Below are positions 1 through 49,871 of a stretch of 49,871 nucleotides of DNA, piece after piece. Source of the DNA: Desulfobacteraceae bacterium (GTDB lineage Bacteria; Desulfobacterota; Desulfobacteria; Desulfobacterales; Desulfosalsimonadaceae); assembly GCA_011390465.1 (NCBI GenBank), contig JAABSH010000027.1, forward strand, positions 1-49,871, read 5' to 3'. The position numbers were made by a program, and so were the translations under genes. How positions within the stretch are numbered: position 1 is the first letter of the stretch; every line of letters starts with the position of its first letter. The notes under the pieces are model-generated. The model did no database searches. It was given only the letters and a program-made list of their open reading frames with translations, and was not told the origin of the DNA.

Positions 1-225
1 TCCGGCCTCACGGAGTTTCATGGCCTCATCGATTCGCGCCACGCCCAGCATCCGCGCGCCGTCGGCCATGACCCGGCCGGCCACTTGAACCAGGCCGTGG
101 CCGTAAGCATTGGCTTTCAGCACCGCCATGATCCCGGCATCGGGATTTACAATGCCTCTGATATTTTTAAAATTATGGGAAACCGCGTTTAAATCGATTT
201 CCGCCCACACATCCGCGTGCATCAT
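1..225 (-). CDS. alr: Alanine racemase, N-terminal part (runs off window start)
   Basis: The first 75 codons of alanine racemase, the PLP enzyme that interconverts L- and D-alanine for peptidoglycan. The reading frame starts at a double ATG (223-225 and 220-222) and stays open to base 1. The N-terminus reads WAEIDLNAVSHN, and the PLP-binding lysine motif AVLKANAYGHG follows with Lys37 as the expected Schiff-base residue; both are hallmarks of the family. The remaining roughly 300 residues lie outside the window. It is downstream of comM on the same strand with about 38 bp between them, so the two may be co-transcribed. Identification is firm; the choice between the two adjacent ATGs is not decidable here. 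Confidence 0.93.
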   Translation of the reverse strand, partial: MMHADVWAEIDLNAVSHNFKNIRGIVNPDAGIMAVLKANAYGHGLVQVAGRVMADGARMLGVARIDEAMKLREAG

Positions 226-263
226 CCGGTGTTAATATTTCTCCATGGTATTATGTGTAAAAC

Positions 264-1793
264 TTAAAGTTCCCGATCCAGACTCCGATACTGCACCGCC
301 TCGGCAATATGATCCGGCAAAATCCGGTCCGCATTTTCAAGGTCCGCGATGGTTCTGGCAATCTTCAGCACCCGGTGATAGGCCCGGGCCGACAGGTTCA
401 GTCTGTCCACCGCGGTTTCCAAAAGACGGGCCGAGGGGGTGTCAATGGCGCAGTATTTTTTTAAATGCCGGTTTTTCATCTGGGCATTGGTACGAAGATG
501 CTTTTCCCGGGCAAACCGCCGGGCCTGGATTTCTCTTGCCCCTATCACCCGCCGGCGGATGGCGGCTGAAGCTTCCGCCGGCGCGGCCCCGGCCAGATCC
601 CGAAATGCCACTGGCGGCACATCCACATGAATATCAATCCGGTCCATCAGGGGACCGGATATTTTGTTCCGGTACCGCTTCACTTCCTGCCACGAACACT
701 GGCAGGCTTTTTCCGGATGGGAAAAATAGCCGCACGGACAGGGATTCATGGCCGCCACCAGCATAAACCCGGAAGGATAGGTAATGGTGGTGGCAGCCCG
801 GGAAATGGTCACCTGCCGGTCCTCCAGGGGCTGGCGAAGACCTTCCAGTACAGGTTTTTTAAATTCCGCCAGTTCATCCAGAAACAACACCCCGTTGTGG
901 GCCAGACTCACCTCGCCGGGACGGGGGATATTGCCGCCCCCGATCATGCCGGCATCTGAAATGCTGTGATGGGGTGCCCGAAACGGCCGCCGCACCACCA
1001 GGGCCTGATCTTTTTCCAGCAGCCCGGACACGCTGAAAATTTTCGTGGTTTCAATGGCTTCTTCAAAGGTCATTTCCGGCACAATACCGGCAAACCGCCG
1101 GGCCATCATGGTTTTTCCCGATCCCGGCGGGCCGATCATCAGCAGATTGTGATTCCCGGCGGCCGCGACTTCCATGGCCCGTTTCACATGCTGCTGACCC
1201 GCCACTTCTGAAAAATCATCTGCCGAACGCGCCGTATCTTCCAGGACCGGCACCGGATCAAAAGATTCCGCAGGAAGGCAGATTTCGCCCCGCAAATGCG
1301 CCACCGCCTGAGACAAGGTCGTGACGCCCACCACGGATATGCCGCTCACCACGGCCGCTTCCCGGCGGTTATCATAGGGGACCAGAACCGCCGCATATCC
1401 CTTTTGCCGGGCCTCAATGGCCATGGGCAGCGACCCTTTCACCGGCTTAATGCGGCCGTCCAGGGACAGCTCGCCGGTCATGAGAAACCGCCGGGCCGCT
1501 TCTTCCGGCACCATGCCGGTGGCCGCAAGAATTCCCATGGCAATGGGCAGATCAAATCCGGTACCGTCTTTCTTGATGTTTGCCGGGGCCAGATTCACGG
1601 TAATCCGGTCATCCGGAAATCGGTAGCCGGAATTCTGAATGGCCGCCTTGACCCGTTCCCTGCTTTCCCGGACAGAGACCTCCGGCAGCCCTACCGTGGT
1701 AAAGGCCGGCAATCCTCTGGAAATATCCACCTCTACCTCTACCAGACAGGCATCAATTCCCACCAGTGCGCTGGTCAATACCCTGGAAAGCAT
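264..1793 (-). CDS. comM: YifB/ComM family Mg-chelatase-like AAA+ ATPase
   Basis: A 509-residue protein of the ComM/YifB family, a hexameric AAA+ helicase-like ATPase that in naturally transformable bacteria promotes branch migration during integration of incoming DNA. Order: N-terminal Lon-type S5-like domain (residues 1-170, with PAFTTVGLPE), Walker A GPPGSGKT at 221-228, Walker B VLFLDE at 302-307, and a Cys cluster (C352, C354, C364, C366) in PCPCGYF...CQCS typical of the family. I start at 1793 because AAGGAGAAAAC lies directly upstream and the family begins MLSRV; an upstream in-frame ATG at 1844 would add 17 unsupported Lys/Gly-rich residues. Length is normal. It does not by itself prove competence, since many non-competent bacteria keep it. 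Confidence 0.93.
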   Translation of the reverse strand: MLSRVLTSALVGIDACLVEVEVDISRGLPAFTTVGLPEVSVRESRERVKAAIQNSGYRFPDDRITVNLAPANIKKDGTGFDLPIAMGILAATGMVPEEAARRFLMTGELSLDGRIKPVKGSLPMAIEARQKGYAAVLVPYDNRREAAVVSGISVVGVTTLSQAVAHLRGEICLPAESFDPVPVLEDTARSADDFSEVAGQQHVKRAMEVAAAGNHNLLMIGPPGSGKTMMARRFAGIVPEMTFEEAIETTKIFSVSGLLEKDQALVVRRPFRAPHHSISDAGMIGGGNIPRPGEVSLAHNGVLFLDELAEFKKPVLEGLRQPLEDRQVTISRAATTITYPSGFMLVAAMNPCPCGYFSHPEKACQCSWQEVKRYRNKISGPLMDRIDIHVDVPPVAFRDLAGAAPAEASAAIRRRVIGAREIQARRFAREKHLRTNAQMKNRHLKKYCAIDTPSARLLETAVDRLNLSARAYHRVLKIARTIADLENADRILPDHIAEAVQYRSLDREL

Positions 1794-2084
1794 GTTTTCT
1801 CCTTTTTTCTTACCCAAGATCCGGCCGGATCCTTTTTTCAGCAAAGCACTTTAACAAAGCCGGTTTCAGATAACAATGCATAAATATTGCCATGGGCAAG
1901 CAGCGCTGTTTAAATGCCACGGGCCCAAAACCGGTGCGCCACCCCCCGCCGGCAAACGGATCATCAACTGACGACAAGCTGATTGCTTTTTTTCGTTAAT
2001 TCCGCTATCTTAATTTTTTAACCCTCCGGCAAAAAGTCGGAAAATCCGATGCAATCTGTTTTTCAGAGGAAAAATACCGATATC

Positions 2085-3005
2085 ATGACAATGCCTTACC
2101 ATCAGCAGACACTGAAACAGCCGGCCCATTTTTCCGGCGTGGGCCTGCATTCAGGAAAACCCGTCAACCTGACCATCACGCCGGCCCCGCCCAATTTCGG
2201 CATTAATTTCAAACGTATTGACCTGCCGGCCCAGCCCATGATTCGGGCGCACTTCAACCGGGTGGTGGATACCAGCCTGGCCACGGTCATTGGTGAGGCG
2301 GCAGAAGGATGCATTGTCTCGACCATTGAACATGTCATGAGCTGCCTGGCAGGCCTTGCCATTGACAATGTCATCGTCGAAATTGACAGCCATGAAACCC
2401 CGATTATGGACGGCAGTGCCGCGTTTTTCACCCGCAAAATAAAAGAAGCCGGCATTGCGGCCCAGGATGCACCCCGGATGTATTTTGTGGTAAAAACCCC
2501 CATTATTCTGGAAGAAAACGGCAAATCCGTCAAACTGTATCCTTCGGATAAATTTACCATCACCTACACGATTGAATTTGATCATCTGGCCATCGGCACC
2601 CAGACCATGACCCTTGACATAACCCAAGAAACCTTTGAAAAAGAAATAGCAAAAGCCCGCACCTTCGGGTTCCTGCATGAGCTGGAATATATGAAATTTT
2701 ACGGCCTGGCCAAAGGCGGGTCCCTGGACAACGCGGTGGTGATTGATGAAAACGGGGTGATGAACGACGGCGGGCTGCGGTTTGCCGATGAATTCGTGCG
2801 GCACAAAATACTGGACTGCATCGGCGACTTTTCCCTGCTGGGCATGCCCATTCTCGGCCATATGGTGCTCCGCAAATCCGGCCATCTTTTCAACCATGAG
2901 TTTTTAAAAGAATTTTTCAGGCAAAAAACCGCCTGGGAAACCATGACCCTTGCGGAATTTGATGCTGCAGGCCGCCATTCCCCGGCCTGCAACGCCTCCG
3001 GATAG
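2085..3005 (+). CDS. lpxC: UDP-3-O-acyl-N-acetylglucosamine deacetylase
   Basis: LpxC, the zinc deacetylase that commits UDP-3-O-acyl-GlcNAc to lipid A, about 306 residues as usual. Visible catalytic features: TIEH (Glu82 general base, His83 zinc ligand), RHKILDCIGD with the second His and the Asp zinc ligand, and the C-terminal SGHLFNHEF with the catalytic His. The recognisable family N-terminus QQTLKQPAHFSGVGLHSG begins just after the ATG at 2085; an in-frame ATG at 2049 would add 12 residues without homologous character and has no better ribosome site. AGAGGA at 2065-2070 is rather far upstream. It is the first plus-strand gene and implies an LPS outer membrane. The 290 bp between it and comM (divergent promoters expected) show no clear structured element. 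Confidence 0.95.
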   Translation: MTMPYHQQTLKQPAHFSGVGLHSGKPVNLTITPAPPNFGINFKRIDLPAQPMIRAHFNRVVDTSLATVIGEAAEGCIVSTIEHVMSCLAGLAIDNVIVEIDSHETPIMDGSAAFFTRKIKEAGIAAQDAPRMYFVVKTPIILEENGKSVKLYPSDKFTITYTIEFDHLAIGTQTMTLDITQETFEKEIAKARTFGFLHELEYMKFYGLAKGGSLDNAVVIDENGVMNDGGLRFADEFVRHKILDCIGDFSLLGMPILGHMVLRKSGHLFNHEFLKEFFRQKTAWETMTLAEFDAAGRHSPACNASG

Positions 3006-3049
3006 CCGGTTTGGTGTATGTTTACCCTTCCTGTAATTTCAAGGCTGAA

Positions 3050-3613
3050 ATGATGAAATCTGTTAAAATTTTTTCAATTTTGATCTGTCTTGCCCTGTCC
3101 TGGCCCGCCGCTGGTCAGGCCATTGATGTACAGCTGAGCGGCATCCGGGTGACGGAAAACCCCACGCACCTGCTGCTTTCCCTGCAGGTTGAAGGGGCGT
3201 TTAATGAAAAAATGGAAGAAGCCGTGTTAAACGGCATTCCCACCACCTTTTCCTTTCTCATCAACATCGCCCGAAAGCGTACTCTGTGGACAAACGACCC
3301 CGTGGTCACCGTGAACGTAACCCATACGATAAAATATCATAACCTGAAAAATCATTATATTATCAAACGATCCGGGGACAGCGACAATCCTTTTGTTACC
3401 GACTCCTTTGATGAAGCCAAAGAAATCATGTCCCGGATCGAGAACATGCCGGTTGTCCCCTTGCGAAAACTCAAAAAAGACCATCGGTATATCATCAGCG
3501 CCAAGGCGGAACTTGATAAGGTGCGGCTGCCGTTTCTGCTGAATTATATCTTCTTTTTCGCGTCTCTGTGGGATTTTGAAACCGAATGGCACACCTATGA
3601 ATTTGTCTATTAA
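3050..3613 (+). CDS. DUF4390 family exported protein
   Basis: A 187-residue protein of the DUF4390 family, function unknown. It begins with a signal sequence (MMKSVKIFSILICLALSW, cleavage likely after PAAGQA) and continues as a beta-rich domain of short amphipathic strands (VQLSGIRVTEN, TFSFLINIARKR), so it is expected in the periplasm or at the membrane. ATGATG at 3050/3053 follows AAGGCTGAA; an in-frame upstream start at 3011 would add 13 residues before the signal peptide. Its 3' end overlaps the start of the NtrY-like kinase by about 17 bp, indicating translational coupling. In deltaproteobacteria this family is regularly found directly before an NtrY-type kinase, so an accessory or ligand-sensing role for that kinase is a reasonable inference but unproven. 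Confidence 0.85.
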   Translation: MMKSVKIFSILICLALSWPAAGQAIDVQLSGIRVTENPTHLLLSLQVEGAFNEKMEEAVLNGIPTTFSFLINIARKRTLWTNDPVVTVNVTHTIKYHNLKNHYIIKRSGDSDNPFVTDSFDEAKEIMSRIENMPVVPLRKLKKDHRYIISAKAELDKVRLPFLLNYIFFFASLWDFETEWHTYEFVY

Positions 3614-5891
3614 CCCCTTTTTCCGCAAACTGTCCGGATTTCTGAAGGCACCGTCCCGGCGCAACCGTTATAAATTGTCCGACGCCCCCAGCAATGCGGA
3701 AAACCGCTGGCGCCGCAAGCGCGATTTCATCATTATCGCTTTTGTCATCGCCGTGGTCACCCTGCTCTCTTTTATCACGGTAAACAAACTCCATTCCGGC
3801 AGCGATATCCCGGCATCCAACATGGTGCTGATGTTTATTCTCATCAACATCAACATGCTGCTGGTGGTGCTGCTGATTTTTCTCGTGTTCCGGAACCTGG
3901 TCAAGCTGATTTATGAACGCCGGAAAAAAGCCGAAGGCAGCCGGCTCCGGACCAAGCTGGTGGCGGCCTTTATCGCCCTCACCCTCCTGCCGTCCACGGT
4001 GCTGTTCTTTTTCTCCCTTCATTTCATCACCTCCAGCATTGAATTCTGGTTTAAAATCCCCATTGACCAGTCTCTGGACAACTCCCTGGCTGTGGGCCGG
4101 AATCTTTACAAGCTGGTAGAGGAAAACAACAGTTTTTTCCTGGACAAAGCCGCCTATCAGATTGACAGCCGGAACCTGCTGGTGCCCGCCAATAAAAGCG
4201 ACCTGTCCAATTACACCCAGGTGGTACAGCGGGCATTCAACCTGAATGTGGTGGAAGTCTACAATGACGATTTCGAGCGGCTCACCATTTCCGCGGACCC
4301 CAAACTGGGAGATAAAAAATTCCGGCCGGTAAAAAAAGAGGCGTTTCAAACCGGCATCCGCCGACAGACGGAAATCTGGTCCGTGTCTGAAAACCTGGAC
4401 GGCGGCGAATTTATCCGCAATATCTCCACCATCCCCTTTGGCGCTGTTGAAGCCGAAATAAAAGGCTTTGTGGTGATCAGCGTGCTGCTGCCGCCGGATC
4501 TCGTCGGCAACCTGGCGTCCATTTCCACGGGTGTGGAAGAATATCATCAGATGAAAATGCTGAAACAGCCGGTGCAGTTTACCTATTATATTGTGCTGAC
4601 CATTGTGGCACTGCTGGTGGTGTTCTGCGCGGTATGGTTCGGCATTTACCTTTCCAGAAGCATTACCGTGCCCATTATGGAGCTGGCCGAAGCGACCCGC
4701 CGGGTGGCCGGCGGCGATCTGAGTTACAATATCAACGTGGTGGCCAATGATGAAATCAAAACCCTGGTGAATTCCTTTAACAAAATGACCCGGGATCTGC
4801 GCTTCAGCCGAAAAGAGCTGGAACTTTCCGCCCGGGAACTGTTTGATAAAAACATCGAAATCGATGCCAGACGGCGGTACATGGAAATCGTGCTGAACAA
4901 TGTCTCCACCGGCGTAATTTCTCTGGATGCCCGGGGCCTTGTGGCCACCATCAACCGGTCCGCGGAAAGAATGCTGGCCATTGACGCAAGTGCCATCATC
5001 AAAAAAAGCTACAAACACATTCTGAAAACCCAGCACAGCGACCTGTCCGATGAAATTTACAACCGGTTCTGGAACCGGCATGAGGAAAATTTTTCCCGGT
5101 CCATCAAAATGACGGTGGCCGGCATTCCCAAAAGTTTTAATGTCAATTTCAACTCCCTGAAAGACGAAACCGGCCGACAGATCGGCCTGGTAATGGTGTT
5201 CGATGACATGACCGAGCTGGAAAAAGCCCAGCGCATGGCGGCCTGGCGGGAGGTGGCCAGAAGAATCGCCCATGAGGTCAAAAATCCCCTGACCCCCATT
5301 TCCCTGTCCGCCCAGCGGCTGAAGCGAAAGTACAAAAAAACCATTAAAGACCCTGTGTTTGAAGAATGCACCCAGACCATTATCGACCACACCGAACTGA
5401 TTAAAAACCTGATCAATGAATTTGCCACCTTTGCGCGCTTTCCCGCGGCCAACCCGGCACCGTGCCAGCTCTCGCCGATTGTTCACGAAACCATTGCCCT
5501 TTACAAAGAAGGCCATCCGAATATCCGGTTCAGCACGGACATCCCGGAAGATCTCCCGATGATGCAGCTCGACCGGCAGCAGATCAAGCAGATCCTGATC
5601 AACCTCATTGACAATGCCATCAGCGCCATCCGGACCACCGGCGATATCACGATAACAGTTGCCTGGGCGGCCGGTGATAAAACCCTCACCCTGAGTGTGG
5701 CGGATACGGGATCAGGGGTACCGGACCTTGTCAAGCCGTCCCTGTTTGAACCGGATTTCACCACCAAAAAATCCGGCATGGGGCTGGGGCTGGCCATTGT
5801 GAGCACCATTGTGTCGGATCACAACGGCAAAATCCATGTGGAGGATAATGTGCCGATGGGGGCACGTTTTGTGATTGAGCTGCCGGTGTAA
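3597..5891 (+). CDS. ntrY: NtrY-like membrane sensor histidine kinase
   Basis: A 764-residue sensor kinase of the NtrY type. Three N-terminal transmembrane helices (about 44-63, 76-98, 122-144), an extracytoplasmic sensor region, a fourth helix (about 328-353), HAMP (354-404, TVPIMELAEATRRVAGGDL), PAS (about 430-540), HisKA with the phosphoacceptor His559 in ARRIAHEVKNPLTP, and HATPase_c with NLIDNAISAI, ADTGSGVP and GMGLGLAIV. All catalytic boxes are intact. ATG 3597 is preferred over an upstream TTG at 3576. It overlaps the DUF4390 gene. Its expected cognate NtrX-type regulator is not adjacent but lies 3.5 kb downstream at 9400, beyond an AT-rich insertion. Nitrogen sensing is inferred from the family name only; in this lineage the signal is not established. 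Confidence 0.9.
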   Translation: MNLSINPFFRKLSGFLKAPSRRNRYKLSDAPSNAENRWRRKRDFIIIAFVIAVVTLLSFITVNKLHSGSDIPASNMVLMFILININMLLVVLLIFLVFRNLVKLIYERRKKAEGSRLRTKLVAAFIALTLLPSTVLFFFSLHFITSSIEFWFKIPIDQSLDNSLAVGRNLYKLVEENNSFFLDKAAYQIDSRNLLVPANKSDLSNYTQVVQRAFNLNVVEVYNDDFERLTISADPKLGDKKFRPVKKEAFQTGIRRQTEIWSVSENLDGGEFIRNISTIPFGAVEAEIKGFVVISVLLPPDLVGNLASISTGVEEYHQMKMLKQPVQFTYYIVLTIVALLVVFCAVWFGIYLSRSITVPIMELAEATRRVAGGDLSYNINVVANDEIKTLVNSFNKMTRDLRFSRKELELSARELFDKNIEIDARRRYMEIVLNNVSTGVISLDARGLVATINRSAERMLAIDASAIIKKSYKHILKTQHSDLSDEIYNRFWNRHEENFSRSIKMTVAGIPKSFNVNFNSLKDETGRQIGLVMVFDDMTELEKAQRMAAWREVARRIAHEVKNPLTPISLSAQRLKRKYKKTIKDPVFEECTQTIIDHTELIKNLINEFATFARFPAANPAPCQLSPIVHETIALYKEGHPNIRFSTDIPEDLPMMQLDRQQIKQILINLIDNAISAIRTTGDITITVAWAAGDKTLTLSVADTGSGVPDLVKPSLFEPDFTTKKSGMGLGLAIVSTIVSDHNGKIHVEDNVPMGARFVIELPV

Positions 5892-5898
5892 GGGCGAG

Positions 5899-6003
5899 GT
5901 AGAAGGTAGAAGGTAGAAGGTAGAAGGTAGAAGGGGTAAGGCTGAAGGCTGAAGGAAAAGATGAACGTCCAACATCGAACATTGAACATCGAATTTTGAA
6001 TGT
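5899..6003. repeat. Heptad repeat array 1 (left edge of insertion)
   Basis: Two runs of 7-bp units begin 8 bp after the kinase stop. Run A (5899-5954): five GTAGAAG, then GGGTAAG, then two GCTGAAG. Run B (about 5969-6003): CCAACAT, CGAACAT, TGAACAT, CGAATTT, TGAATGT. The units share period 7 but not composition. The same two unit families recur elsewhere: GCTGAAG-type at 8310, 9295 and 46117, CGAACAT-type (as ATGTTCG) at 31652. The array contains no long reading frame of its own and sits exactly where the GC-rich kinase gene gives way to AT-rich DNA. Confidence 0.9.
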
Positions 6004-6121
6004 AACTGATTTTTCGGTTCTTGAAGAATAATGAAATATTATTGAAGGTTCCCAAATCCATCAAGTAGTGATATACTTTAATATTTACAATTTTTTTCTC
6101 AGAAAAGAGGCTCTGTGCAAA

Positions 6122-6712
6122 ATGGGGATTGAATTACTCTCTGATTTTATCAGACAAAATTACGAGATACATGAATGGAAACATGCCTGTGCTATTTTGA
6201 AAGAAGATTTTTCCCATGAATGGCATGATATTATTTCCGTGCTGGAATCCTTTCGTCTTAAAAAAAGCTGGATTGTTACTCCCGGAGGCAGGAAATCAAA
6301 GATTTCGGGCTATATTGACGGCTTTCTTTATGATAGAGGTTGGGTGGAAAAAGAATTTGAAACAAAAGTAACAGTTGATGACCATACCATGGATACACCA
6401 ACCCATAAAATTGACTGCTTTAAAAACAGAGTGGCCCTGGAAATTGAATGGAATAACAAAGACCCTTTCTATGACCGCGATTTAAACAATTTTAGACTGT
6501 TATTTGATCTTCGCGCAATCAGCGTTGGTGTAATCATCACCCGCTGTGATGATCTTCAAAATATTTTCAATGATTTAGGCCGAGGGACGTCCTATGGAGC
6601 TTCCACAACGCATATGAGCAAATTGTTGCCAAGAATTGAAGGCGGCAGTGGCGCCGGGTGCCCTATTGTGGCCTTTGGAATTTCAAAATCACTTTATGTG
6701 GAGAACATATAA
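6122..6712 (+). CDS. BglII/BstYI-like type II restriction endonuclease
   Basis: A 196-residue protein I recognise as a member of the BglII/BstYI restriction endonuclease family (cutters of AGATCT or RGATCY). The core HKIDCFKNRVALEIEWNN followed by DPFYDRDLNNFR and ISVGVIITR matches that family; Asp98 and Glu107-x-Glu109 are candidate metal-binding residues of the modified PD-(D/E)xK site. I start at ATG 6122 (AGAGG 15 bp upstream) where the conserved N-terminus MGIELLSDFIRQ begins; an earlier in-frame start at 6068 would add 18 residues of Phe/Asn-rich sequence. The stop is one base before the next ATG, so nuclease and MT-A70 methylase are coupled. The DNA is visibly richer in A+T than flanking genes, consistent with recent transfer. 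Target specificity cannot be read from sequence alone. Confidence 0.8.
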   Translation: MGIELLSDFIRQNYEIHEWKHACAILKEDFSHEWHDIISVLESFRLKKSWIVTPGGRKSKISGYIDGFLYDRGWVEKEFETKVTVDDHTMDTPTHKIDCFKNRVALEIEWNNKDPFYDRDLNNFRLLFDLRAISVGVIITRCDDLQNIFNDLGRGTSYGASTTHMSKLLPRIEGGSGAGCPIVAFGISKSLYVENI

Positions 6713-6713
6713 T

Positions 6714-7361
6714 ATGAATGCTTCGGATGACTTATTGCATTTTATCGGAAACAAAAAATTTTCAACCATACTGGCAGATCCACCATGGCAGTTTCAAAAC
6801 CGAACAGGCAAAATGGCCCCGGAGCATAAACGCCTGACCCGTTATCCAACATTAAAATTACAACAGATAAAAGATTTACCTATTGAAGCGATTGCTGAAG
6901 ACAGGGCGCATCTTTACCTTTGGGTGCCAAATGCACTTTTGGCGGAAGGGATGCAAGTAATGGCTTGTTGGGGGTTTGAATATAAAACCAACCTCATTTG
7001 GTATAAAATCAGAAAAGACGGTGGGCCTGACAGAAGAGGCGTTGGTTTTTACTTTAGGAACGTGACGGAAATGATTCTGTTTGGCGTTCGAGGGAAAAAC
7101 ATCAGAACCCTGCAACCGGGAAGAAGTCAGGAAAATATTATTTTGTCCCGGAAAAGAGAGCATAGCAGGAAACCGGATGAACAATATGACATCATTGAAT
7201 CCTGCAGTTGGGGGCCTTTTTTGGAACTTTTTGGAAGGGGCAAGAGAAACGGCTGGGTCACCTGGGGAAATCAATCTGAAGAATACATACCTGATTGGTC
7301 TACCTATTCCAATCACTCGCAAAAAGAAAATGTCATCTCGTTAGGCAAGTCAAGAGTGTAA
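6714..7361 (+). CDS. MT-A70 family adenine methyltransferase
   Basis: A 215-residue MT-A70 family methyltransferase. The catalytic DPPW (22-25) follows FSTILA, and AHLYLWVPNALL, YKTNLIWYK and GWVTWGN are characteristic blocks. Bacterial members methylate adenine N6 in DNA, usually as partners of type II nucleases (M.MunI-like). ATG 6714 lies two bases after the nuclease stop with GTGGAG upstream; a reading-frame extension back to 6636 overlaps the nuclease and is unlikely. As part of a nuclease-methylase-methylase cluster, its probable task is to protect the host sites of the BglII-like enzyme or to take the role DpnM plays in DpnII systems; this is inference. Low G+C like its neighbours. Confidence 0.85.
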   Translation: MNASDDLLHFIGNKKFSTILADPPWQFQNRTGKMAPEHKRLTRYPTLKLQQIKDLPIEAIAEDRAHLYLWVPNALLAEGMQVMACWGFEYKTNLIWYKIRKDGGPDRRGVGFYFRNVTEMILFGVRGKNIRTLQPGRSQENIILSRKREHSRKPDEQYDIIESCSWGPFLELFGRGKRNGWVTWGNQSEEYIPDWSTYSNHSQKENVISLGKSRV

Positions 7362-7428
7362 CCACCCTTGACGTCCGGATTCCCCAAATTTTTTTCCTTT
7401 TCAAACTGTTTCAAGGAAATGATTTTTC

Positions 7429-8301
7429 ATGGGCTATTACCTTGAAAGCGATTTGGATATTTTTAATTTTGATCATCAATCTGAAATTGCTGAGACAAAC
7501 CTTCAACCTTTTTACCATGATTCAGTAAATAGAATCAAATTATACAACATAGACGTATTTTCATTTTTTCATAAAATACCAGATAATTGCGTTGATTTGG
7601 TCTTTGCCGATCCCCCCTATTTTCTATCGTCCGGAGGAATCACATGCCGTAGTGGAGAAAAGGCCTGTGTAAATAAAGGCAGTTGGGACAAGTTGCGCCC
7701 AATCCAGTCTGTTCATTATTTTAACAAAAAATGGCTATCAGAAATTAAACGAATTCTGAAACCGAATGGAACAACGTGGGTATGCGGAACTTTTCATAAT
7801 ATATTTTCAGTTGGTTATGCATTACAAGAGTTGAATTTTAAAATACTGAACAATATTGTTTGGGAAAAACAGGATCCACCTCCCAATCTGACCAAAAAAT
7901 ATTTCACACACGCATCTGAGCATTTACTATGGGCGGCAAAGACAAAAAAGGCCAAACATACTTTCAATTATCAAGAACTTAGAGATATTTCGGATGAAAA
8001 GCTCATAAAATCCGTGTGGAAAGATCTTTGGACATTACCTTCAGTAACAAAGTCTGAAAAAATATTTGGAAAACATCCCACCCAAAAACCAGAAAAAATA
8101 GTAAAAAGAGTTATCCTTGCCTCCAGCAATATAGGTGATTTGATATTTGATCCCTTTTGCGGCAGCGGCACAACCGGGGTTGTGTGCAAAAAATTAGGCA
8201 GAAAATTTGTTGGTATTGATAATGAAATTAAATATCTAAATATAGCGAAACAAAGATTGATCGCAACAGGAAATAACAAAAATACCCGCTTTTTTCCTTG
8301 A
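7429..8301 (+). CDS. DpnA/MboIB-like beta-class DNA methyltransferase
   Basis: A 290-residue site-specific DNA methyltransferase with beta-class motif order: catalytic motif IV DPPY at 61-64 comes before the SAM-binding motif I FDPFCGSGTTG at about 240-250. The segment ADPPYFLSSGG, then VNKGSWDK, resembles the second methylase of GATC systems (DpnA, M2.MboI type), which modifies adenine and in DpnII can act on single-stranded DNA. AAGGAA precedes ATG 7429. A GATC-type methylase next to a nuclease family whose known members recognise sites with a GATC core is mutually consistent. There are 67 bp between it and the MT-A70 gene. Codon use is AT-rich. The exact methylated base is inferred. Confidence 0.85.
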   Translation: MGYYLESDLDIFNFDHQSEIAETNLQPFYHDSVNRIKLYNIDVFSFFHKIPDNCVDLVFADPPYFLSSGGITCRSGEKACVNKGSWDKLRPIQSVHYFNKKWLSEIKRILKPNGTTWVCGTFHNIFSVGYALQELNFKILNNIVWEKQDPPPNLTKKYFTHASEHLLWAAKTKKAKHTFNYQELRDISDEKLIKSVWKDLWTLPSVTKSEKIFGKHPTQKPEKIVKRVILASSNIGDLIFDPFCGSGTTGVVCKKLGRKFVGIDNEIKYLNIAKQRLIATGNNKNTRFFP

Positions 8302-8309
8302 AATCCAGC

Positions 8310-8337
8310 CTTCAGCCGTTGGTCTTCAGTCTTATAT
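8310..8337. repeat. Heptad repeat array 2 (between R-M and toxin-antitoxin modules)
   Basis: Four consecutive 7-bp units directly after the methylase stop: CTTCAGC, CGTTGGT, CTTCAGT, CTTATAT. CTTCAGC is the reverse complement of the GCTGAAG unit in the left array, so this copy is in the opposite orientation. It separates the AT-rich restriction-modification genes from the GC-richer HepT/MntA pair. Confidence 0.75.
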
Positions 8338-8412
8338 ATTTCAAAATATGACTGGGTTTTATCGTCCTCTGCGGGTACCATCTATGGAAACATTATGCGG
8401 AGACCTTCAACA

Positions 8413-8832
8413 ATGGCAAAAGACATCCGATGGGTGCAGCGTTACCGGCATTTTATCCAGGCGTTTGAACAGCTGAAAAGCGCGGTGGAGCTTGCCGAGC
8501 AGCGCAATCTGAGTGAGTTGGAAGAACAGGGAATGATTCAGGCGTTTGAATACACCCATGAACTGGCCTGGAACACTCTGAAGGATTTTCTTGAACATCA
8601 GGGACTGCAACATTTATATGGCTCAAAAGACAGTTCCCGCGAAGCATTTAAAAAAGGCCTTGTCCAAAACGGCGACATCTGGATGGACATGATCAAAAGC
8701 CGGAATCTGAGTTCTCATACCTACAACCGGGACATTGCCAGAAAAATTGTCAGCGCGATCCAGAATAATTATTGTCTGGAATTTGAAAAACTCATCACCA
8801 CTCTGGAATCCCTTGCAAAAAAGGAAAGCTGA
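8413..8832 (+). CDS. hepT: HepT-like HEPN-domain toxin (HI0074 family)
   Basis: A 139-residue all-helical HEPN protein of the HI0074/HepT group. The ribonuclease signature RX4HXY is complete: Arg97-Asn-Leu-Ser-Ser-His102-Thr-Tyr104. In studied HepT/MntA pairs this toxin is an RNase that is silenced when the partner adds AMP units to the tyrosine of this motif. GGAG stands 10 bp before ATG 8413; an upstream ATG at 8395 has no ribosome site. It overlaps the next gene by one base (TGATG), a typical toxin-antitoxin coupling. The pair's base composition is nearer to the host than that of the methylase genes, suggesting separate acquisition. Confidence 0.88.
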   Translation: MAKDIRWVQRYRHFIQAFEQLKSAVELAEQRNLSELEEQGMIQAFEYTHELAWNTLKDFLEHQGLQHLYGSKDSSREAFKKGLVQNGDIWMDMIKSRNLSSHTYNRDIARKIVSAIQNNYCLEFEKLITTLESLAKKES

Positions 8833-9167
8833 TGAAGTTCGGGTTGAAGGACAAGACCATCCAACAAATTCAGTCGGTTCTGGCCCTCTATCCACAGGTG
8901 GAAAAAGCGGTGCTCTATGGCTCCCGGGCAAAGGGGAATTACAAAAACGGCTCAGACATTGATATGACGCTTGAAGGCGGCAAGGATTTGACATTACATA
9001 TCCTCTACCGGATCATGGATAACATTGACGACCTGCTGCTGCCTTACACGTTTGATTTATCCATTTACGGTCATATTAATGATCCGGATGTTCTCGACCA
9101 TATCGAGCGCATCGGCGTCACATTTTATGAAAAAGCAGGAGATGCCCATCATTCTCATAATAAATAA
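8832..9167 (+). CDS. mntA: MntA-like nucleotidyltransferase antitoxin
   Basis: A 111-residue minimal nucleotidyltransferase of the MNT family. The catalytic signature GSX10DXD is exact: Gly-Ser of YGSRAKGNYKNGSDID, ten residues, then Asp-Ile-Asp. By the studied MntA/HepT model it transfers AMP to the HEPN toxin tyrosine and neutralises it. The start codon overlaps the toxin stop (TGATG), and the order toxin then antitoxin is common for this family. A 233-bp gap to the NtrX-like gene follows and contains heptad array 3. The protein is complete in length for the family. Confidence 0.88.
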   Translation: MKFGLKDKTIQQIQSVLALYPQVEKAVLYGSRAKGNYKNGSDIDMTLEGGKDLTLHILYRIMDNIDDLLLPYTFDLSIYGHINDPDVLDHIERIGVTFYEKAGDAHHSHNK

Positions 9168-9294
9168 TAACTGCTGAAGATTATTCCGGTCTGAAAAAAT
9201 TTAGTTAACCGGATGCCACAAACTCCAATGGATATAATGCAAAAAGATAACGGCCACGGCAGCGGACTGAAAACGCCGGCAATTTTTACTTGAC

Positions 9295-9343
9295 CTTCAG
9301 CCTTCAGCCTTAAGTCTTCACCCTTAAACCTGATACCTTAAAC
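9295..9343. repeat. Heptad repeat array 3 (right edge of insertion)
   Basis: Seven 7-bp units: CTTCAGC, CTTCAGC, CTTAAGT, CTTCACC, CTTAAAC, CTGATAC, CTTAAAC. On the other strand the end reads GCTGAAG GCTGAAG, the same pair of units that ends run A of array 1, so arrays 1 and 3 form an inverted pair about 3.3 kb apart bracketing the foreign genes. The array ends about 57 bp before the start of the NtrX-like gene. Confidence 0.88.
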
Positions 9344-9399
9344 CCAACCAACACGGATACAAAATTTGAACCAAAATAACCAACAAGGAGCCATCCCCC

Positions 9400-10764
9400 A
9401 TGTTCCCCTCCATCCTGATTGTGGATGATGAAGCATCCATATTAAAGGCATTGTCCGATATCCTCTCTGACGAGGGATTTGAAACCATTACCGTGTCCAA
9501 CGGGTATGAAGCGTTGAAAATACTGGAATCCGAATCCCCGGATCTCGTGCTGCTGGATATCTGGATGCCCGGCATTGACGGCATTGACACATTAAAGGAA
9601 ATCAAAAAAATTCACCCCACCACGCCGGTGATCATGATTACCGGCCACGGCACCATTGAAACCGCGGTAAACGCCACCAAAATCGGGGCCTTTGATTTTA
9701 TTGAAAAACCCCTGTCCATTGACAAGGTCATTGTGGGCATCAACAACGCCCTGAATTTCCGGCGCCTGGAAGAAGAAAACCGGTTTTTGCGGAAAAAGAC
9801 CATTGAAAAAAATTCCATTACCGGAAATTCCCCGGCCGTTCAGGAACTGCGCAAGCAGATCAGCATTGCCGCGCCCACGGATGCCTGGATTCTTATCACC
9901 GGTGAAAACGGCACGGGCAAAGAGCTGATCGTCCGCATGGTTCATCAGCTCAGCAGCCGGGCCGAATACCCGCTGATTGATGTCAACTGCGCAGCCCTGT
10001 CCGACGACATCATTGAAAGCGAGCTGCTGGGACATGAAAAAGGCGCGTTTACCGAAGCCACTGCCAAAAAACGGGGCAAGCTGGAACTGGCCCATCAGGG
10101 CACGCTGTTTTTTGATGAAATCGGGGATCTGGGCCTGAATACCCAGGCTGCCATCCTGCGCATTCTTCAGGAAAAACAGTTTCAGCGCATCGGCGGCAGC
10201 CGGACCCTGACCGCGGATGTGCGAGTCATTGCCTGCACCAACAAAAACCTGCCCAAAGAAATTGAAGCCGGAAGATTCCGAAAAGATTTGTACTACCGGT
10301 TGAATGTGGTGCCCATTCATGTGCCGGCGCTGCGGGAACGCCTGACAGACATTGCCGCGCTGGTGAGCACATTTTTAAAGGAAATCGGGGAAAAAAATCG
10401 CAGACCCCCCAAAAAAATGTCACCCGAAGCCATGAAAATGCTCGAGCAGTGCACCTGGCCGGGCAATGTCCGGGAACTGAAAAACCTGCTGGAACGCCTG
10501 TCCATCAATGTAGAAAAAGAAACCATTGATGCCGATGACATGCCGGCGCCTTACAATCCGGAAAAACGCACCGCGCCGACTACGGAATCCGCCATTTTTG
10601 GTTCTCTGATGAAGATAGACCGGCTGGATGACGCCCTGAAACAGTTTGAAACCCTTTTTATGGCCCGGAAACTCAGGGAAAATAATGAGGATCTGGCGGA
10701 AACCGCCCGGCGGCTGCATGTGGACAAATCGTATCTTAAAAAAAAATTATCCCAAAAAGCGTAA
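9400..10764 (+). CDS. ntrX: NtrX-like sigma-54-type response regulator with altered GAFTGA loop
   Basis: A 454-residue NtrC-family regulator: receiver domain 1-120 with acidic pocket Asp9-Asp10, phosphoacceptor Asp53 (LLDIWMPGIDG), Thr81 and Lys in FIEKPL; AAA+ domain with Walker A GENGTGKE (168-175), Walker B LFFDEIGDLG and the arginine-finger region; C-terminal Fis-type helix-turn-helix (LAETARRLHVDKSYLKKKL). The sigma-54 contact loop reads GAFTEA (215-220) in place of GAFTGA, so the essential glycine is a glutamate; open-complex formation with sigma-54 is doubtful and it may act as a plain DNA-binding regulator, as proposed for some NtrX proteins. AAGGAG precedes ATG 9400. Partner kinase is presumably the one ending at 5891; rsmD and coaD follow in the usual order. 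Confidence 0.9.
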   Translation: MFPSILIVDDEASILKALSDILSDEGFETITVSNGYEALKILESESPDLVLLDIWMPGIDGIDTLKEIKKIHPTTPVIMITGHGTIETAVNATKIGAFDFIEKPLSIDKVIVGINNALNFRRLEEENRFLRKKTIEKNSITGNSPAVQELRKQISIAAPTDAWILITGENGTGKELIVRMVHQLSSRAEYPLIDVNCAALSDDIIESELLGHEKGAFTEATAKKRGKLELAHQGTLFFDEIGDLGLNTQAAILRILQEKQFQRIGGSRTLTADVRVIACTNKNLPKEIEAGRFRKDLYYRLNVVPIHVPALRERLTDIAALVSTFLKEIGEKNRRPPKKMSPEAMKMLEQCTWPGNVRELKNLLERLSINVEKETIDADDMPAPYNPEKRTAPTTESAIFGSLMKIDRLDDALKQFETLFMARKLRENNEDLAETARRLHVDKSYLKKKLSQKA

Positions 10765-10797
10765 TTGCCGTATCGGCAGACCGGCGGGAAATTACTT

Positions 10798-11367
10798 ATG
10801 CGAATTGTCAGCGGCGCGTTCAAAGGCAGAAAACTCTCCTCATTTCCAGGGATTGCCACCCGTCCCACGACAGACCGGGTGCGGGAATCCATCTTTAATA
10901 TTCTGGCAGATATCCCCGCAAGTGCGGCGGTTCTGGATCTTTTTGCCGGCACCGGGGCCCTGGGCCTGGAAGCCCTGAGCCGGGGGGCGGAGACCGCGGT
11001 TTTTATTGATCACTCCCCGGCTGCAATCAAAGTCATCCAAAAAAACATCTCCGCCTGCCGGGTGCTTTCCAAAACCCGGGTGATCCAATGGGATCTCAGG
11101 CGGCATCTGAACTGTTTCAGCCTGGACACGCCCCTGTTTGACCTTGTGTTTATGGATCCGCCCTATGGGAAAAACCTGATTTTACCAGTGCTGGACAATC
11201 TGGTGCAAAAAAAAGTTCTGGCAGCAGGCGCCACCATCGTCGTCGAACATACGGGGCCGGAATCCCTGTCACGGGATTTGCCCGGGCTGGTCCTGACGGA
11301 CCAGCGAACCTACGGAAAAACCCTTGTTTCTTTTTTATCCCCTGTGGTACAGGGAACTCCTTGTTAA
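10798..11367 (+). CDS. rsmD: 16S rRNA (guanine966-N2)-methyltransferase
   Basis: RsmD, 189 residues, methylates G966 of 16S rRNA in 30S assembly. The N-terminus MRIVSGAFKGRKL is the family signature, followed by PTTDRVRESIFNIL, the SAM-binding DLFAGTGALGLEALSRGA and the catalytic MDPPYGK. ATG 10798 is chosen because the family starts at MRI; the frame is open back to a TTG directly after the ntrX stop. It is 33 bp from ntrX and 37 bp from coaD, the standard rsmD-coaD pairing of bacteria. Confidence 0.95.
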   Translation: MRIVSGAFKGRKLSSFPGIATRPTTDRVRESIFNILADIPASAAVLDLFAGTGALGLEALSRGAETAVFIDHSPAAIKVIQKNISACRVLSKTRVIQWDLRRHLNCFSLDTPLFDLVFMDPPYGKNLILPVLDNLVQKKVLAAGATIVVEHTGPESLSRDLPGLVLTDQRTYGKTLVSFLSPVVQGTPC

Positions 11368-11404
11368 AAACTTAACTTAACCCCAGACCTACAGGATGTT
11401 TTTT

Positions 11405-11890
11405 ATGGGCAAAACCGCCATTTATCCCGGTTCTTTTGATCCCGTTACCAACGGCCACATCGATATCATCAAACGCGGATTAAAACTGTTTGACAAAATT
11501 ATTATCACCATTCTTGAAAATCCCGCCAAAAAATCCCTTTTTTCCGTTGCAAAGCGCATGGACCTGCTTGAACGGTCTTTAAAAAACATGGGGAACATTG
11601 AAATTGCCTCCTATGGCGGACTGCTGGTGGATTACGCGGTACAACGCAACGCCCAGGCCATACTCAGGGGCATGAGGGCGGTGTCGGATTTTGAATATGA
11701 ATTTCAGATGGCGCTCATGAACCGGAAATTAAACCGGGAGGTGCAGACGGTATTTCTGATGACCGGGCTTCGCTGGATATTCACCAGTTCTTCCATCATC
11801 AAGGAAGCGGCCAAATTTGGCGGGAATATCGAAAGCATGGTGCCGGCGGTGGTGTATTCAGAGCTGAAAAAGGAATATCAGCTGGATTGA
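11405..11890 (+). CDS. coaD: Phosphopantetheine adenylyltransferase
   Basis: CoaD, 161 residues, joins AMP to 4'-phosphopantetheine in the penultimate step of coenzyme A synthesis. Visible motifs: IYPGSFDPVTNGHIDI with the nucleotidyltransferase TxGH, LRGMRAVSDFEYEFQMA, and the C-terminal SSSIIKEAAKFGG corresponding to the ISSTxVRE block. The start at 11405 follows ACAGGA by a normal spacing; the ATG at 11396 lies inside that site. Just past the stop a GC-rich palindrome (AGGCGGC G GCCGCCT, 11890-11904) without a T tract separates it from the convergent PopT gene. Confidence 0.95.
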   Translation: MGKTAIYPGSFDPVTNGHIDIIKRGLKLFDKIIITILENPAKKSLFSVAKRMDLLERSLKNMGNIEIASYGGLLVDYAVQRNAQAILRGMRAVSDFEYEFQMALMNRKLNREVQTVFLMTGLRWIFTSSSIIKEAAKFGGNIESMVPAVVYSELKKEYQLD

Positions 11891-11954
11891 GGCGGCGGCC
11901 GCCTGCCGGAACAATTGATTTAATTTTGGATTTTGGATGCCTGGCTTGCGATGC

Positions 11955-12935
11955 TCAGACTCTGACACGGGACAGGCGCTCCAGCACCATCACCGCAACA
12001 AAACCCGTCATCATCAGACACAGGGCCGATACAATATCGGCATCCACAGCGTCCGGCCAGATGTTCTGCTGTTTCAACACCCTCAGTTTTCCGTGAATCA
12101 TGGCAGTTTCCAGGGTTTCCTTCCATGGCCAGATTTTTCGCATGGAGCCGAGCATCAGGCCGGTGAGAAACGCCAGGGTGAGATGATGGTATTTCTGCAG
12201 CAGCAGTTTGAGAAACCGGGCAAAACCAGCCAGACCGACTGCGCATCCGGCGGCAAAAACCGCAATAATCACCAGATTTTTCGCAAGAAACGGATTTTCC
12301 AGGGTGGAAATGATAAATTCATATTTCCCCAGAATCAACAGAATAAAGGCGCCACTCAGCCCCGGCAGAATCATGGCGCAGATGGCCAGCATGCCGGAGA
12401 GAAACACAAACCACAAGTCTTCGGGCGTTGTGGCAGGCATTAAATTCACCACAATAAAGGCCCCGATCGTGCCGGCGGCAAAGGACACCCCTGTGCCGGC
12501 CGACCAGTTCACCTGTTTTCCCACCACCCAGATGGAAGCGGCAATAAGACCGAAGAACAGGCTCCAGGTCAGTTCCGCATGGTGAACCAAGAGATAATTC
12601 ATCAGCCGGGCCAGGCTGAGAACCGCAATACCAATGCCCAGAAAAAGGGAAAGAAGAAACCGGATGTGCAGCTCGCTCAGGGCTCCTTTAAGATCCAGGC
12701 GCAAAATACCGGCCGCCATTTTTGCATTGGCGGACTTGATGGCAGCCAGCAGGTCTTCATAAATACCGCTGATAAGCGCAATGGTGCCGCCGGAAACCCC
12801 CGGAACCGTGTCCGCGGCTCCCATGCAAAGGCCTTTCAGCGATAGCAGCACCGCGCCTCTCAAGGACCGGGGCCCCGGGCTGCAAAAAAAAGCATCTTTC
12901 CATGTCATATTTTTTCTAATCTTTTGTTTTTCCAT
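11955..12935 (-). CDS. popT: DUF368 (PopT-type) undecaprenyl-phosphate transporter
   Basis: A 326-residue integral membrane protein of the DUF368 family, now known as PopT, which returns undecaprenyl phosphate across the cytoplasmic membrane for reuse in cell-envelope synthesis. The two pseudo-repeated signature helices are clear: CMGAADTVPGVSGGTIAL near the N-terminus and AMILPGLSGAFILLILG in the middle, among about 8-10 hydrophobic segments. ATG 12935 overlaps the stop of pcm (TAATG), indicating coupling; a GTG at 12950 would add five residues. PopT function is from family knowledge, not shown for this protein. Confidence 0.88.
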   Translation of the reverse strand: MEKQKIRKNMTWKDAFFCSPGPRSLRGAVLLSLKGLCMGAADTVPGVSGGTIALISGIYEDLLAAIKSANAKMAAGILRLDLKGALSELHIRFLLSLFLGIGIAVLSLARLMNYLLVHHAELTWSLFFGLIAASIWVVGKQVNWSAGTGVSFAAGTIGAFIVVNLMPATTPEDLWFVFLSGMLAICAMILPGLSGAFILLILGKYEFIISTLENPFLAKNLVIIAVFAAGCAVGLAGFARFLKLLLQKYHHLTLAFLTGLMLGSMRKIWPWKETLETAMIHGKLRVLKQQNIWPDAVDADIVSALCLMMTGFVAVMVLERLSRVRV

Positions 12936-13594
12936 TAATTTCTTTCCCACCCGTGTTCCCCTACCAGCTTCACAAACCGGCAGCCGCCGAGGATGGTCTG
13001 ATGAATTTTGTCTTCATCCCGAAACAGCTTTACCATCTCCTGGGTCAGGCGGCTGCCCACCGGCAGCACCATCCGGCCGCCCACAGCAAGCTGGCTGACC
13101 AGGGGCGCCGGGATTTCGGGGGCACCGGCCGTGACAATGATGGCGTCAAACGGACTTTCATCCTTCCAGCCTTTGGTGCCGTCCCCATAGCGGGTGACAA
13201 TATTGGAATAATTGAGCTGGTCAAAAAGCTTGCGGGCTTTCATGTGAAGGGTGCGGATGGTTTCAATGGTATAGACGCGAAACACAATCCGGGACAGAAT
13301 CGCGGCCTGGTATCCGGAGCCGGTGCCGATTTCAAGCACCCGGTCATCCGGGTTCAGGGCAAGGGCCTGGGTCATCTGTGCCACGATATAAGGCTGAGAA
13401 ATGGTCTGCTGTTCACCAATGGGCAGGGGGTGATCCGCGTATGCCTGATCCATGAGTGCATCGCTTACAAAAAGATGCCGGGGAACCGTCCGCATGGCGG
13501 CCAGCACCCGGGGGTCGGTGATGCCCCTGGCTTCAATCTGGTTTTTCACCATGGATTCCCGCAGGCGCTGATATTTTCTTGAGTCAATAATCAT
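12935..13594 (-). CDS. pcm: Protein-L-isoaspartate O-methyltransferase
   Basis: Pcm, 219 residues, methylates L-isoaspartyl residues of aged proteins so they can revert to aspartate. Family blocks in order: MVKNQIEARGITDPRVL, VPRHLFV, YADHPLPIGEQQTISQPYIV, the SAM motif VLEIGTGSGYQAAIL, and the C-terminal VGGRMVLPVGS. Length and start are standard. It lies upstream of and overlaps popT on the minus strand. Confidence 0.95.
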   Translation of the reverse strand: MIIDSRKYQRLRESMVKNQIEARGITDPRVLAAMRTVPRHLFVSDALMDQAYADHPLPIGEQQTISQPYIVAQMTQALALNPDDRVLEIGTGSGYQAAILSRIVFRVYTIETIRTLHMKARKLFDQLNYSNIVTRYGDGTKGWKDESPFDAIIVTAGAPEIPAPLVSQLAVGGRMVLPVGSRLTQEMVKLFRDEDKIHQTILGGCRFVKLVGEHGWERN

Positions 13595-13652
13595 GGTTTT
13601 GTGTCAGTTAGCAGTTTATGCGGTTTCGGTCAAGGCAATAGAAGCAGAAATA

Positions 13653-14507
13653 TCAGGGGGTCACGGTAAATGTGGTCTGGGAAAGAACCTCCCCTTTTGT
13701 TGTTTCCACATCCACCCGCCAGGTCCCCACCTGGGTGAGATAGTCAAGGGTTACGGTGCTCCATGTCCGCATCCGCGGGTATTGAACCGCCAGGGGCACC
13801 ACGCAATACCGGCTGCCGTTGAGATAATAAACATGACGAAGTTCAAAAGGCGGTTTTTCAGAGGTCACATACATCCACACATAGGGTTTTGCCCCCTGTT
13901 TGATGGAAAACGTGTTTTTCCAGGCCACTGGCTGTCTGTTTTTCACATTTTCGCAAACCACGATTTTTGCAATGCGGATATCACCTTGAGGGGTGACGGG
14001 CGCGGGCTTTTTTCGAAGATCGGTTTTGCCGGTCAGATCCCTGCGGGGGGCAACCACCGGCAGTGTATCCAGCGTTTGTGCCGATTCCCGCAAAACCGCG
14101 TCATCTGCGGTGGCAGGCGCGGATGCACCGGCACCTGCCGCCATTTCAGGAGCAGCACCCTCCCGGACCGCCCCGTCTGCCAGAACGGTTTCCGCTGTTT
14201 TTTCTGTTTCAGCCGTTTCTGCGTCAGCCGCTGTTGAGGCGTCCTGTTTTATAGGCATTGTCTGCTCTGAAAGCGCTTCAGCAGAAGGCCGGTGAAGGGC
14301 TACGGATTTGGACCGGTGCATAGGGGATGTTTTGTCCGGCGGTGAATCCGTTTTATAAAAAACAATGACCCCGACAAAAACCATTGCCGCAAGACCAGCG
14401 GCTATTCTGAGGCGGCTGCTTTTTCTCCGCCGCTCTTTTGCCTCCACCACTGCGCGGAATTTTTCCACCACTTCCATGTCCCGCTTTTCAATCGCTTCTC
14501 TGCTCAT
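13653..14507 (-). CDS. DUF2914 membrane-anchored protein
   Basis: A roughly 284-residue protein: charged cytoplasmic N-terminus (RDMEVVEKFRAVVEAKERRRKSSR), one transmembrane helix (LRIAAGLAAMVFVGVIVFYK), a long Ala/Glu/Thr-rich low-complexity linker (about residues 55-170), and a C-terminal DUF2914 domain (about 190-284) with AWKNTFSIKQGAKPYVWMYV, HVYYLNG and TWRVDVETTKGEVL. DUF2914 is an extracytoplasmic beta domain of unknown function. ATG 14507 is used; a GTG two codons upstream is also possible and neither has a clear ribosome site. The 58 bp before pcm could allow one transcript. No precise role can be given. Confidence 0.8.
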   Translation of the reverse strand: MSREAIEKRDMEVVEKFRAVVEAKERRRKSSRLRIAAGLAAMVFVGVIVFYKTDSPPDKTSPMHRSKSVALHRPSAEALSEQTMPIKQDASTAADAETAETEKTAETVLADGAVREGAAPEMAAGAGASAPATADDAVLRESAQTLDTLPVVAPRRDLTGKTDLRKKPAPVTPQGDIRIAKIVVCENVKNRQPVAWKNTFSIKQGAKPYVWMYVTSEKPPFELRHVYYLNGSRYCVVPLAVQYPRMRTWSTVTLDYLTQVGTWRVDVETTKGEVLSQTTFTVTP

Positions 14508-14602
14508 ATTCACACACCAGCATTGCGGTTTTTTTGGGGTTTACGGGTTTTTGCCCCTGATTCAGGCGGCTTCTATTCCAGTTGATTTCCTGCCTGCCTT
14601 TC

Positions 14603-15916
14603 CTACTCTACTTCCAGGGCCTGTTTTTCTTTTATTTCCTGCCGGGCCGCTTCGATATAGGCTGCAATATAGGGGTGACAATAATGCCGGGCCGCCACCA
14701 GGGCGGTCCCCATTTTGGTTTCCGCAAATACATCCGCGCCATTTTCCACCAGAATTTTAACCACCTTCATATGGCCCATTTCAGCTGCCAGAAACAGCGC
14801 ATCAATATCCGTGTCATCATCTTTTGCATTCACATCCGCGCCGTGTTCTATAAGAAAGGCAACCACATCCGCATACCCGCCGTGGGCAGCCTGGCTGAGG
14901 GGGGTGGTCCCCTTGGAAAAGGGCACACCACCCAGGGTAAATGTTTCAGTTGTGCGCGCATTCACGTCCGCGCCGTTTTCCACCAGGAACCTGGCAATAT
15001 CGAGATGACCCTGGGCCGCCGCCGCCATCAGGGCGGTGGTACCGTTTTTACTGGCGGCATTCACATCCGCGCCGGCCGCCATCATTGCCTTGACCGTGTC
15101 CATATTGCCGGCGCCGGCGGCAATCATCAGGGTGGTCACGCCTTCAAACACGTCCCGGCCGCTGATGGTCGTGTCTTTTAATGTCCTTGTCTGGTGCCGG
15201 GCACCCCGGGAAAGAAGATAATTGGCCATTTCCCCGTCACCGTTCAGTGAAGCAATCATCAGGGCATCTGTGCCGTCCCCGCACCGGGCATTTACATCTG
15301 CGCGCGCATTCACCAGCAGCACGGCATTTTTGTTCTGCTGCATTCTGAGCGCCGCCATGAGCGGAGTGGCGCCGTTGCAGACCGGCTGGCTTTTGTATTC
15401 ATATTCCTCGGTAACAGCGGCATTTACCGCCGCGCCTTTTTCAATAAGATGGTCGACAACGCCGGCATCATTAAGGGCTGCGGCAATAAAAAGGGGGGTG
15501 GTGCCATTGACATCCGCGGCATTCACATCCGCGCCGTATTGGATCAGCATTTTCGCGATATCTGAATTTCCCCGGCCCAGAGCTGCCATGAGCGGGGTGC
15601 AGCCCTCAAAAATCGTCTGATCTTCATAGGAAAACGTCTTTTTGACAGGGGCGTTTACGTCTGCATTTTTTTCCACAAGCCGCTGCACAATATCTTTGTT
15701 CCCGTTAAAGGCTGCCAGAAACAGCGGCGTCACCCCTTCTTCCGAGGCGGTATCCGGCAGCACCCCCTGTGCCATCAGGCGATTAACTTCATTAATCTGC
15801 CCTTGTTCCGCGGCTTTCAAAAGGGGTGCCTTTTGAAATGTCCGGCAGGCCGGTACCATGACAAAGACCGTCATAAAAAGCAGCAGAATAAATGACCACC
15901 TGGTGTTTTGTTTCAT
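14603..15916 (-). CDS. Ankyrin-repeat lipoprotein with 77-residue super-repeats
   Basis: A 437-residue lipoprotein: signal peptide with lipobox VPAC (Cys24), then eleven ankyrin repeats to about residue 425. Every second repeat is followed by a roughly 15-residue insert (about 90-104, 167-181, 244-258, 321-335) where a normal repeat has a short turn, giving a two-ankyrin unit of exactly 77 residues; equivalent positions fall at 105, 182, 259 and 336 (C/A/V/T-T-P/T-L). AGGAGC precedes ATG 15916. Periplasmic or surface protein-protein binding is the likely role; no partner is indicated by neighbours. Lipid attachment is predicted from the motif only. Confidence 0.88.
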   Translation of the reverse strand: MKQNTRWSFILLLFMTVFVMVPACRTFQKAPLLKAAEQGQINEVNRLMAQGVLPDTASEEGVTPLFLAAFNGNKDIVQRLVEKNADVNAPVKKTFSYEDQTIFEGCTPLMAALGRGNSDIAKMLIQYGADVNAADVNGTTPLFIAAALNDAGVVDHLIEKGAAVNAAVTEEYEYKSQPVCNGATPLMAALRMQQNKNAVLLVNARADVNARCGDGTDALMIASLNGDGEMANYLLSRGARHQTRTLKDTTISGRDVFEGVTTLMIAAGAGNMDTVKAMMAAGADVNAASKNGTTALMAAAAQGHLDIARFLVENGADVNARTTETFTLGGVPFSKGTTPLSQAAHGGYADVVAFLIEHGADVNAKDDDTDIDALFLAAEMGHMKVVKILVENGADVFAETKMGTALVAARHYCHPYIAAYIEAARQEIKEKQALEVE

Positions 15917-16051
15917 TGCGTGCTCCTGTTCATGGAAGTTTTCTGTAATGCGTTCTCATTAAAGATGGATTTACTTTAATACCACAAATTTTTACGCATA
16001 AAAAGCTTTTCGTGGGGATTCCAAGGGGAAAATCGTTTCTGTTGAATTTGT

Positions 16052-16081
16052 CCGGCGGGGTGGCCGGCGGGGTGGCCGGCG
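16052..16081. repeat. 12-bp GC-rich tandem repeat, 2.5 copies
   Basis: CCGGCGGGGTGG occurs twice in tandem, followed by a half copy CCGGCG. It lies in the intergenic region upstream of the ankyrin lipoprotein. No function is evident. Confidence 0.85.
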
Positions 16082-16126
16082 AAGAAAATGGAAATCCTGC
16101 AAATCAGGACCTGTCAAACTGACTGG

Positions 16127-16162
16127 CAGGGCCGTGCATATGGATTCGGATGCACGGCCCTG
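16127..16162. repeat. Perfect 13-bp inverted repeat (hairpin)
   Basis: CAGGGCCGTGCAT (16127-16139) pairs perfectly with ATGCACGGCCCTG (16150-16162) around a 10-base loop. No T-run follows on either strand, so it is not a classical intrinsic terminator, although it lies about 70 bp past the acyl-CoA synthetase stop and could stabilise or end that transcript. Confidence 0.8.
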
Positions 16163-16233
16163 TGAAAGATACGGGGTGTAAAATTATGGGGCGCGCCCCC
16201 TAATGCATTTTCCAGAGGCGCGCATTGCTAATC

Positions 16234-17850
16234 TTACCCGACCTTGCGCTCACGGCCGTGCCATTCTTTTTCCCGGAGCTTGAATTTTTGAATTTTGCCG
16301 GTGGCGGTTTTGGGCAGCTCACCGAATTCCACCATTTTCGGCGCCTTGAACCGGGCCATATGTTCTTTGCAGAAAGCGATAATATCTTCTTCCGTCGGAC
16401 TTGTCCCGGGCCTGGGCGTGACAAACGCCTTGGCCACCTCTCCCCATTTGGGATGCGGAGTGGAAACCACGGCCACTTCGAGCACATCCGGATGTTTATA
16501 AATGGTGTTTTCAACCTCCACAGTGGAAATATTTTCACCGCCGCTGATAATAATGTCTTTTTGCCGGTCCATAATCTGGATATATCCATCCGGATGCATT
16601 ACGGCAAGGTCTCCGCTGTGAAACCAGCCGCCGCTGAAAGCCTGCTCCGTGGCTTTGGGATCCTTGTAATATCCCAGCATGACATTGTTGCCGCGCATGA
16701 CAATCTCTCCAATGGTCTGACCGTCTCTGGGCACCGGCGTCATCTTTTCCGATAACGGATCCACCACATCCAGATACATGGCATTGACATAGGGAACCCC
16801 CTGGCGGGCCTTGATCATCGCCCGCTCCCCGGCGGACAGATCGTTCCATTTTTCCTGCCACCGGCAAATACTGTGGGGCCCGTAAACCTCTGTCAGGCCG
16901 TAGGTCTGGGTGATATTGGCACCCACGGCCTCCATATTTTCAATCACCTGGGGCGCGGGCGGCGCGCCTGCGGTCATGATCTCCAGATGCCGGCCCAGTT
17001 TGAAATCATGCTCCGCTGCATAGGTGGACAATCCGATGAGCACCGTGGGGGCGGCGCACAAATGGGTGATATTTTCCTGATTCACCAGCCGGTAAATGGT
17101 CTCCGGCTCTACTTTGCGAAGACATACATGGGTGCCGCCCACGGCGGTGACGGCCCACGGAAAGCACCATCCATTACAATGGAACATGGGAAGGGTCCAC
17201 AAATAAACAGAATGGTCGTTCAGGCCGAATTCAATGACTTCTCCCAGGGCGTTCAGATACGCGCCCCGGTGATGATACATCACGCCTTTGGGCCAGCCGG
17301 TGGTGCCGCTGGTATAGTTGATGGTGGCCACATCATACTCATCATCCACCATGCATGGCACCGGGTCCGCGGCGGCCGCCGCCAGAAACGATTCATAGTC
17401 TGTACCCGCAAGGGGTTTTTCATCGCTGATGTCGCAGATATTGACAACGGTTTTGATCTGGGGCAGATCGTCTATGGTATCGGTTACCAGGTTGGCAAAT
17501 TCATTATCCACGGCCAGCACCTTGGCATCGGAATGGTTGAGAATATATTTTATTTCGCCGGATGACAACCGGATGTTAACGCTGACCAGGGCCGCGCCGA
17601 TCATGGGAACCGCAAAATGCGCTTCTATCATGGGCGCCGTGTTCGGGCAGATAAATGCCACCTTGTCCCCTTTTTCCACGCCGCTGTCTTTAAGCGCGCT
17701 GGCCAGCCGGTACACCCGGTTCAAAAACTGGTCATAACTGTAGCGTTTGTCTCCGTGAACAATGGCGGTCTTGTCCGGAAAAATCGCGGCGGTCCGGGTC
17801 AAAAATTTCACCGGCGTTAAAATGTCATAAAAAACAGCGTCCTTTTTCAT
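16234..17850 (-). CDS. Acyl-CoA synthetase (AMP-forming)
   Basis: A 538-residue ANL-superfamily adenylating enzyme that activates a carboxylic acid as acyl-AMP and then acyl-CoA. Motifs: phosphate loop YTSGTTGWPKG, TQTYGLTE, the HSGDLAVMHPDGYIQIMDR block, RQKDIIISGGENIS, and the C-terminal catalytic lysine in PKTATGKIQKF. The sequence style (PMFHCNGWCFPW) is that of medium/short-chain or aryl acid ligases of the DmdB/plant AAE group; the substrate cannot be fixed. AAGGAGGTAGCAGGTA upstream of ATG 17850 is a strong ribosome site. Thirty bases separate it from the degenerate receiver gene upstream, and an enoyl-CoA hydratase lies nearby, so a fatty or aromatic acid oxidation role is plausible. 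Confidence 0.9.
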   Translation of the reverse strand: MKKDAVFYDILTPVKFLTRTAAIFPDKTAIVHGDKRYSYDQFLNRVYRLASALKDSGVEKGDKVAFICPNTAPMIEAHFAVPMIGAALVSVNIRLSSGEIKYILNHSDAKVLAVDNEFANLVTDTIDDLPQIKTVVNICDISDEKPLAGTDYESFLAAAAADPVPCMVDDEYDVATINYTSGTTGWPKGVMYHHRGAYLNALGEVIEFGLNDHSVYLWTLPMFHCNGWCFPWAVTAVGGTHVCLRKVEPETIYRLVNQENITHLCAAPTVLIGLSTYAAEHDFKLGRHLEIMTAGAPPAPQVIENMEAVGANITQTYGLTEVYGPHSICRWQEKWNDLSAGERAMIKARQGVPYVNAMYLDVVDPLSEKMTPVPRDGQTIGEIVMRGNNVMLGYYKDPKATEQAFSGGWFHSGDLAVMHPDGYIQIMDRQKDIIISGGENISTVEVENTIYKHPDVLEVAVVSTPHPKWGEVAKAFVTPRPGTSPTEEDIIAFCKEHMARFKAPKMVEFGELPKTATGKIQKFKLREKEWHGRERKVG

Positions 17851-17880
17851 TACCTGCTACCTCCTTATTGGATTTCTGCT

Positions 17881-18249
17881 TTAATCGTTACATGCTTTTT
17901 TTGATAAATGATCCACTATCACGTCAATTTCCGGCGGAGCAAACGGCTCCACCATGTAATAAATAATCCCCAGCTTCCGGGCGGAAAGTTCCAGAAGCCG
18001 GGAGTTGGAATCCGTAACCGCCACGATGTGCATTTCCGGGAAACGGGCTTTAATGTGCACGATCAGGTCCCTCCCGTCCCCGTCCGGCAGGCACAGATGA
18101 ATAAAGCTCAATTGAAACTGCTGACGGGATACCAGATCCACGGCATCCTTGATGGTGCCTGCCAGCATGGCATGATGACCGCAGTCGCATATGCGCCGGC
18201 GGATCATTGCCGCTGTCTTATGATCTGAAATAACAACGAGGATTTCCAT
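17881..18249 (-). CDS. Degenerate receiver-domain protein (pseudo-receiver)
   Basis: A 122-residue stand-alone CheY-like fold. The beta1 acidic position is reduced to one aspartate (VVISDHK), the phosphoacceptor site reads FIHLCLPDGDG so the expected Asp is His, and the conserved switch lysine of KPF is Glu (YYMVEPFAPPE). Thr and the DGDG turn remain. It therefore probably cannot be phosphorylated in the usual way and may act as a binding module. It is directly upstream of, and likely co-transcribed with, the acyl-CoA synthetase. A 23-bp palindrome lies 111 bp upstream of its start. Specific function unknown. Confidence 0.8.
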   Translation of the reverse strand: MEILVVISDHKTAAMIRRRICDCGHHAMLAGTIKDAVDLVSRQQFQLSFIHLCLPDGDGRDLIVHIKARFPEMHIVAVTDSNSRLLELSARKLGIIYYMVEPFAPPEIDVIVDHLSKKACND

Positions 18250-18568
18250 CTTCTTTTCCCTGATTCCACAGGGGCCGGCACTGGCCGAAAATGTCCGGGC
18301 ACAGGCCGGAACCTGGATTTTAAAACACGTTCATACTGCCCATGGCAAACATGGTAAAAAATCATAAACAACGTTTATGATTATATCCACTATCCATGCC
18401 AACTTTATATATAATTATAACATATTGGATTTATTTAAAATTAGAAAAATTCAGAGGAATTGGGAAAAAACAAAGATGGGTCAAATATGCCCCAGCAAAA
18501 TTTAATTATGAAATCTAAAAGACTGAAATAACGAGGAAAAAATAAAAATGGGAACAAATGTTCTTGTT
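18250..18568. other. AT-rich regulatory intergenic region
   Basis: About 319 bp between the end of the sigma-54 activator gene and the start of the pseudo-receiver gene, both on the minus strand. The middle is strongly AT-rich (18400-18460) and contains the palindrome at 18360-18382; it likely holds the promoter for the receiver/acyl-CoA synthetase pair. I could not find a convincing -24/-12 (GG-N10-GC) sigma-54 element by eye. Confidence 0.6.
18360..18382. promoter_or_regulatory. 10-bp-arm perfect palindrome, candidate operator
   Basis: AATCATAAAC (18360-18369), spacer AAC, GTTTATGATT (18373-18382): perfect 10-bp arms. It stands about 111 bp upstream of the pseudo-receiver gene in an AT-rich promoter-like stretch. 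The symmetry suits a dimeric regulator; which one is unknown. Confidence 0.6.
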
Positions 18569-20800
18569 TTAGGAACATTCAAGCTTATATTTTTTAATTT
18601 TTTTAAACAAGGTCCGGCGATGAATGCCCAGGGCCTGGGCGGCCCGGCCCCGGTGCCACTGGTTATCCGTCAGTGCCCTGGATATCATCTTTTTTTCAAT
18701 TGTTTCCAATGCTTCCGGCAAGTTTTCGCCGGATAAAATGCGATGATCCGGTTCCGTTTTATTGAATTCTTTTGCCGGCCGCCCAAGGGAAGGTGCAGCA
18801 GGTTTCTTTTTCAACGTCGCGCCGGTCAAATCAAACTGCTTCAGGGTGATATACCGGTAAAGCACATTTTGAAGCTCCCGCACATTGCCCGGCCAGTCAT
18901 AGGCCATGGCCGCATCCAGAATTTTTCCGGTCACCGGCGGCAGTCCGGTCGAATCATTGGCCGAATCACCGGTCGAACCACTGGTCGAATCACCGTGCTG
19001 GCGCAGAAAATAATCCATCAAAAGGGGAATGTCTTCTTTGCGATCCCGCAAGGGCGGCAGATGGATGGGGATTACATGAATGCGGTAAAAAAAATCCTCG
19101 CGCATTTTTCCCTGTCTCACCAAACGGGTCAGATCCTGGTTGGTGGCGGCAATAATGCGGACATCCGGATGATGCATCCGGTCGCTGCCCACGGGCCGGT
19201 AGCCCATGCCTTCGATCACCCGCAGCAGCTTCACCTGGAGGGTAAGCCCGATTTCGCCAAGTTCATCCAGAAACAGGGTGCCGCCGTCCGAGAGATCCAG
19301 ATACCCGTGTTTGTTATGTTCCGCCCCGGTAAACGCGCCTTTTTTGTATCCGAAAAATTCACTTTCCAAGAGATTTTCCGGCACTGCGCCGCAGTTCACC
19401 GCCACAAATGCCCCTTTCCGGCGTTCACTCATATCATGGACCGCCCGGGCCACCAGTTCCTTGCCGGTGCCGGATTCGCCATACACAATCACATTGGCAT
19501 CCGTTGCCGCGGCATTCAATATCCGTTCGTAGACCTGCTGCATCACCGGACTTTTGCCGATAATATCCCCAAACCGAAACCGGTCTTTGATGCTGGATTT
19601 CAGGCGGATATTTTCCCGTCGCAGGTAAATTTCCTGCTCTTTGAGCATTTTTTCCGCGTTTTTACGTTCCGTGATATCAATGACAAAGACTTCAAGCCGG
19701 CTCACGTTGCCTGCCGCGTCAAAGATGGGCGCCATCATGGCATCATACCACCGGTGGTCCCGCGGGTTCTCAAATTCCCGGCGGCTGGTCTGACCGCTGA
19801 ATACCGCCTCCCATGAACACCAGGGGCACCGGCTGTCCCGCTGGTAAATGGCCTGATAACAACGCCGGCCGACGGCATCTTTGCCGATCCTGTCGGCCAG
19901 GGCCCGGTTGACAAATTCCAGGATAAAATCACTGCCGCAGGTATAAATCCACCCCTGGGTGGCCTCTATGATCGATAGAAGTCTGGATTCGCTGTTTCTC
20001 AGGGCCTGTTCGGTTTTTTTCAGGGACGTAATATCTATAAACGATGCAATGCTCTGGGATGCATCCGGCAGCATGCCCACCTTGATAAAAATATTCCGCA
20101 ATTCGCCGGAACGACGGACAAGCCGGCATTCATATTCATCCGGCGTTTCTTTTCCGGGCAGCCGCCGCAGCCGGTGATAACGGGTCATTTTCTCAAGATC
20201 CCCGGGGGCGATAAATGCAGGCCATTTCATGCGGTTTTCAATTTCCAGGCGGTGATAGCCGGTAAGTTTTTCAAACTCTTCATTGGCCATGAGAATGGTC
20301 ATGTCCCGGGCAATAATGATGGAGGCGGCCCCGGATTTGTCAAACACCCGCCGGTACTTTTCCCTGCCGGTTTTAATCGCTGCTTCCGCCTGTTTCTGCT
20401 GGCTGATATCAATGACCACGCCGATAATGGTTTCAAATCCGCCCGTGGGTTTTTGAATCACGGACAAGGACATATCCCCCCAGAAAATCGTGCCGTCCTT
20501 CCGGCGATAGCGAATCTGGCCCCGATGGGTATTTTTTTCTCCGGCGACCAGGTGCCCGAGCACCTGCCGCATGGCTTGGGCATCCGCTTTTTCGAGCAGA
20601 TCCAGAGCGCTTTTGGTTTCCAGATCCCCGGGGGCAAACAAGAGCCGCTGGCACATGGCCGCATTGGTATGCACAAACCGGCCCGTCTGATCCAGAAAAA
20701 AAATCCCGGCCCCGACATCATCCAGAATCCGGCTCAATCGGCGTTCCCTGCCAAGCCACGCATCTATCTCAGAGGGGATATGTGGGGGGTTTTCCGGCAT
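18569..20800 (-). CDS. Three-PAS sigma-54-dependent transcriptional activator
   Basis: A roughly 743-residue NtrC-family activator without a receiver domain. N-terminal half: three PAS domains (about 25-140, 150-265, 280-390). The third carries a Cys cluster, RRCYQAIYQRDSRCPWC, often seen in deltaproteobacterial PAS domains. Then AAA+ with Walker A GESGTGKE, an intact GAFTGA loop (KKGAFTGAEHN), LFLDELGEIG, and a Fis-type helix-turn-helix (RAAQALGIHRRTLFKKIKKY). Between AAA+ subdomains is a Gly-Asp-Ser-Thr repeat encoded by a 12-bp DNA repeat. ATG 20800 is used; a TTG five codons upstream is possible. It follows the enoyl-CoA hydratase on the same strand and faces the acyl-CoA synthetase operon, which may be its target. 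Confidence 0.9.
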   Translation of the reverse strand: MPENPPHIPSEIDAWLGRERRLSRILDDVGAGIFFLDQTGRFVHTNAAMCQRLLFAPGDLETKSALDLLEKADAQAMRQVLGHLVAGEKNTHRGQIRYRRKDGTIFWGDMSLSVIQKPTGGFETIIGVVIDISQQKQAEAAIKTGREKYRRVFDKSGAASIIIARDMTILMANEEFEKLTGYHRLEIENRMKWPAFIAPGDLEKMTRYHRLRRLPGKETPDEYECRLVRRSGELRNIFIKVGMLPDASQSIASFIDITSLKKTEQALRNSESRLLSIIEATQGWIYTCGSDFILEFVNRALADRIGKDAVGRRCYQAIYQRDSRCPWCSWEAVFSGQTSRREFENPRDHRWYDAMMAPIFDAAGNVSRLEVFVIDITERKNAEKMLKEQEIYLRRENIRLKSSIKDRFRFGDIIGKSPVMQQVYERILNAAATDANVIVYGESGTGKELVARAVHDMSERRKGAFVAVNCGAVPENLLESEFFGYKKGAFTGAEHNKHGYLDLSDGGTLFLDELGEIGLTLQVKLLRVIEGMGYRPVGSDRMHHPDVRIIAATNQDLTRLVRQGKMREDFFYRIHVIPIHLPPLRDRKEDIPLLMDYFLRQHGDSTSGSTGDSANDSTGLPPVTGKILDAAMAYDWPGNVRELQNVLYRYITLKQFDLTGATLKKKPAAPSLGRPAKEFNKTEPDHRILSGENLPEALETIEKKMISRALTDNQWHRGRAAQALGIHRRTLFKKIKKYKLECS
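18952..18999. repeat. In-frame 12-bp coding repeat, four copies
   Basis: Within the sigma-54 activator, four imperfect 12-bp units (on the coding strand GGTGATTCGACC, AGTGGTTCGACC, GGTGATTCGGCC, AATGATTCGACC) encode GDST-SGST-GDSA-NDST. The unit length keeps the frame, so copy number could vary without inactivating the gene. Confidence 0.8.
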
Positions 20801-20824
20801 GGCGATACTTTTCAACCAGGTGGT

Positions 20825-21655
20825 TTAATTTTTCATCTCTTGATAACTCACATCCGGAAATTCCGGCTCCCGTTTTTCCAGAAACGCGGACACACCGTGA
20901 AAACATTCCCCTGAAGCAATCAGAGAAATTGCCCGGTCCATTTCCAGATCCAGGCTCTGGTTCAGGGACTGATTCCGGCTCTCCCGGATCAATTGCAGGG
21001 CATGCATGATTGCCCGGGGACCGTTTCCGGCAATCCTTTTTCCGATGGCAACGGCGTCTTCCCGGCTTTCTCCGGGCCGGCAAATCCGGTTCACCATGCC
21101 GGTATTAATGGCTTCCCCGGCCGCCACCATCCGGGCGGTCAACATCACATCCGCGGCCCGGGACGCACCGATAAGATGGGCCAGGGCCGCGCCCCCGCCC
21201 CAGTCCGGCATCAGTCCCAGCCGGGCTTCTGAAAAACAGATTTCCGCGCCCGGATCCATCACCCGCAGATCACACCGCATGGCCAGCTCCGCACCGCCGC
21301 CATAGGCCGGGCCGTTGATGGCGGCGATAACCGGCACCGGCAGCGCGGCAAACCGGTCCACGATTTTCCGGACCCGGCAGATCAATTGTTCCGCGGCGGA
21401 CCGGTTTTCTTTTTCCACGGCATCAATCAGCTGCGCCACCCACGGATTGTCCGGATTGACATCAAAACCGGCGCAGAAAACACCTTCACACCCGGTGATC
21501 ACCACCGCCCGGGGCTGAATTTTTTCCAGCTCACCGGTCACCCGTTCCAGCTCCATAAACATATGTCTGTCAAAGGCATTTTTCCGCCGGGGCCGATGCA
21601 GGGTCAAAATTGCCACCTGGTCGTCTGTTTCCAAAAGAATGCCGTTTTCCGCCAT
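20825..21655 (-). CDS. Enoyl-CoA hydratase/isomerase family protein
   Basis: A 276-residue crotonase-fold enzyme that hydrates or isomerises acyl-CoA thioesters. The oxyanion-hole segments FCAGFDV and NGPAYGGGAELAMRCDLRV are present, and both catalytic glutamates of hydratases seem retained (Glu in GAELAM and in FSEARLGLMPDWGG). AGGAGG stands 7 bases before ATG 21655. It lies upstream of the PAS activator on the same strand and 3 kb from an acyl-CoA synthetase, consistent with acid degradation, but crotonases are diverse and the substrate is not determined. Confidence 0.88.
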   Translation of the reverse strand: MAENGILLETDDQVAILTLHRPRRKNAFDRHMFMELERVTGELEKIQPRAVVITGCEGVFCAGFDVNPDNPWVAQLIDAVEKENRSAAEQLICRVRKIVDRFAALPVPVIAAINGPAYGGGAELAMRCDLRVMDPGAEICFSEARLGLMPDWGGGAALAHLIGASRAADVMLTARMVAAGEAINTGMVNRICRPGESREDAVAIGKRIAGNGPRAIMHALQLIRESRNQSLNQSLDLEMDRAISLIASGECFHGVSAFLEKREPEFPDVSYQEMKN

Positions 21656-21911
21656 TTCAATACCTCCTGATTCTGCGATTTTCGTGTGTCTGCTGTATTG
21701 CCCGTTATTGCAAAATAATAACCTAACAGCTATGGGTTAAGACTGCAATTGCTATTTAAGACAAGCAAATACAGCGTTCGCTCATTGTATCGTCTGTTAA
21801 AATTACTTGTAAGTCCCCAAGAACCGGATTAAACTGCATCCCATAATTTTGAAAACCGGCATATGCCTGTTTTTGAACCTGACACCTCCCAACCCCACCA
21901 GAGGCCTGGCA

Positions 21912-23324
21912 ATGAAAAAAACAAAAATTATTGCAACCATATCCAATCACATGTGTGACATTCCCCTGCTCGAGCAGATGTTTGCCGCCGGCATGAATGT
22001 AGTCCGGCTGAACACGGCTCACCAAACCCCGGAAGAAGCCCTTGCCGTGATCAAAAATGTCCGGGCCGTATCCGACCGGATCGCCGTGATGATCGATACC
22101 AAAGGTCCGGAAATCCGGATCACCCATGTGGACGGGGAAATGAGTGTAAAATCCGGGGACCGGCTCTGCGTAAAAGGCGACAAAATGGGACTTTCTTCCC
22201 CGGAATGCCTGTATGTCACCTACAACGGTCTGGCAGATGATGTATTGCCCGGGGACCGGCTTCTGATTGACGACGGGGCCATTGAAATGTTCGTACTGGA
22301 AAACAAAAACGGCACCCTCTCCTGTGAAGTCAAAAACGACGGGATCATCAAAAGCCGGAAAGGGGTCAATCTGCCGGCGGTTAAAATCAAAAATCTGCCG
22401 TCTTTGAGCGAAAAAGACAAAACATTTATTGATTTTGCCATTGAACAGGACATTGATTTCATCGCCCATTCTTTTGTCCGGCGCAAAGAGGACCTCATGG
22501 CCATTCAGCAGCTTCTGGATGCAAAAAAAAGCCAGATCAAGCTCATTGCCAAAATTGAAAACCAGGAAGGGGTGGACAATATTGATGATATTCTGGATCA
22601 TTGTTTCGGTGTCATGGTGGCCCGGGGGGATCTGGCCATTGAAATCCCGGCGGAGCGCATTCCCATTATCCAGAAAAATCTCGTCCTGAAATGCATTGAC
22701 CGCCGGAAACCGGTGATCATCGCCACCCAGATGCTGCAGTCCATGATCCATTCCCCCCGGCCCACCCGGGCCGAGGTATCGGACGTGGCCAATGCGTGCC
22801 TGGACCACACGGACGCCATTATGCTGTCCGGAGAAACCGCCTATGGAAAGTATCCCCTTGACTCCGTAAAAATGATGACCAAAATCGCCATTGAAGTGGA
22901 GTCCAGCCTTACCACGTTTCTGGACACTTCCTATGAAAATGAAAACGATGTCACGGGGTATCTGTCCAAAGCCGCGGTCAAATCCGCCCTGCGCCTGAAC
23001 ACCAAGGCCCTGATCGCGGACAGCATCAGCGGAAAAACCATTCTCAGCCTGGCCGCTTACCGGGGCAAAAACCGGATTTTCGCCTTCTGCTACAGCGAAC
23101 GGGTGATGCGTGAGCTGGCCCTGTCTTTCGGGGTTCGCGCGTATTTTATGAAACGGGATCTGAGCTCCCATGAATTTCTTGACGACGCCCTCACCCGCCT
23201 GCTTTCAGAAAAACGATTTCAGCAGGATGACCTGATTACGGTGCTGGCGGGAAATTTCGGATCAGACAACGGGGCCTCTTATGTGGAAATCAGCACGGCC
23301 AAAAACCTGCTGCAACGGAAATAA
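21912..23324 (+). CDS. pyk: Pyruvate kinase
   Basis: A 470-residue pyruvate kinase (phosphoenolpyruvate + ADP to pyruvate + ATP). Motifs: DTKGPEIRI, the B domain, IAKIENQEGVDNIDDI with the catalytic lysine, VMVARGDLAIEIP, and ATQMLQSMIHSPRPTRAEVSDVANA... through MLSGETAYGKYP; the C-terminal domain is complete. The usual RLNFSHG loop reads RLNTAHQ, so the potassium-ligand serine is Ala, making this a divergent member. ATG 21912 follows AGAGG by a normal spacing; an upstream ATG at 21849 would add 21 residues not found in the family. A weak inverted repeat with T-rich loop (about 23323-23369) follows. Confidence 0.93.
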   Translation: MKKTKIIATISNHMCDIPLLEQMFAAGMNVVRLNTAHQTPEEALAVIKNVRAVSDRIAVMIDTKGPEIRITHVDGEMSVKSGDRLCVKGDKMGLSSPECLYVTYNGLADDVLPGDRLLIDDGAIEMFVLENKNGTLSCEVKNDGIIKSRKGVNLPAVKIKNLPSLSEKDKTFIDFAIEQDIDFIAHSFVRRKEDLMAIQQLLDAKKSQIKLIAKIENQEGVDNIDDILDHCFGVMVARGDLAIEIPAERIPIIQKNLVLKCIDRRKPVIIATQMLQSMIHSPRPTRAEVSDVANACLDHTDAIMLSGETAYGKYPLDSVKMMTKIAIEVESSLTTFLDTSYENENDVTGYLSKAAVKSALRLNTKALIADSISGKTILSLAAYRGKNRIFAFCYSERVMRELALSFGVRAYFMKRDLSSHEFLDDALTRLLSEKRFQQDDLITVLAGNFGSDNGASYVEISTAKNLLQRK

Positions 23325-23469
23325 ACCGGGACCGGCCGCCGCATTTTTTTCCCGGTTTCATCACGCAGCCGGCAAGCCCTTATCACGATAAAATTATGAC
23401 GGTAACATTACCACGCTCAGATCGTCACGGCCGCAATCGCCGGCACCCCTTTTCCAGGAGCCCTGAACC

Positions 23470-26142
23470 ATGAGCCGTTATATTTCCTTCTGCATTAATT
23501 ACCCCAAAACCGCCATTCTTGTGCTGTTGCTGATCACCGGCGCCCTTTTGCCGGGGATGTTTCTGCTTGAAATCGACAATTCCATTGAAACCCTCATGCC
23601 GAAACATGACAGCCAGTATATCTTTTACAATGAAGTCAAAAAAACATTCGGCGATAACGGCCAGTTCGTGGTGATGGCGGTGAGCGCCGATCCTCTGTTT
23701 TCCCCCCATACCCTGGCCGCCCTGGACCGGTTCGTTGCTGATCTGGAAGCATATTCTGATTTTGATGAACCACTGGAAACCGCACGGCTGAACCGGCTCC
23801 AGGCATTTACCGGCAAAGAGGCCGTGCCGGCAGCGAAAATCCTTGACGCCTTTGATGACGATCCCGTTTTTCAGCGTGTGGTGCAGCGAAAACTGGCGCA
23901 TCTGTTTGACACCACACCTGTTCTGGGCCCGCGTCAATTGAAAAAGCTTGAAACTGCCGTCAAAAAAACCTTTGATCTCAAAAAGGCCGAGGTTACAGAT
24001 GATATTTTGTCGCCGCTCACGGCCAATGATATCACCGGAGCGGCCGATACCCTTGAAATCTACGATCTTATCGAAACAGACGTCCGTGGAAACCGGCAAC
24101 TGCCGAAAACAGCGGCGGAAATCCGGGAATTCAAACACCGCCTGCTGCGCAATCCTGCTTTTGAAAATGTGCTCTACACCCGGGAAGGCGACGGGGGCAA
24201 GATTTCAGATTTCGGGATTCTTCTAAAATTCAAAGACCTGGAAGACCGGGACCCGGCCACCCGGGAGATACTGGAAATCATCAAATTCCACACCGATCTT
24301 CATATCGTTTATACCGGCATGCCCGTGGTTTACGTCCGGGCAGTGGATTATATTCACATTGACTCCATGACCCTGGTGCCCATTGTCATGCTGGTGGCAA
24401 TGCTGATTTTCTATCTCAATTTCCGGTCCCTGCGCGGGGTGCTGCTCCCGTTGCTGTGCCTGGGCATGGCCGAGGTCTGGGTGCTGGGGCTTATGGGATA
24501 TATGGGATTCCGCATCACCATTATGGGATCATCGCTGCCGCCGCTGATGATCGCCATCAGCAGTTCCTATGCCATCCATATCCTGAACCAGTATTACAAT
24601 GACTTTGATCTGATCTCGAAACGGGGCACAAAAGAAGGGCTTTTTCTGTCCATGAACCACATTGCCCTGACCGTTCTGCTCACCGGCCTGACCACCTGCA
24701 TCGCGTTTGTTACCCTGTGCACCAGCCAGCTGTCCGCCATTCGGGAATGGGGCATTTTCTGCGGGCTGGGGGCGCTGTTTGCGGTCATGATTACCAGCGC
24801 CATGATTCCCGCGGCCCTGACCCTGCTTCCCCACACCTTTCCCGCGGCCATTCGCCGCCGCACAGATCCCCGGGCCGGGCAGCGGGGCACCCTCACGGAT
24901 AAAATACTCAAGGTATTTACCCGATGGGCACTGGTACATTACAAAAAGGTGGTGCTGATCACCGGGATTTTTGCCGCGGTGGCCATTGCCGGGCTGGTGC
25001 AGCTTCGGGTGGACACGGCCTATGTGAGCTATTTTAAGGAACACAGCCAGGTTCGCCAGGGGGTTAACGCCATTGGTGAAAAATTCGGCGGCGGCTGGGG
25101 GTTTGACATTCTCATTGATTCCGGCCGGCCGGAAGGAGCAAAATCCCCGGAATTTCTGAATTTCATGGAAGCCTTCCGCCGGTGGCTGACCGCGGATGAA
25201 AACGCGGATCTCAAAATCGGCCGCACGGACGGATTTTCCGATGTCATTAAAACCATGCACATGGCCATGAACAATGACGATCCCGATGCCTGGGCCATTC
25301 CGGAAAACGCCACGGATATTGCCGATTACCTTGAAATTTACGGGGGCGAAGACACGGATGCGGACGGCCGGTATGACGAATTTGAACCGTTTGTGGACAT
25401 TGATTATCAGACCTGTGACGTGCTGGCCCGGCTCTGCCGGAAAGAAGGCCAGCTGGTGGGAACATCGGAAGTCCGGGAGATCGTGGGCAAAATAAAAGCC
25501 TACCTGAACACGCACATTCCGGAAGGGGCGTCGTTTCACATCACCGGCTTTCCCATCATGGAAGTGCAGGTCTCCCATTATCTGGTCATGGGACAGATCC
25601 AGACCCTTATCCTGTCACTGGTGATCGTGGATCTTATCTCCATTCTGCTGTTTCAGCATTTTTCCGCCGGCCTGCTGGCCCTGATCCCCATGGGACTGGC
25701 AGTGCTGGTCAATTTCGGGGTCATGGGGTGGTTCCGCATTGCCCTGGACATGAGCACATCCGTCATCGCCGCGGTCACCATCGGTATCGGAATTGATGAT
25801 ACCATTCATTTTATGAACAATTTCCGGCATAACCGGGCCAGGGGATACAGCATTGACCAGTCCATCGAGCGCACCCTGCAAGTGGCCGGCAAAGCCATTA
25901 TTTTTACGTCCCTGGCCCTGATTTTCGGTTTTCTGGTTTTTTTGTTCTCCCGGTTTATCCCCATGAATCTGCTGGGCATTCTGTTGTCGCTGACCATGGT
26001 GGTGACCACCCTTGCCGCCCTGGTGGTGCTGCCGGCCTTCATTAAAATCACCGGCGTCAACCTGAGCCCGCCCGCAAAACAAACCTGGCTCACCCGCCAC
26101 CTGAACCTCAGCCGGTGGTTCGGACTGGATGAAATTGATTAA
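23470..26142 (+). CDS. RND/MMPL superfamily exporter
   Basis: An 890-residue RND-type transporter (COG1033 class) with the twofold layout: an N-terminal helix, a large extracytoplasmic loop, a block of helices (about 300-460), a further helix (about 490-510), a second large loop and a final helix block (about 710-870). The proton-relay signature GIGIDDTIHFMNNFRHNRARG stands in the second block. Such proteins move lipids or hydrophobic compounds; this substrate is not known. The second loop has a calcium-binding-like segment DTDADGRYDEFE near residues 627-640. CCAGGAG precedes ATG 23470. The zinc-ribbon gene starts 2 bp after its stop. Confidence 0.88.
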   Translation: MSRYISFCINYPKTAILVLLLITGALLPGMFLLEIDNSIETLMPKHDSQYIFYNEVKKTFGDNGQFVVMAVSADPLFSPHTLAALDRFVADLEAYSDFDEPLETARLNRLQAFTGKEAVPAAKILDAFDDDPVFQRVVQRKLAHLFDTTPVLGPRQLKKLETAVKKTFDLKKAEVTDDILSPLTANDITGAADTLEIYDLIETDVRGNRQLPKTAAEIREFKHRLLRNPAFENVLYTREGDGGKISDFGILLKFKDLEDRDPATREILEIIKFHTDLHIVYTGMPVVYVRAVDYIHIDSMTLVPIVMLVAMLIFYLNFRSLRGVLLPLLCLGMAEVWVLGLMGYMGFRITIMGSSLPPLMIAISSSYAIHILNQYYNDFDLISKRGTKEGLFLSMNHIALTVLLTGLTTCIAFVTLCTSQLSAIREWGIFCGLGALFAVMITSAMIPAALTLLPHTFPAAIRRRTDPRAGQRGTLTDKILKVFTRWALVHYKKVVLITGIFAAVAIAGLVQLRVDTAYVSYFKEHSQVRQGVNAIGEKFGGGWGFDILIDSGRPEGAKSPEFLNFMEAFRRWLTADENADLKIGRTDGFSDVIKTMHMAMNNDDPDAWAIPENATDIADYLEIYGGEDTDADGRYDEFEPFVDIDYQTCDVLARLCRKEGQLVGTSEVREIVGKIKAYLNTHIPEGASFHITGFPIMEVQVSHYLVMGQIQTLILSLVIVDLISILLFQHFSAGLLALIPMGLAVLVNFGVMGWFRIALDMSTSVIAAVTIGIGIDDTIHFMNNFRHNRARGYSIDQSIERTLQVAGKAIIFTSLALIFGFLVFLFSRFIPMNLLGILLSLTMVVTTLAALVVLPAFIKITGVNLSPPAKQTWLTRHLNLSRWFGLDEID

Positions 26143-26144
26143 CC

Positions 26145-26948
26145 ATGAAAAATGATATTCCCCGAAAAATCTGCACCAAATGCGGCCGGCTGAAACCGGT
26201 AACGGATTTTTACGAAAACAAATACAGCCCGGACGGGCGGTATACGTTCTGTAAAACCTGTTTTGACCGGCTCGTGAGCACCACTGCCGATCAGCCGTCA
26301 AAAAAAGCAAAAAGTTCGACAACAAAAGGCGGGTCCGGCCCCTCCGGAAACGATAAGGACCTCTCAGAAAAGCCGGCCACAGCGGAAAAAACGACATCCG
26401 AAAAAATTACACCGGAAAAAGCTGTACCGAAAAAAGCCGCGCCCGAAAAGATTACACCGGAAAAGGTTGTACCGGAAAAAACTGAAAAAAAGCTGAAAGG
26501 CGAACTTTCGCCGACCCCTGCGGCACCTGCTTCAGGGCCGGCTGAAACATTTGACTTTATTGATGCGCTCATTGAAACCGAAACCACCCGGCAGGCCCTT
26601 GCCAGGGCAATCTTAAAAACACCCCGCCAGGTTACCAAAATCAGGATGCGCCGGAGAATCTGCAACGGGTGCGGCAAAACCGAAGACATCGACCAGGTGG
26701 AAAACAATACCGTTATCCCGGTGCATGCCTGGTTCTGCGACATCTGCCGCCAGCACTCCGCGTCCCGATGGGTGCGCAAGGGAACTGTGGTCTGCGACCA
26801 GTGGGGGCGGGAGTTTAAAATCACCAAACTCATCAGCCCGGAGCTGGTGATGGGCCGGCCCCTTGCCGCCGCCGGCAAAAGCATCCCAAAATCCGTTAAA
26901 ATCTACGGCTCCTGGAAAGCCGTGAAATTCCGCACCCGGCAATCTTAA
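26145..26948 (+). CDS. Protein with two zinc ribbons joined by Lys/Pro/Glu repeat linker
   Basis: A 267-residue protein I do not recognise as a named family. N-terminus: CTKCG (Cys10, Cys13) ... FCKTCF, a compact Cys4 zinc ribbon with the pattern LKPVTDFYENKYSPDGRYTFC also seen in HNH-associated and phage-like proteins. Middle (about 45-125): low-complexity repeats around (T/V)(P)EK. C-terminus: second Cys4 site CNGCG ... FCDIC in a basic region (KIRMRRRIC). Two zinc ribbons and high basicity suggest nucleic-acid binding; this is inference. It begins two bases after the RND exporter and is probably co-transcribed with it. Confidence 0.7.
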   Translation: MKNDIPRKICTKCGRLKPVTDFYENKYSPDGRYTFCKTCFDRLVSTTADQPSKKAKSSTTKGGSGPSGNDKDLSEKPATAEKTTSEKITPEKAVPKKAAPEKITPEKVVPEKTEKKLKGELSPTPAAPASGPAETFDFIDALIETETTRQALARAILKTPRQVTKIRMRRRICNGCGKTEDIDQVENNTVIPVHAWFCDICRQHSASRWVRKGTVVCDQWGREFKITKLISPELVMGRPLAAAGKSIPKSVKIYGSWKAVKFRTRQS

Positions 26949-26964
26949 CAACACGGGCGGAAAC

Positions 26965-27201
26965 TCAGGAAATCTTCTTTACGGCCACCGCATCCAGGGG
27001 ACAGGCTTCAATACAATCCCAGCAGGCAAGGCACCGGTCCTGAAAAATCACCGGCGGCTCAAACGCCCCGTCAATCTGCTGCATTACTTTATGGGTACAG
27101 GCGGCTGCGGCCGCACATTTTCCCTCATCCGGACTGCACAGATCCGGCCGACAAATGTCATACATCACCATGGCAAACGTTTTTTTGGACTGAAGACTCA
27201 T
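26965..27201 (-). CDS. Small ferredoxin-like Fe-S protein
   Basis: A 78-residue cytoplasmic protein with one canonical 4Fe-4S motif CLACWDCIEACP near the C-terminus and a second group of four cysteines in the N-terminal half (CRPDLCSPDEGKC...AC) with non-standard spacing. The latter may bind a second cluster or zinc. GGATAA precedes ATG 27201. It is convergent with the zinc-ribbon gene (16 bp apart) and 31 bp from the subtilase gene on the same strand. Electron transfer is the general inference; no partner is evident. Confidence 0.8.
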   Translation of the reverse strand: MSLQSKKTFAMVMYDICRPDLCSPDEGKCAAAAACTHKVMQQIDGAFEPPVIFQDRCLACWDCIEACPLDAVAVKKIS

Positions 27202-27232
27202 TATTTATCCTGACTTTAAAGCTGAAACAAAA

Positions 27233-29188
27233 TTATAACGACGCAATAAAACACCCGGAATCACCGCCGGAACCCGATGCTTCAGTTTCCGGTGCCACAT
27301 CCGGCAACGGATCCGGCGCCAAATCCGACGATGGGCCGGAAGGGATTGTGCCTTCCATGGCCGCCAAAACCGCGGCCCGGGCATTCACCCGCCCGCCGGC
27401 AGCCACCTTTCCGGCCAGACGGGGAAGCAAATCCACCGTATTTATCATGACCTGCCTGACCTGCGCGTAATTCAGAGCCGGCGCGGCAGACCAGACCAGA
27501 CCGGCCACTCCCGCCACCACCGGGGTGGCCATGGACGTGCCGCTTTTAAATCCGTATTCATCCCCGGAAAACCGCCATTTTATGCCGGAAAGAAAGATGT
27601 CATCCAGGTACACCCCGTCAAAAAAAACATTGTTATCCGCACGCAGGGCAAACCGCAGGTAAAAATCATCAAACTCCGCGTCATTGCTCCAGATCACCAG
27701 GTGTTCAATGCCCTGAGAAAACCCGGTTAAGGTGCTGATGGTTTCGTAATTTCCGTCCGGTGAACCGGCAAATCCAATATCTAAAAAATCATACCCCTGC
27801 TCCAGGGCATACCACACGTTAAACCGCAGGTTCAATCCGCGAAACCCTTCAGCGGGAACCGGTTTTGCCGTGCGGATATAGGAAAACGCATTATTGTGGT
27901 AATTGCCGACAGAATCCACCGCAACCGTGGAATTAAAAGTTTTGTCATACACGGTAACCCAAGGGTCATATTTCCCGTCCGTTATCCATGGATTTTCCGG
28001 GGACTCAAAATCATCTGTGAAAATAACGGTCCGTTCCGGCGGGGTGGTGCTGTAAATATTGGACACCACGCCGCTGCCCCCCGGGGCGGCCAGATCCACG
28101 GACATGCTGCCGTAATTGGAATACCCGGCCAAATCATCGTTTTCATTTGTGGCTGCCACACTGATGATATTATCCAGTTTATACCCGGCCGGATACACCG
28201 GCACCCTGTCATTATCAAGCCCGTCATTGCCGGCTGCCGCCACCACCAGCACCCCGGCAGCCCCGGCCATCTCATAGGCCTCATACAGAAACCGGCTGTA
28301 GGACGGTCCGCCGAAACTGCAATTGAGGATATCAGCCCCGTTTTCCACTGCATAGAGAACCGCTTCCAGCACCACCAGGGTGGTGGCGTTAAACGGTGAA
28401 TTTTCAAACAGGTCAAAAATCTGCACCGGCATGATCCGGGCCTGCCACATCACGCCGGCCGCGCCAATGCCGTTATTGCCCTCCGCCGCAATAATGCCGG
28501 CCACATGGGTGCCGTGGCCGTCACCGTAAAGATCTTTGGAATAATCCGAGGGATTGTTGTCATAATTTACAAAATCCCATCCCTGCACATCATCCACATA
28601 TCCATTTTCATCATCATCAATGCCGTTTTCCGGGATTTCTTCCCGGTTAGACCATATATTGTTTTTCAAATCCGGATGATCCATTGCCACACCGGAATCG
28701 ATCACCGCAATCACCACTTCAGGGCTGCCGGTTTCCAGTTCCCAGGCAGCGGTTGCGGAAATATCCGCCCCCGGGGTCCCGGCAATGTCATGCACGCGCT
28801 GGCCGGTATTTTCCAGATACCACAGCCGGCCGAAATCCCGGTCATCCGGTACCTGCCCGGGACTGTAAAAATAATTGGGTTCCGCGTGATCCACGGCCCG
28901 AACCCCGGAGAGCATTTCCATGGCATCGGCAGGGGTCATGCCGGCCGGCAGGCGCCAGTATTCCACATTCAGGGCCGGTACGGTGCGGATGACCCGGGCA
29001 CCGACCCGCTCCCGTGCCTGAATTTTGTCCGCGGAAACAACCTGTTCATGAAACCGGACCAGCAGCTCGCAGGCGGCAAATCCCTCATCCCCATGGCGTT
29101 TTTCATCCGCTGCCCATGCGCCCGCGCTGACGGTCACGGCCATAAAAAAAACAAGCACCACCAGCGGCCTGATGTCCTTTTTAATCAT
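27233..29188 (-). CDS. Secreted subtilisin-like (S8) serine protease
   Basis: A roughly 651-residue exported protease. Signal peptide MIKKDIRPLVVLVFFMAVTVSAGAWA, an inhibitor-like propeptide, then the catalytic triad: Asp164 in AVIDSGVAMDHPD, His228 in GDGHGTHVAGI, the oxyanion Asn in AAAGNDG, and Ser in SGTSMATPVVAGVAG (about residue 550). A jelly-roll insert lies between Asn and Ser blocks. An acidic segment NGIDDDENGYVDD probably binds calcium. The protein ends SGGDSGCFIASL, which looks like the start of the Cys-containing CFIATAAYGS tail of many deltaproteobacterial exported proteins, cut short by a stop. ATG 29188 is preferred over 29245 because the signal peptide begins there. Confidence 0.9.
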   Translation of the reverse strand: MIKKDIRPLVVLVFFMAVTVSAGAWAADEKRHGDEGFAACELLVRFHEQVVSADKIQARERVGARVIRTVPALNVEYWRLPAGMTPADAMEMLSGVRAVDHAEPNYFYSPGQVPDDRDFGRLWYLENTGQRVHDIAGTPGADISATAAWELETGSPEVVIAVIDSGVAMDHPDLKNNIWSNREEIPENGIDDDENGYVDDVQGWDFVNYDNNPSDYSKDLYGDGHGTHVAGIIAAEGNNGIGAAGVMWQARIMPVQIFDLFENSPFNATTLVVLEAVLYAVENGADILNCSFGGPSYSRFLYEAYEMAGAAGVLVVAAAGNDGLDNDRVPVYPAGYKLDNIISVAATNENDDLAGYSNYGSMSVDLAAPGGSGVVSNIYSTTPPERTVIFTDDFESPENPWITDGKYDPWVTVYDKTFNSTVAVDSVGNYHNNAFSYIRTAKPVPAEGFRGLNLRFNVWYALEQGYDFLDIGFAGSPDGNYETISTLTGFSQGIEHLVIWSNDAEFDDFYLRFALRADNNVFFDGVYLDDIFLSGIKWRFSGDEYGFKSGTSMATPVVAGVAGLVWSAAPALNYAQVRQVMINTVDLLPRLAGKVAAGGRVNARAAVLAAMEGTIPSGPSSDLAPDPLPDVAPETEASGSGGDSGCFIASL

Positions 29189-29367
29189 TTTCAATTGTCC
29201 GGTCTGGTTTTCCAGAATTGCGTTAAAAATTTTGTTCCTGATCATCGGTCACAGGTTTTTTTGTTGACAGGAACACAATCCCTTTCTAATCATAATGAAT
29301 ATAAATCAGAAAGTTATTTCATTTACAATCTTGAACTACCCTCTTTTTATGTTTTGGAGCGCTGACC

Positions 29368-31074
29368 ATGAACACGCTGTTGCTTGCAGGGATTATTTTG
29401 GGCAGCTACGTCATTGCCTATCATACCTATGGTAAATTTTTAGGCCGGAAAATCTTCCGGCTGGCCGCGGACAACGTCTGCCCCTCCCATTCCCTCCGGG
29501 ATGACATTGATTTTGTTCCCACAGACAAACACATCCTGTTCGGCCATCACTTCACCTCCATTGCCGGGCTTGGCCCCATTGTGGGCCCGGCAGTGGCCGT
29601 AATCTGGGGGTGGGTGCCGGCGGCCCTGTGGGTGCTGTTCGGCTCCATTTTCATTGGCGCGGTCCACGATTTCGGGGCGCTGGTGGTGTCGCTGCGCCAT
29701 AACGGGAGATCCATCGGCGATCTGGCCGCAGACATTATCAACCACCGGCTCAGAACCCTTTTTCTGCTGATCATTTTTCTTTCCCTGCTCATTTTAATCG
29801 CCGTGTTTGCCCTGATCATCGCCATTTTGTTCACCATGTATCCCCAGGCCGTGATCCCGGTCTGGATCGAAGTGCCCATTGCCATCTGGCTGGGGCACAT
29901 GGTCTATAAAAAAAATTACAGCCATGTGCGGCTGGGCATTGTTGCGGTGGTGCTGATGTATCTGTTCGTCTTTATCGGCGCCTACCTGCCGGTGGACCTG
30001 ACAGCTCTCGGGCTGAGCGAAGCAAATACCCTGATTGCCTGGATGCTGATTCTCTTTGGATACGCCTATATTGCTTCCACGCTTCCGGTACAGACCCTGC
30101 TCCAGCCCCGGGATTACATTAACTCCCATCAGCTGTTCATTGCCCTTGCCCTGCTGGTTTTAGGCGCTGTGGTGTCCCGGCCGGAAATCGTGGCCCCGGC
30201 CTATGATCCCTCACCGGCAGGCGCACCCCCGGTATGGCCCTTTCTGTTTGTGGTCATTGCCTGCGGCGCGGTTTCCGGGTTTCACAGCCTGGTCAGCTCC
30301 GGCACTTCATCCAAGCAGTGTTTTTCAGAAAAAGACGCGCGGTTTATCGGATACGGCGCCATGCTCATGGAAGGCACCCTCGCCACACTGGTGATGGTGG
30401 CCATCATCGGCGGCATCGGCATGGGACTGAAAACCGGGGCCGGGGATCTGCTGACCGGAACAGCGGCCTTCTCCCATTATTATGCTTCCTGGGCCGCGGT
30501 GTCAGGCCTGGGGGCCAAAATCGGCGCCTTTGTCCAGGGGGCCGCCAACATGATCGGGACCTGCGGCATCCCGGAAAATATCACCATCACCATTATGGGG
30601 GTGTTTATCGTATCCTTTGCCGCCACCACCCTGGATACCGCCACCCGGCTGCAGCGATACATCATAGGAGAACTGGCCCTGGCCCATCATATGCCGTTTC
30701 TGGCCCGGCGGCATCCGGCCACGACAGCCGCGGTGGCCTCTGCCTTTCTGCTGGCCTTTTACAACGGCTCCGGCAAAGGGGCCCTTGTGCTCTGGCCCCT
30801 GTTCGGCACGGTGAACCAGCTGCTGGCGTCCATGGCCCTGCTGGTAATTACTGTTTATCTTTCCAGAAAACGCATTGCCTTGCAATACACCTTTATTCCC
30901 ATGATTTTTATGATTGTAATGACCGGATGGGCCATGCTGCTGAACCTGAACACTTATTTCAGGGACCAAAACTGGCTGCTGTGCGGCATCGGCACCCTTG
31001 TTTTCGCCCTTGAAGTGTGGATGATCGCGGAGGCGGGATTGTACGTGCGGCAGCGCCAAAAACACAGCGATTAA
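29368..31074 (+). CDS. cstA: CstA-family carbon starvation transporter
   Basis: A 568-residue membrane protein of the CstA family (peptide or pyruvate uptake in E. coli relatives), shorter than the roughly 700-residue E. coli protein. Family blocks: TDKHILFGHHFTSIAGLGPIVGPA, GAVHDFGALVVSLRHNGRSIGDLA, GFHSLVSSGTSSKQ, and the C-terminal FLLAFYNGSGKGALVLWPLFGTVNQLLA. About 15 hydrophobic helices are visible. TTGGAGCGCTGACC precedes ATG 29368. It ends at a hairpin terminator shared with the convergent PEGA lipoprotein gene. Confidence 0.93.
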   Translation: MNTLLLAGIILGSYVIAYHTYGKFLGRKIFRLAADNVCPSHSLRDDIDFVPTDKHILFGHHFTSIAGLGPIVGPAVAVIWGWVPAALWVLFGSIFIGAVHDFGALVVSLRHNGRSIGDLAADIINHRLRTLFLLIIFLSLLILIAVFALIIAILFTMYPQAVIPVWIEVPIAIWLGHMVYKKNYSHVRLGIVAVVLMYLFVFIGAYLPVDLTALGLSEANTLIAWMLILFGYAYIASTLPVQTLLQPRDYINSHQLFIALALLVLGAVVSRPEIVAPAYDPSPAGAPPVWPFLFVVIACGAVSGFHSLVSSGTSSKQCFSEKDARFIGYGAMLMEGTLATLVMVAIIGGIGMGLKTGAGDLLTGTAAFSHYYASWAAVSGLGAKIGAFVQGAANMIGTCGIPENITITIMGVFIVSFAATTLDTATRLQRYIIGELALAHHMPFLARRHPATTAAVASAFLLAFYNGSGKGALVLWPLFGTVNQLLASMALLVITVYLSRKRIALQYTFIPMIFMIVMTGWAMLLNLNTYFRDQNWLLCGIGTLVFALEVWMIAEAGLYVRQRQKHSD

Positions 31075-31133
31075 CCAGGCACCGACGGGGCAGCGGAGAT
31101 ATCTGCGGGTTGAGGTGAAAAATTTAACGCAAG

Positions 31134-31174
31134 ATCAGGAAACCCCCTATTCGTCTGCGGTTTCCTGATTTTTG
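31134..31174 (+). terminator. Intrinsic terminator of cstA, overlapping the opposite gene
   Basis: ATCAGGAAACC (31134-31144) and GGTTTCCTGAT (31159-31169) form a perfect 11-bp stem with a 14-base loop, followed by TTTTT on the plus strand. It begins 60 bp after the cstA stop and overlaps the last codons of the convergent PEGA lipoprotein gene (31147 onward). Confidence 0.75.
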
Positions 31175-31491
31175 AGGGGTCGCAGCTTGAACAAAATTTC
31201 TTCCGGCACATAGCTGAGATCCGCCCGGACCGGTGTTTCATGAAAAATCTGGACCTCGGGCTCATAACCGGGTCGCTGGGCCTGAATCATAAAATCATCG
31301 GTTTTCTTCATGGGCCAGGGATACCATTTATCATAAAAACGATGATAAATGGGCGTTTTACCAATATATTCATTATTGATCCGGATATCGGCAAACGCAG
31401 GAGCAGAATCGATCCGCACCAGTTTGGATGTGCAGCCACCCACCATACCTGAAATAACAACCGCCAGCACCAGCTGGAAAGCCCTGTTCAT
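31147..31491 (-). CDS. PEGA-domain lipoprotein
   Basis: A 114-residue lipoprotein: signal peptide MNRAFQLVLAVVISGMVGGC with lipobox VGGC (Cys20), then a PEGA-type beta domain (VRIDSAPAFADIRINNEYIGKTPIYHRF) in which PxxAxIxINxxxxGxTP is the family signature. PEGA domains are surface-layer or envelope modules of unknown detailed function. Start 31491 follows GGAAGGAGTTGCGCA; an upstream in-frame start at 31521 would place ten residues ahead of the signal peptide. Its 3' end forms part of the cstA terminator. Confidence 0.82.
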   Translation of the reverse strand: MNRAFQLVLAVVISGMVGGCTSKLVRIDSAPAFADIRINNEYIGKTPIYHRFYDKWYPWPMKKTDDFMIQAQRPGYEPEVQIFHETPVRADLSYVPEEILFKLRPLKNQETADE

Positions 31492-31651
31492 TGCGCAACT
31501 CCTTCCTGTTTTTTTATGCATGCCCCAACACCCGCGAATGACGCTTTATCGTTTGATATTTGATAACATATTCAATTTACAGACACAAGAAAAGCTTCTG
31601 CCTGAGCATGATAAAATTGTTCCGGAAAACGCCCGCGGCGATCCTTATTCA

Positions 31652-31672
31652 ATGTTCGATGTTCGATGTTCA
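31652..31672. repeat. Short heptad array, ATGTTCG type
   Basis: Three 7-bp units, ATGTTCG, ATGTTCG, ATGTTCA, reverse complement of the CGAACAT units at 5969-6003. It lies between the PEGA lipoprotein and the 3' end of the radical SAM gene (about 165 bp non-coding, otherwise unremarkable). Confidence 0.75.
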
Positions 31673-31687
31673 TAACTCTTATTGCCG

Positions 31688-33280
31688 CTATCCAAGCGCC
31701 GGCCCCGGGCTGGTTTTTTCAACCGGGGTCCACTCCCACCGGATGCGTCCCTGGTCCGTCAAAAACCGGAGATAGCCTTTTTCCAGCCACTGCCGGATGT
31801 AGCGGGCCACAAAATCCGGGGCCATGCCCGCAGGCTCCGCTATTCTGGCACTGAACCGCTCCACCGGATCTGCTTGCGCATCTTCAAACTCTCCCAGTGC
31901 TTCCACAAAATCTGAAGACAACATCTGATAAATCAGATTCAGCCGCTGCTCACTGTCCACTTCCAGACGTTCCCGGGCAGTGGCGGTGCCGCCGGCGCAG
32001 CGGGCTTTTTTTTCTTCCCATGCATTCACAATGGGGGCATAAGCCCGGGCCACAAAGGCTTCCATCTCCGCAGTAGAAAGGCCTGAGGTCTTCACAATGG
32101 CAGAATTGGCATCATACCGGTTCCAGTCATCGGTTAAAATTTCAAGATCATAGTCGTCTACATGTTCCCGAACCGTGGTACCGGGAAACGGGGATAAAAA
32201 ATGATACCCGTGCTCAATATTGAGCTCCCGGGCGAAATTAAGGGAATCCTCAAGACTCTGGCGGGTTTCGCCGGGCAGCCCCACCATAAATGATGCATGG
32301 GCAATCATTCCCACTTTCCGGCAGGCCGCCACTGCCTGCCGGGCCTGATCCAGGGTAATGCGTTTTTTCACCCGCGCCAGCATTTCCGGATTGCCGGATT
32401 CAATACCGAAACTCACCGCATCGCATCCGGCTTTTTTCATAATTCCCAGGGTTTCTTCATCCACGGTATCCACCCGGGCAAACGCGCTCCAGCCGAGCCG
32501 CAGCTCCCGGCGGAGAATTTCCCCGCACACCGCAGCCACGCGTTTTTTATTGGCGGTAAACAGATCATCCGCCACATTAATCCGTTCAAATCCATCGGCC
32601 AGCAGGGTTTCAATTTCATCGGCCACCTGCACCGGATCACGGTATCGCACCTTAGCCCCCACCATTTTCCGGCCCAGACAGAAAATGCACTTGTTGGGGC
32701 ATCCCCGGCTGGTGATAATGCTGATGGGAAATCCCAGGGCCTTGTACCGGGAAAGCGGCAGCAGATGGCGGGCCGGCAGCGGCAATGCATCCAGATCCGC
32801 GATCAGCTCACCGGCGCCGGTAAACACAAATGCGTTGTCCGCAAAAAAGGCCAGTCCCCGGATGCCGTGCCAGGCGGCCCGGTTTTTTGCCGCCGGCAGC
32901 CACTGCATCAGGGTTTTCTCGGCTTCGCCCACAACAATCAGGTCAATTTCAGGAAACCGGACCAGGGTATTTTCCGCGTCAAAAGACACATGGGGCCCGC
33001 CCATCATCGTGACCACGGCCGGGAAATGCTGTTTTACCGTTTTCAGGATTTCGGCCCCGGCCAGAAAATTCAGGGTCACGGAGGTGGCGCCCACCACATC
33101 CGGCTGAAACGCTTCCACCTGGCGGCACAGTTTTTCCGGCGTGTACCGGCCCACAATATAGTCAAAAATTTTTACTTCCGCGCCGGCAGCCTGACAGGCG
33201 GCAGCCACATAGCAGATCCCCAGGGGCGGGGACGGGGCTTCTGCCAGAGGATACGGCGGGGCAATCAGGGCAACTTTCAT
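31688..33280 (-). CDS. B12-binding domain radical SAM enzyme
   Basis: A 530-residue protein: N-terminal cobalamin-binding Rossmann domain (MKVALIAPPYPLAEAPSPPLG, DVVGATSVTLNF, MGGPHVSFDAENTL), radical SAM core with the CX3CX2C cluster motif in RGCPNKCIFC, then a C-terminal region of about 150 residues ending in a winged-helix-like stretch (APDFVARYIRQWLEKGYLRFL). Such enzymes carry out methylations and other radical modifications of lipids, natural products or cofactors; the substrate is open. ATG 33280 is chosen because the family starts MKVALI; the frame is open to 33325. The gene is divergent from the cytidylate-kinase-like gene. Confidence 0.88.
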   Translation of the reverse strand: MKVALIAPPYPLAEAPSPPLGICYVAAACQAAGAEVKIFDYIVGRYTPEKLCRQVEAFQPDVVGATSVTLNFLAGAEILKTVKQHFPAVVTMMGGPHVSFDAENTLVRFPEIDLIVVGEAEKTLMQWLPAAKNRAAWHGIRGLAFFADNAFVFTGAGELIADLDALPLPARHLLPLSRYKALGFPISIITSRGCPNKCIFCLGRKMVGAKVRYRDPVQVADEIETLLADGFERINVADDLFTANKKRVAAVCGEILRRELRLGWSAFARVDTVDEETLGIMKKAGCDAVSFGIESGNPEMLARVKKRITLDQARQAVAACRKVGMIAHASFMVGLPGETRQSLEDSLNFARELNIEHGYHFLSPFPGTTVREHVDDYDLEILTDDWNRYDANSAIVKTSGLSTAEMEAFVARAYAPIVNAWEEKKARCAGGTATARERLEVDSEQRLNLIYQMLSSDFVEALGEFEDAQADPVERFSARIAEPAGMAPDFVARYIRQWLEKGYLRFLTDQGRIRWEWTPVEKTSPGPALG

Positions 33281-33585
33281 ATCCGTCTTATTATATCCGT
33301 TTTGTTTATCTGAAAACGCTCTCAAGTTCTGTTGTCGAAATCAGTATCGATTCCGATTTCGATCCCGATCCCGATCCCGATCCCGATTTTGATTTAAAAA
33401 AACACAGATCACCCGGGTGAGCCGACAAGCAGGGATTCATTTTCATGACAGAATCCTTCTGGAGTGTCAACTCACAACAGCAGTTCAACATCTTCCAACC
33501 GGAGGGCATCTTTCTCATTGCCACCGGGAACGCGCCCTGCTATAGATCTAAGCATACACCTACAACAGACATCAAGGAGACAGTG
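33281..33585. other. Divergent intergenic region
   Basis: About 305 bp between two divergent genes (radical SAM, minus; cytidylate kinase-like, plus). It contains the hexamer array at 33348-33395 and must hold promoters in both directions. The plus-strand frame upstream of 33586 is open back to 33445 but lacks family character. Nothing else clear is visible. Confidence 0.6.
33348..33395. repeat. 6-bp tandem repeat, eight units (CGATCC type)
   Basis: Eight consecutive hexamers: CGATTC, CGATTT, four perfect CGATCC, CGATTT, TGATTT. They sit about 70 bp upstream of the radical SAM gene, where copy number could alter promoter spacing. A short similar run (CGATCC CGATTC) occurs just after rpmF near 36358. 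Confidence 0.85.
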
Positions 33586-34197
33586 ATGGCGGTAATTACC
33601 ATTTCAAGACAATTTGGCGCCGGTGGCAGGACCCTGAGCAAAATGATCGCGGAAAAACTGAACTACCAGTTTCTGGATGACCAGATTCTCCAGGAAATTG
33701 CCCGGCAGGCCAAGGTTTCCAAAAATACGGTTATTTCCATGGAAAGAATCGCCGGCGGCCCCATGTCCCGTTTCATTTCCACCCTTTTGTCCCGCAATTA
33801 CATGGAGCGGATTACCGGCAAAGACAGAGGCTATATGGACGAAGACGTTTATGTGGAAGCCCTTTACGAGGTGATGCAGAAATTCGCGGCCCAAGACAAC
33901 GTCATTCTTACAGGCCGGGGGGGACAGTATATCCTGGAGAACTTCACCAACACCTTTCACATTCTTCTGGTGGCCAGCAAAACCGATCGGATCGATTTTA
34001 TGAAACGGCATTACGATCTGACCGACACCAAAGCCGCTTCGGCCGTTACGGCCGGTGAAAAACGACGGACCAGCCTTTACCGTAAAATCGGAAAAGAAGA
34101 TTACAACGACCCACTCCATTACCATATGGTGTTGAACATGAGCCGGATTTCCCTGGAAACCGGGGTGGATCTGGTCTGCCGTCTGATGGGTCAATAA
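33586..34197 (+). CDS. Cytidylate kinase-like family protein
   Basis: A 203-residue P-loop kinase of the cytidylate kinase-like family (not canonical Cmk). N-terminus AVITISRQFGAGGRTLSKMIAEKL carries a modified P-loop GAGGRTLS in place of GxxxxGKS. Further blocks: FLDDQILQEIARQAKVS, VILTGRGGQYIL, RIDFMKRHY, RTSLYRKIGKEDYNDPLHYH. The family is widespread in deltaproteobacteria and often assigned nucleoside phosphate kinase activity without proof. AAGGAGACAGTG precedes ATG 33586. After the stop a 47-codon open stretch without a start (34199-34342) runs to the terminator. Confidence 0.85.
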   Translation: MAVITISRQFGAGGRTLSKMIAEKLNYQFLDDQILQEIARQAKVSKNTVISMERIAGGPMSRFISTLLSRNYMERITGKDRGYMDEDVYVEALYEVMQKFAAQDNVILTGRGGQYILENFTNTFHILLVASKTDRIDFMKRHYDLTDTKAASAVTAGEKRRTSLYRKIGKEDYNDPLHYHMVLNMSRISLETGVDLVCRLMGQ

Positions 34198-34350
34198 CAG
34201 GTATCTTCCCGCAGGCGCGGAAAAAAAATTCAGTTTCAGGGAAATTGCGTTTTACTTTTCCAAAGAAGGAGCGCCCGCCACTGAAAACCGGCCGGAACAG
34301 CTGGAGGTGGTGGTAGAATCTTTTGAGGTTGTGACAGAATAAACAAGCAC

Positions 34351-34395
34351 AAAAAAGGCGGTCACGCAAAAAAATTGCATGGCCGCCTGTTTTTA
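34351..34395. terminator. Bidirectional intrinsic terminator
   Basis: A 13-bp stem with one mismatch and one G-T pair: GGCGGTCACGCAA (34357-34369) with TTGCATGGCCGCC (34375-34387), loop of five A. On the plus strand it is followed by TGTTTTTAT, on the minus strand by TTTTTTG. It separates the plus-strand kinase gene from the minus-strand tRNA-Gln and can serve both. Confidence 0.8.
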
Positions 34396-34399
34396 TCAG

Positions 34400-34473
34400 T
34401 GGCTGAGGGTATAGGATTCGAACCTATGTTAACGGGGCCAGAACCCGTCGTGTTGCCGCTACACTAACCCTCA
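34400..34473 (-). tRNA. tRNA-Gln (anticodon CTG)
   Basis: A 74-base tRNA with encoded CCA. Acceptor stem TGAGGGT / ACCCTCA with discriminator G; anticodon stem ACGGG / CCCGT enclosing loop TTCTGGC, anticodon CTG; T arm ATAGG TTCGAAT CCTAT. It reads CAG codons. It lies 77 bp downstream of gltX on the same strand, with the shared terminator after it. Confidence 0.95.
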
Positions 34474-34550
34474 TCAAGTAAACCGTGCTAATAACGTAGC
34501 AATGATCCGGTGTCAAGTCAAATTTTATTCCGGGGCCGACAGGGGTATTT

Positions 34551-35960
34551 TTATCCGCTTTGCCGCGCCATAAAGGAAACCGCGTCATTGAGCCGGGCGA
34601 TCACCCTGTCCCGGCCCAGGGCCAGCATCATTTCAAAAATACCCGGGCTCACGGTTTTTCCGGTAAGGGCCACCCGCACCGGCTGAGCGATTTTACCGAA
34701 CCCCAGCCCGGCGGTCTCCATCACCTGCTTAAAAATCTCTTCCAGGTTTTTTTCGCTGAAATCCCCTAGTGCCGCCACGGCTTCGGTGAGCTGTTTCATG
34801 GGCGGCAGCAGATCGGATTTTAAAAACTTTGCCGCGGCTTTTTCATCATAGGCAGGCTTGTCCACAAAATAAAATTCCGCGCCGTCTGCCATTTCAACAA
34901 ATGTTTTGCTGCGGGGTTTCAGGGTTTCAATCACCCCGTAAAGATAATCATCGGCTGCCGCGGAAATGCCTTTTTCCTTTAAAAACGGCATCAAATGACC
35001 GGCCAGGGCTTGGGCCGGGGCATTGCGGATATGCTCCGCATTGAGGGCCAGCAGTTTTTCCGGGTTGAATACGCCGGCGCTCCGGCCGATATGTTCCAGG
35101 TTGAATTTTTCAATCAACTCATCCCGGGTGAAAAATTCCTGATCCCCGTGAGACCATCCCAGGCGCACTAAAAAATTCACCATGGCATCCGGATGATATC
35201 CCATGTCCCGGTAAGCGGTGACGGACATGGCGCCGTGACGCTTGCTGAGCCGGGACTTGTCCGGGCCCAGCACCATGGGCACATGGCCGAAATCCGGCAC
35301 TGCCGCCCCCAGGGCCTGGTAAAGCAAAATCTGCTTGGGCGTATTGCTGATATGATCGTCTCCCCGGATGATGGTGTTGATGTTCATGGTAATATCATCC
35401 ACCACCACGGCCAGGTTATACATGGGTGATCCGTCGCTCCGGGCAATAATAAAATCATCCAGCTCCGTGTTGGAAAACGCGATATCCCCCCGGATAATAT
35501 CCTCTACCACGGTGTTCCCGGACAGGGGAGATTTAAACCGCACCACCGCGCCTTCCTGCCATTGCTGGTTTTTTTCCCGGCAGGTGCCGTCATATCGGGG
35601 TTTATCGCCGCGGGCTTTTGCCGCCTCCCGCATCCGGTCCACCGCCTCCGGGGTGCAGGTGCAGTAATAGGCATGGCCGCTTTGGATAAGGCGGTTTATA
35701 TACTCTTTATAAATATCAAAGCGTTGAGACTGAAAATACGGTCCTTCGTCCCAGTCAATGCCGAGCCAGTCCAAAGCCTCAAAAATCGCGTCCACGGATT
35801 CTTTTGTGGACCGCTGCATGTCCGTATCTTCAATGCGCAGCACAAACCGGCCCCTGGTATGCCGGGCATACAGCCAGTTGAAAACAGCAGTTCGCGCGCC
35901 GCCCAGATGAAGGTACCCCGTGGGACTGGGGGGAAAACGGGTGATTATTTGTTGCGACAT
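34551..35960 (-). CDS. gltX: Glutamyl-tRNA synthetase
   Basis: GltX, 469 residues, charges tRNA-Glu with glutamate. Class I motifs: RFPPSPTGYLHLGG (HIGH equivalent), LRIEDTD, IRGDDHISNTPKQ, and SRLSKRHG (KMSKS equivalent). Length and C-terminal anticodon-binding region are normal. A tRNA-Gln gene follows on the same strand; if this bacterium lacks GlnRS, a non-discriminating GltX would mischarge that tRNA for GatCAB to amidate, but discrimination cannot be read here. Divergent from rpmF. Confidence 0.95.
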   Translation of the reverse strand: MSQQIITRFPPSPTGYLHLGGARTAVFNWLYARHTRGRFVLRIEDTDMQRSTKESVDAIFEALDWLGIDWDEGPYFQSQRFDIYKEYINRLIQSGHAYYCTCTPEAVDRMREAAKARGDKPRYDGTCREKNQQWQEGAVVRFKSPLSGNTVVEDIIRGDIAFSNTELDDFIIARSDGSPMYNLAVVVDDITMNINTIIRGDDHISNTPKQILLYQALGAAVPDFGHVPMVLGPDKSRLSKRHGAMSVTAYRDMGYHPDAMVNFLVRLGWSHGDQEFFTRDELIEKFNLEHIGRSAGVFNPEKLLALNAEHIRNAPAQALAGHLMPFLKEKGISAAADDYLYGVIETLKPRSKTFVEMADGAEFYFVDKPAYDEKAAAKFLKSDLLPPMKQLTEAVAALGDFSEKNLEEIFKQVMETAGLGFGKIAQPVRVALTGKTVSPGIFEMMLALGRDRVIARLNDAVSFMARQSG

Positions 35961-36074
35961 GGGTTATTGTCCTGATTTCTATTGATAATTTTAAAAATTT
36001 TTGATAATAGCACAGAAAAAAAACAATTACAAGAATCAAAACAGGGCATCCCGTCACGGGACCGTTAAATTCCC

Positions 36075-36110
36075 TTGACAACCCATGGGATTTAACATAC
36101 TAGTTTTAAA
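36075..36110 (+). promoter_or_regulatory. Candidate promoter of the rpmF cluster
   Basis: TTGACA at 36075-36080 is a perfect -35 element; AT-rich candidates for -10 (CATACT or TACTAG near 36096-36105) are weaker and at 15-17 bp spacing. The stretch lies in the 210-bp divergent region between gltX and rpmF, about 65 bp before the rpmF ribosome site. Assigned by eye only. Confidence 0.4.
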
Positions 36111-36170
36111 ATCCAATATTATCTTTATTTAACAAAATAATTTTATATTCCAATAAGTTAGGAGAGAATC

Positions 36171-36350
36171 ATGGCAGTACCAAAGCATAAAGTATCAAAA
36201 TCAAGACGTGACAAACGGCGGACCCATCAAAAAACCGGAGCGCCCAATGTGGGGGTTTGCCCGGAATGCGGAGAGCCCAAACTGCCCCATTTTGCCTGTC
36301 CGGAATGCGGCGTTTACAAAGGCCGAAACACAAAAGAAATAACGGATTAA
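36171..36350 (+). CDS. rpmF: 50S ribosomal protein L32
   Basis: A 59-residue protein, [19 protein letters not shown] at the N-terminus and two CxxC pairs (CPECG ... CPECG), the zinc-containing form of L32. TTAGGAGAGAATC precedes ATG 36171. It heads the cluster continuing with fabG and acpP, recalling the rpmF-plsX-fab clusters of other bacteria, but plsX, fabH and fabD are not present between rpmF and fabG. Confidence 0.96.
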
Positions 36351-36455
36351 TTACACCCGATCCCGATTCCCGCAGTTTCAGACGCGCATCCGAGATTTCC
36401 CGGCAACCGGCCGGTCTGCGGCCGATTTTTCAGATTCTGAAATTTAACGTAGAAA

Positions 36456-37202
36456 ATGACCAGCAGTATCCAGCGAACAATTGTGGTAACCGGTGGTTCC
36501 AGGGGCATTGGACGGGCGGTATGCATTGCCCTGGCAGCCCCCGGCAGTGCGGTCTATTTTAATTTCAGCGCTACCGGCACCACTGGCCACACCACTTCGG
36601 AAGCCATCCGGGCCGCCGGCGGCGTTCCCAGAGGCATCCGGGCGGATGTGGGTTCTGAATCCGATGTGAGTGATTTTTTTAAAACGGTTTTGGATGAAAC
36701 CGGCCGCATCGATGTGCTGGTCAATAATGCCGCCATTGCCAGGGACGCCCTGTTGCTCCGGATGAAAACCGCGGACTGGGAGGATGTGATCCGGGTCAAC
36801 CTGACCGGCACCTTTATCTGCACAAAAACAGCGGCTAAAACCATGCTGAAACAGCGCCGGGGCCGGATCATCAACATTACCTCCATTGCCGGTGTCGCAG
36901 GCAATCCGGGCCAGGCAAATTACGCGGCGGCAAAAGCCGGTATTATCGGCTTCACCAAAACCGTGGCCCGGGAGCTTGCCTCCCGCAATATAACGGTCAA
37001 TGCCGTGGCCCCCGGTTTTATTGCCACCGATATGACCGCCGGAATTTCGGAAAAAGCGGTGTCAGACATTCTCAATCAGATCCCCCTGGCCCGGGCCGGC
37101 ACACCGGAAGACGTGGCCGGTGCGGTTGCTTTTCTGGCGTCGCCGCAGGCAGATTACATCACCGGACAGGTAATCCATGTAAACGGCGGAATGTATCTTT
37201 AA
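36456..37202 (+). CDS. fabG: 3-oxoacyl-ACP reductase
   Basis: A 248-residue short-chain dehydrogenase: NADPH-binding VTGGSRGIG, NNAA, catalytic Ser in INITSIAG and YAAAK, and the C-terminal DYITGQVIHVNGGMYL of FabG. It reduces 3-oxoacyl-ACP in fatty-acid elongation; the adjacent acpP supports FabG over another dehydrogenase. The start lacks a strong ribosome site. The 105 bp before it hold no gene. Confidence 0.92.
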   Translation: MTSSIQRTIVVTGGSRGIGRAVCIALAAPGSAVYFNFSATGTTGHTTSEAIRAAGGVPRGIRADVGSESDVSDFFKTVLDETGRIDVLVNNAAIARDALLLRMKTADWEDVIRVNLTGTFICTKTAAKTMLKQRRGRIINITSIAGVAGNPGQANYAAAKAGIIGFTKTVARELASRNITVNAVAPGFIATDMTAGISEKAVSDILNQIPLARAGTPEDVAGAVAFLASPQADYITGQVIHVNGGMYL

Positions 37203-37257
37203 TCATTTTATCACTTTATTAATTGATGGAGATTCCTAAATCAGTGGAGATTCCTTT

Positions 37258-37488
37258 ATGAAAATTGAAGACAAAGTTAAAAAAATCATTGCGGAAAAAC
37301 TGGATGTCGACATAAATGACGTTGTGCCGGAAGCATCTTTGATTGATGATCTTGGCGCAGATTCCCTTGCCATTGTGGAACTTATTATGAGCATGGAAGA
37401 AGAATTCGACATTGAAGTGCCGGATGAGGACGCGGAAAAACTGGCTACCGTCAAGGATGCCATTGATTATATAACCGAAAAAGCCTGA
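37258..37488 (+). CDS. acpP: Acyl carrier protein
   Basis: A 76-residue acidic carrier with the phosphopantetheine site [13 protein letters not shown] (Ser36) and the usual helices ([32 protein letters not shown]). GTGGAGATTCC lies before ATG 37258, and the same GGAGATTCCT also occurs 19 bp upstream, a small duplication. No fabF follows, in contrast to the common acpP-fabF order; rpiB comes next after 58 bp. Confidence 0.96.
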
Positions 37489-37546
37489 CCCCGAAAATGC
37501 AGGCAGGTACGGATACCACATTGCGGTGAGCGGAGAAAAAATTAAA

Positions 37547-38005
37547 ATGAAAAATACAACCCCCATTGCCATGGGCAGCGATCACGCGGGTTTCGCACTC
37601 AAGGAATTTATCAAGGACTATCTGACAGACACCGGCGTTGCGGTTGAAGATTGCGGCACATTTTCCGAGGCGTCCGTGGATTACACCGATTTCGGCATTA
37701 AGGTGGCCCGGAAAGTCTCGTCCGGCGAGGTGAGCCGGGGCATTCTGATTTGCGGTACCGGGCTGGGCATGTCCATGGTGGCGAACCGGTTCAAAAATGT
37801 GCGCGCGGCCCTGTGCCATGATATTTTTTCCGCCATGATGAGCCGCCGCCACAATGACGCCAATATTCTTGTGCTGGGCGGCCGGGTGATCGGAACGGAA
37901 CTTGCCCGGGAAATTGTCCAGACCTGGCTGAAAACTGCTTTTGAAGACGGCCGGCATCTCAGGCGCATTGAAAAATTCGACACCATTGCGGCCATTTCCG
38001 AATAA
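37547..38005 (+). CDS. rpiB: Ribose-5-phosphate isomerase B
   Basis: A 152-residue RpiB/LacAB-type sugar isomerase interconverting ribose 5-phosphate and ribulose 5-phosphate. Signatures: IAMGSDHAGFALKE, DYTDFG, GILICGTGLGMSMVANRF with the catalytic Cys, and RRHNDANILVLGGRVIG. ATG 37547 is chosen; the frame opens with a GTG at 37526. It supplies ribulose 5-phosphate, also a substrate of the RibB domain further down the cluster. glyA begins 43 bp later. Confidence 0.93.
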   Translation: MKNTTPIAMGSDHAGFALKEFIKDYLTDTGVAVEDCGTFSEASVDYTDFGIKVARKVSSGEVSRGILICGTGLGMSMVANRFKNVRAALCHDIFSAMMSRRHNDANILVLGGRVIGTELAREIVQTWLKTAFEDGRHLRRIEKFDTIAAISE

Positions 38006-38047
38006 AAATTAAAAACGGATAAACCAGACCCTGCCCGACTTAAGGCC

Positions 38048-39325
38048 ATGTCACATCAGGAGACCCTATCATTGGATGTTCAGGAAATAGAAAAAGTTGA
38101 CCCGGAGATTGCGGATGCCATCTTACGGGAATATGACCGCCAAAAAAACACTCTGGAGCTGATTGCCTCGGAAAATATTGTCAGCCCGGCGGTCATGGCA
38201 GCCCAGGCCAGCGTGATGACCAATAAATACGCGGAAGGCTACCCGGGCAAACGGTATTACGGCGGCTGCGAATTTGTGGATATCGCCGAAACAAAAGCCA
38301 TTGAACGGGCCAAAGCCCTTTTTAACGCAGAGTACGCCAATGTGCAGCCCCATTCCGGTTCCCAGGCCAATATGGCGGTTTACTTTTCTTTGCTGGAACC
38401 CGGGGACACGGTGCTGGGAATGGATCTGTCCCACGGCGGCCACCTGACCCACGGCGCGGCCGCCAGTTTTTCCGGAAAATTCTTCAATTTTATTCATTAT
38501 GGCGTGGCCAAAGACACGGGCACCATTGACTATGACCGGCTGGCAGCGCTCGCAAAAACCCATCACCCCAAAATGATCGTGGCCGGCGCCAGCGCCTATC
38601 CGCGATTTATTGATTTTGCGGCGTTCAGGGATATCGCTAGTGCCGCGGGCGCCTACCTGATGGTGGATATGGCCCATATTGCCGGCCTGGTGGCCGGCGG
38701 GATGCATCCTTCCCCCATCCCCTATGCGGACATTGTCACTTCCACCACCCACAAAACCCTTCGGGGCCCCCGGGGCGGGCTGATTCTGGCAGGGGATTCA
38801 CTGGGGAAAAAATTAAACAAGGAAATTTTCCCCGGCATTCAGGGCGGCCCCCTCATGCACATCATTGCCGCCAAAGCCGTGGCATTCCAGCTGGCCCTTA
38901 CGGACGAATTCAAACAATACCAGCTGCAAATCATTAAGAACGCCGCTGCCCTGGCGGATTTTTTGATGGCCAACGGCATCCGGCTGGTGTCTTCCGGCAC
39001 TGATAACCATATGATGCTGGTGGATTTGAGCAATCTGCAAATTACGGGAAAAGAAGCGGAAAACCGGCTGGAACAGGCCGGCATCACGGTCAACAAAAAC
39101 ACCATTCCCTTTGACACCCAGAGCCCGTTTGTCACCAGCGGTATCCGCATCGGCACACCGGCCGTGACCACCCGGGGCATGAAAGAACCGGAAATGGAAC
39201 GGATCGGCGGGTTCATCGTGGAAGTCATCAAACAACCGGATAACGACACCCTCATCGGTCAGGTAAGGGAAAAAGTCACCCGCCTGTGCGCGGATTTTCC
39301 CCTGTTTCCCGGGCCGGAAAAATAA
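38048..39325 (+). CDS. glyA: Serine hydroxymethyltransferase
   Basis: GlyA, 425 residues, PLP enzyme converting serine and tetrahydrofolate to glycine and methylene-tetrahydrofolate. Motifs: [45 protein letters not shown], and the PLP lysine in [15 protein letters not shown]. Full length. In the cluster it supplies the one-carbon units needed for thymidylate and purines, next to dCMP deaminase. Confidence 0.96.
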
Positions 39326-39373
39326 CCATTATGCGGCTGAAATCCCGTCACCACCTCACAGGAAGCCTTTCCC

Positions 39374-39832
39374 ATGCACATTGATGACCGCCCCTCCTGG
39401 GACCAGTATTTCATGGACATCACCGTTCTGGTGGCCAAACGTTCCACCTGTCTGCGGCGGGCCGTGGGCGCGGTGATCGTAAAGGACAAGCGCATCCTTT
39501 CCACCGGGTACAACGGCGCTCCCAGCGGCATCCGCCACTGCGGGGAAGTGGGCTGTCTCCGGGAAACCATGAAAATCAAATCCGGCGAGCGCCATGAACT
39601 CTGCCGGGGCATCCATGCCGAGCAGAACGCCATTATCCAGGCCGCCTATCACGGGGTGTCCATTAAAGATGCCAGCCTTTACTGCACCAATCTTCCCTGC
39701 ATAATCTGCACAAAAATGATTATTAACGCGGGCATCAAGAAAATCTATTACCTGGAAGGGTATGCCGACGCCCTTTCCAAAGACATGCTGATGGAAGCCG
39801 GGATAGAAGTGATTCAGCTTAAAACGTCATAA
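39374..39832 (+). CDS. comEB: Deoxycytidylate (dCMP) deaminase
   Basis: A 152-residue zinc deaminase: [12 protein letters not shown]-terminus, [21 protein letters not shown], catalytic HAEQNAI (zinc His and proton-shuttle Glu) and PCIICTKMI (zinc cysteines). It makes dUMP from dCMP for thymidylate synthesis. CAGGAAG precedes ATG 39374. Its place between glyA and nrdR is the usual one in many bacteria. Confidence 0.93.
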
Positions 39833-39866
39833 TCCTTTTTTATAAGGATTAAAAGAAAGGCAGCCA

Positions 39867-40313
39867 ATGAAATGCCCCTATTGTCGCGAGAACAACAATA
39901 AAGTCATCGATTCCAGACTCAGCAAAGACGGTACGGCTATTCGCCGCCGCCGGGAATGCCTCTCGTGTGAACGCCGGTTTACCACCTATGAAACCATTGA
40001 AGAAATTCCGCTGATGATCATTAAAAAAGACAAGCGCCGGGAAATTTTCAGCCGGGAAAAAGTGCGGGCCGGACTTCAGAAAGCCTGTGAAAAGCGCGAA
40101 ATCAGCATGAACGTCATAGAATCCTACATCGAAGAGATGGAGCGGGACCTGCGGGAATCCGAGGCCAAGGAAATCCCGTCCACCATTATCGGGGAAAAAA
40201 TGATGGCGATCCTTCACAGCCTTGATAAAGTGGCATATGTGCGATTTGCTTCCGTGTACCGGGATTTCAAGGATGTCACTGATTTTGAAAATGAACTGAA
40301 AACCTTAAAATAA
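39867..40313 (+). CDS. nrdR: Transcriptional repressor of ribonucleotide reductase genes
   Basis: NrdR, 148 residues: N-terminal zinc ribbon MKCPYCREN...CLSCERRFTTYE and an ATP-cone domain (LMIIKKDKRREIFSREKVRAGLQ). It senses ATP/dATP and represses nrd operons through NrdR boxes; no such box pair is evident in this window. AAAGGCAGCCA precedes ATG 39867. Standard neighbour of ribD. Confidence 0.96.
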   Translation: MKCPYCRENNNKVIDSRLSKDGTAIRRRRECLSCERRFTTYETIEEIPLMIIKKDKRREIFSREKVRAGLQKACEKREISMNVIESYIEEMERDLRESEAKEIPSTIIGEKMMAILHSLDKVAYVRFASVYRDFKDVTDFENELKTLK

Positions 40314-40368
40314 GTCTCACTCGGTCCACAGTGTTTTTTTCATTTTAGCTTCCCCAAGATATGACGAT

Positions 40369-41463
40369 ATGACCCATCAAGATTACATGACCCTCGCGCT
40401 CGAACTGGCGGCCCGGGGGAAAGGATTCACCTCTCCCAATCCCATGGTGGGCGCGGTGGTGGTAAAAGACGAAAAAATCGTTGGCAAAGGCTGGCATGAA
40501 AAAGCCGGGGGCCCCCATGCTGAAGTAAATGCCATTGATGATGCCGGTTCCAAAGCCAGCGGCGGCACCATTTACGTCACCCTGGAGCCCTGCAACCACC
40601 ACGGCAGAACCCCTCCGTGCACGGAAAAAATTCTGGCCGCCGGCATCCGCCATGTGGTGATGGCCATGCAAGATCCGAATCCGGATGTGAGCGGCGGCGG
40701 GGCGGATTATCTGTCCCGCCACGGCGTGTCCGTCACCACCGGTGTCTGTGAAGCCGCCGCCCGGCGGCTCAATGAGGCGTTTATCAAATTCATCACCACC
40801 AAACAGCCTTTTGTAACGTTAAAAACAGCCGCCACGTTAGACGGCCGCGTCGCCACCCGAACCGGTGATTCCCGCTGGGTCACCGGCGAACTGTCCCGCG
40901 GCTATGTGCATGAGCTGCGCCATGAAAATGACGCCATCCTGGTGGGCATCAATACGGTGAAAGCAGACGATCCCAGCCTGACCACCCGGCTGACCGACAG
41001 AGTCGGCAAAGATCCCGTCCGCATGGTTCTGGACACTCACTTGTCCATTCCGGAAAATACAAAGCTGTTGCAGATCCCTTGCGGCGCTGATACGGTCATC
41101 ATTACCGGTAATTCCGCGGATACGCAAAAACGGGCGGCCATTTTAAAATCCGGTGTCAGGATCATAGAAGCAGACCTGGACAGCCACGGCCGCATTGATC
41201 TGAAGGCCCTTATGATCCGGCTGGGCCAGATGGAAATCACCAGTCTGCTCATCGAAGGCGGGGCCCGGGTGGCGGCCTCTGCCCTGCGGGCCAATATTGT
41301 GGATAAGATCAATTATTTCTATGCCCCGAAAATTCTGGGGGCCGACGACGGGGTGCCCATGTGCAGCGGCCCGGGCCCGGCCCTGATGAGAGACAGCATT
41401 GATGTTAAAAATATCCGCATCCGGCAGTTTGATGCGGATATCATGATTGAAGGGTATTTATAA
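40369..41463 (+). CDS. ribD: Bifunctional pyrimidine deaminase/reductase of riboflavin synthesis
   Basis: RibD, 364 residues. N-terminal deaminase domain (1-145) with the zinc site HAEVNAI and PCNHHGRTPPC; C-terminal NADPH-dependent reductase domain (145-364) with TLKTAATLDGRVATRTGDSRWVTG and LLIEGGARVAAS. Together they convert the GTP cyclohydrolase II product into the aminouracil intermediate. No FMN riboswitch is seen in the 55 bp upstream, so the rib genes are probably expressed with the rest of the cluster. Stop 41463 lies one base before the ribE start. Confidence 0.95.
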   Translation: MTHQDYMTLALELAARGKGFTSPNPMVGAVVVKDEKIVGKGWHEKAGGPHAEVNAIDDAGSKASGGTIYVTLEPCNHHGRTPPCTEKILAAGIRHVVMAMQDPNPDVSGGGADYLSRHGVSVTTGVCEAAARRLNEAFIKFITTKQPFVTLKTAATLDGRVATRTGDSRWVTGELSRGYVHELRHENDAILVGINTVKADDPSLTTRLTDRVGKDPVRMVLDTHLSIPENTKLLQIPCGADTVIITGNSADTQKRAAILKSGVRIIEADLDSHGRIDLKALMIRLGQMEITSLLIEGGARVAASALRANIVDKINYFYAPKILGADDGVPMCSGPGPALMRDSIDVKNIRIRQFDADIMIEGYL

Positions 41464-41464
41464 A

Positions 41465-42130
41465 ATGTTTACCGGTATTATTGAAGGACTGGGAAAAATT
41501 GACGGGATCCGTTCCGTGGGCGCGGGCAGCCGGCTGGCCATTACCGCTGATTTTCCCCTCACCGGCTCTAAAACAGGGGACAGCATTGCCGTAAACGGGG
41601 CGTGTCTCACTGCCGTGGCCATTTCCGGCGCCTGGTTTGAAGTGGATGTGTCGCCGGAAACCCTGGACAGAACTGTGTTAAAACACATCCGGATCGGGGA
41701 GCGGGTCAATATTGAACGGGCCCTGCGCCTGTCTGACCGGCTGGACGGACATCTGGTATCCGGCCATATTGACGGCACCGGCCGGATAACCCACAAGACC
41801 CCCCGGAGCAATGCCATTGTGATCGGTTTTTCCGTGCCCCACGCCGTCGCCCGCTACATGATCGCCAAAGGGTCCGTGGCAGTGGACGGCATCAGTCTGA
41901 CCATTAACCAGTGCGACGCAGCAGGCTTTGAAATCAGCATTATTCCGTACACCGCCGACATCACCACCATTGGATTCAAAAAAATCGGAGACCGGGTCAA
42001 CATTGAAACCGATATGATCGGCAAGTATGTGGAAAAATTTCTCACCCTCCCCGTCTCCGGCCGGAAATCACCTCCGGAAGATGAAAAATCCGTGGATATG
42101 GATTTTTTATTGAAAACCGGATTTATTTGA
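41465..42130 (+). CDS. ribE: Riboflavin synthase, alpha chain
   Basis: A 221-residue riboflavin synthase made of two similar lumazine-binding barrels: MFTGIIEGLGKI and NGACLTAV in the first half, GHIDGTGRI, VDGISLTIN and VNIETDMIGKYVEKF in the second. It dismutates two lumazines to riboflavin. The ATG at 41465 follows the ribD stop by one base. The last 25 residues after the core are charged and less conserved. Confidence 0.94.
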   Translation: MFTGIIEGLGKIDGIRSVGAGSRLAITADFPLTGSKTGDSIAVNGACLTAVAISGAWFEVDVSPETLDRTVLKHIRIGERVNIERALRLSDRLDGHLVSGHIDGTGRITHKTPRSNAIVIGFSVPHAVARYMIAKGSVAVDGISLTINQCDAAGFEISIIPYTADITTIGFKKIGDRVNIETDMIGKYVEKFLTLPVSGRKSPPEDEKSVDMDFLLKTGFI

Positions 42131-42222
42131 ATCATAAATAAAGTTTACGTTTCACACGCCTGCTTTCCTGATAAATGGTTTACCCCGAAAGCTGGTGTTT
42201 CTGTATATAAAGGAGATAACAA

Positions 42223-43437
42223 ATGTCACATTTAACCATTGAAGAAGCCATCAGAGATATCCGAAAAGGAAAAATGGTCATCCTGGTGGATGATGAAGAC
42301 CGGGAAAACGAAGGCGATCTCACCATTGCCGCGGAAAAAGTCACCCCGGAAGCCATTAATTTCATGTCCATGTACGGCCGGGGACTGATCTGCCTTTCCA
42401 TGGCACCCCGTCTTGTGGACCGGCTGGATCTGCCCATGATGGTGAACCACAACACTTCCCAGTTTAAAACCGGTTTTACCGTATCCATAGAAGCCAGACA
42501 CGGCGTTACCACCGGCATTTCCGCAGCGGACCGGGCCACCACGATCCAGACCGCTATTGCGGACGATGCCAAACCTGAACATATCGCCCGGCCAGGGCAC
42601 GTTTTTCCCTTAAGGGCGCGCAAAGGCGGCGTGATGGTCCGTTCCGGCCAGACCGAAGGGTCCGTGGATCTGGCCCGGCTGGCCGGCCTGAAACCGGCCG
42701 GGGTCATCTGCGAAGTCATTGACGATGACGGCACCATGGCCCGGATGCCGTCCCTGGAAAAATTTTCCGAAAAACACGGCATCGGCATCTGTACCATTGC
42801 CGATCTCATCGCTTACCGGATGCGGACGGAATCTTTTGTGCACCGGGCGGTTGAAGCCCAGATTCCCACCACCCATGCCGGAAAATTCAAAGTCATCGTC
42901 TATGAAAACGATCTGGAAGATTTCCAGCATATAGCCCTGGTAAAAGGGGAAATTGACCCGGAAAAGCCCATGCTGGTGCGGGTGCATTCCGAATGTCTTA
43001 CCGGTGATATTTTCGGCTCTCTCCGATGCGACTGCGGCGAACAACTGGGCCGGGCCATGCAGATGATGGAAGAAGAAGGCAGCGGCATTTTGCTGTATGT
43101 TCGCCAGGAAGGCCGCGGCATCGGGCTGGTCAATAAACTCAAGGCCTATAACCTTCAGGATCAGGGCTATGACACGGTGGAAGCCAATGAAAAGCTCGGA
43201 TTTAAAGCGGACCTGAGAGATTACGGTGTCGGCGCCCAGGTACTGGCGGATCTGGGAGTAAAAAAAATGCGGCTTATCACCAATAACCCCAAAAAAATCG
43301 TCGGCCTGGAGGGCTACGGGCTCAGCGTGGTGGAGCAGGTTCCCATTCAGACCGAACCCACGGAGTTCAACCGATGCTACCTGGCATGCAAGCGTCTGAA
43401 AATGGGGCATTATTTAAACGTTGACGCCACCCCGTAA
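42223..43437 (+). CDS. ribBA: Bifunctional DHBP synthase / GTP cyclohydrolase II
   Basis: A 404-residue fusion. N-terminal RibB domain (1-200) with VDDEDRENEGDL and RPGHVFPLRARKGG makes dihydroxybutanone phosphate from ribulose 5-phosphate. C-terminal RibA domain (200-404) with zinc site ECLTGDIFGSLRCDCG and RQEGRGIGL opens GTP. Both sets of active residues look complete. AAAGGAGATAACA precedes ATG 42223. The 92 bp before it show no FMN riboswitch. Confidence 0.96.
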   Translation: MSHLTIEEAIRDIRKGKMVILVDDEDRENEGDLTIAAEKVTPEAINFMSMYGRGLICLSMAPRLVDRLDLPMMVNHNTSQFKTGFTVSIEARHGVTTGISAADRATTIQTAIADDAKPEHIARPGHVFPLRARKGGVMVRSGQTEGSVDLARLAGLKPAGVICEVIDDDGTMARMPSLEKFSEKHGIGICTIADLIAYRMRTESFVHRAVEAQIPTTHAGKFKVIVYENDLEDFQHIALVKGEIDPEKPMLVRVHSECLTGDIFGSLRCDCGEQLGRAMQMMEEEGSGILLYVRQEGRGIGLVNKLKAYNLQDQGYDTVEANEKLGFKADLRDYGVGAQVLADLGVKKMRLITNNPKKIVGLEGYGLSVVEQVPIQTEPTEFNRCYLACKRLKMGHYLNVDATP

Positions 43438-43461
43438 CTTACCCTAACAAAAGGAAACCCT

Positions 43462-43935
43462 ATGTCTAAAATCATCGAAGGCAGTCTTCTTGCCAAAGGA
43501 AAACGGTTTGCACTGGTTGTGGGCCGGTTTAATGATTTTATCTCGGAAAAACTGCTCAGCGGGGCAATGGATGCCCTGACCCGCAGCGGCGCGGACCCGG
43601 AGACCATTGACATCGTCAAAGTCCCGGGGGCCTTTGAAATTCCCCTGGCAGCCAAAAAACTGGCCGGGCGAAAATACGATGCCATTATCTGCCTGGGCGC
43701 GGTCATCCGCGGTTCTACGCCCCATTTTGACTACGTGAGCGCGGAAGTGTCCAAAGGCATTGCCAGCGTGAGCCTGGATACGGGAATTCCCGTTATTTTC
43801 GGCGTGATTACCACGGATACCATTGAGCAGGCCATTGAACGGGCCGGCACCAAAGCCGGCAACAAAGGCTGGAGTGCCGCCATTAGCGCCATTGAAATGG
43901 CCAACCTGATGGCTGCCATTGAAACGCAGCAATAA
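43462..43935 (+). CDS. ribH: 6,7-dimethyl-8-ribityllumazine synthase
   Basis: RibH, 157 residues, condenses the RibD and RibB products to lumazine. Blocks: [32 protein letters not shown], and [15 protein letters not shown] with the catalytic His. AAAGGAAACCCT precedes ATG 43462. The stop overlaps the nusB start by one base (TAATG). Confidence 0.96.
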
Positions 43936-44408
43936 TGGGAACCCGTCGCAAATCCAGGGAACTGGCCATGCAGGCCCTGTTCTGCATGGACATGCTGAAA
44001 AACGAATCCACTGAACTCATGGATCAGCTGCGGGAAATGCTGAAGCTGGCGCCGGAGATGGAACGCTTTTACATGACGCTGATTCAGGGCGTTCTTGAAA
44101 ACAAATCCCGGATAGATGCTGTTATCGAACAGAATTCCAGCAACTGGAAAATCAGCCGCATGGGATGCGTGGACCGGAATGTCCTGAGGATCGCCGCCTT
44201 TGAGCTGCTCTTCTGTCCGGATATTCCGCCCAAAGTTTCCATCAATGAAGCCGTGGATATCGGCAAACTCTACGGCACGGATGAATCCGGCGCCTTTATC
44301 AACGGCATTCTGGACAGTATCTTGCGGCATCAGATTGCTGACAACCCCAATGACCGGCTCAGCCGATCGGCTCAAATGACCGGCTTAAACAACCCTAAAA
44401 ATTCATGA
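43935..44408 (+). CDS. nusB: Transcription antitermination factor NusB
   Basis: NusB, 157 residues, all-helical partner of NusE (S10) in rRNA antitermination. Start [19 protein letters not shown], and [19 protein letters not shown] and [15 protein letters not shown] blocks are typical. Coupled to ribH by overlap, the common ribH-nusB arrangement. Confidence 0.93.
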
Positions 44409-44436
44409 CCACCGGAACAACAAGGAGTTAAAAATC

Positions 44437-45819
44437 ATGGACGAACCCAAAAAAGTTTTATTGCGTGAGGATGAAATGCCCCGGCAATGGTATAATATTC
44501 TGGCTGATATTGCCATGAATCCGCCACTGGGCCCGGACGGCAATCCAGTGACCCCGGAACAGCTGGCGCCAGTGTTTCCCATGAACCTCATCGAACAGGA
44601 AGTCAGCACGGAACGTTGGATTGACATCCCGGAGCCGGTGCTGGATGTCCTTAAAATATGGCGGCCCGCTCCCCTTGTCCGGGCCAGAAATCTTGAAAAA
44701 GCCCTGGGCACTCCTGCCAAAATCTATTTTAAAAACGAAAGCCTGAGCCCGCCCGGAAGCCATAAGCCCAATACCGCCGTGGCGCAGGTTTATTACAACA
44801 AAGAATTCGGCATCAAAAAAATCACCACGGAAACCGGGGCCGGCCAGTGGGGCAGCGCCCTGTCTTTTGCCTGTGCCCAGTTTGGCCTGGAGTGCAAAAT
44901 ATATATGGTGCGGGTGAGTTTTGACCAGAAACCCTACCGGAAATCCATGATGGCCACCTGGGGCGGCAACTGCATCCCCAGCCCGAGTCCGGACACCCGG
45001 GCCGGCCGGGCCGCCCTGGAAAGAGATCCGAACATGCCGGGCAGTCTGGGCATTGCCATCAGTGAAGCCATTGAAGAAGCGGTTGCCGATGAAACCGGCC
45101 AGACCCGGTATTCCCTGGGCAGCGTGCTCAACCATGTGATGCTGCACCAGACCATTATCGGTCTGGAAGCCAAAAAACAGATGGAAAAAATCGGGCAGTA
45201 CCCGGACATCATCATTGGCTGCGCCGGCGGGGGCAGCAACTTTGCCGGTCTGGCGTTCCCGTTTGTGCATGATAAAATCAACGGCCGGCAGATCGAAATC
45301 TATCCTGTGGAGCCCGCCGGATGCCCGACGCTGACCAAAGCGCCGTTTGTTTATGATCACGGCGATACGGCAAAATACACCCCCCTGCTGCCCATGCACA
45401 GCCTGGGCCACACGTTTATGCCCCCGCCCATTCATTCCGGCGGGTTACGGTATCACGGCATGGCCCCCACGGTCAGCCAGCTGGTGAACGAAGGCCTGCT
45501 GACGCCAAAATCTGTAAAACAGAAAGAAGTTTTTGAAGCCGGTATTCTCCTGGCCCGCACCGAAGGCATCATTCCGGCGCCGGAAACCAACCATGCCCTG
45601 GCGGCAGTGATTGATGAAGCCAATAAAGCCAAAGAAGAAGGCAAGGAAAAAGTCATTTTGTTCAACTGGAGCGGACATGGACTGCTGGATCTCTCAGCCT
45701 ATGAAAATTATCTTGCCGGAAACCTGAAAGATATTGTGCTGAGTGACGAAGAAATTGCCGAAGCCGGCAAAATTTATGCAAATCACCCAAAACCCAAATC
45801 TTTGAAAAGCCATAAATAA
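44437..45819 (+). CDS. trpB2: TrpB2-type tryptophan synthase beta chain
   Basis: A 460-residue PLP enzyme of the TrpB2 branch, longer than canonical TrpB. PLP lysine in [11 protein letters not shown], catalytic [23 protein letters not shown] phosphate loop, and [13 protein letters not shown]. TrpB2 makes tryptophan from indole and serine and does not depend on the usual TrpA contact. No trpA is next to it, in line with the solitary TrpB2 pattern; indole salvage is one proposed role. AAGGAGTTAAAAATC precedes ATG 44437. Confidence 0.93.
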
Positions 45820-45845
45820 GATCTTTCTGTGAAGGAACCGAATTC

Positions 45846-46121
45846 ATGACAGACCCGACCATTGAAAATCTGGAAAGACGCTGCCCGCGCCTGGGCAGCC
45901 CCATCACTTTTCAGTACTGCCTTATCAGCGGCGAAGATGACACCATCTGCGGAAAAATCCTGGACTGCTGGTGGGAACGCTTTGATGTGGAAAATTATCT
46001 TAAAAACAACATGTCGGCGGCGGAGTTCAATTCTCTCATGGCCCGGGCGGAAAAACCGCCAAATAAAATTTCAAGTATTGTTGAAATTGTGGAAGCGGCG
46101 AAGAAAAGGGTGGAAGACTGA
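45846..46121 (+). CDS. Small conserved four-cysteine protein
   Basis: A 91-residue protein with four cysteines (RRCPRLG, FQYCL, TICGKILDCWW) and a helical C-terminus. I have seen this RCPRLG...YC...C..I.DCWW pattern as a conserved unnamed family in sulfate-reducing deltaproteobacteria; metal or Fe-S binding is likely. GAAGGAACC precedes ATG 45846. It follows trpB2 by 26 bp. The stop codon lies within a heptad repeat array, so the last residues may be repeat-derived. Confidence 0.75.
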   Translation: MTDPTIENLERRCPRLGSPITFQYCLISGEDDTICGKILDCWWERFDVENYLKNNMSAAEFNSLMARAEKPPNKISSIVEIVEAAKKRVED

Positions 46122-46166
46122 AGGTAGAAAGGCTGAAGGCTGAAGACTGAAGGCGGAAGGGTTACG
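46117..46166. repeat. Heptad repeat array 4 (GCTGAAG type)
   Basis: Units ACTGAAG, GTAGAAA, (one extra G), GCTGAAG, GCTGAAG, ACTGAAG, GCGGAAG, GGTTACG. Same unit family as arrays 1-3. It starts at the stop codon of the small Cys protein and runs into a hairpin repeat at 46171. Confidence 0.85.
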
Positions 46167-46170
46167 CCGG

Positions 46171-46188
46171 GTCGGCCACCGTGCCGAC
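46171..46188. repeat. Hairpin repeat GTCGGC-CACCGT-GCCGAC
   Basis: A perfect 6-bp stem with loop CACCGT. A second copy with the same loop and a compensated stem lies at 47478-47497. Confidence 0.75.
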
Positions 46189-46252
46189 TGCTCTGACGCA
46201 CTGAAGTGGATATGCAAATTAAATTAAATTATTAAATTAAAGGAGCTATCTT

Positions 46253-46873
46253 TTGATTATCAAGACCCTCCCTGTGGGGCCGATTATGGCAAATTGTTTT
46301 ATTGTGGGATGCGAAAACACAAAATCCGCTGTGGTGATTGATCCCGGCGATGAAGCGGACAAAATTCTCATGTCCCTGGCGGAATCCCAGCTCACGGTAA
46401 AATATATTATCAATACCCATGGCCATTTTGATCATGTGGGCGCCAACAAAAAGCTGAAAGCCGCCACCGGCGCGGATATTCTGATTCACAAAGACGATGC
46501 CCCCATGCTGGCCCAGGTTTCCTCCGCTTCCATGGCCTTTGGCCTGCAGGTGGAAGACTCTCCCCCGGCGGACCGCACCTTGACAGACGGAGACAAGATC
46601 ACCTTCGGCGACATCACCTTTACGGTAATCCACACGCCGGGGCATTCTCCGGGCGGTATCTCTCTCTTGACGGACAATGTGGTTTTTGTGGGAGATTCCC
46701 TGTTTTACGGGTCCATCGGCCGGACCGATTTTCCCGGCGGCGACTACAACACCCTGATCGCCAGCATTAAAAACAAACTGCTCCCCTTGGGTGACGATGT
46801 AAAAGTTTATACCGGCCACGGTCCGGCCACCACCATTGGCCAGGAAAAAAGGATGAACCCGTTTTTAAAATAA
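46253..46873 (+). CDS. Metallo-beta-lactamase fold hydrolase (glyoxalase II-like)
   Basis: A 206-residue MBL-fold hydrolase with the di-metal motif THGHFDHVG, HTPGHSPGG, VGDSLF and a final GHGPATT. This is the short glyoxalase II-like/YcbL group; substrates are thioesters or similar, not fixed here. The start is TTG at 46253, with AAAGGAGCTATC directly upstream and the family N-terminus MIIKTLPVGPIMANC following; no ATG fits. A strong terminator follows the stop. Confidence 0.9.
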   Translation: MIIKTLPVGPIMANCFIVGCENTKSAVVIDPGDEADKILMSLAESQLTVKYIINTHGHFDHVGANKKLKAATGADILIHKDDAPMLAQVSSASMAFGLQVEDSPPADRTLTDGDKITFGDITFTVIHTPGHSPGGISLLTDNVVFVGDSLFYGSIGRTDFPGGDYNTLIASIKNKLLPLGDDVKVYTGHGPATTIGQEKRMNPFLK

Positions 46874-46894
46874 ATTTCTATTCCAGACCATCCC

Positions 46895-46929
46895 AAAAAG
46901 CCCGTCTGAGATATCAGACGGGCTTTTTT
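46895..46929 (+). terminator. Strong intrinsic terminator
   Basis: CCCGTCTGA (46901-46909), loop GATA, TCAGACGGG (46914-46922), extended by AAAAG/CTTTTTT and followed by a T-run. It begins about 22 bp after the MBL hydrolase stop and closes the plus-strand cluster; it also has A-rich flanks allowing function on the other strand for the FmdB gene. Confidence 0.92.
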
Positions 46930-47073
46930 CTATCCAGCGGATGTTGCACAACCCGCTTTTCGGGAAAACGATACTCCGAAAACCCTCCAGAAATTTTGAA
47001 ACCGCTTACTTACCCACCATCGATCTGCAAATGATCCTAATTGCCTCCGACCGGAAGCAACAAATTAAATGCC

Positions 47074-47280
47074 TCACCCGCCCGGGGCACAGGAAGGGGC
47101 CGTTGCGTTGCCGCCATACCCCCCCGGCACTTTAAGGGCGACCCTGGACCCGGCGGATATCATCTTATGAACCTCTGTGCTGCTGCAATCCGGGCATTGC
47201 GGTTTTTTATCATCTGAACCAAACACCAGTTTTTCAAATTTTCTGCCGCATTTTTCACATTCAAATTCATATATTGGCAT
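47074..47280 (-). CDS. FmdB-type zinc ribbon protein
   Basis: A 68-residue protein with the FmdB/putative regulatory zinc ribbon: MPIYEFECEKCGRKFEKL, then CPDCSS, and a Gly-rich tail. The family occurs in many bacteria and its function is unproven. AGGAATCATATCA precedes ATG 47280. A plausible promoter lies upstream at 47347-47377. Confidence 0.9.
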   Translation of the reverse strand: MPIYEFECEKCGRKFEKLVFGSDDKKPQCPDCSSTEVHKMISAGSRVALKVPGGYGGNATAPSCAPGG

Positions 47281-47346
47281 TGATATGATTCCTTTTTCAA
47301 TTGTTTGCCAGTTGCGTAAAAATTATCCCTGTTCTGTTTTGTCATA

Positions 47347-47377
47347 ACTATAATAAATCCGCCTGAAAAAAAGTCAA
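47347..47377 (-). promoter_or_regulatory. Candidate FmdB promoter
   Basis: On the minus strand TTGACT (47372-47377) and TATAGT (47347-47352) with 19-bp spacing, about 67 bp upstream of the FmdB start. Spacing is long, so confidence is low. Confidence 0.4.
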
Positions 47378-47477
47378 GAAAGGACCCCCCGGACACACGG
47401 TAAATTTGTTCTGCTTTTTTTTAATGCAGGCGCGGTGGCCTGCCCTACGAACCGGTCAAGGCCTCCGTGCGTTGTAG

Positions 47478-47497
47478 GGACGGCCACCGTGCCGTCC
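47478..47497. repeat. Hairpin repeat GGACGGC-CACCGT-GCCGTCC
   Basis: A perfect 7-bp stem with loop CACCGT, second copy of the element at 46171-46188; where the first stem has T-A the second has A-T, preserving pairing. GTTGTAGG precedes it, as in many dispersed intergenic bacterial hairpin repeats. Confidence 0.75.
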
Positions 47498-47651
47498 TGT
47501 AATATGACAAAAGACTTATGGTTATGGGCTTTGAGGGTAGAACAAATTTACCCTGCCCCCGGACACAACGCAGGCAAACCGGAGCACCGGAAAAATAAAA
47601 CCAGATATCTCATTCATGGCTTGACAAGGGTATGGGCGGGTGCTAATGGAA

Positions 47652-47827
<176 letters not shown>

Positions 47828-47843
47828 AAGGGCAGGAAAAAAT

Positions 47844-47877
47844 AAACCGGAGAGGGAGACCTCATCCGGTTTTTTTG
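47844..47877 (+). terminator. Intrinsic terminator after tRNA-Pro
   Basis: AAACCGGA (47844-47851) pairs with TCCGGTTT (47865-47872), helped by GAG/CTC in the loop, and is followed by a run of T. It lies about 97 bp downstream of tRNA-Pro. The stretch from here to 48046 shows no gene. Confidence 0.75.
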
Positions 47878-48046
47878 TTTTGCAAAATTTGGTTTGGGAT
47901 TTGGTTAATTTATTCTTCTTTTATTTTTTTACGCGGCTTCCGAGACACTTGTAGGGATGTATCTTTTTGATTTTCCGTATACGCGGCGACAAAATTAAAC
48001 GGAGGAAGATTCAGCGGTTGCAACCCTGCGCGTCTCGTTATTTCGG

Positions 48047-48499
48047 CTATGTATTCCCGTGCGTAAGGGTGGCCACATTTTTTGAAGGTTTTTCTTTTGT
48101 CCGGATCACATTCAACATTTCCGGATACGCATCCAGGATGCGCAAAAGGTTATCCATCCCTTTGCTTTGACATACCTGTCCGGACTCATAACGGGCGAAA
48201 CTTTTCAGGCCACCGCCGACAATTTCAGCCATTTGTTCCTGAGTGAGCCCCAATTTTTTTCGTACCTGCTTAATCTGCTTTCCCGTAAGGAGCCCATCGA
48301 CCTGCCGGTGAAACTCTTTTAATAACTTTCCAGACACTTTCAAGGTCTCCGGGTCAACGATGGCCTCCCCGCATTCGGCACATTCATAGGCCACATAATC
48401 CGGAATGAAAATTTCTTCCCCTTTATATTCAAAACGCTCCGTGCTGAGTGTCTTTTTAAGTCCGCCAGCGCCACAAACCGGGCATTCTTGTGCCTTCAT
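48047..48499 (-). CDS. MqsA/YgiT-type antitoxin-like regulator
   Basis: A 150-residue protein with the MqsA layout: N-terminal zinc site CPVCG ... CAECG (about 7-40), linker, and C-terminal helix-turn-helix (about 70-125: LTGKQIKQVRKKLGLTQEQMAEIVG). MqsA-type antitoxins bind their own promoter through this domain. The usual toxin (MqsR or DUF4258) upstream is missing: between its promoter and start there is only a 14-codon reading frame. GGGGGCG serves as ribosome site. Role as an orphan regulator or antitoxin without toxin is inference. Confidence 0.85.
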   Translation of the reverse strand: MKAQECPVCGAGGLKKTLSTERFEYKGEEIFIPDYVAYECAECGEAIVDPETLKVSGKLLKEFHRQVDGLLTGKQIKQVRKKLGLTQEQMAEIVGGGLKSFARYESGQVCQSKGMDNLLRILDAYPEMLNVIRTKEKPSKNVATLTHGNT

Positions 48500-48544
48500 T
48501 TATTCATCGCCCCCTTCGTCTTTTTTCGTTTTTCCATTTATCAT
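48500..48544 (-). CDS. Possible 14-residue leader peptide
   Basis: ATG at 48542-48544 opens MINGKTKKDEGGDE and stops with TAA immediately before the regulator's ATG (TAAATG). Ribosome site TAGAGA is weak. It could be a translational-coupling leader or chance; too short to judge by codon use. Confidence 0.3.
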   Translation of the reverse strand: MINGKTKKDEGGDE

Positions 48545-48556
48545 TTTCTCTACAAT

Positions 48557-48575
48557 AAGTATCATTATGATACTT
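48557..48575. promoter_or_regulatory. 19-bp perfect palindrome, operator over the -10 box
   Basis: AAGTATCATTATGATACTT: perfect 9-bp arms around a central base. It covers the -10 of the promoter that reads into the MqsA-like gene, so binding there would block transcription; autoregulation by the helix-turn-helix product is expected from family behaviour. Confidence 0.8.
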
Positions 48576-48591
48576 TATTTATGACTGTCAA
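48564..48591 (-). promoter_or_regulatory. Promoter of the MqsA-like regulator
   Basis: On the minus strand TTGACA (48586-48591), 16-bp spacer, CATAAT (48564-48569): five of six -10 bases and all of -35 match sigma-70. The start codon of the regulator is 65 bp downstream of the -10. Confidence 0.75.
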
Positions 48592-48682
48592 TCCATTTTG
48601 AAAAAAAGTTCACGGCCTCCTTCAGACCAGCTAATAATTTTCACGCCATGCCTCACAGCCAACGCCCTGTATTTCGCTTCCG

Positions 48683-49871
48683 CTATTCTTTTTCAAATCC
48701 CATGTTTTCAAACTTCAGTACCCGGCTGTTTTCGGTCACCGTACGGACGACATGATCCGGGGCACCGCCGGGGATATCGGCTTCTACTTCCAGGGTCACG
48801 GTGACGTTTGCACCGACCAGGCCGGATAAATGGGCGATGACTTCTTCAGCGATGCGCCCGGCGTCCCGACCCACCCGGGCCGTATCCAGGACAACGGTAC
48901 CGTGAAACCTTTTCGGAGCGGTGTCTTCGGGTGTTTCTTCTGCAGGTACCGCAGGTCCGGCAATGCCCCCTTCTTCCGTTCCGGACCCGGTACCCGATCC
49001 TGGCCGACCATCACCACCTGGCACTGCCGGTGCAACTATCTGTGCCTCATCCTGTTCCACGGCTAACTGCTTTTGGGCCACGTCCGGTTTCACCAGCATC
49101 CCCGGTGCATCGGCATCATTTAACGGTACGAGCTTCCCGCCCCTCAGTCCCTGGTACCGGCATGCAGCTTCATCAAAATTATCCGCAAAACCAAATCCAT
49201 CCCGGGTCCAGGTCGCAAAAGAGACCCCTTCACGGATGGCCTCCACCAGGACTTCGGAGTCTTTCAGTCGCGGCAGATAAGGGTACCGGGCAAAATCCTC
49301 CACAAGCTGACGTACCATCACATGGTTACCCCGCCACAGGGGTATTTTATCCAGACACATCCGCAAAATGGTACCGGACAAGGTCGTAATCAGCAGGTCG
49401 TCATTTTTCAGTTTTTTGCTTGCCCGCACTGCCAGGGCGTCTGTCCCGGAAAGCCGCATGGCCTGCCACGTAACAGGGGATTGCGGCGTGGTCTGCACAG
49501 GAACGATCAGCCACTGGTATGTCTCCGGAATCCGTGCCGTTACCGCACCATCAGCCGCGGATTTCTGGGTTTCCGCCTGTTTCACCTGACTCGGCGTTAA
49601 ATTCAATTGCACTTTTTCCGCCAGAATGGTTTCCCAGGCCAGATATTTTCGGGCTGCTTCATCCAGGTCCTGCAACCGGGTTCTGTCCGCTGCCAGAAAA
49701 ACAACTGTGTTTCGATACAGTCGGGGTGAGTTCCCCCGCGATTCAAAAATTGACCTGGCGGCAAGCATGGCAGCGCATTCCGGTTCCTTGCTGTAGGGAT
49801 GAGCCACCCCCAACACCACCAGCCGCGCATCCAGGTCATCCGGTACATCTGCTCCGGACTGCGGAATAGGA
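48683..49871 (-). CDS. DUF499-type AAA+ ATPase, C-terminal part (runs off window end)
   Basis: At least 396 codons, open to the end of the window (the reading frame continues PQSGADVPDDLDARLVVLG at the truncated side). I recognise the C-terminal portion of DUF499 family ATPases (COG1483): FLAADRTRLQDLDEAARKYLAW, QVKQAETQKSAAD, ARIPETYQWLIVPVQ, and the end DHVVRTVTENSRVLKFE. The ATP-binding N-terminus is outside. A Gly/Ser/Thr/Pro-rich linker separates two subdomains. Such proteins are often encoded with a DUF1156 methylase and a helicase in presumed defence loci. After the stop a -1 frame continues 33 codons. Confidence 0.75.
   Translation of the reverse strand, partial: PIPQSGADVPDDLDARLVVLGVAHPYSKEPECAAMLAARSIFESRGNSPRLYRNTVVFLAADRTRLQDLDEAARKYLAWETILAEKVQLNLTPSQVKQAETQKSAADGAVTARIPETYQWLIVPVQTTPQSPVTWQAMRLSGTDALAVRASKKLKNDDLLITTLSGTILRMCLDKIPLWRGNHVMVRQLVEDFARYPYLPRLKDSEVLVEAIREGVSFATWTRDGFGFADNFDEAACRYQGLRGGKLVPLNDADAPGMLVKPDVAQKQLAVEQDEAQIVAPAVPGGDGRPGSGTGSGTEEGGIAGPAVPAEETPEDTAPKRFHGTVVLDTARVGRDAGRIAEEVIAHLSGLVGANVTVTLEVEADIPGGAPDHVVRTVTENSRVLKFENMGFEKE

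Follow-up and report, generated by a model that had tools for sequence, protein, structure and literature searches.

NtrY and NtrX normally lie side by side, and this locus raises the question of how an ntrY-ntrX pair came to be split by small accessory genes with arrays of 7-bp repeats (heptads) at the borders, and whether those arrays let the genes in. The window is a stretch of 49,871 nucleotides from a Desulfobacteraceae bacterium (contig JAABSH010000027.1). Stop and start calls place the end of the kinase gene at 5891 and the start of the NtrX-like gene at 9400, and RsmD and CoaD, each above its own cut-off, follow 3′ of the latter, which is the layout given by the original prediction. 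The NtrX-like protein has NtrX as its top NCBIfam match (NF051870, 444.6 bits, vs. a cut-off of 600). The interval is AT-rich, as had been claimed (GC = 0.40, vs. a mean of 0.517 for ORF calls across 443 kb of the genome), and profile searches with the five interval proteins returned no transposase or integrase family, also as claimed. Consensus scans of the interval gave 13 promoter matches (8.2 in shuffles, SD 2.6) and three terminator matches (3.4 in shuffles). Features are listed in Table 1.

Table 1 Features of the split ntrY-ntrX locus (positions in the window)
Feature	Position	Strand	Evidence or remark
ntrY-like sensor kinase (left anchor)	3576..5891	+	HAMP, PAS, HisKA and HATPase_c above cut-off; NtrY_N slightly below
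Left heptad array, AGGTAGA and AAGGCTG units	5897..5955	.	Tandem Repeats Finder; period-7 scan
Second left heptad run, AACATCG/AACATTG words	5957..6001	.	Starts with composite AAAGATGAACGTCCAACATCGAACAT; common to G003, G006 and G010
BglII-family restriction endonuclease	6122..6712	+	PF09195, E = 5.8e-47, 159.9 bits (cut-off 26)
MT-A70-type DNA methyltransferase	6714..7361	+	PF05063, E = 4.8e-33; PADLOC MTase_II
N6/N4 DNA methyltransferase	7429..8301	+	PF01555, E = 2.4e-59; PADLOC MTase_II
Weak heptad stretch where the two modules meet	8291..8334	.	35/44 bases equal to 9283-9326; resembles right edge
HI0074-type nucleotidyltransferase-associated protein	8413..8832	+	PF08780; TIGR01987, 94.5 bits (cut-off 55.8)
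Putative HI0073-type minimal nucleotidyltransferase	8832..9167	+	PF18765 and PF01909 above cut-off
Lead-in to right array	9270..9293	.	Alignment: homologous in G003, G005, G006, G009 and G019
Right heptad array, CCTTCAG/CCTTAAA units	9294..9344	.	Opposite orientation to left array
NtrX-like sigma-54 response regulator (right anchor)	9400..10764	+	Pfam domains; top NCBIfam match NtrX (NF051870)

The restriction-modification genes expected in the interval are borne out by above-cut-off Pfam matches: the BglII-family endonuclease (PF09195) adjoins two DNA methyltransferases (PF05063 and PF01555). This arrangement resembles BglII/BstYI-type II restriction-modification, but here the partners of the endonuclease are methyltransferases of the MT-A70 and N6/N4 types, and the type of the system is a prediction from sequence. 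A phmmer search of the endonuclease against solved structures gave no match. The nearest restriction operon is in G404, a member of another family, with a 90% identical endonuclease and an identical three-gene order; the DNA that the two operons have in common comprises the genes only. The second module had been named a HepT/MntA pair. It is indeed a nucleotidyltransferase pair, but the exact name fails: the curated HepT and MntA models gave 22.1 and 26.6 bits, both below the cut-off of 60, so that a type VII HepT/MntA toxin-antitoxin identity is not supported, while the HI0074 model (TIGR01987) passes, and its partner is presumably HI0073. Parts of this pair also occur in G003, G002, and G005.

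Arrays had been predicted at three borders (5899, 8310, and 9295). Tandem Repeats Finder recovered the outer two, with 5.4 copies of AGGTAGA and 2.6 copies of AAGGCTG on the left (both 100% matches) and 4.6 copies on the right (9294-9325, 80% matches). The stretch at 8310 is weak: it has no Tandem Repeats Finder entry, lies below our period-7 threshold of 12, and reads by eye as about four degenerate heptad units. The idea that 8291 carries a duplicate of the right edge is suggestive only, 35 of 44 nucleotides around 8310 being equal to that edge vs. 32 of 44 at the runner-up among the places scanned. The outer arrays stand in opposite orientation and share an identical word pair, as predicted, AAGGCTGAAGGCTGAAGG being exact in both; the inverted pair (I1) covers 56 nt and is 77% complementary.

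We compared 42 sequences, 36 of which (this genome included) carry both genes on one contig; from 59 listed relatives, surroundings were fetched for 40, a search locus was added for G005, and the other 18 were left out. In the six genomes of the genus with both flanks on one contig, the interval measures 69, 92, 891, 1607, 3511, and 6408 bp, whereas the seven other junctions in this block range from -35 to 472 bp within the genus (the sister-genus genome G019 has 878 bp at one such junction). Extra genes, mostly different between genomes, lie between ntrY and ntrX in nine of 11 genus genomes and include two restriction systems and several toxin-antitoxin-type pairs; in the five genomes where a contig end cuts the locus, other genes adjoin ntrX (in G005 judged by eye only). 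The two empty genomes (69 and 92 bp) are basal in the genus and form a single clade. Of 30 intervals fetched from outside the genus, all but one measure 22-229 bp, and among 80 named loci the interval is at most 334 bp in 69 of the 72 that have ntrY (eight lack ntrY on the contig). The ntrY-ntrX interval is a variable accessory-gene hotspot in this genus, in agreement with the proposal of a defence hotspot at this place.

Variable cargo between conserved heptad arrays, suggested as a check on that proposal, was found. Alignment showed the array-bearing flanks to be homologous across several species, with different cargo between them: the left flank in this genome (G000), G003, G006, and G010, and the right flank in G000, G003, G005, G006, G009, and G019. 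Both edges bear arrays in G000, G003, and G006. On the right, the cargo meets the flank upstream of the array, outside it, and no right array was present in the alignment of G001, G004, and G010, all of which carry cargo. A single fused array had been expected in genomes that lack cargo. It was not found in the two empty genus genomes, but in another genus one spacer without cargo (L179) holds an inverted, fused array with different words, and the heptad arrays that cargo-free relatives carry at this position also have different words.

Heptad arrays are frequent throughout this genome. Period 7 gave 33 arrays in 443 kb, vs. 0-2 for periods 5, 8-11, and 13 and 11, 17, and four for periods 6, 12, and 15, and such arrays were also commoner than in mononucleotide shuffles; they are therefore not noise, though common here. 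One heptad word alone has 74 matches in the genome (control: 0). The arrays lie mostly outside ORF calls (38/42), and only one of 28 spacers with arrays separates divergent genes, vs. 40 of 175 without. The GC of flanking genes did not differ between array-bearing and other spacers (P = 0.47) and was rejected as a mark of association between arrays and islands. Short CTGAAGG..CCTTCAG pairs (four here, control 0) are not specific to heptad-rich genomes either, since heptad-poor G008 also has four. Array pairs at most 6 kb apart number two in 443 kb, one of them convergent, too few for a test. The composite AAAGATGAACGTCCAACATCGAACAT has 0-8 copies per genome and occurs in nine of 11 genus genomes; a mobile left element was discarded because copies elsewhere run into other sequence. 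A dispersed mobile element with the right edge was likewise rejected, the lead-in pattern being found across 21 genomes at this locus only, in G003 and G006, in a limited test (three mismatches) that missed diverged copies in this genome, G005, and G009 and left out G019.

We think it probable that the interval is a genus-specific slot for accessory genes in a spacer with pre-existing inverted heptads, the arrays marking a tolerant spacer and not an integration device. Variable cargo, homologous array-bearing flanks, and genome-wide arrays with little gene gain were observed and support it. The ancestral spacer would have held an inverted pair of arrays, inherited examples of the dispersed intergenic heptad repeats common in this genome, and accessory genes would have lodged between the two arms, nearly all in the ntrY-to-ntrX direction. 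The HI0074/HI0073 pair may have arrived first, with the BglII-type operon added later on its left; illegitimate recombination or a trans-acting integrase may have let the genes in. As the cargo runs in the same direction, ntrX would still be in use, through probable read-through or an internal promoter.

Heptameric repeats of Xanthomonas and Nostoc (PMC4692102) are dispersed, mostly intergenic, nearer to the 3′ end of the gene upstream, rare between divergent genes, and strongly variable in length, with convergent pairs. The arrays here are alike in dispersal, intergenic placement, position relative to the preceding gene, avoidance of divergent genes, and length variation, but their words are not the G-rich GGGAATC, and one inverted pair has 3.3 kb of accessory genes between its arms and flanks common to several species. 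Marine Beggiatoaceae also have numerous intergenic sets of a 7-bp direct repeat within one genome, but their TAACTGA heptamers stand just upstream of start codons as proposed translational signals (PMC4679880), whereas ours are rare in the promoter-side spacers between divergent genes. Known defence hotspots at core-gene junctions (cf. PMC10121019 and PMC10250203) likewise have constant neighbours around small defence-type cargo that changes; ntrY-ntrX differs in its very small cargo, its place inside a two-component pair, and the lack of an integrase at the site. In Desulfobacterales, most of them uncultured, such a compact slot within a gene pair that is normally contiguous is a site at which to seek small defence systems. 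It also advises caution, for abundant heptad arrays beside inserted genes may mimic attachment sites and yet be ordinary spacer repeats.

The original prediction inferred that the repeats served as landing or recombination sites in place of an integrase; in this reading, cargo would be swapped between genomes by crossover in the arrays. The arrays are conserved while cargo changes, left and right arrays have words in common, the stretch at 8291 between the modules is similar to the right edge, and the two empty genus genomes have no arrays here and are the heptad-poorest (six and two matches), as this reading predicts. Nevertheless, we regard it as quite unlikely, and the prediction fares poorly on this point: arrays occur genome-wide in spacers with rare gene gain, both elsewhere in this genome and in other genera. 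Eight other array-bearing spacers traced in relatives gave 33 observations (one a second G005 copy) with a median of 186 bp and only one above 1 kb; the test took 10 of 13 eligible array spacers (two of the 10 were not traceable) and six of 10 genus relatives, and its matched control was poor (1/10 pairs traceable). Two array spacers in this genome enclose a 404-aa gene that G003 and G006 carry and G004 lacks, and at this place all three are array-free. Outside the genus, the heptad-rich G045, G014, and G024 (409, 86, and 69 matches) have intervals of 37, 32, and 26 bp, and both the right junction outside the array and the cargo in the three genomes without a right array count against crossover there. 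A stronger form, in which the inverted arrays are an integrase-free docking frame and homology swaps small defence cassettes between conserved flanks, is very unlikely; if true, it would give a two-component gene pair a built-in defence slot that renews itself.

It is unlikely, though a rival to be taken seriously, that the cargo represents integron gene cassettes or their remains, which an integron integrase in trans would have placed at a site outside any integron. The restriction operon of G404 lies directly 3′ of a stretch homologous to the attC that lies close to an integron integrase in the congener G058 (the alignment scores 111.5, vs. at most 35 in 200 shuffles). Among 60 genomes searched, 28 have an integron integrase above the cut-off, five of these being in this genus; G404, G319, and G256, which are among the carriers of the closest endonucleases, have one as well. 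Small gene sets that run in one direction and show no evident promoter also suit cassettes. However, no convincing attC appeared here or in eight other cargo intervals with our home-made, insensitive scan, which in its strict form gave few matches even beside integron integrases and in its later, usable form gave nine in a 393-kb control and missed that of G404; attC-like words noted by eye in G002 and G003 were not called. The sequence common with G404 is limited to genes, and this genome, a 119-contig draft, yielded no complete integron integrase, the best match being a fragment (positions 165-313, 156 bits vs. a cut-off of 265). Integron cassettes are usually smaller than a three-gene, 2.2-kb operon, which is large for one cassette. 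Highly improbable, finally, is that the arrays have their own role, such as a hairpin tuning ntrX expression, with the cargo secondary: 36 of 48 ntrY-ntrX spacers are array-free, the window arms, 3.3 kb apart, fold no better than shuffles (z = 0.8 and 0.2), and other bacteria often have inverted heptad pairs (PMC4692102). Yet strong hairpins are predicted in L179 and L189 (z = -4.2 and -6.7), and across the order period-7 arrays occur in 12/48 ntrY-ntrX spacers vs. 11/275 control spacers (Fisher P = 1.2e-5, a comparison picked after the window was seen), with 1/21 and 3/33 at the next junctions vs. 11/48 at ntrY-ntrX. This excess indicates that ntrY-ntrX is not an average spacer and is a testable oddity of the order.

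The window makes up contig C39 of a draft assembly totalling 3.93 Mb in 119 contigs, and the relatives compared are Desulfobacterales, mostly MAGs. The restriction-modification genes predicted between ntrY and ntrX were found as a BglII-type operon, but the accompanying pair, originally taken for HepT/MntA, is of HI0074/HI0073 type, its profile scores missing both the HepT and the MntA cut-offs. Heptad (7-bp repeat) arrays had been placed at three borders; this holds at the two outer edges, but the boundary stretch is weak. Type II systems methylate the host's DNA, which protects it, and cleave DNA lacking that modification, and the BglII-type operon would be expected to work in this way, as is established for the family.

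Features of the ntrY-ntrX interval and of its surroundings in the window
Feature	Position	Strand	Remarks
DUF4390 gene	3053-3613		directly precedes ntrY, overlap about 35 bp
ntrY-type kinase gene	stop at 5891		left neighbour of interval
Left 7-bp array	5897-5955		strong
Further heptad run, another word	5964-6001		after left array
BglII-family endonuclease	between 5891 and 9400	+	leftmost gene of cargo
MT-A70 methyltransferase	in interval	+	after endonuclease
N6/N4 methyltransferase	in interval	+	after MT-A70 gene
Boundary heptad stretch	near 8310		weak
HI0074/HI0073-type nucleotidyltransferase pair	in interval	+	after restriction-modification genes
Right 7-bp array	9294-9344		strong
NtrX-like regulator	start at 9400		right neighbour of interval
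437-aa protein	14603-15916		largely ankyrin repeats
Third array of the same heptad family (GAAGGCT)	46113-46160		before metallo-beta-lactamase-fold gene

We placed the best NtrX match in 59 relatives and took the surroundings of 40, plus the search locus of G005. Where both flanks lie on one contig, the ntrY-ntrX interval in the genus measures 3511 (this genome), 1607, 6408, 891, 92, and 69 bp; the seven other junctions of the block span -35 to 472 bp (878 bp at one in G019, of the sister genus). In five further genus genomes, interrupted by contig ends, different genes adjoin ntrX; in one of the five, G005, just the end of an HI0073-like gene is seen by eye beside it. The cargo comprises a type I restriction subunit and a nucleotidyltransferase (G002), VapB and PIN (G001), YefM/YoeB and PhzF (G009), an HI1420-type antidote and a REP-transposase-like ORF below its cut-off (G004), an enoyl-CoA hydratase (G010), an ORF without family (G006), or an HI0074 relative and an ORF without family (G003). 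By our reading of the ORF lists, all these genes run from ntrY to ntrX save one at the G010 contig edge, presumably TetR-like. The comparison thus bears out the predicted hotspot with variable cargo: in this genus, ntrY-ntrX is a real, if small, site for accessory genes. Of the 30 intervals fetched outside the genus, all but one are 22-229 bp; the sole exception, G018 (3754 bp), has no heptad array in the 450 bp inspected at either end. Among 80 named loci, ntrY is on the contig in 72 and the gap is at most 334 bp in 69 of these, the three larger gaps being those of G003, G004, and Desulfonema magnum (5708 bp, genes in both orientations). The ORF in the G004 interval (L064) resembles a REP-associated tyrosine transposase (58 bits, cut-off 80), and a similar remnant is visible by eye in the G019 interval (L078).

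AAGGCTGAAGGCTGAAGG, at up to two mismatches, has 74 matches in this genome vs. none for the reversed control. In 443 kb of this genome we found 33 arrays of period 7, compared with 0-2 for periods 5, 8-11, and 13 (period 6: 11; period 12: 17; period 15: 4); at a looser threshold there were 42, vs. 0 in three mononucleotide shuffles, and 38 of the 42 lay outside ORF calls. Divergent spacers made up 1/28 of array-bearing and 40/175 of array-free spacers, with no difference in the GC of flanking genes (P = 0.47). Xanthomonas heptads are likewise mostly intergenic, with few between divergent genes, and also occur as convergent pairs (PMC4692102). The arrays of this genome share the first two of these features and are therefore of a known kind. 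No inserted defence genes were recognised alongside the third array of the window. In L126, an element of about 140 bp (4047-4184) ends in inverted GTCCAACATCGAACATT-type heptads, can fold into one long hairpin, and is perhaps a MITE-like repeat.

Homologous left flanks (heptads, AAAGATGAACGTCCAACATCGAACAT, and adjoining sequence) are shared by this genome, G003 (heptad part degenerate), G006, and G010. Homologous right flanks, each a lead-in followed by CCTTCAG/CCTTAAA units, link this genome with G003, G005, G006, G009, and G019. The gene abutting the homologous right flank differs in most of those genomes; therefore, the frame is inherited while the cargo changes. The right-hand cargo junction lies upstream of the right array. 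In the flank alignment the right array is missing from G001, G004, and G010, and G002 retains two units. The original prediction saw the heptads as landing or recombination sites for cargo. The basal pair G007/G008 looks as this would have it, with neither cargo nor arrays at ntrY-ntrX and only 6 and 2 heptad matches genome-wide (reversed control: 1 and 5), but the two form one clade, so that the pattern is indistinguishable from descent, and outside the genus the interval is short even where heptads abound (G045: 409 matches, 37 bp).

For 10 spacers of this genome that bear arrays, we also traced the flanking genes in six relatives from the genus. Eight of the 10 pairs are still adjacent in at least two relatives. 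This gave 33 observations with a median spacer length of about 186 bp; spacers exceed 500 bp in four of them and 1 kb in one (G008, about 1.9 kb). The matched array-free control was poor (1/10 pairs traceable), possibly since not every control ORF is a gene. A 404-aa gene standing between two array-bearing spacers here is found in G003 and G006 and missing in G004, and no period-7 array scoring at least 10 was detected at these three loci, nor at two larger-gap G008 spacers. Genes there are thus gained or lost in the absence of arrays. In contrast to the arrays at ntrY-ntrX, those elsewhere do not persist from one species to the next. With growth beyond 1 kb in a single observation, a role as landing sites finds little favour; the 404-aa gene tips the balance slightly further, and the heptads are most likely an inherited frame of ordinary repeats, not insertion machinery.

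Among named relatives, period-7 arrays occur in 12/48 ntrY-ntrX spacers of 40-350 bp vs. 11/275 co-directional controls (Fisher P = 1.2e-5), and at stricter thresholds in 10 vs. 9 and then 7 vs. 6; the neighbouring junctions have 1/21 (ntrX-rsmD) and 3/33 (rsmD-coaD). Because the comparison was picked after the window had been inspected, the loci are kin by descent, and the controls depend on crude ORF calls, this excess is a lead only. The array words vary by lineage, several arrays are inverted pairs by eye, and two that were folded gave strong hairpins. Cargo-free spacers of other genera with lineage-specific heptad arrays are L155, L179, L180, L187, L189, L192, L197, and L204.

Endonuclease matches were found in 18/395 genomes of the phylum. 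The nearest, in G404 of another family of the order, is 90% identical, vs. only 63% for NtrX between this genome and G058 (genus of G404), which implies that the restriction operon would have been horizontally transferred. The DNA shared with G404 covers genes only (6122-8258, 77% identity), and immediately before the G404 operon lies a stretch with homology to an attC that is found near an integron integrase in G058. Integron integrases scored above cut-off in 28/60 genomes, five of them in this genus; this genome has a fragment only. An insensitive scan gave no convincing attC in this interval or the other eight cargo intervals. Published work mentions that cassettes may insert at attG sites outside integrons.

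A Bordetella NtrX homologue has a promoter that lies inside the kinase gene, at its 3′ end (PMC13001219). If a similar promoter exists here, it would drive transcription of co-directional cargo, and ntrX would be expressed by read-through across that cargo; we infer that such read-through would explain the prevalence of co-directional cargo. The DUF4390 gene before ntrY may be the counterpart of PlrP, which we take to be a DUF4390 protein. PlrP is a proposed third component of NtrYX systems (PMC13001219).
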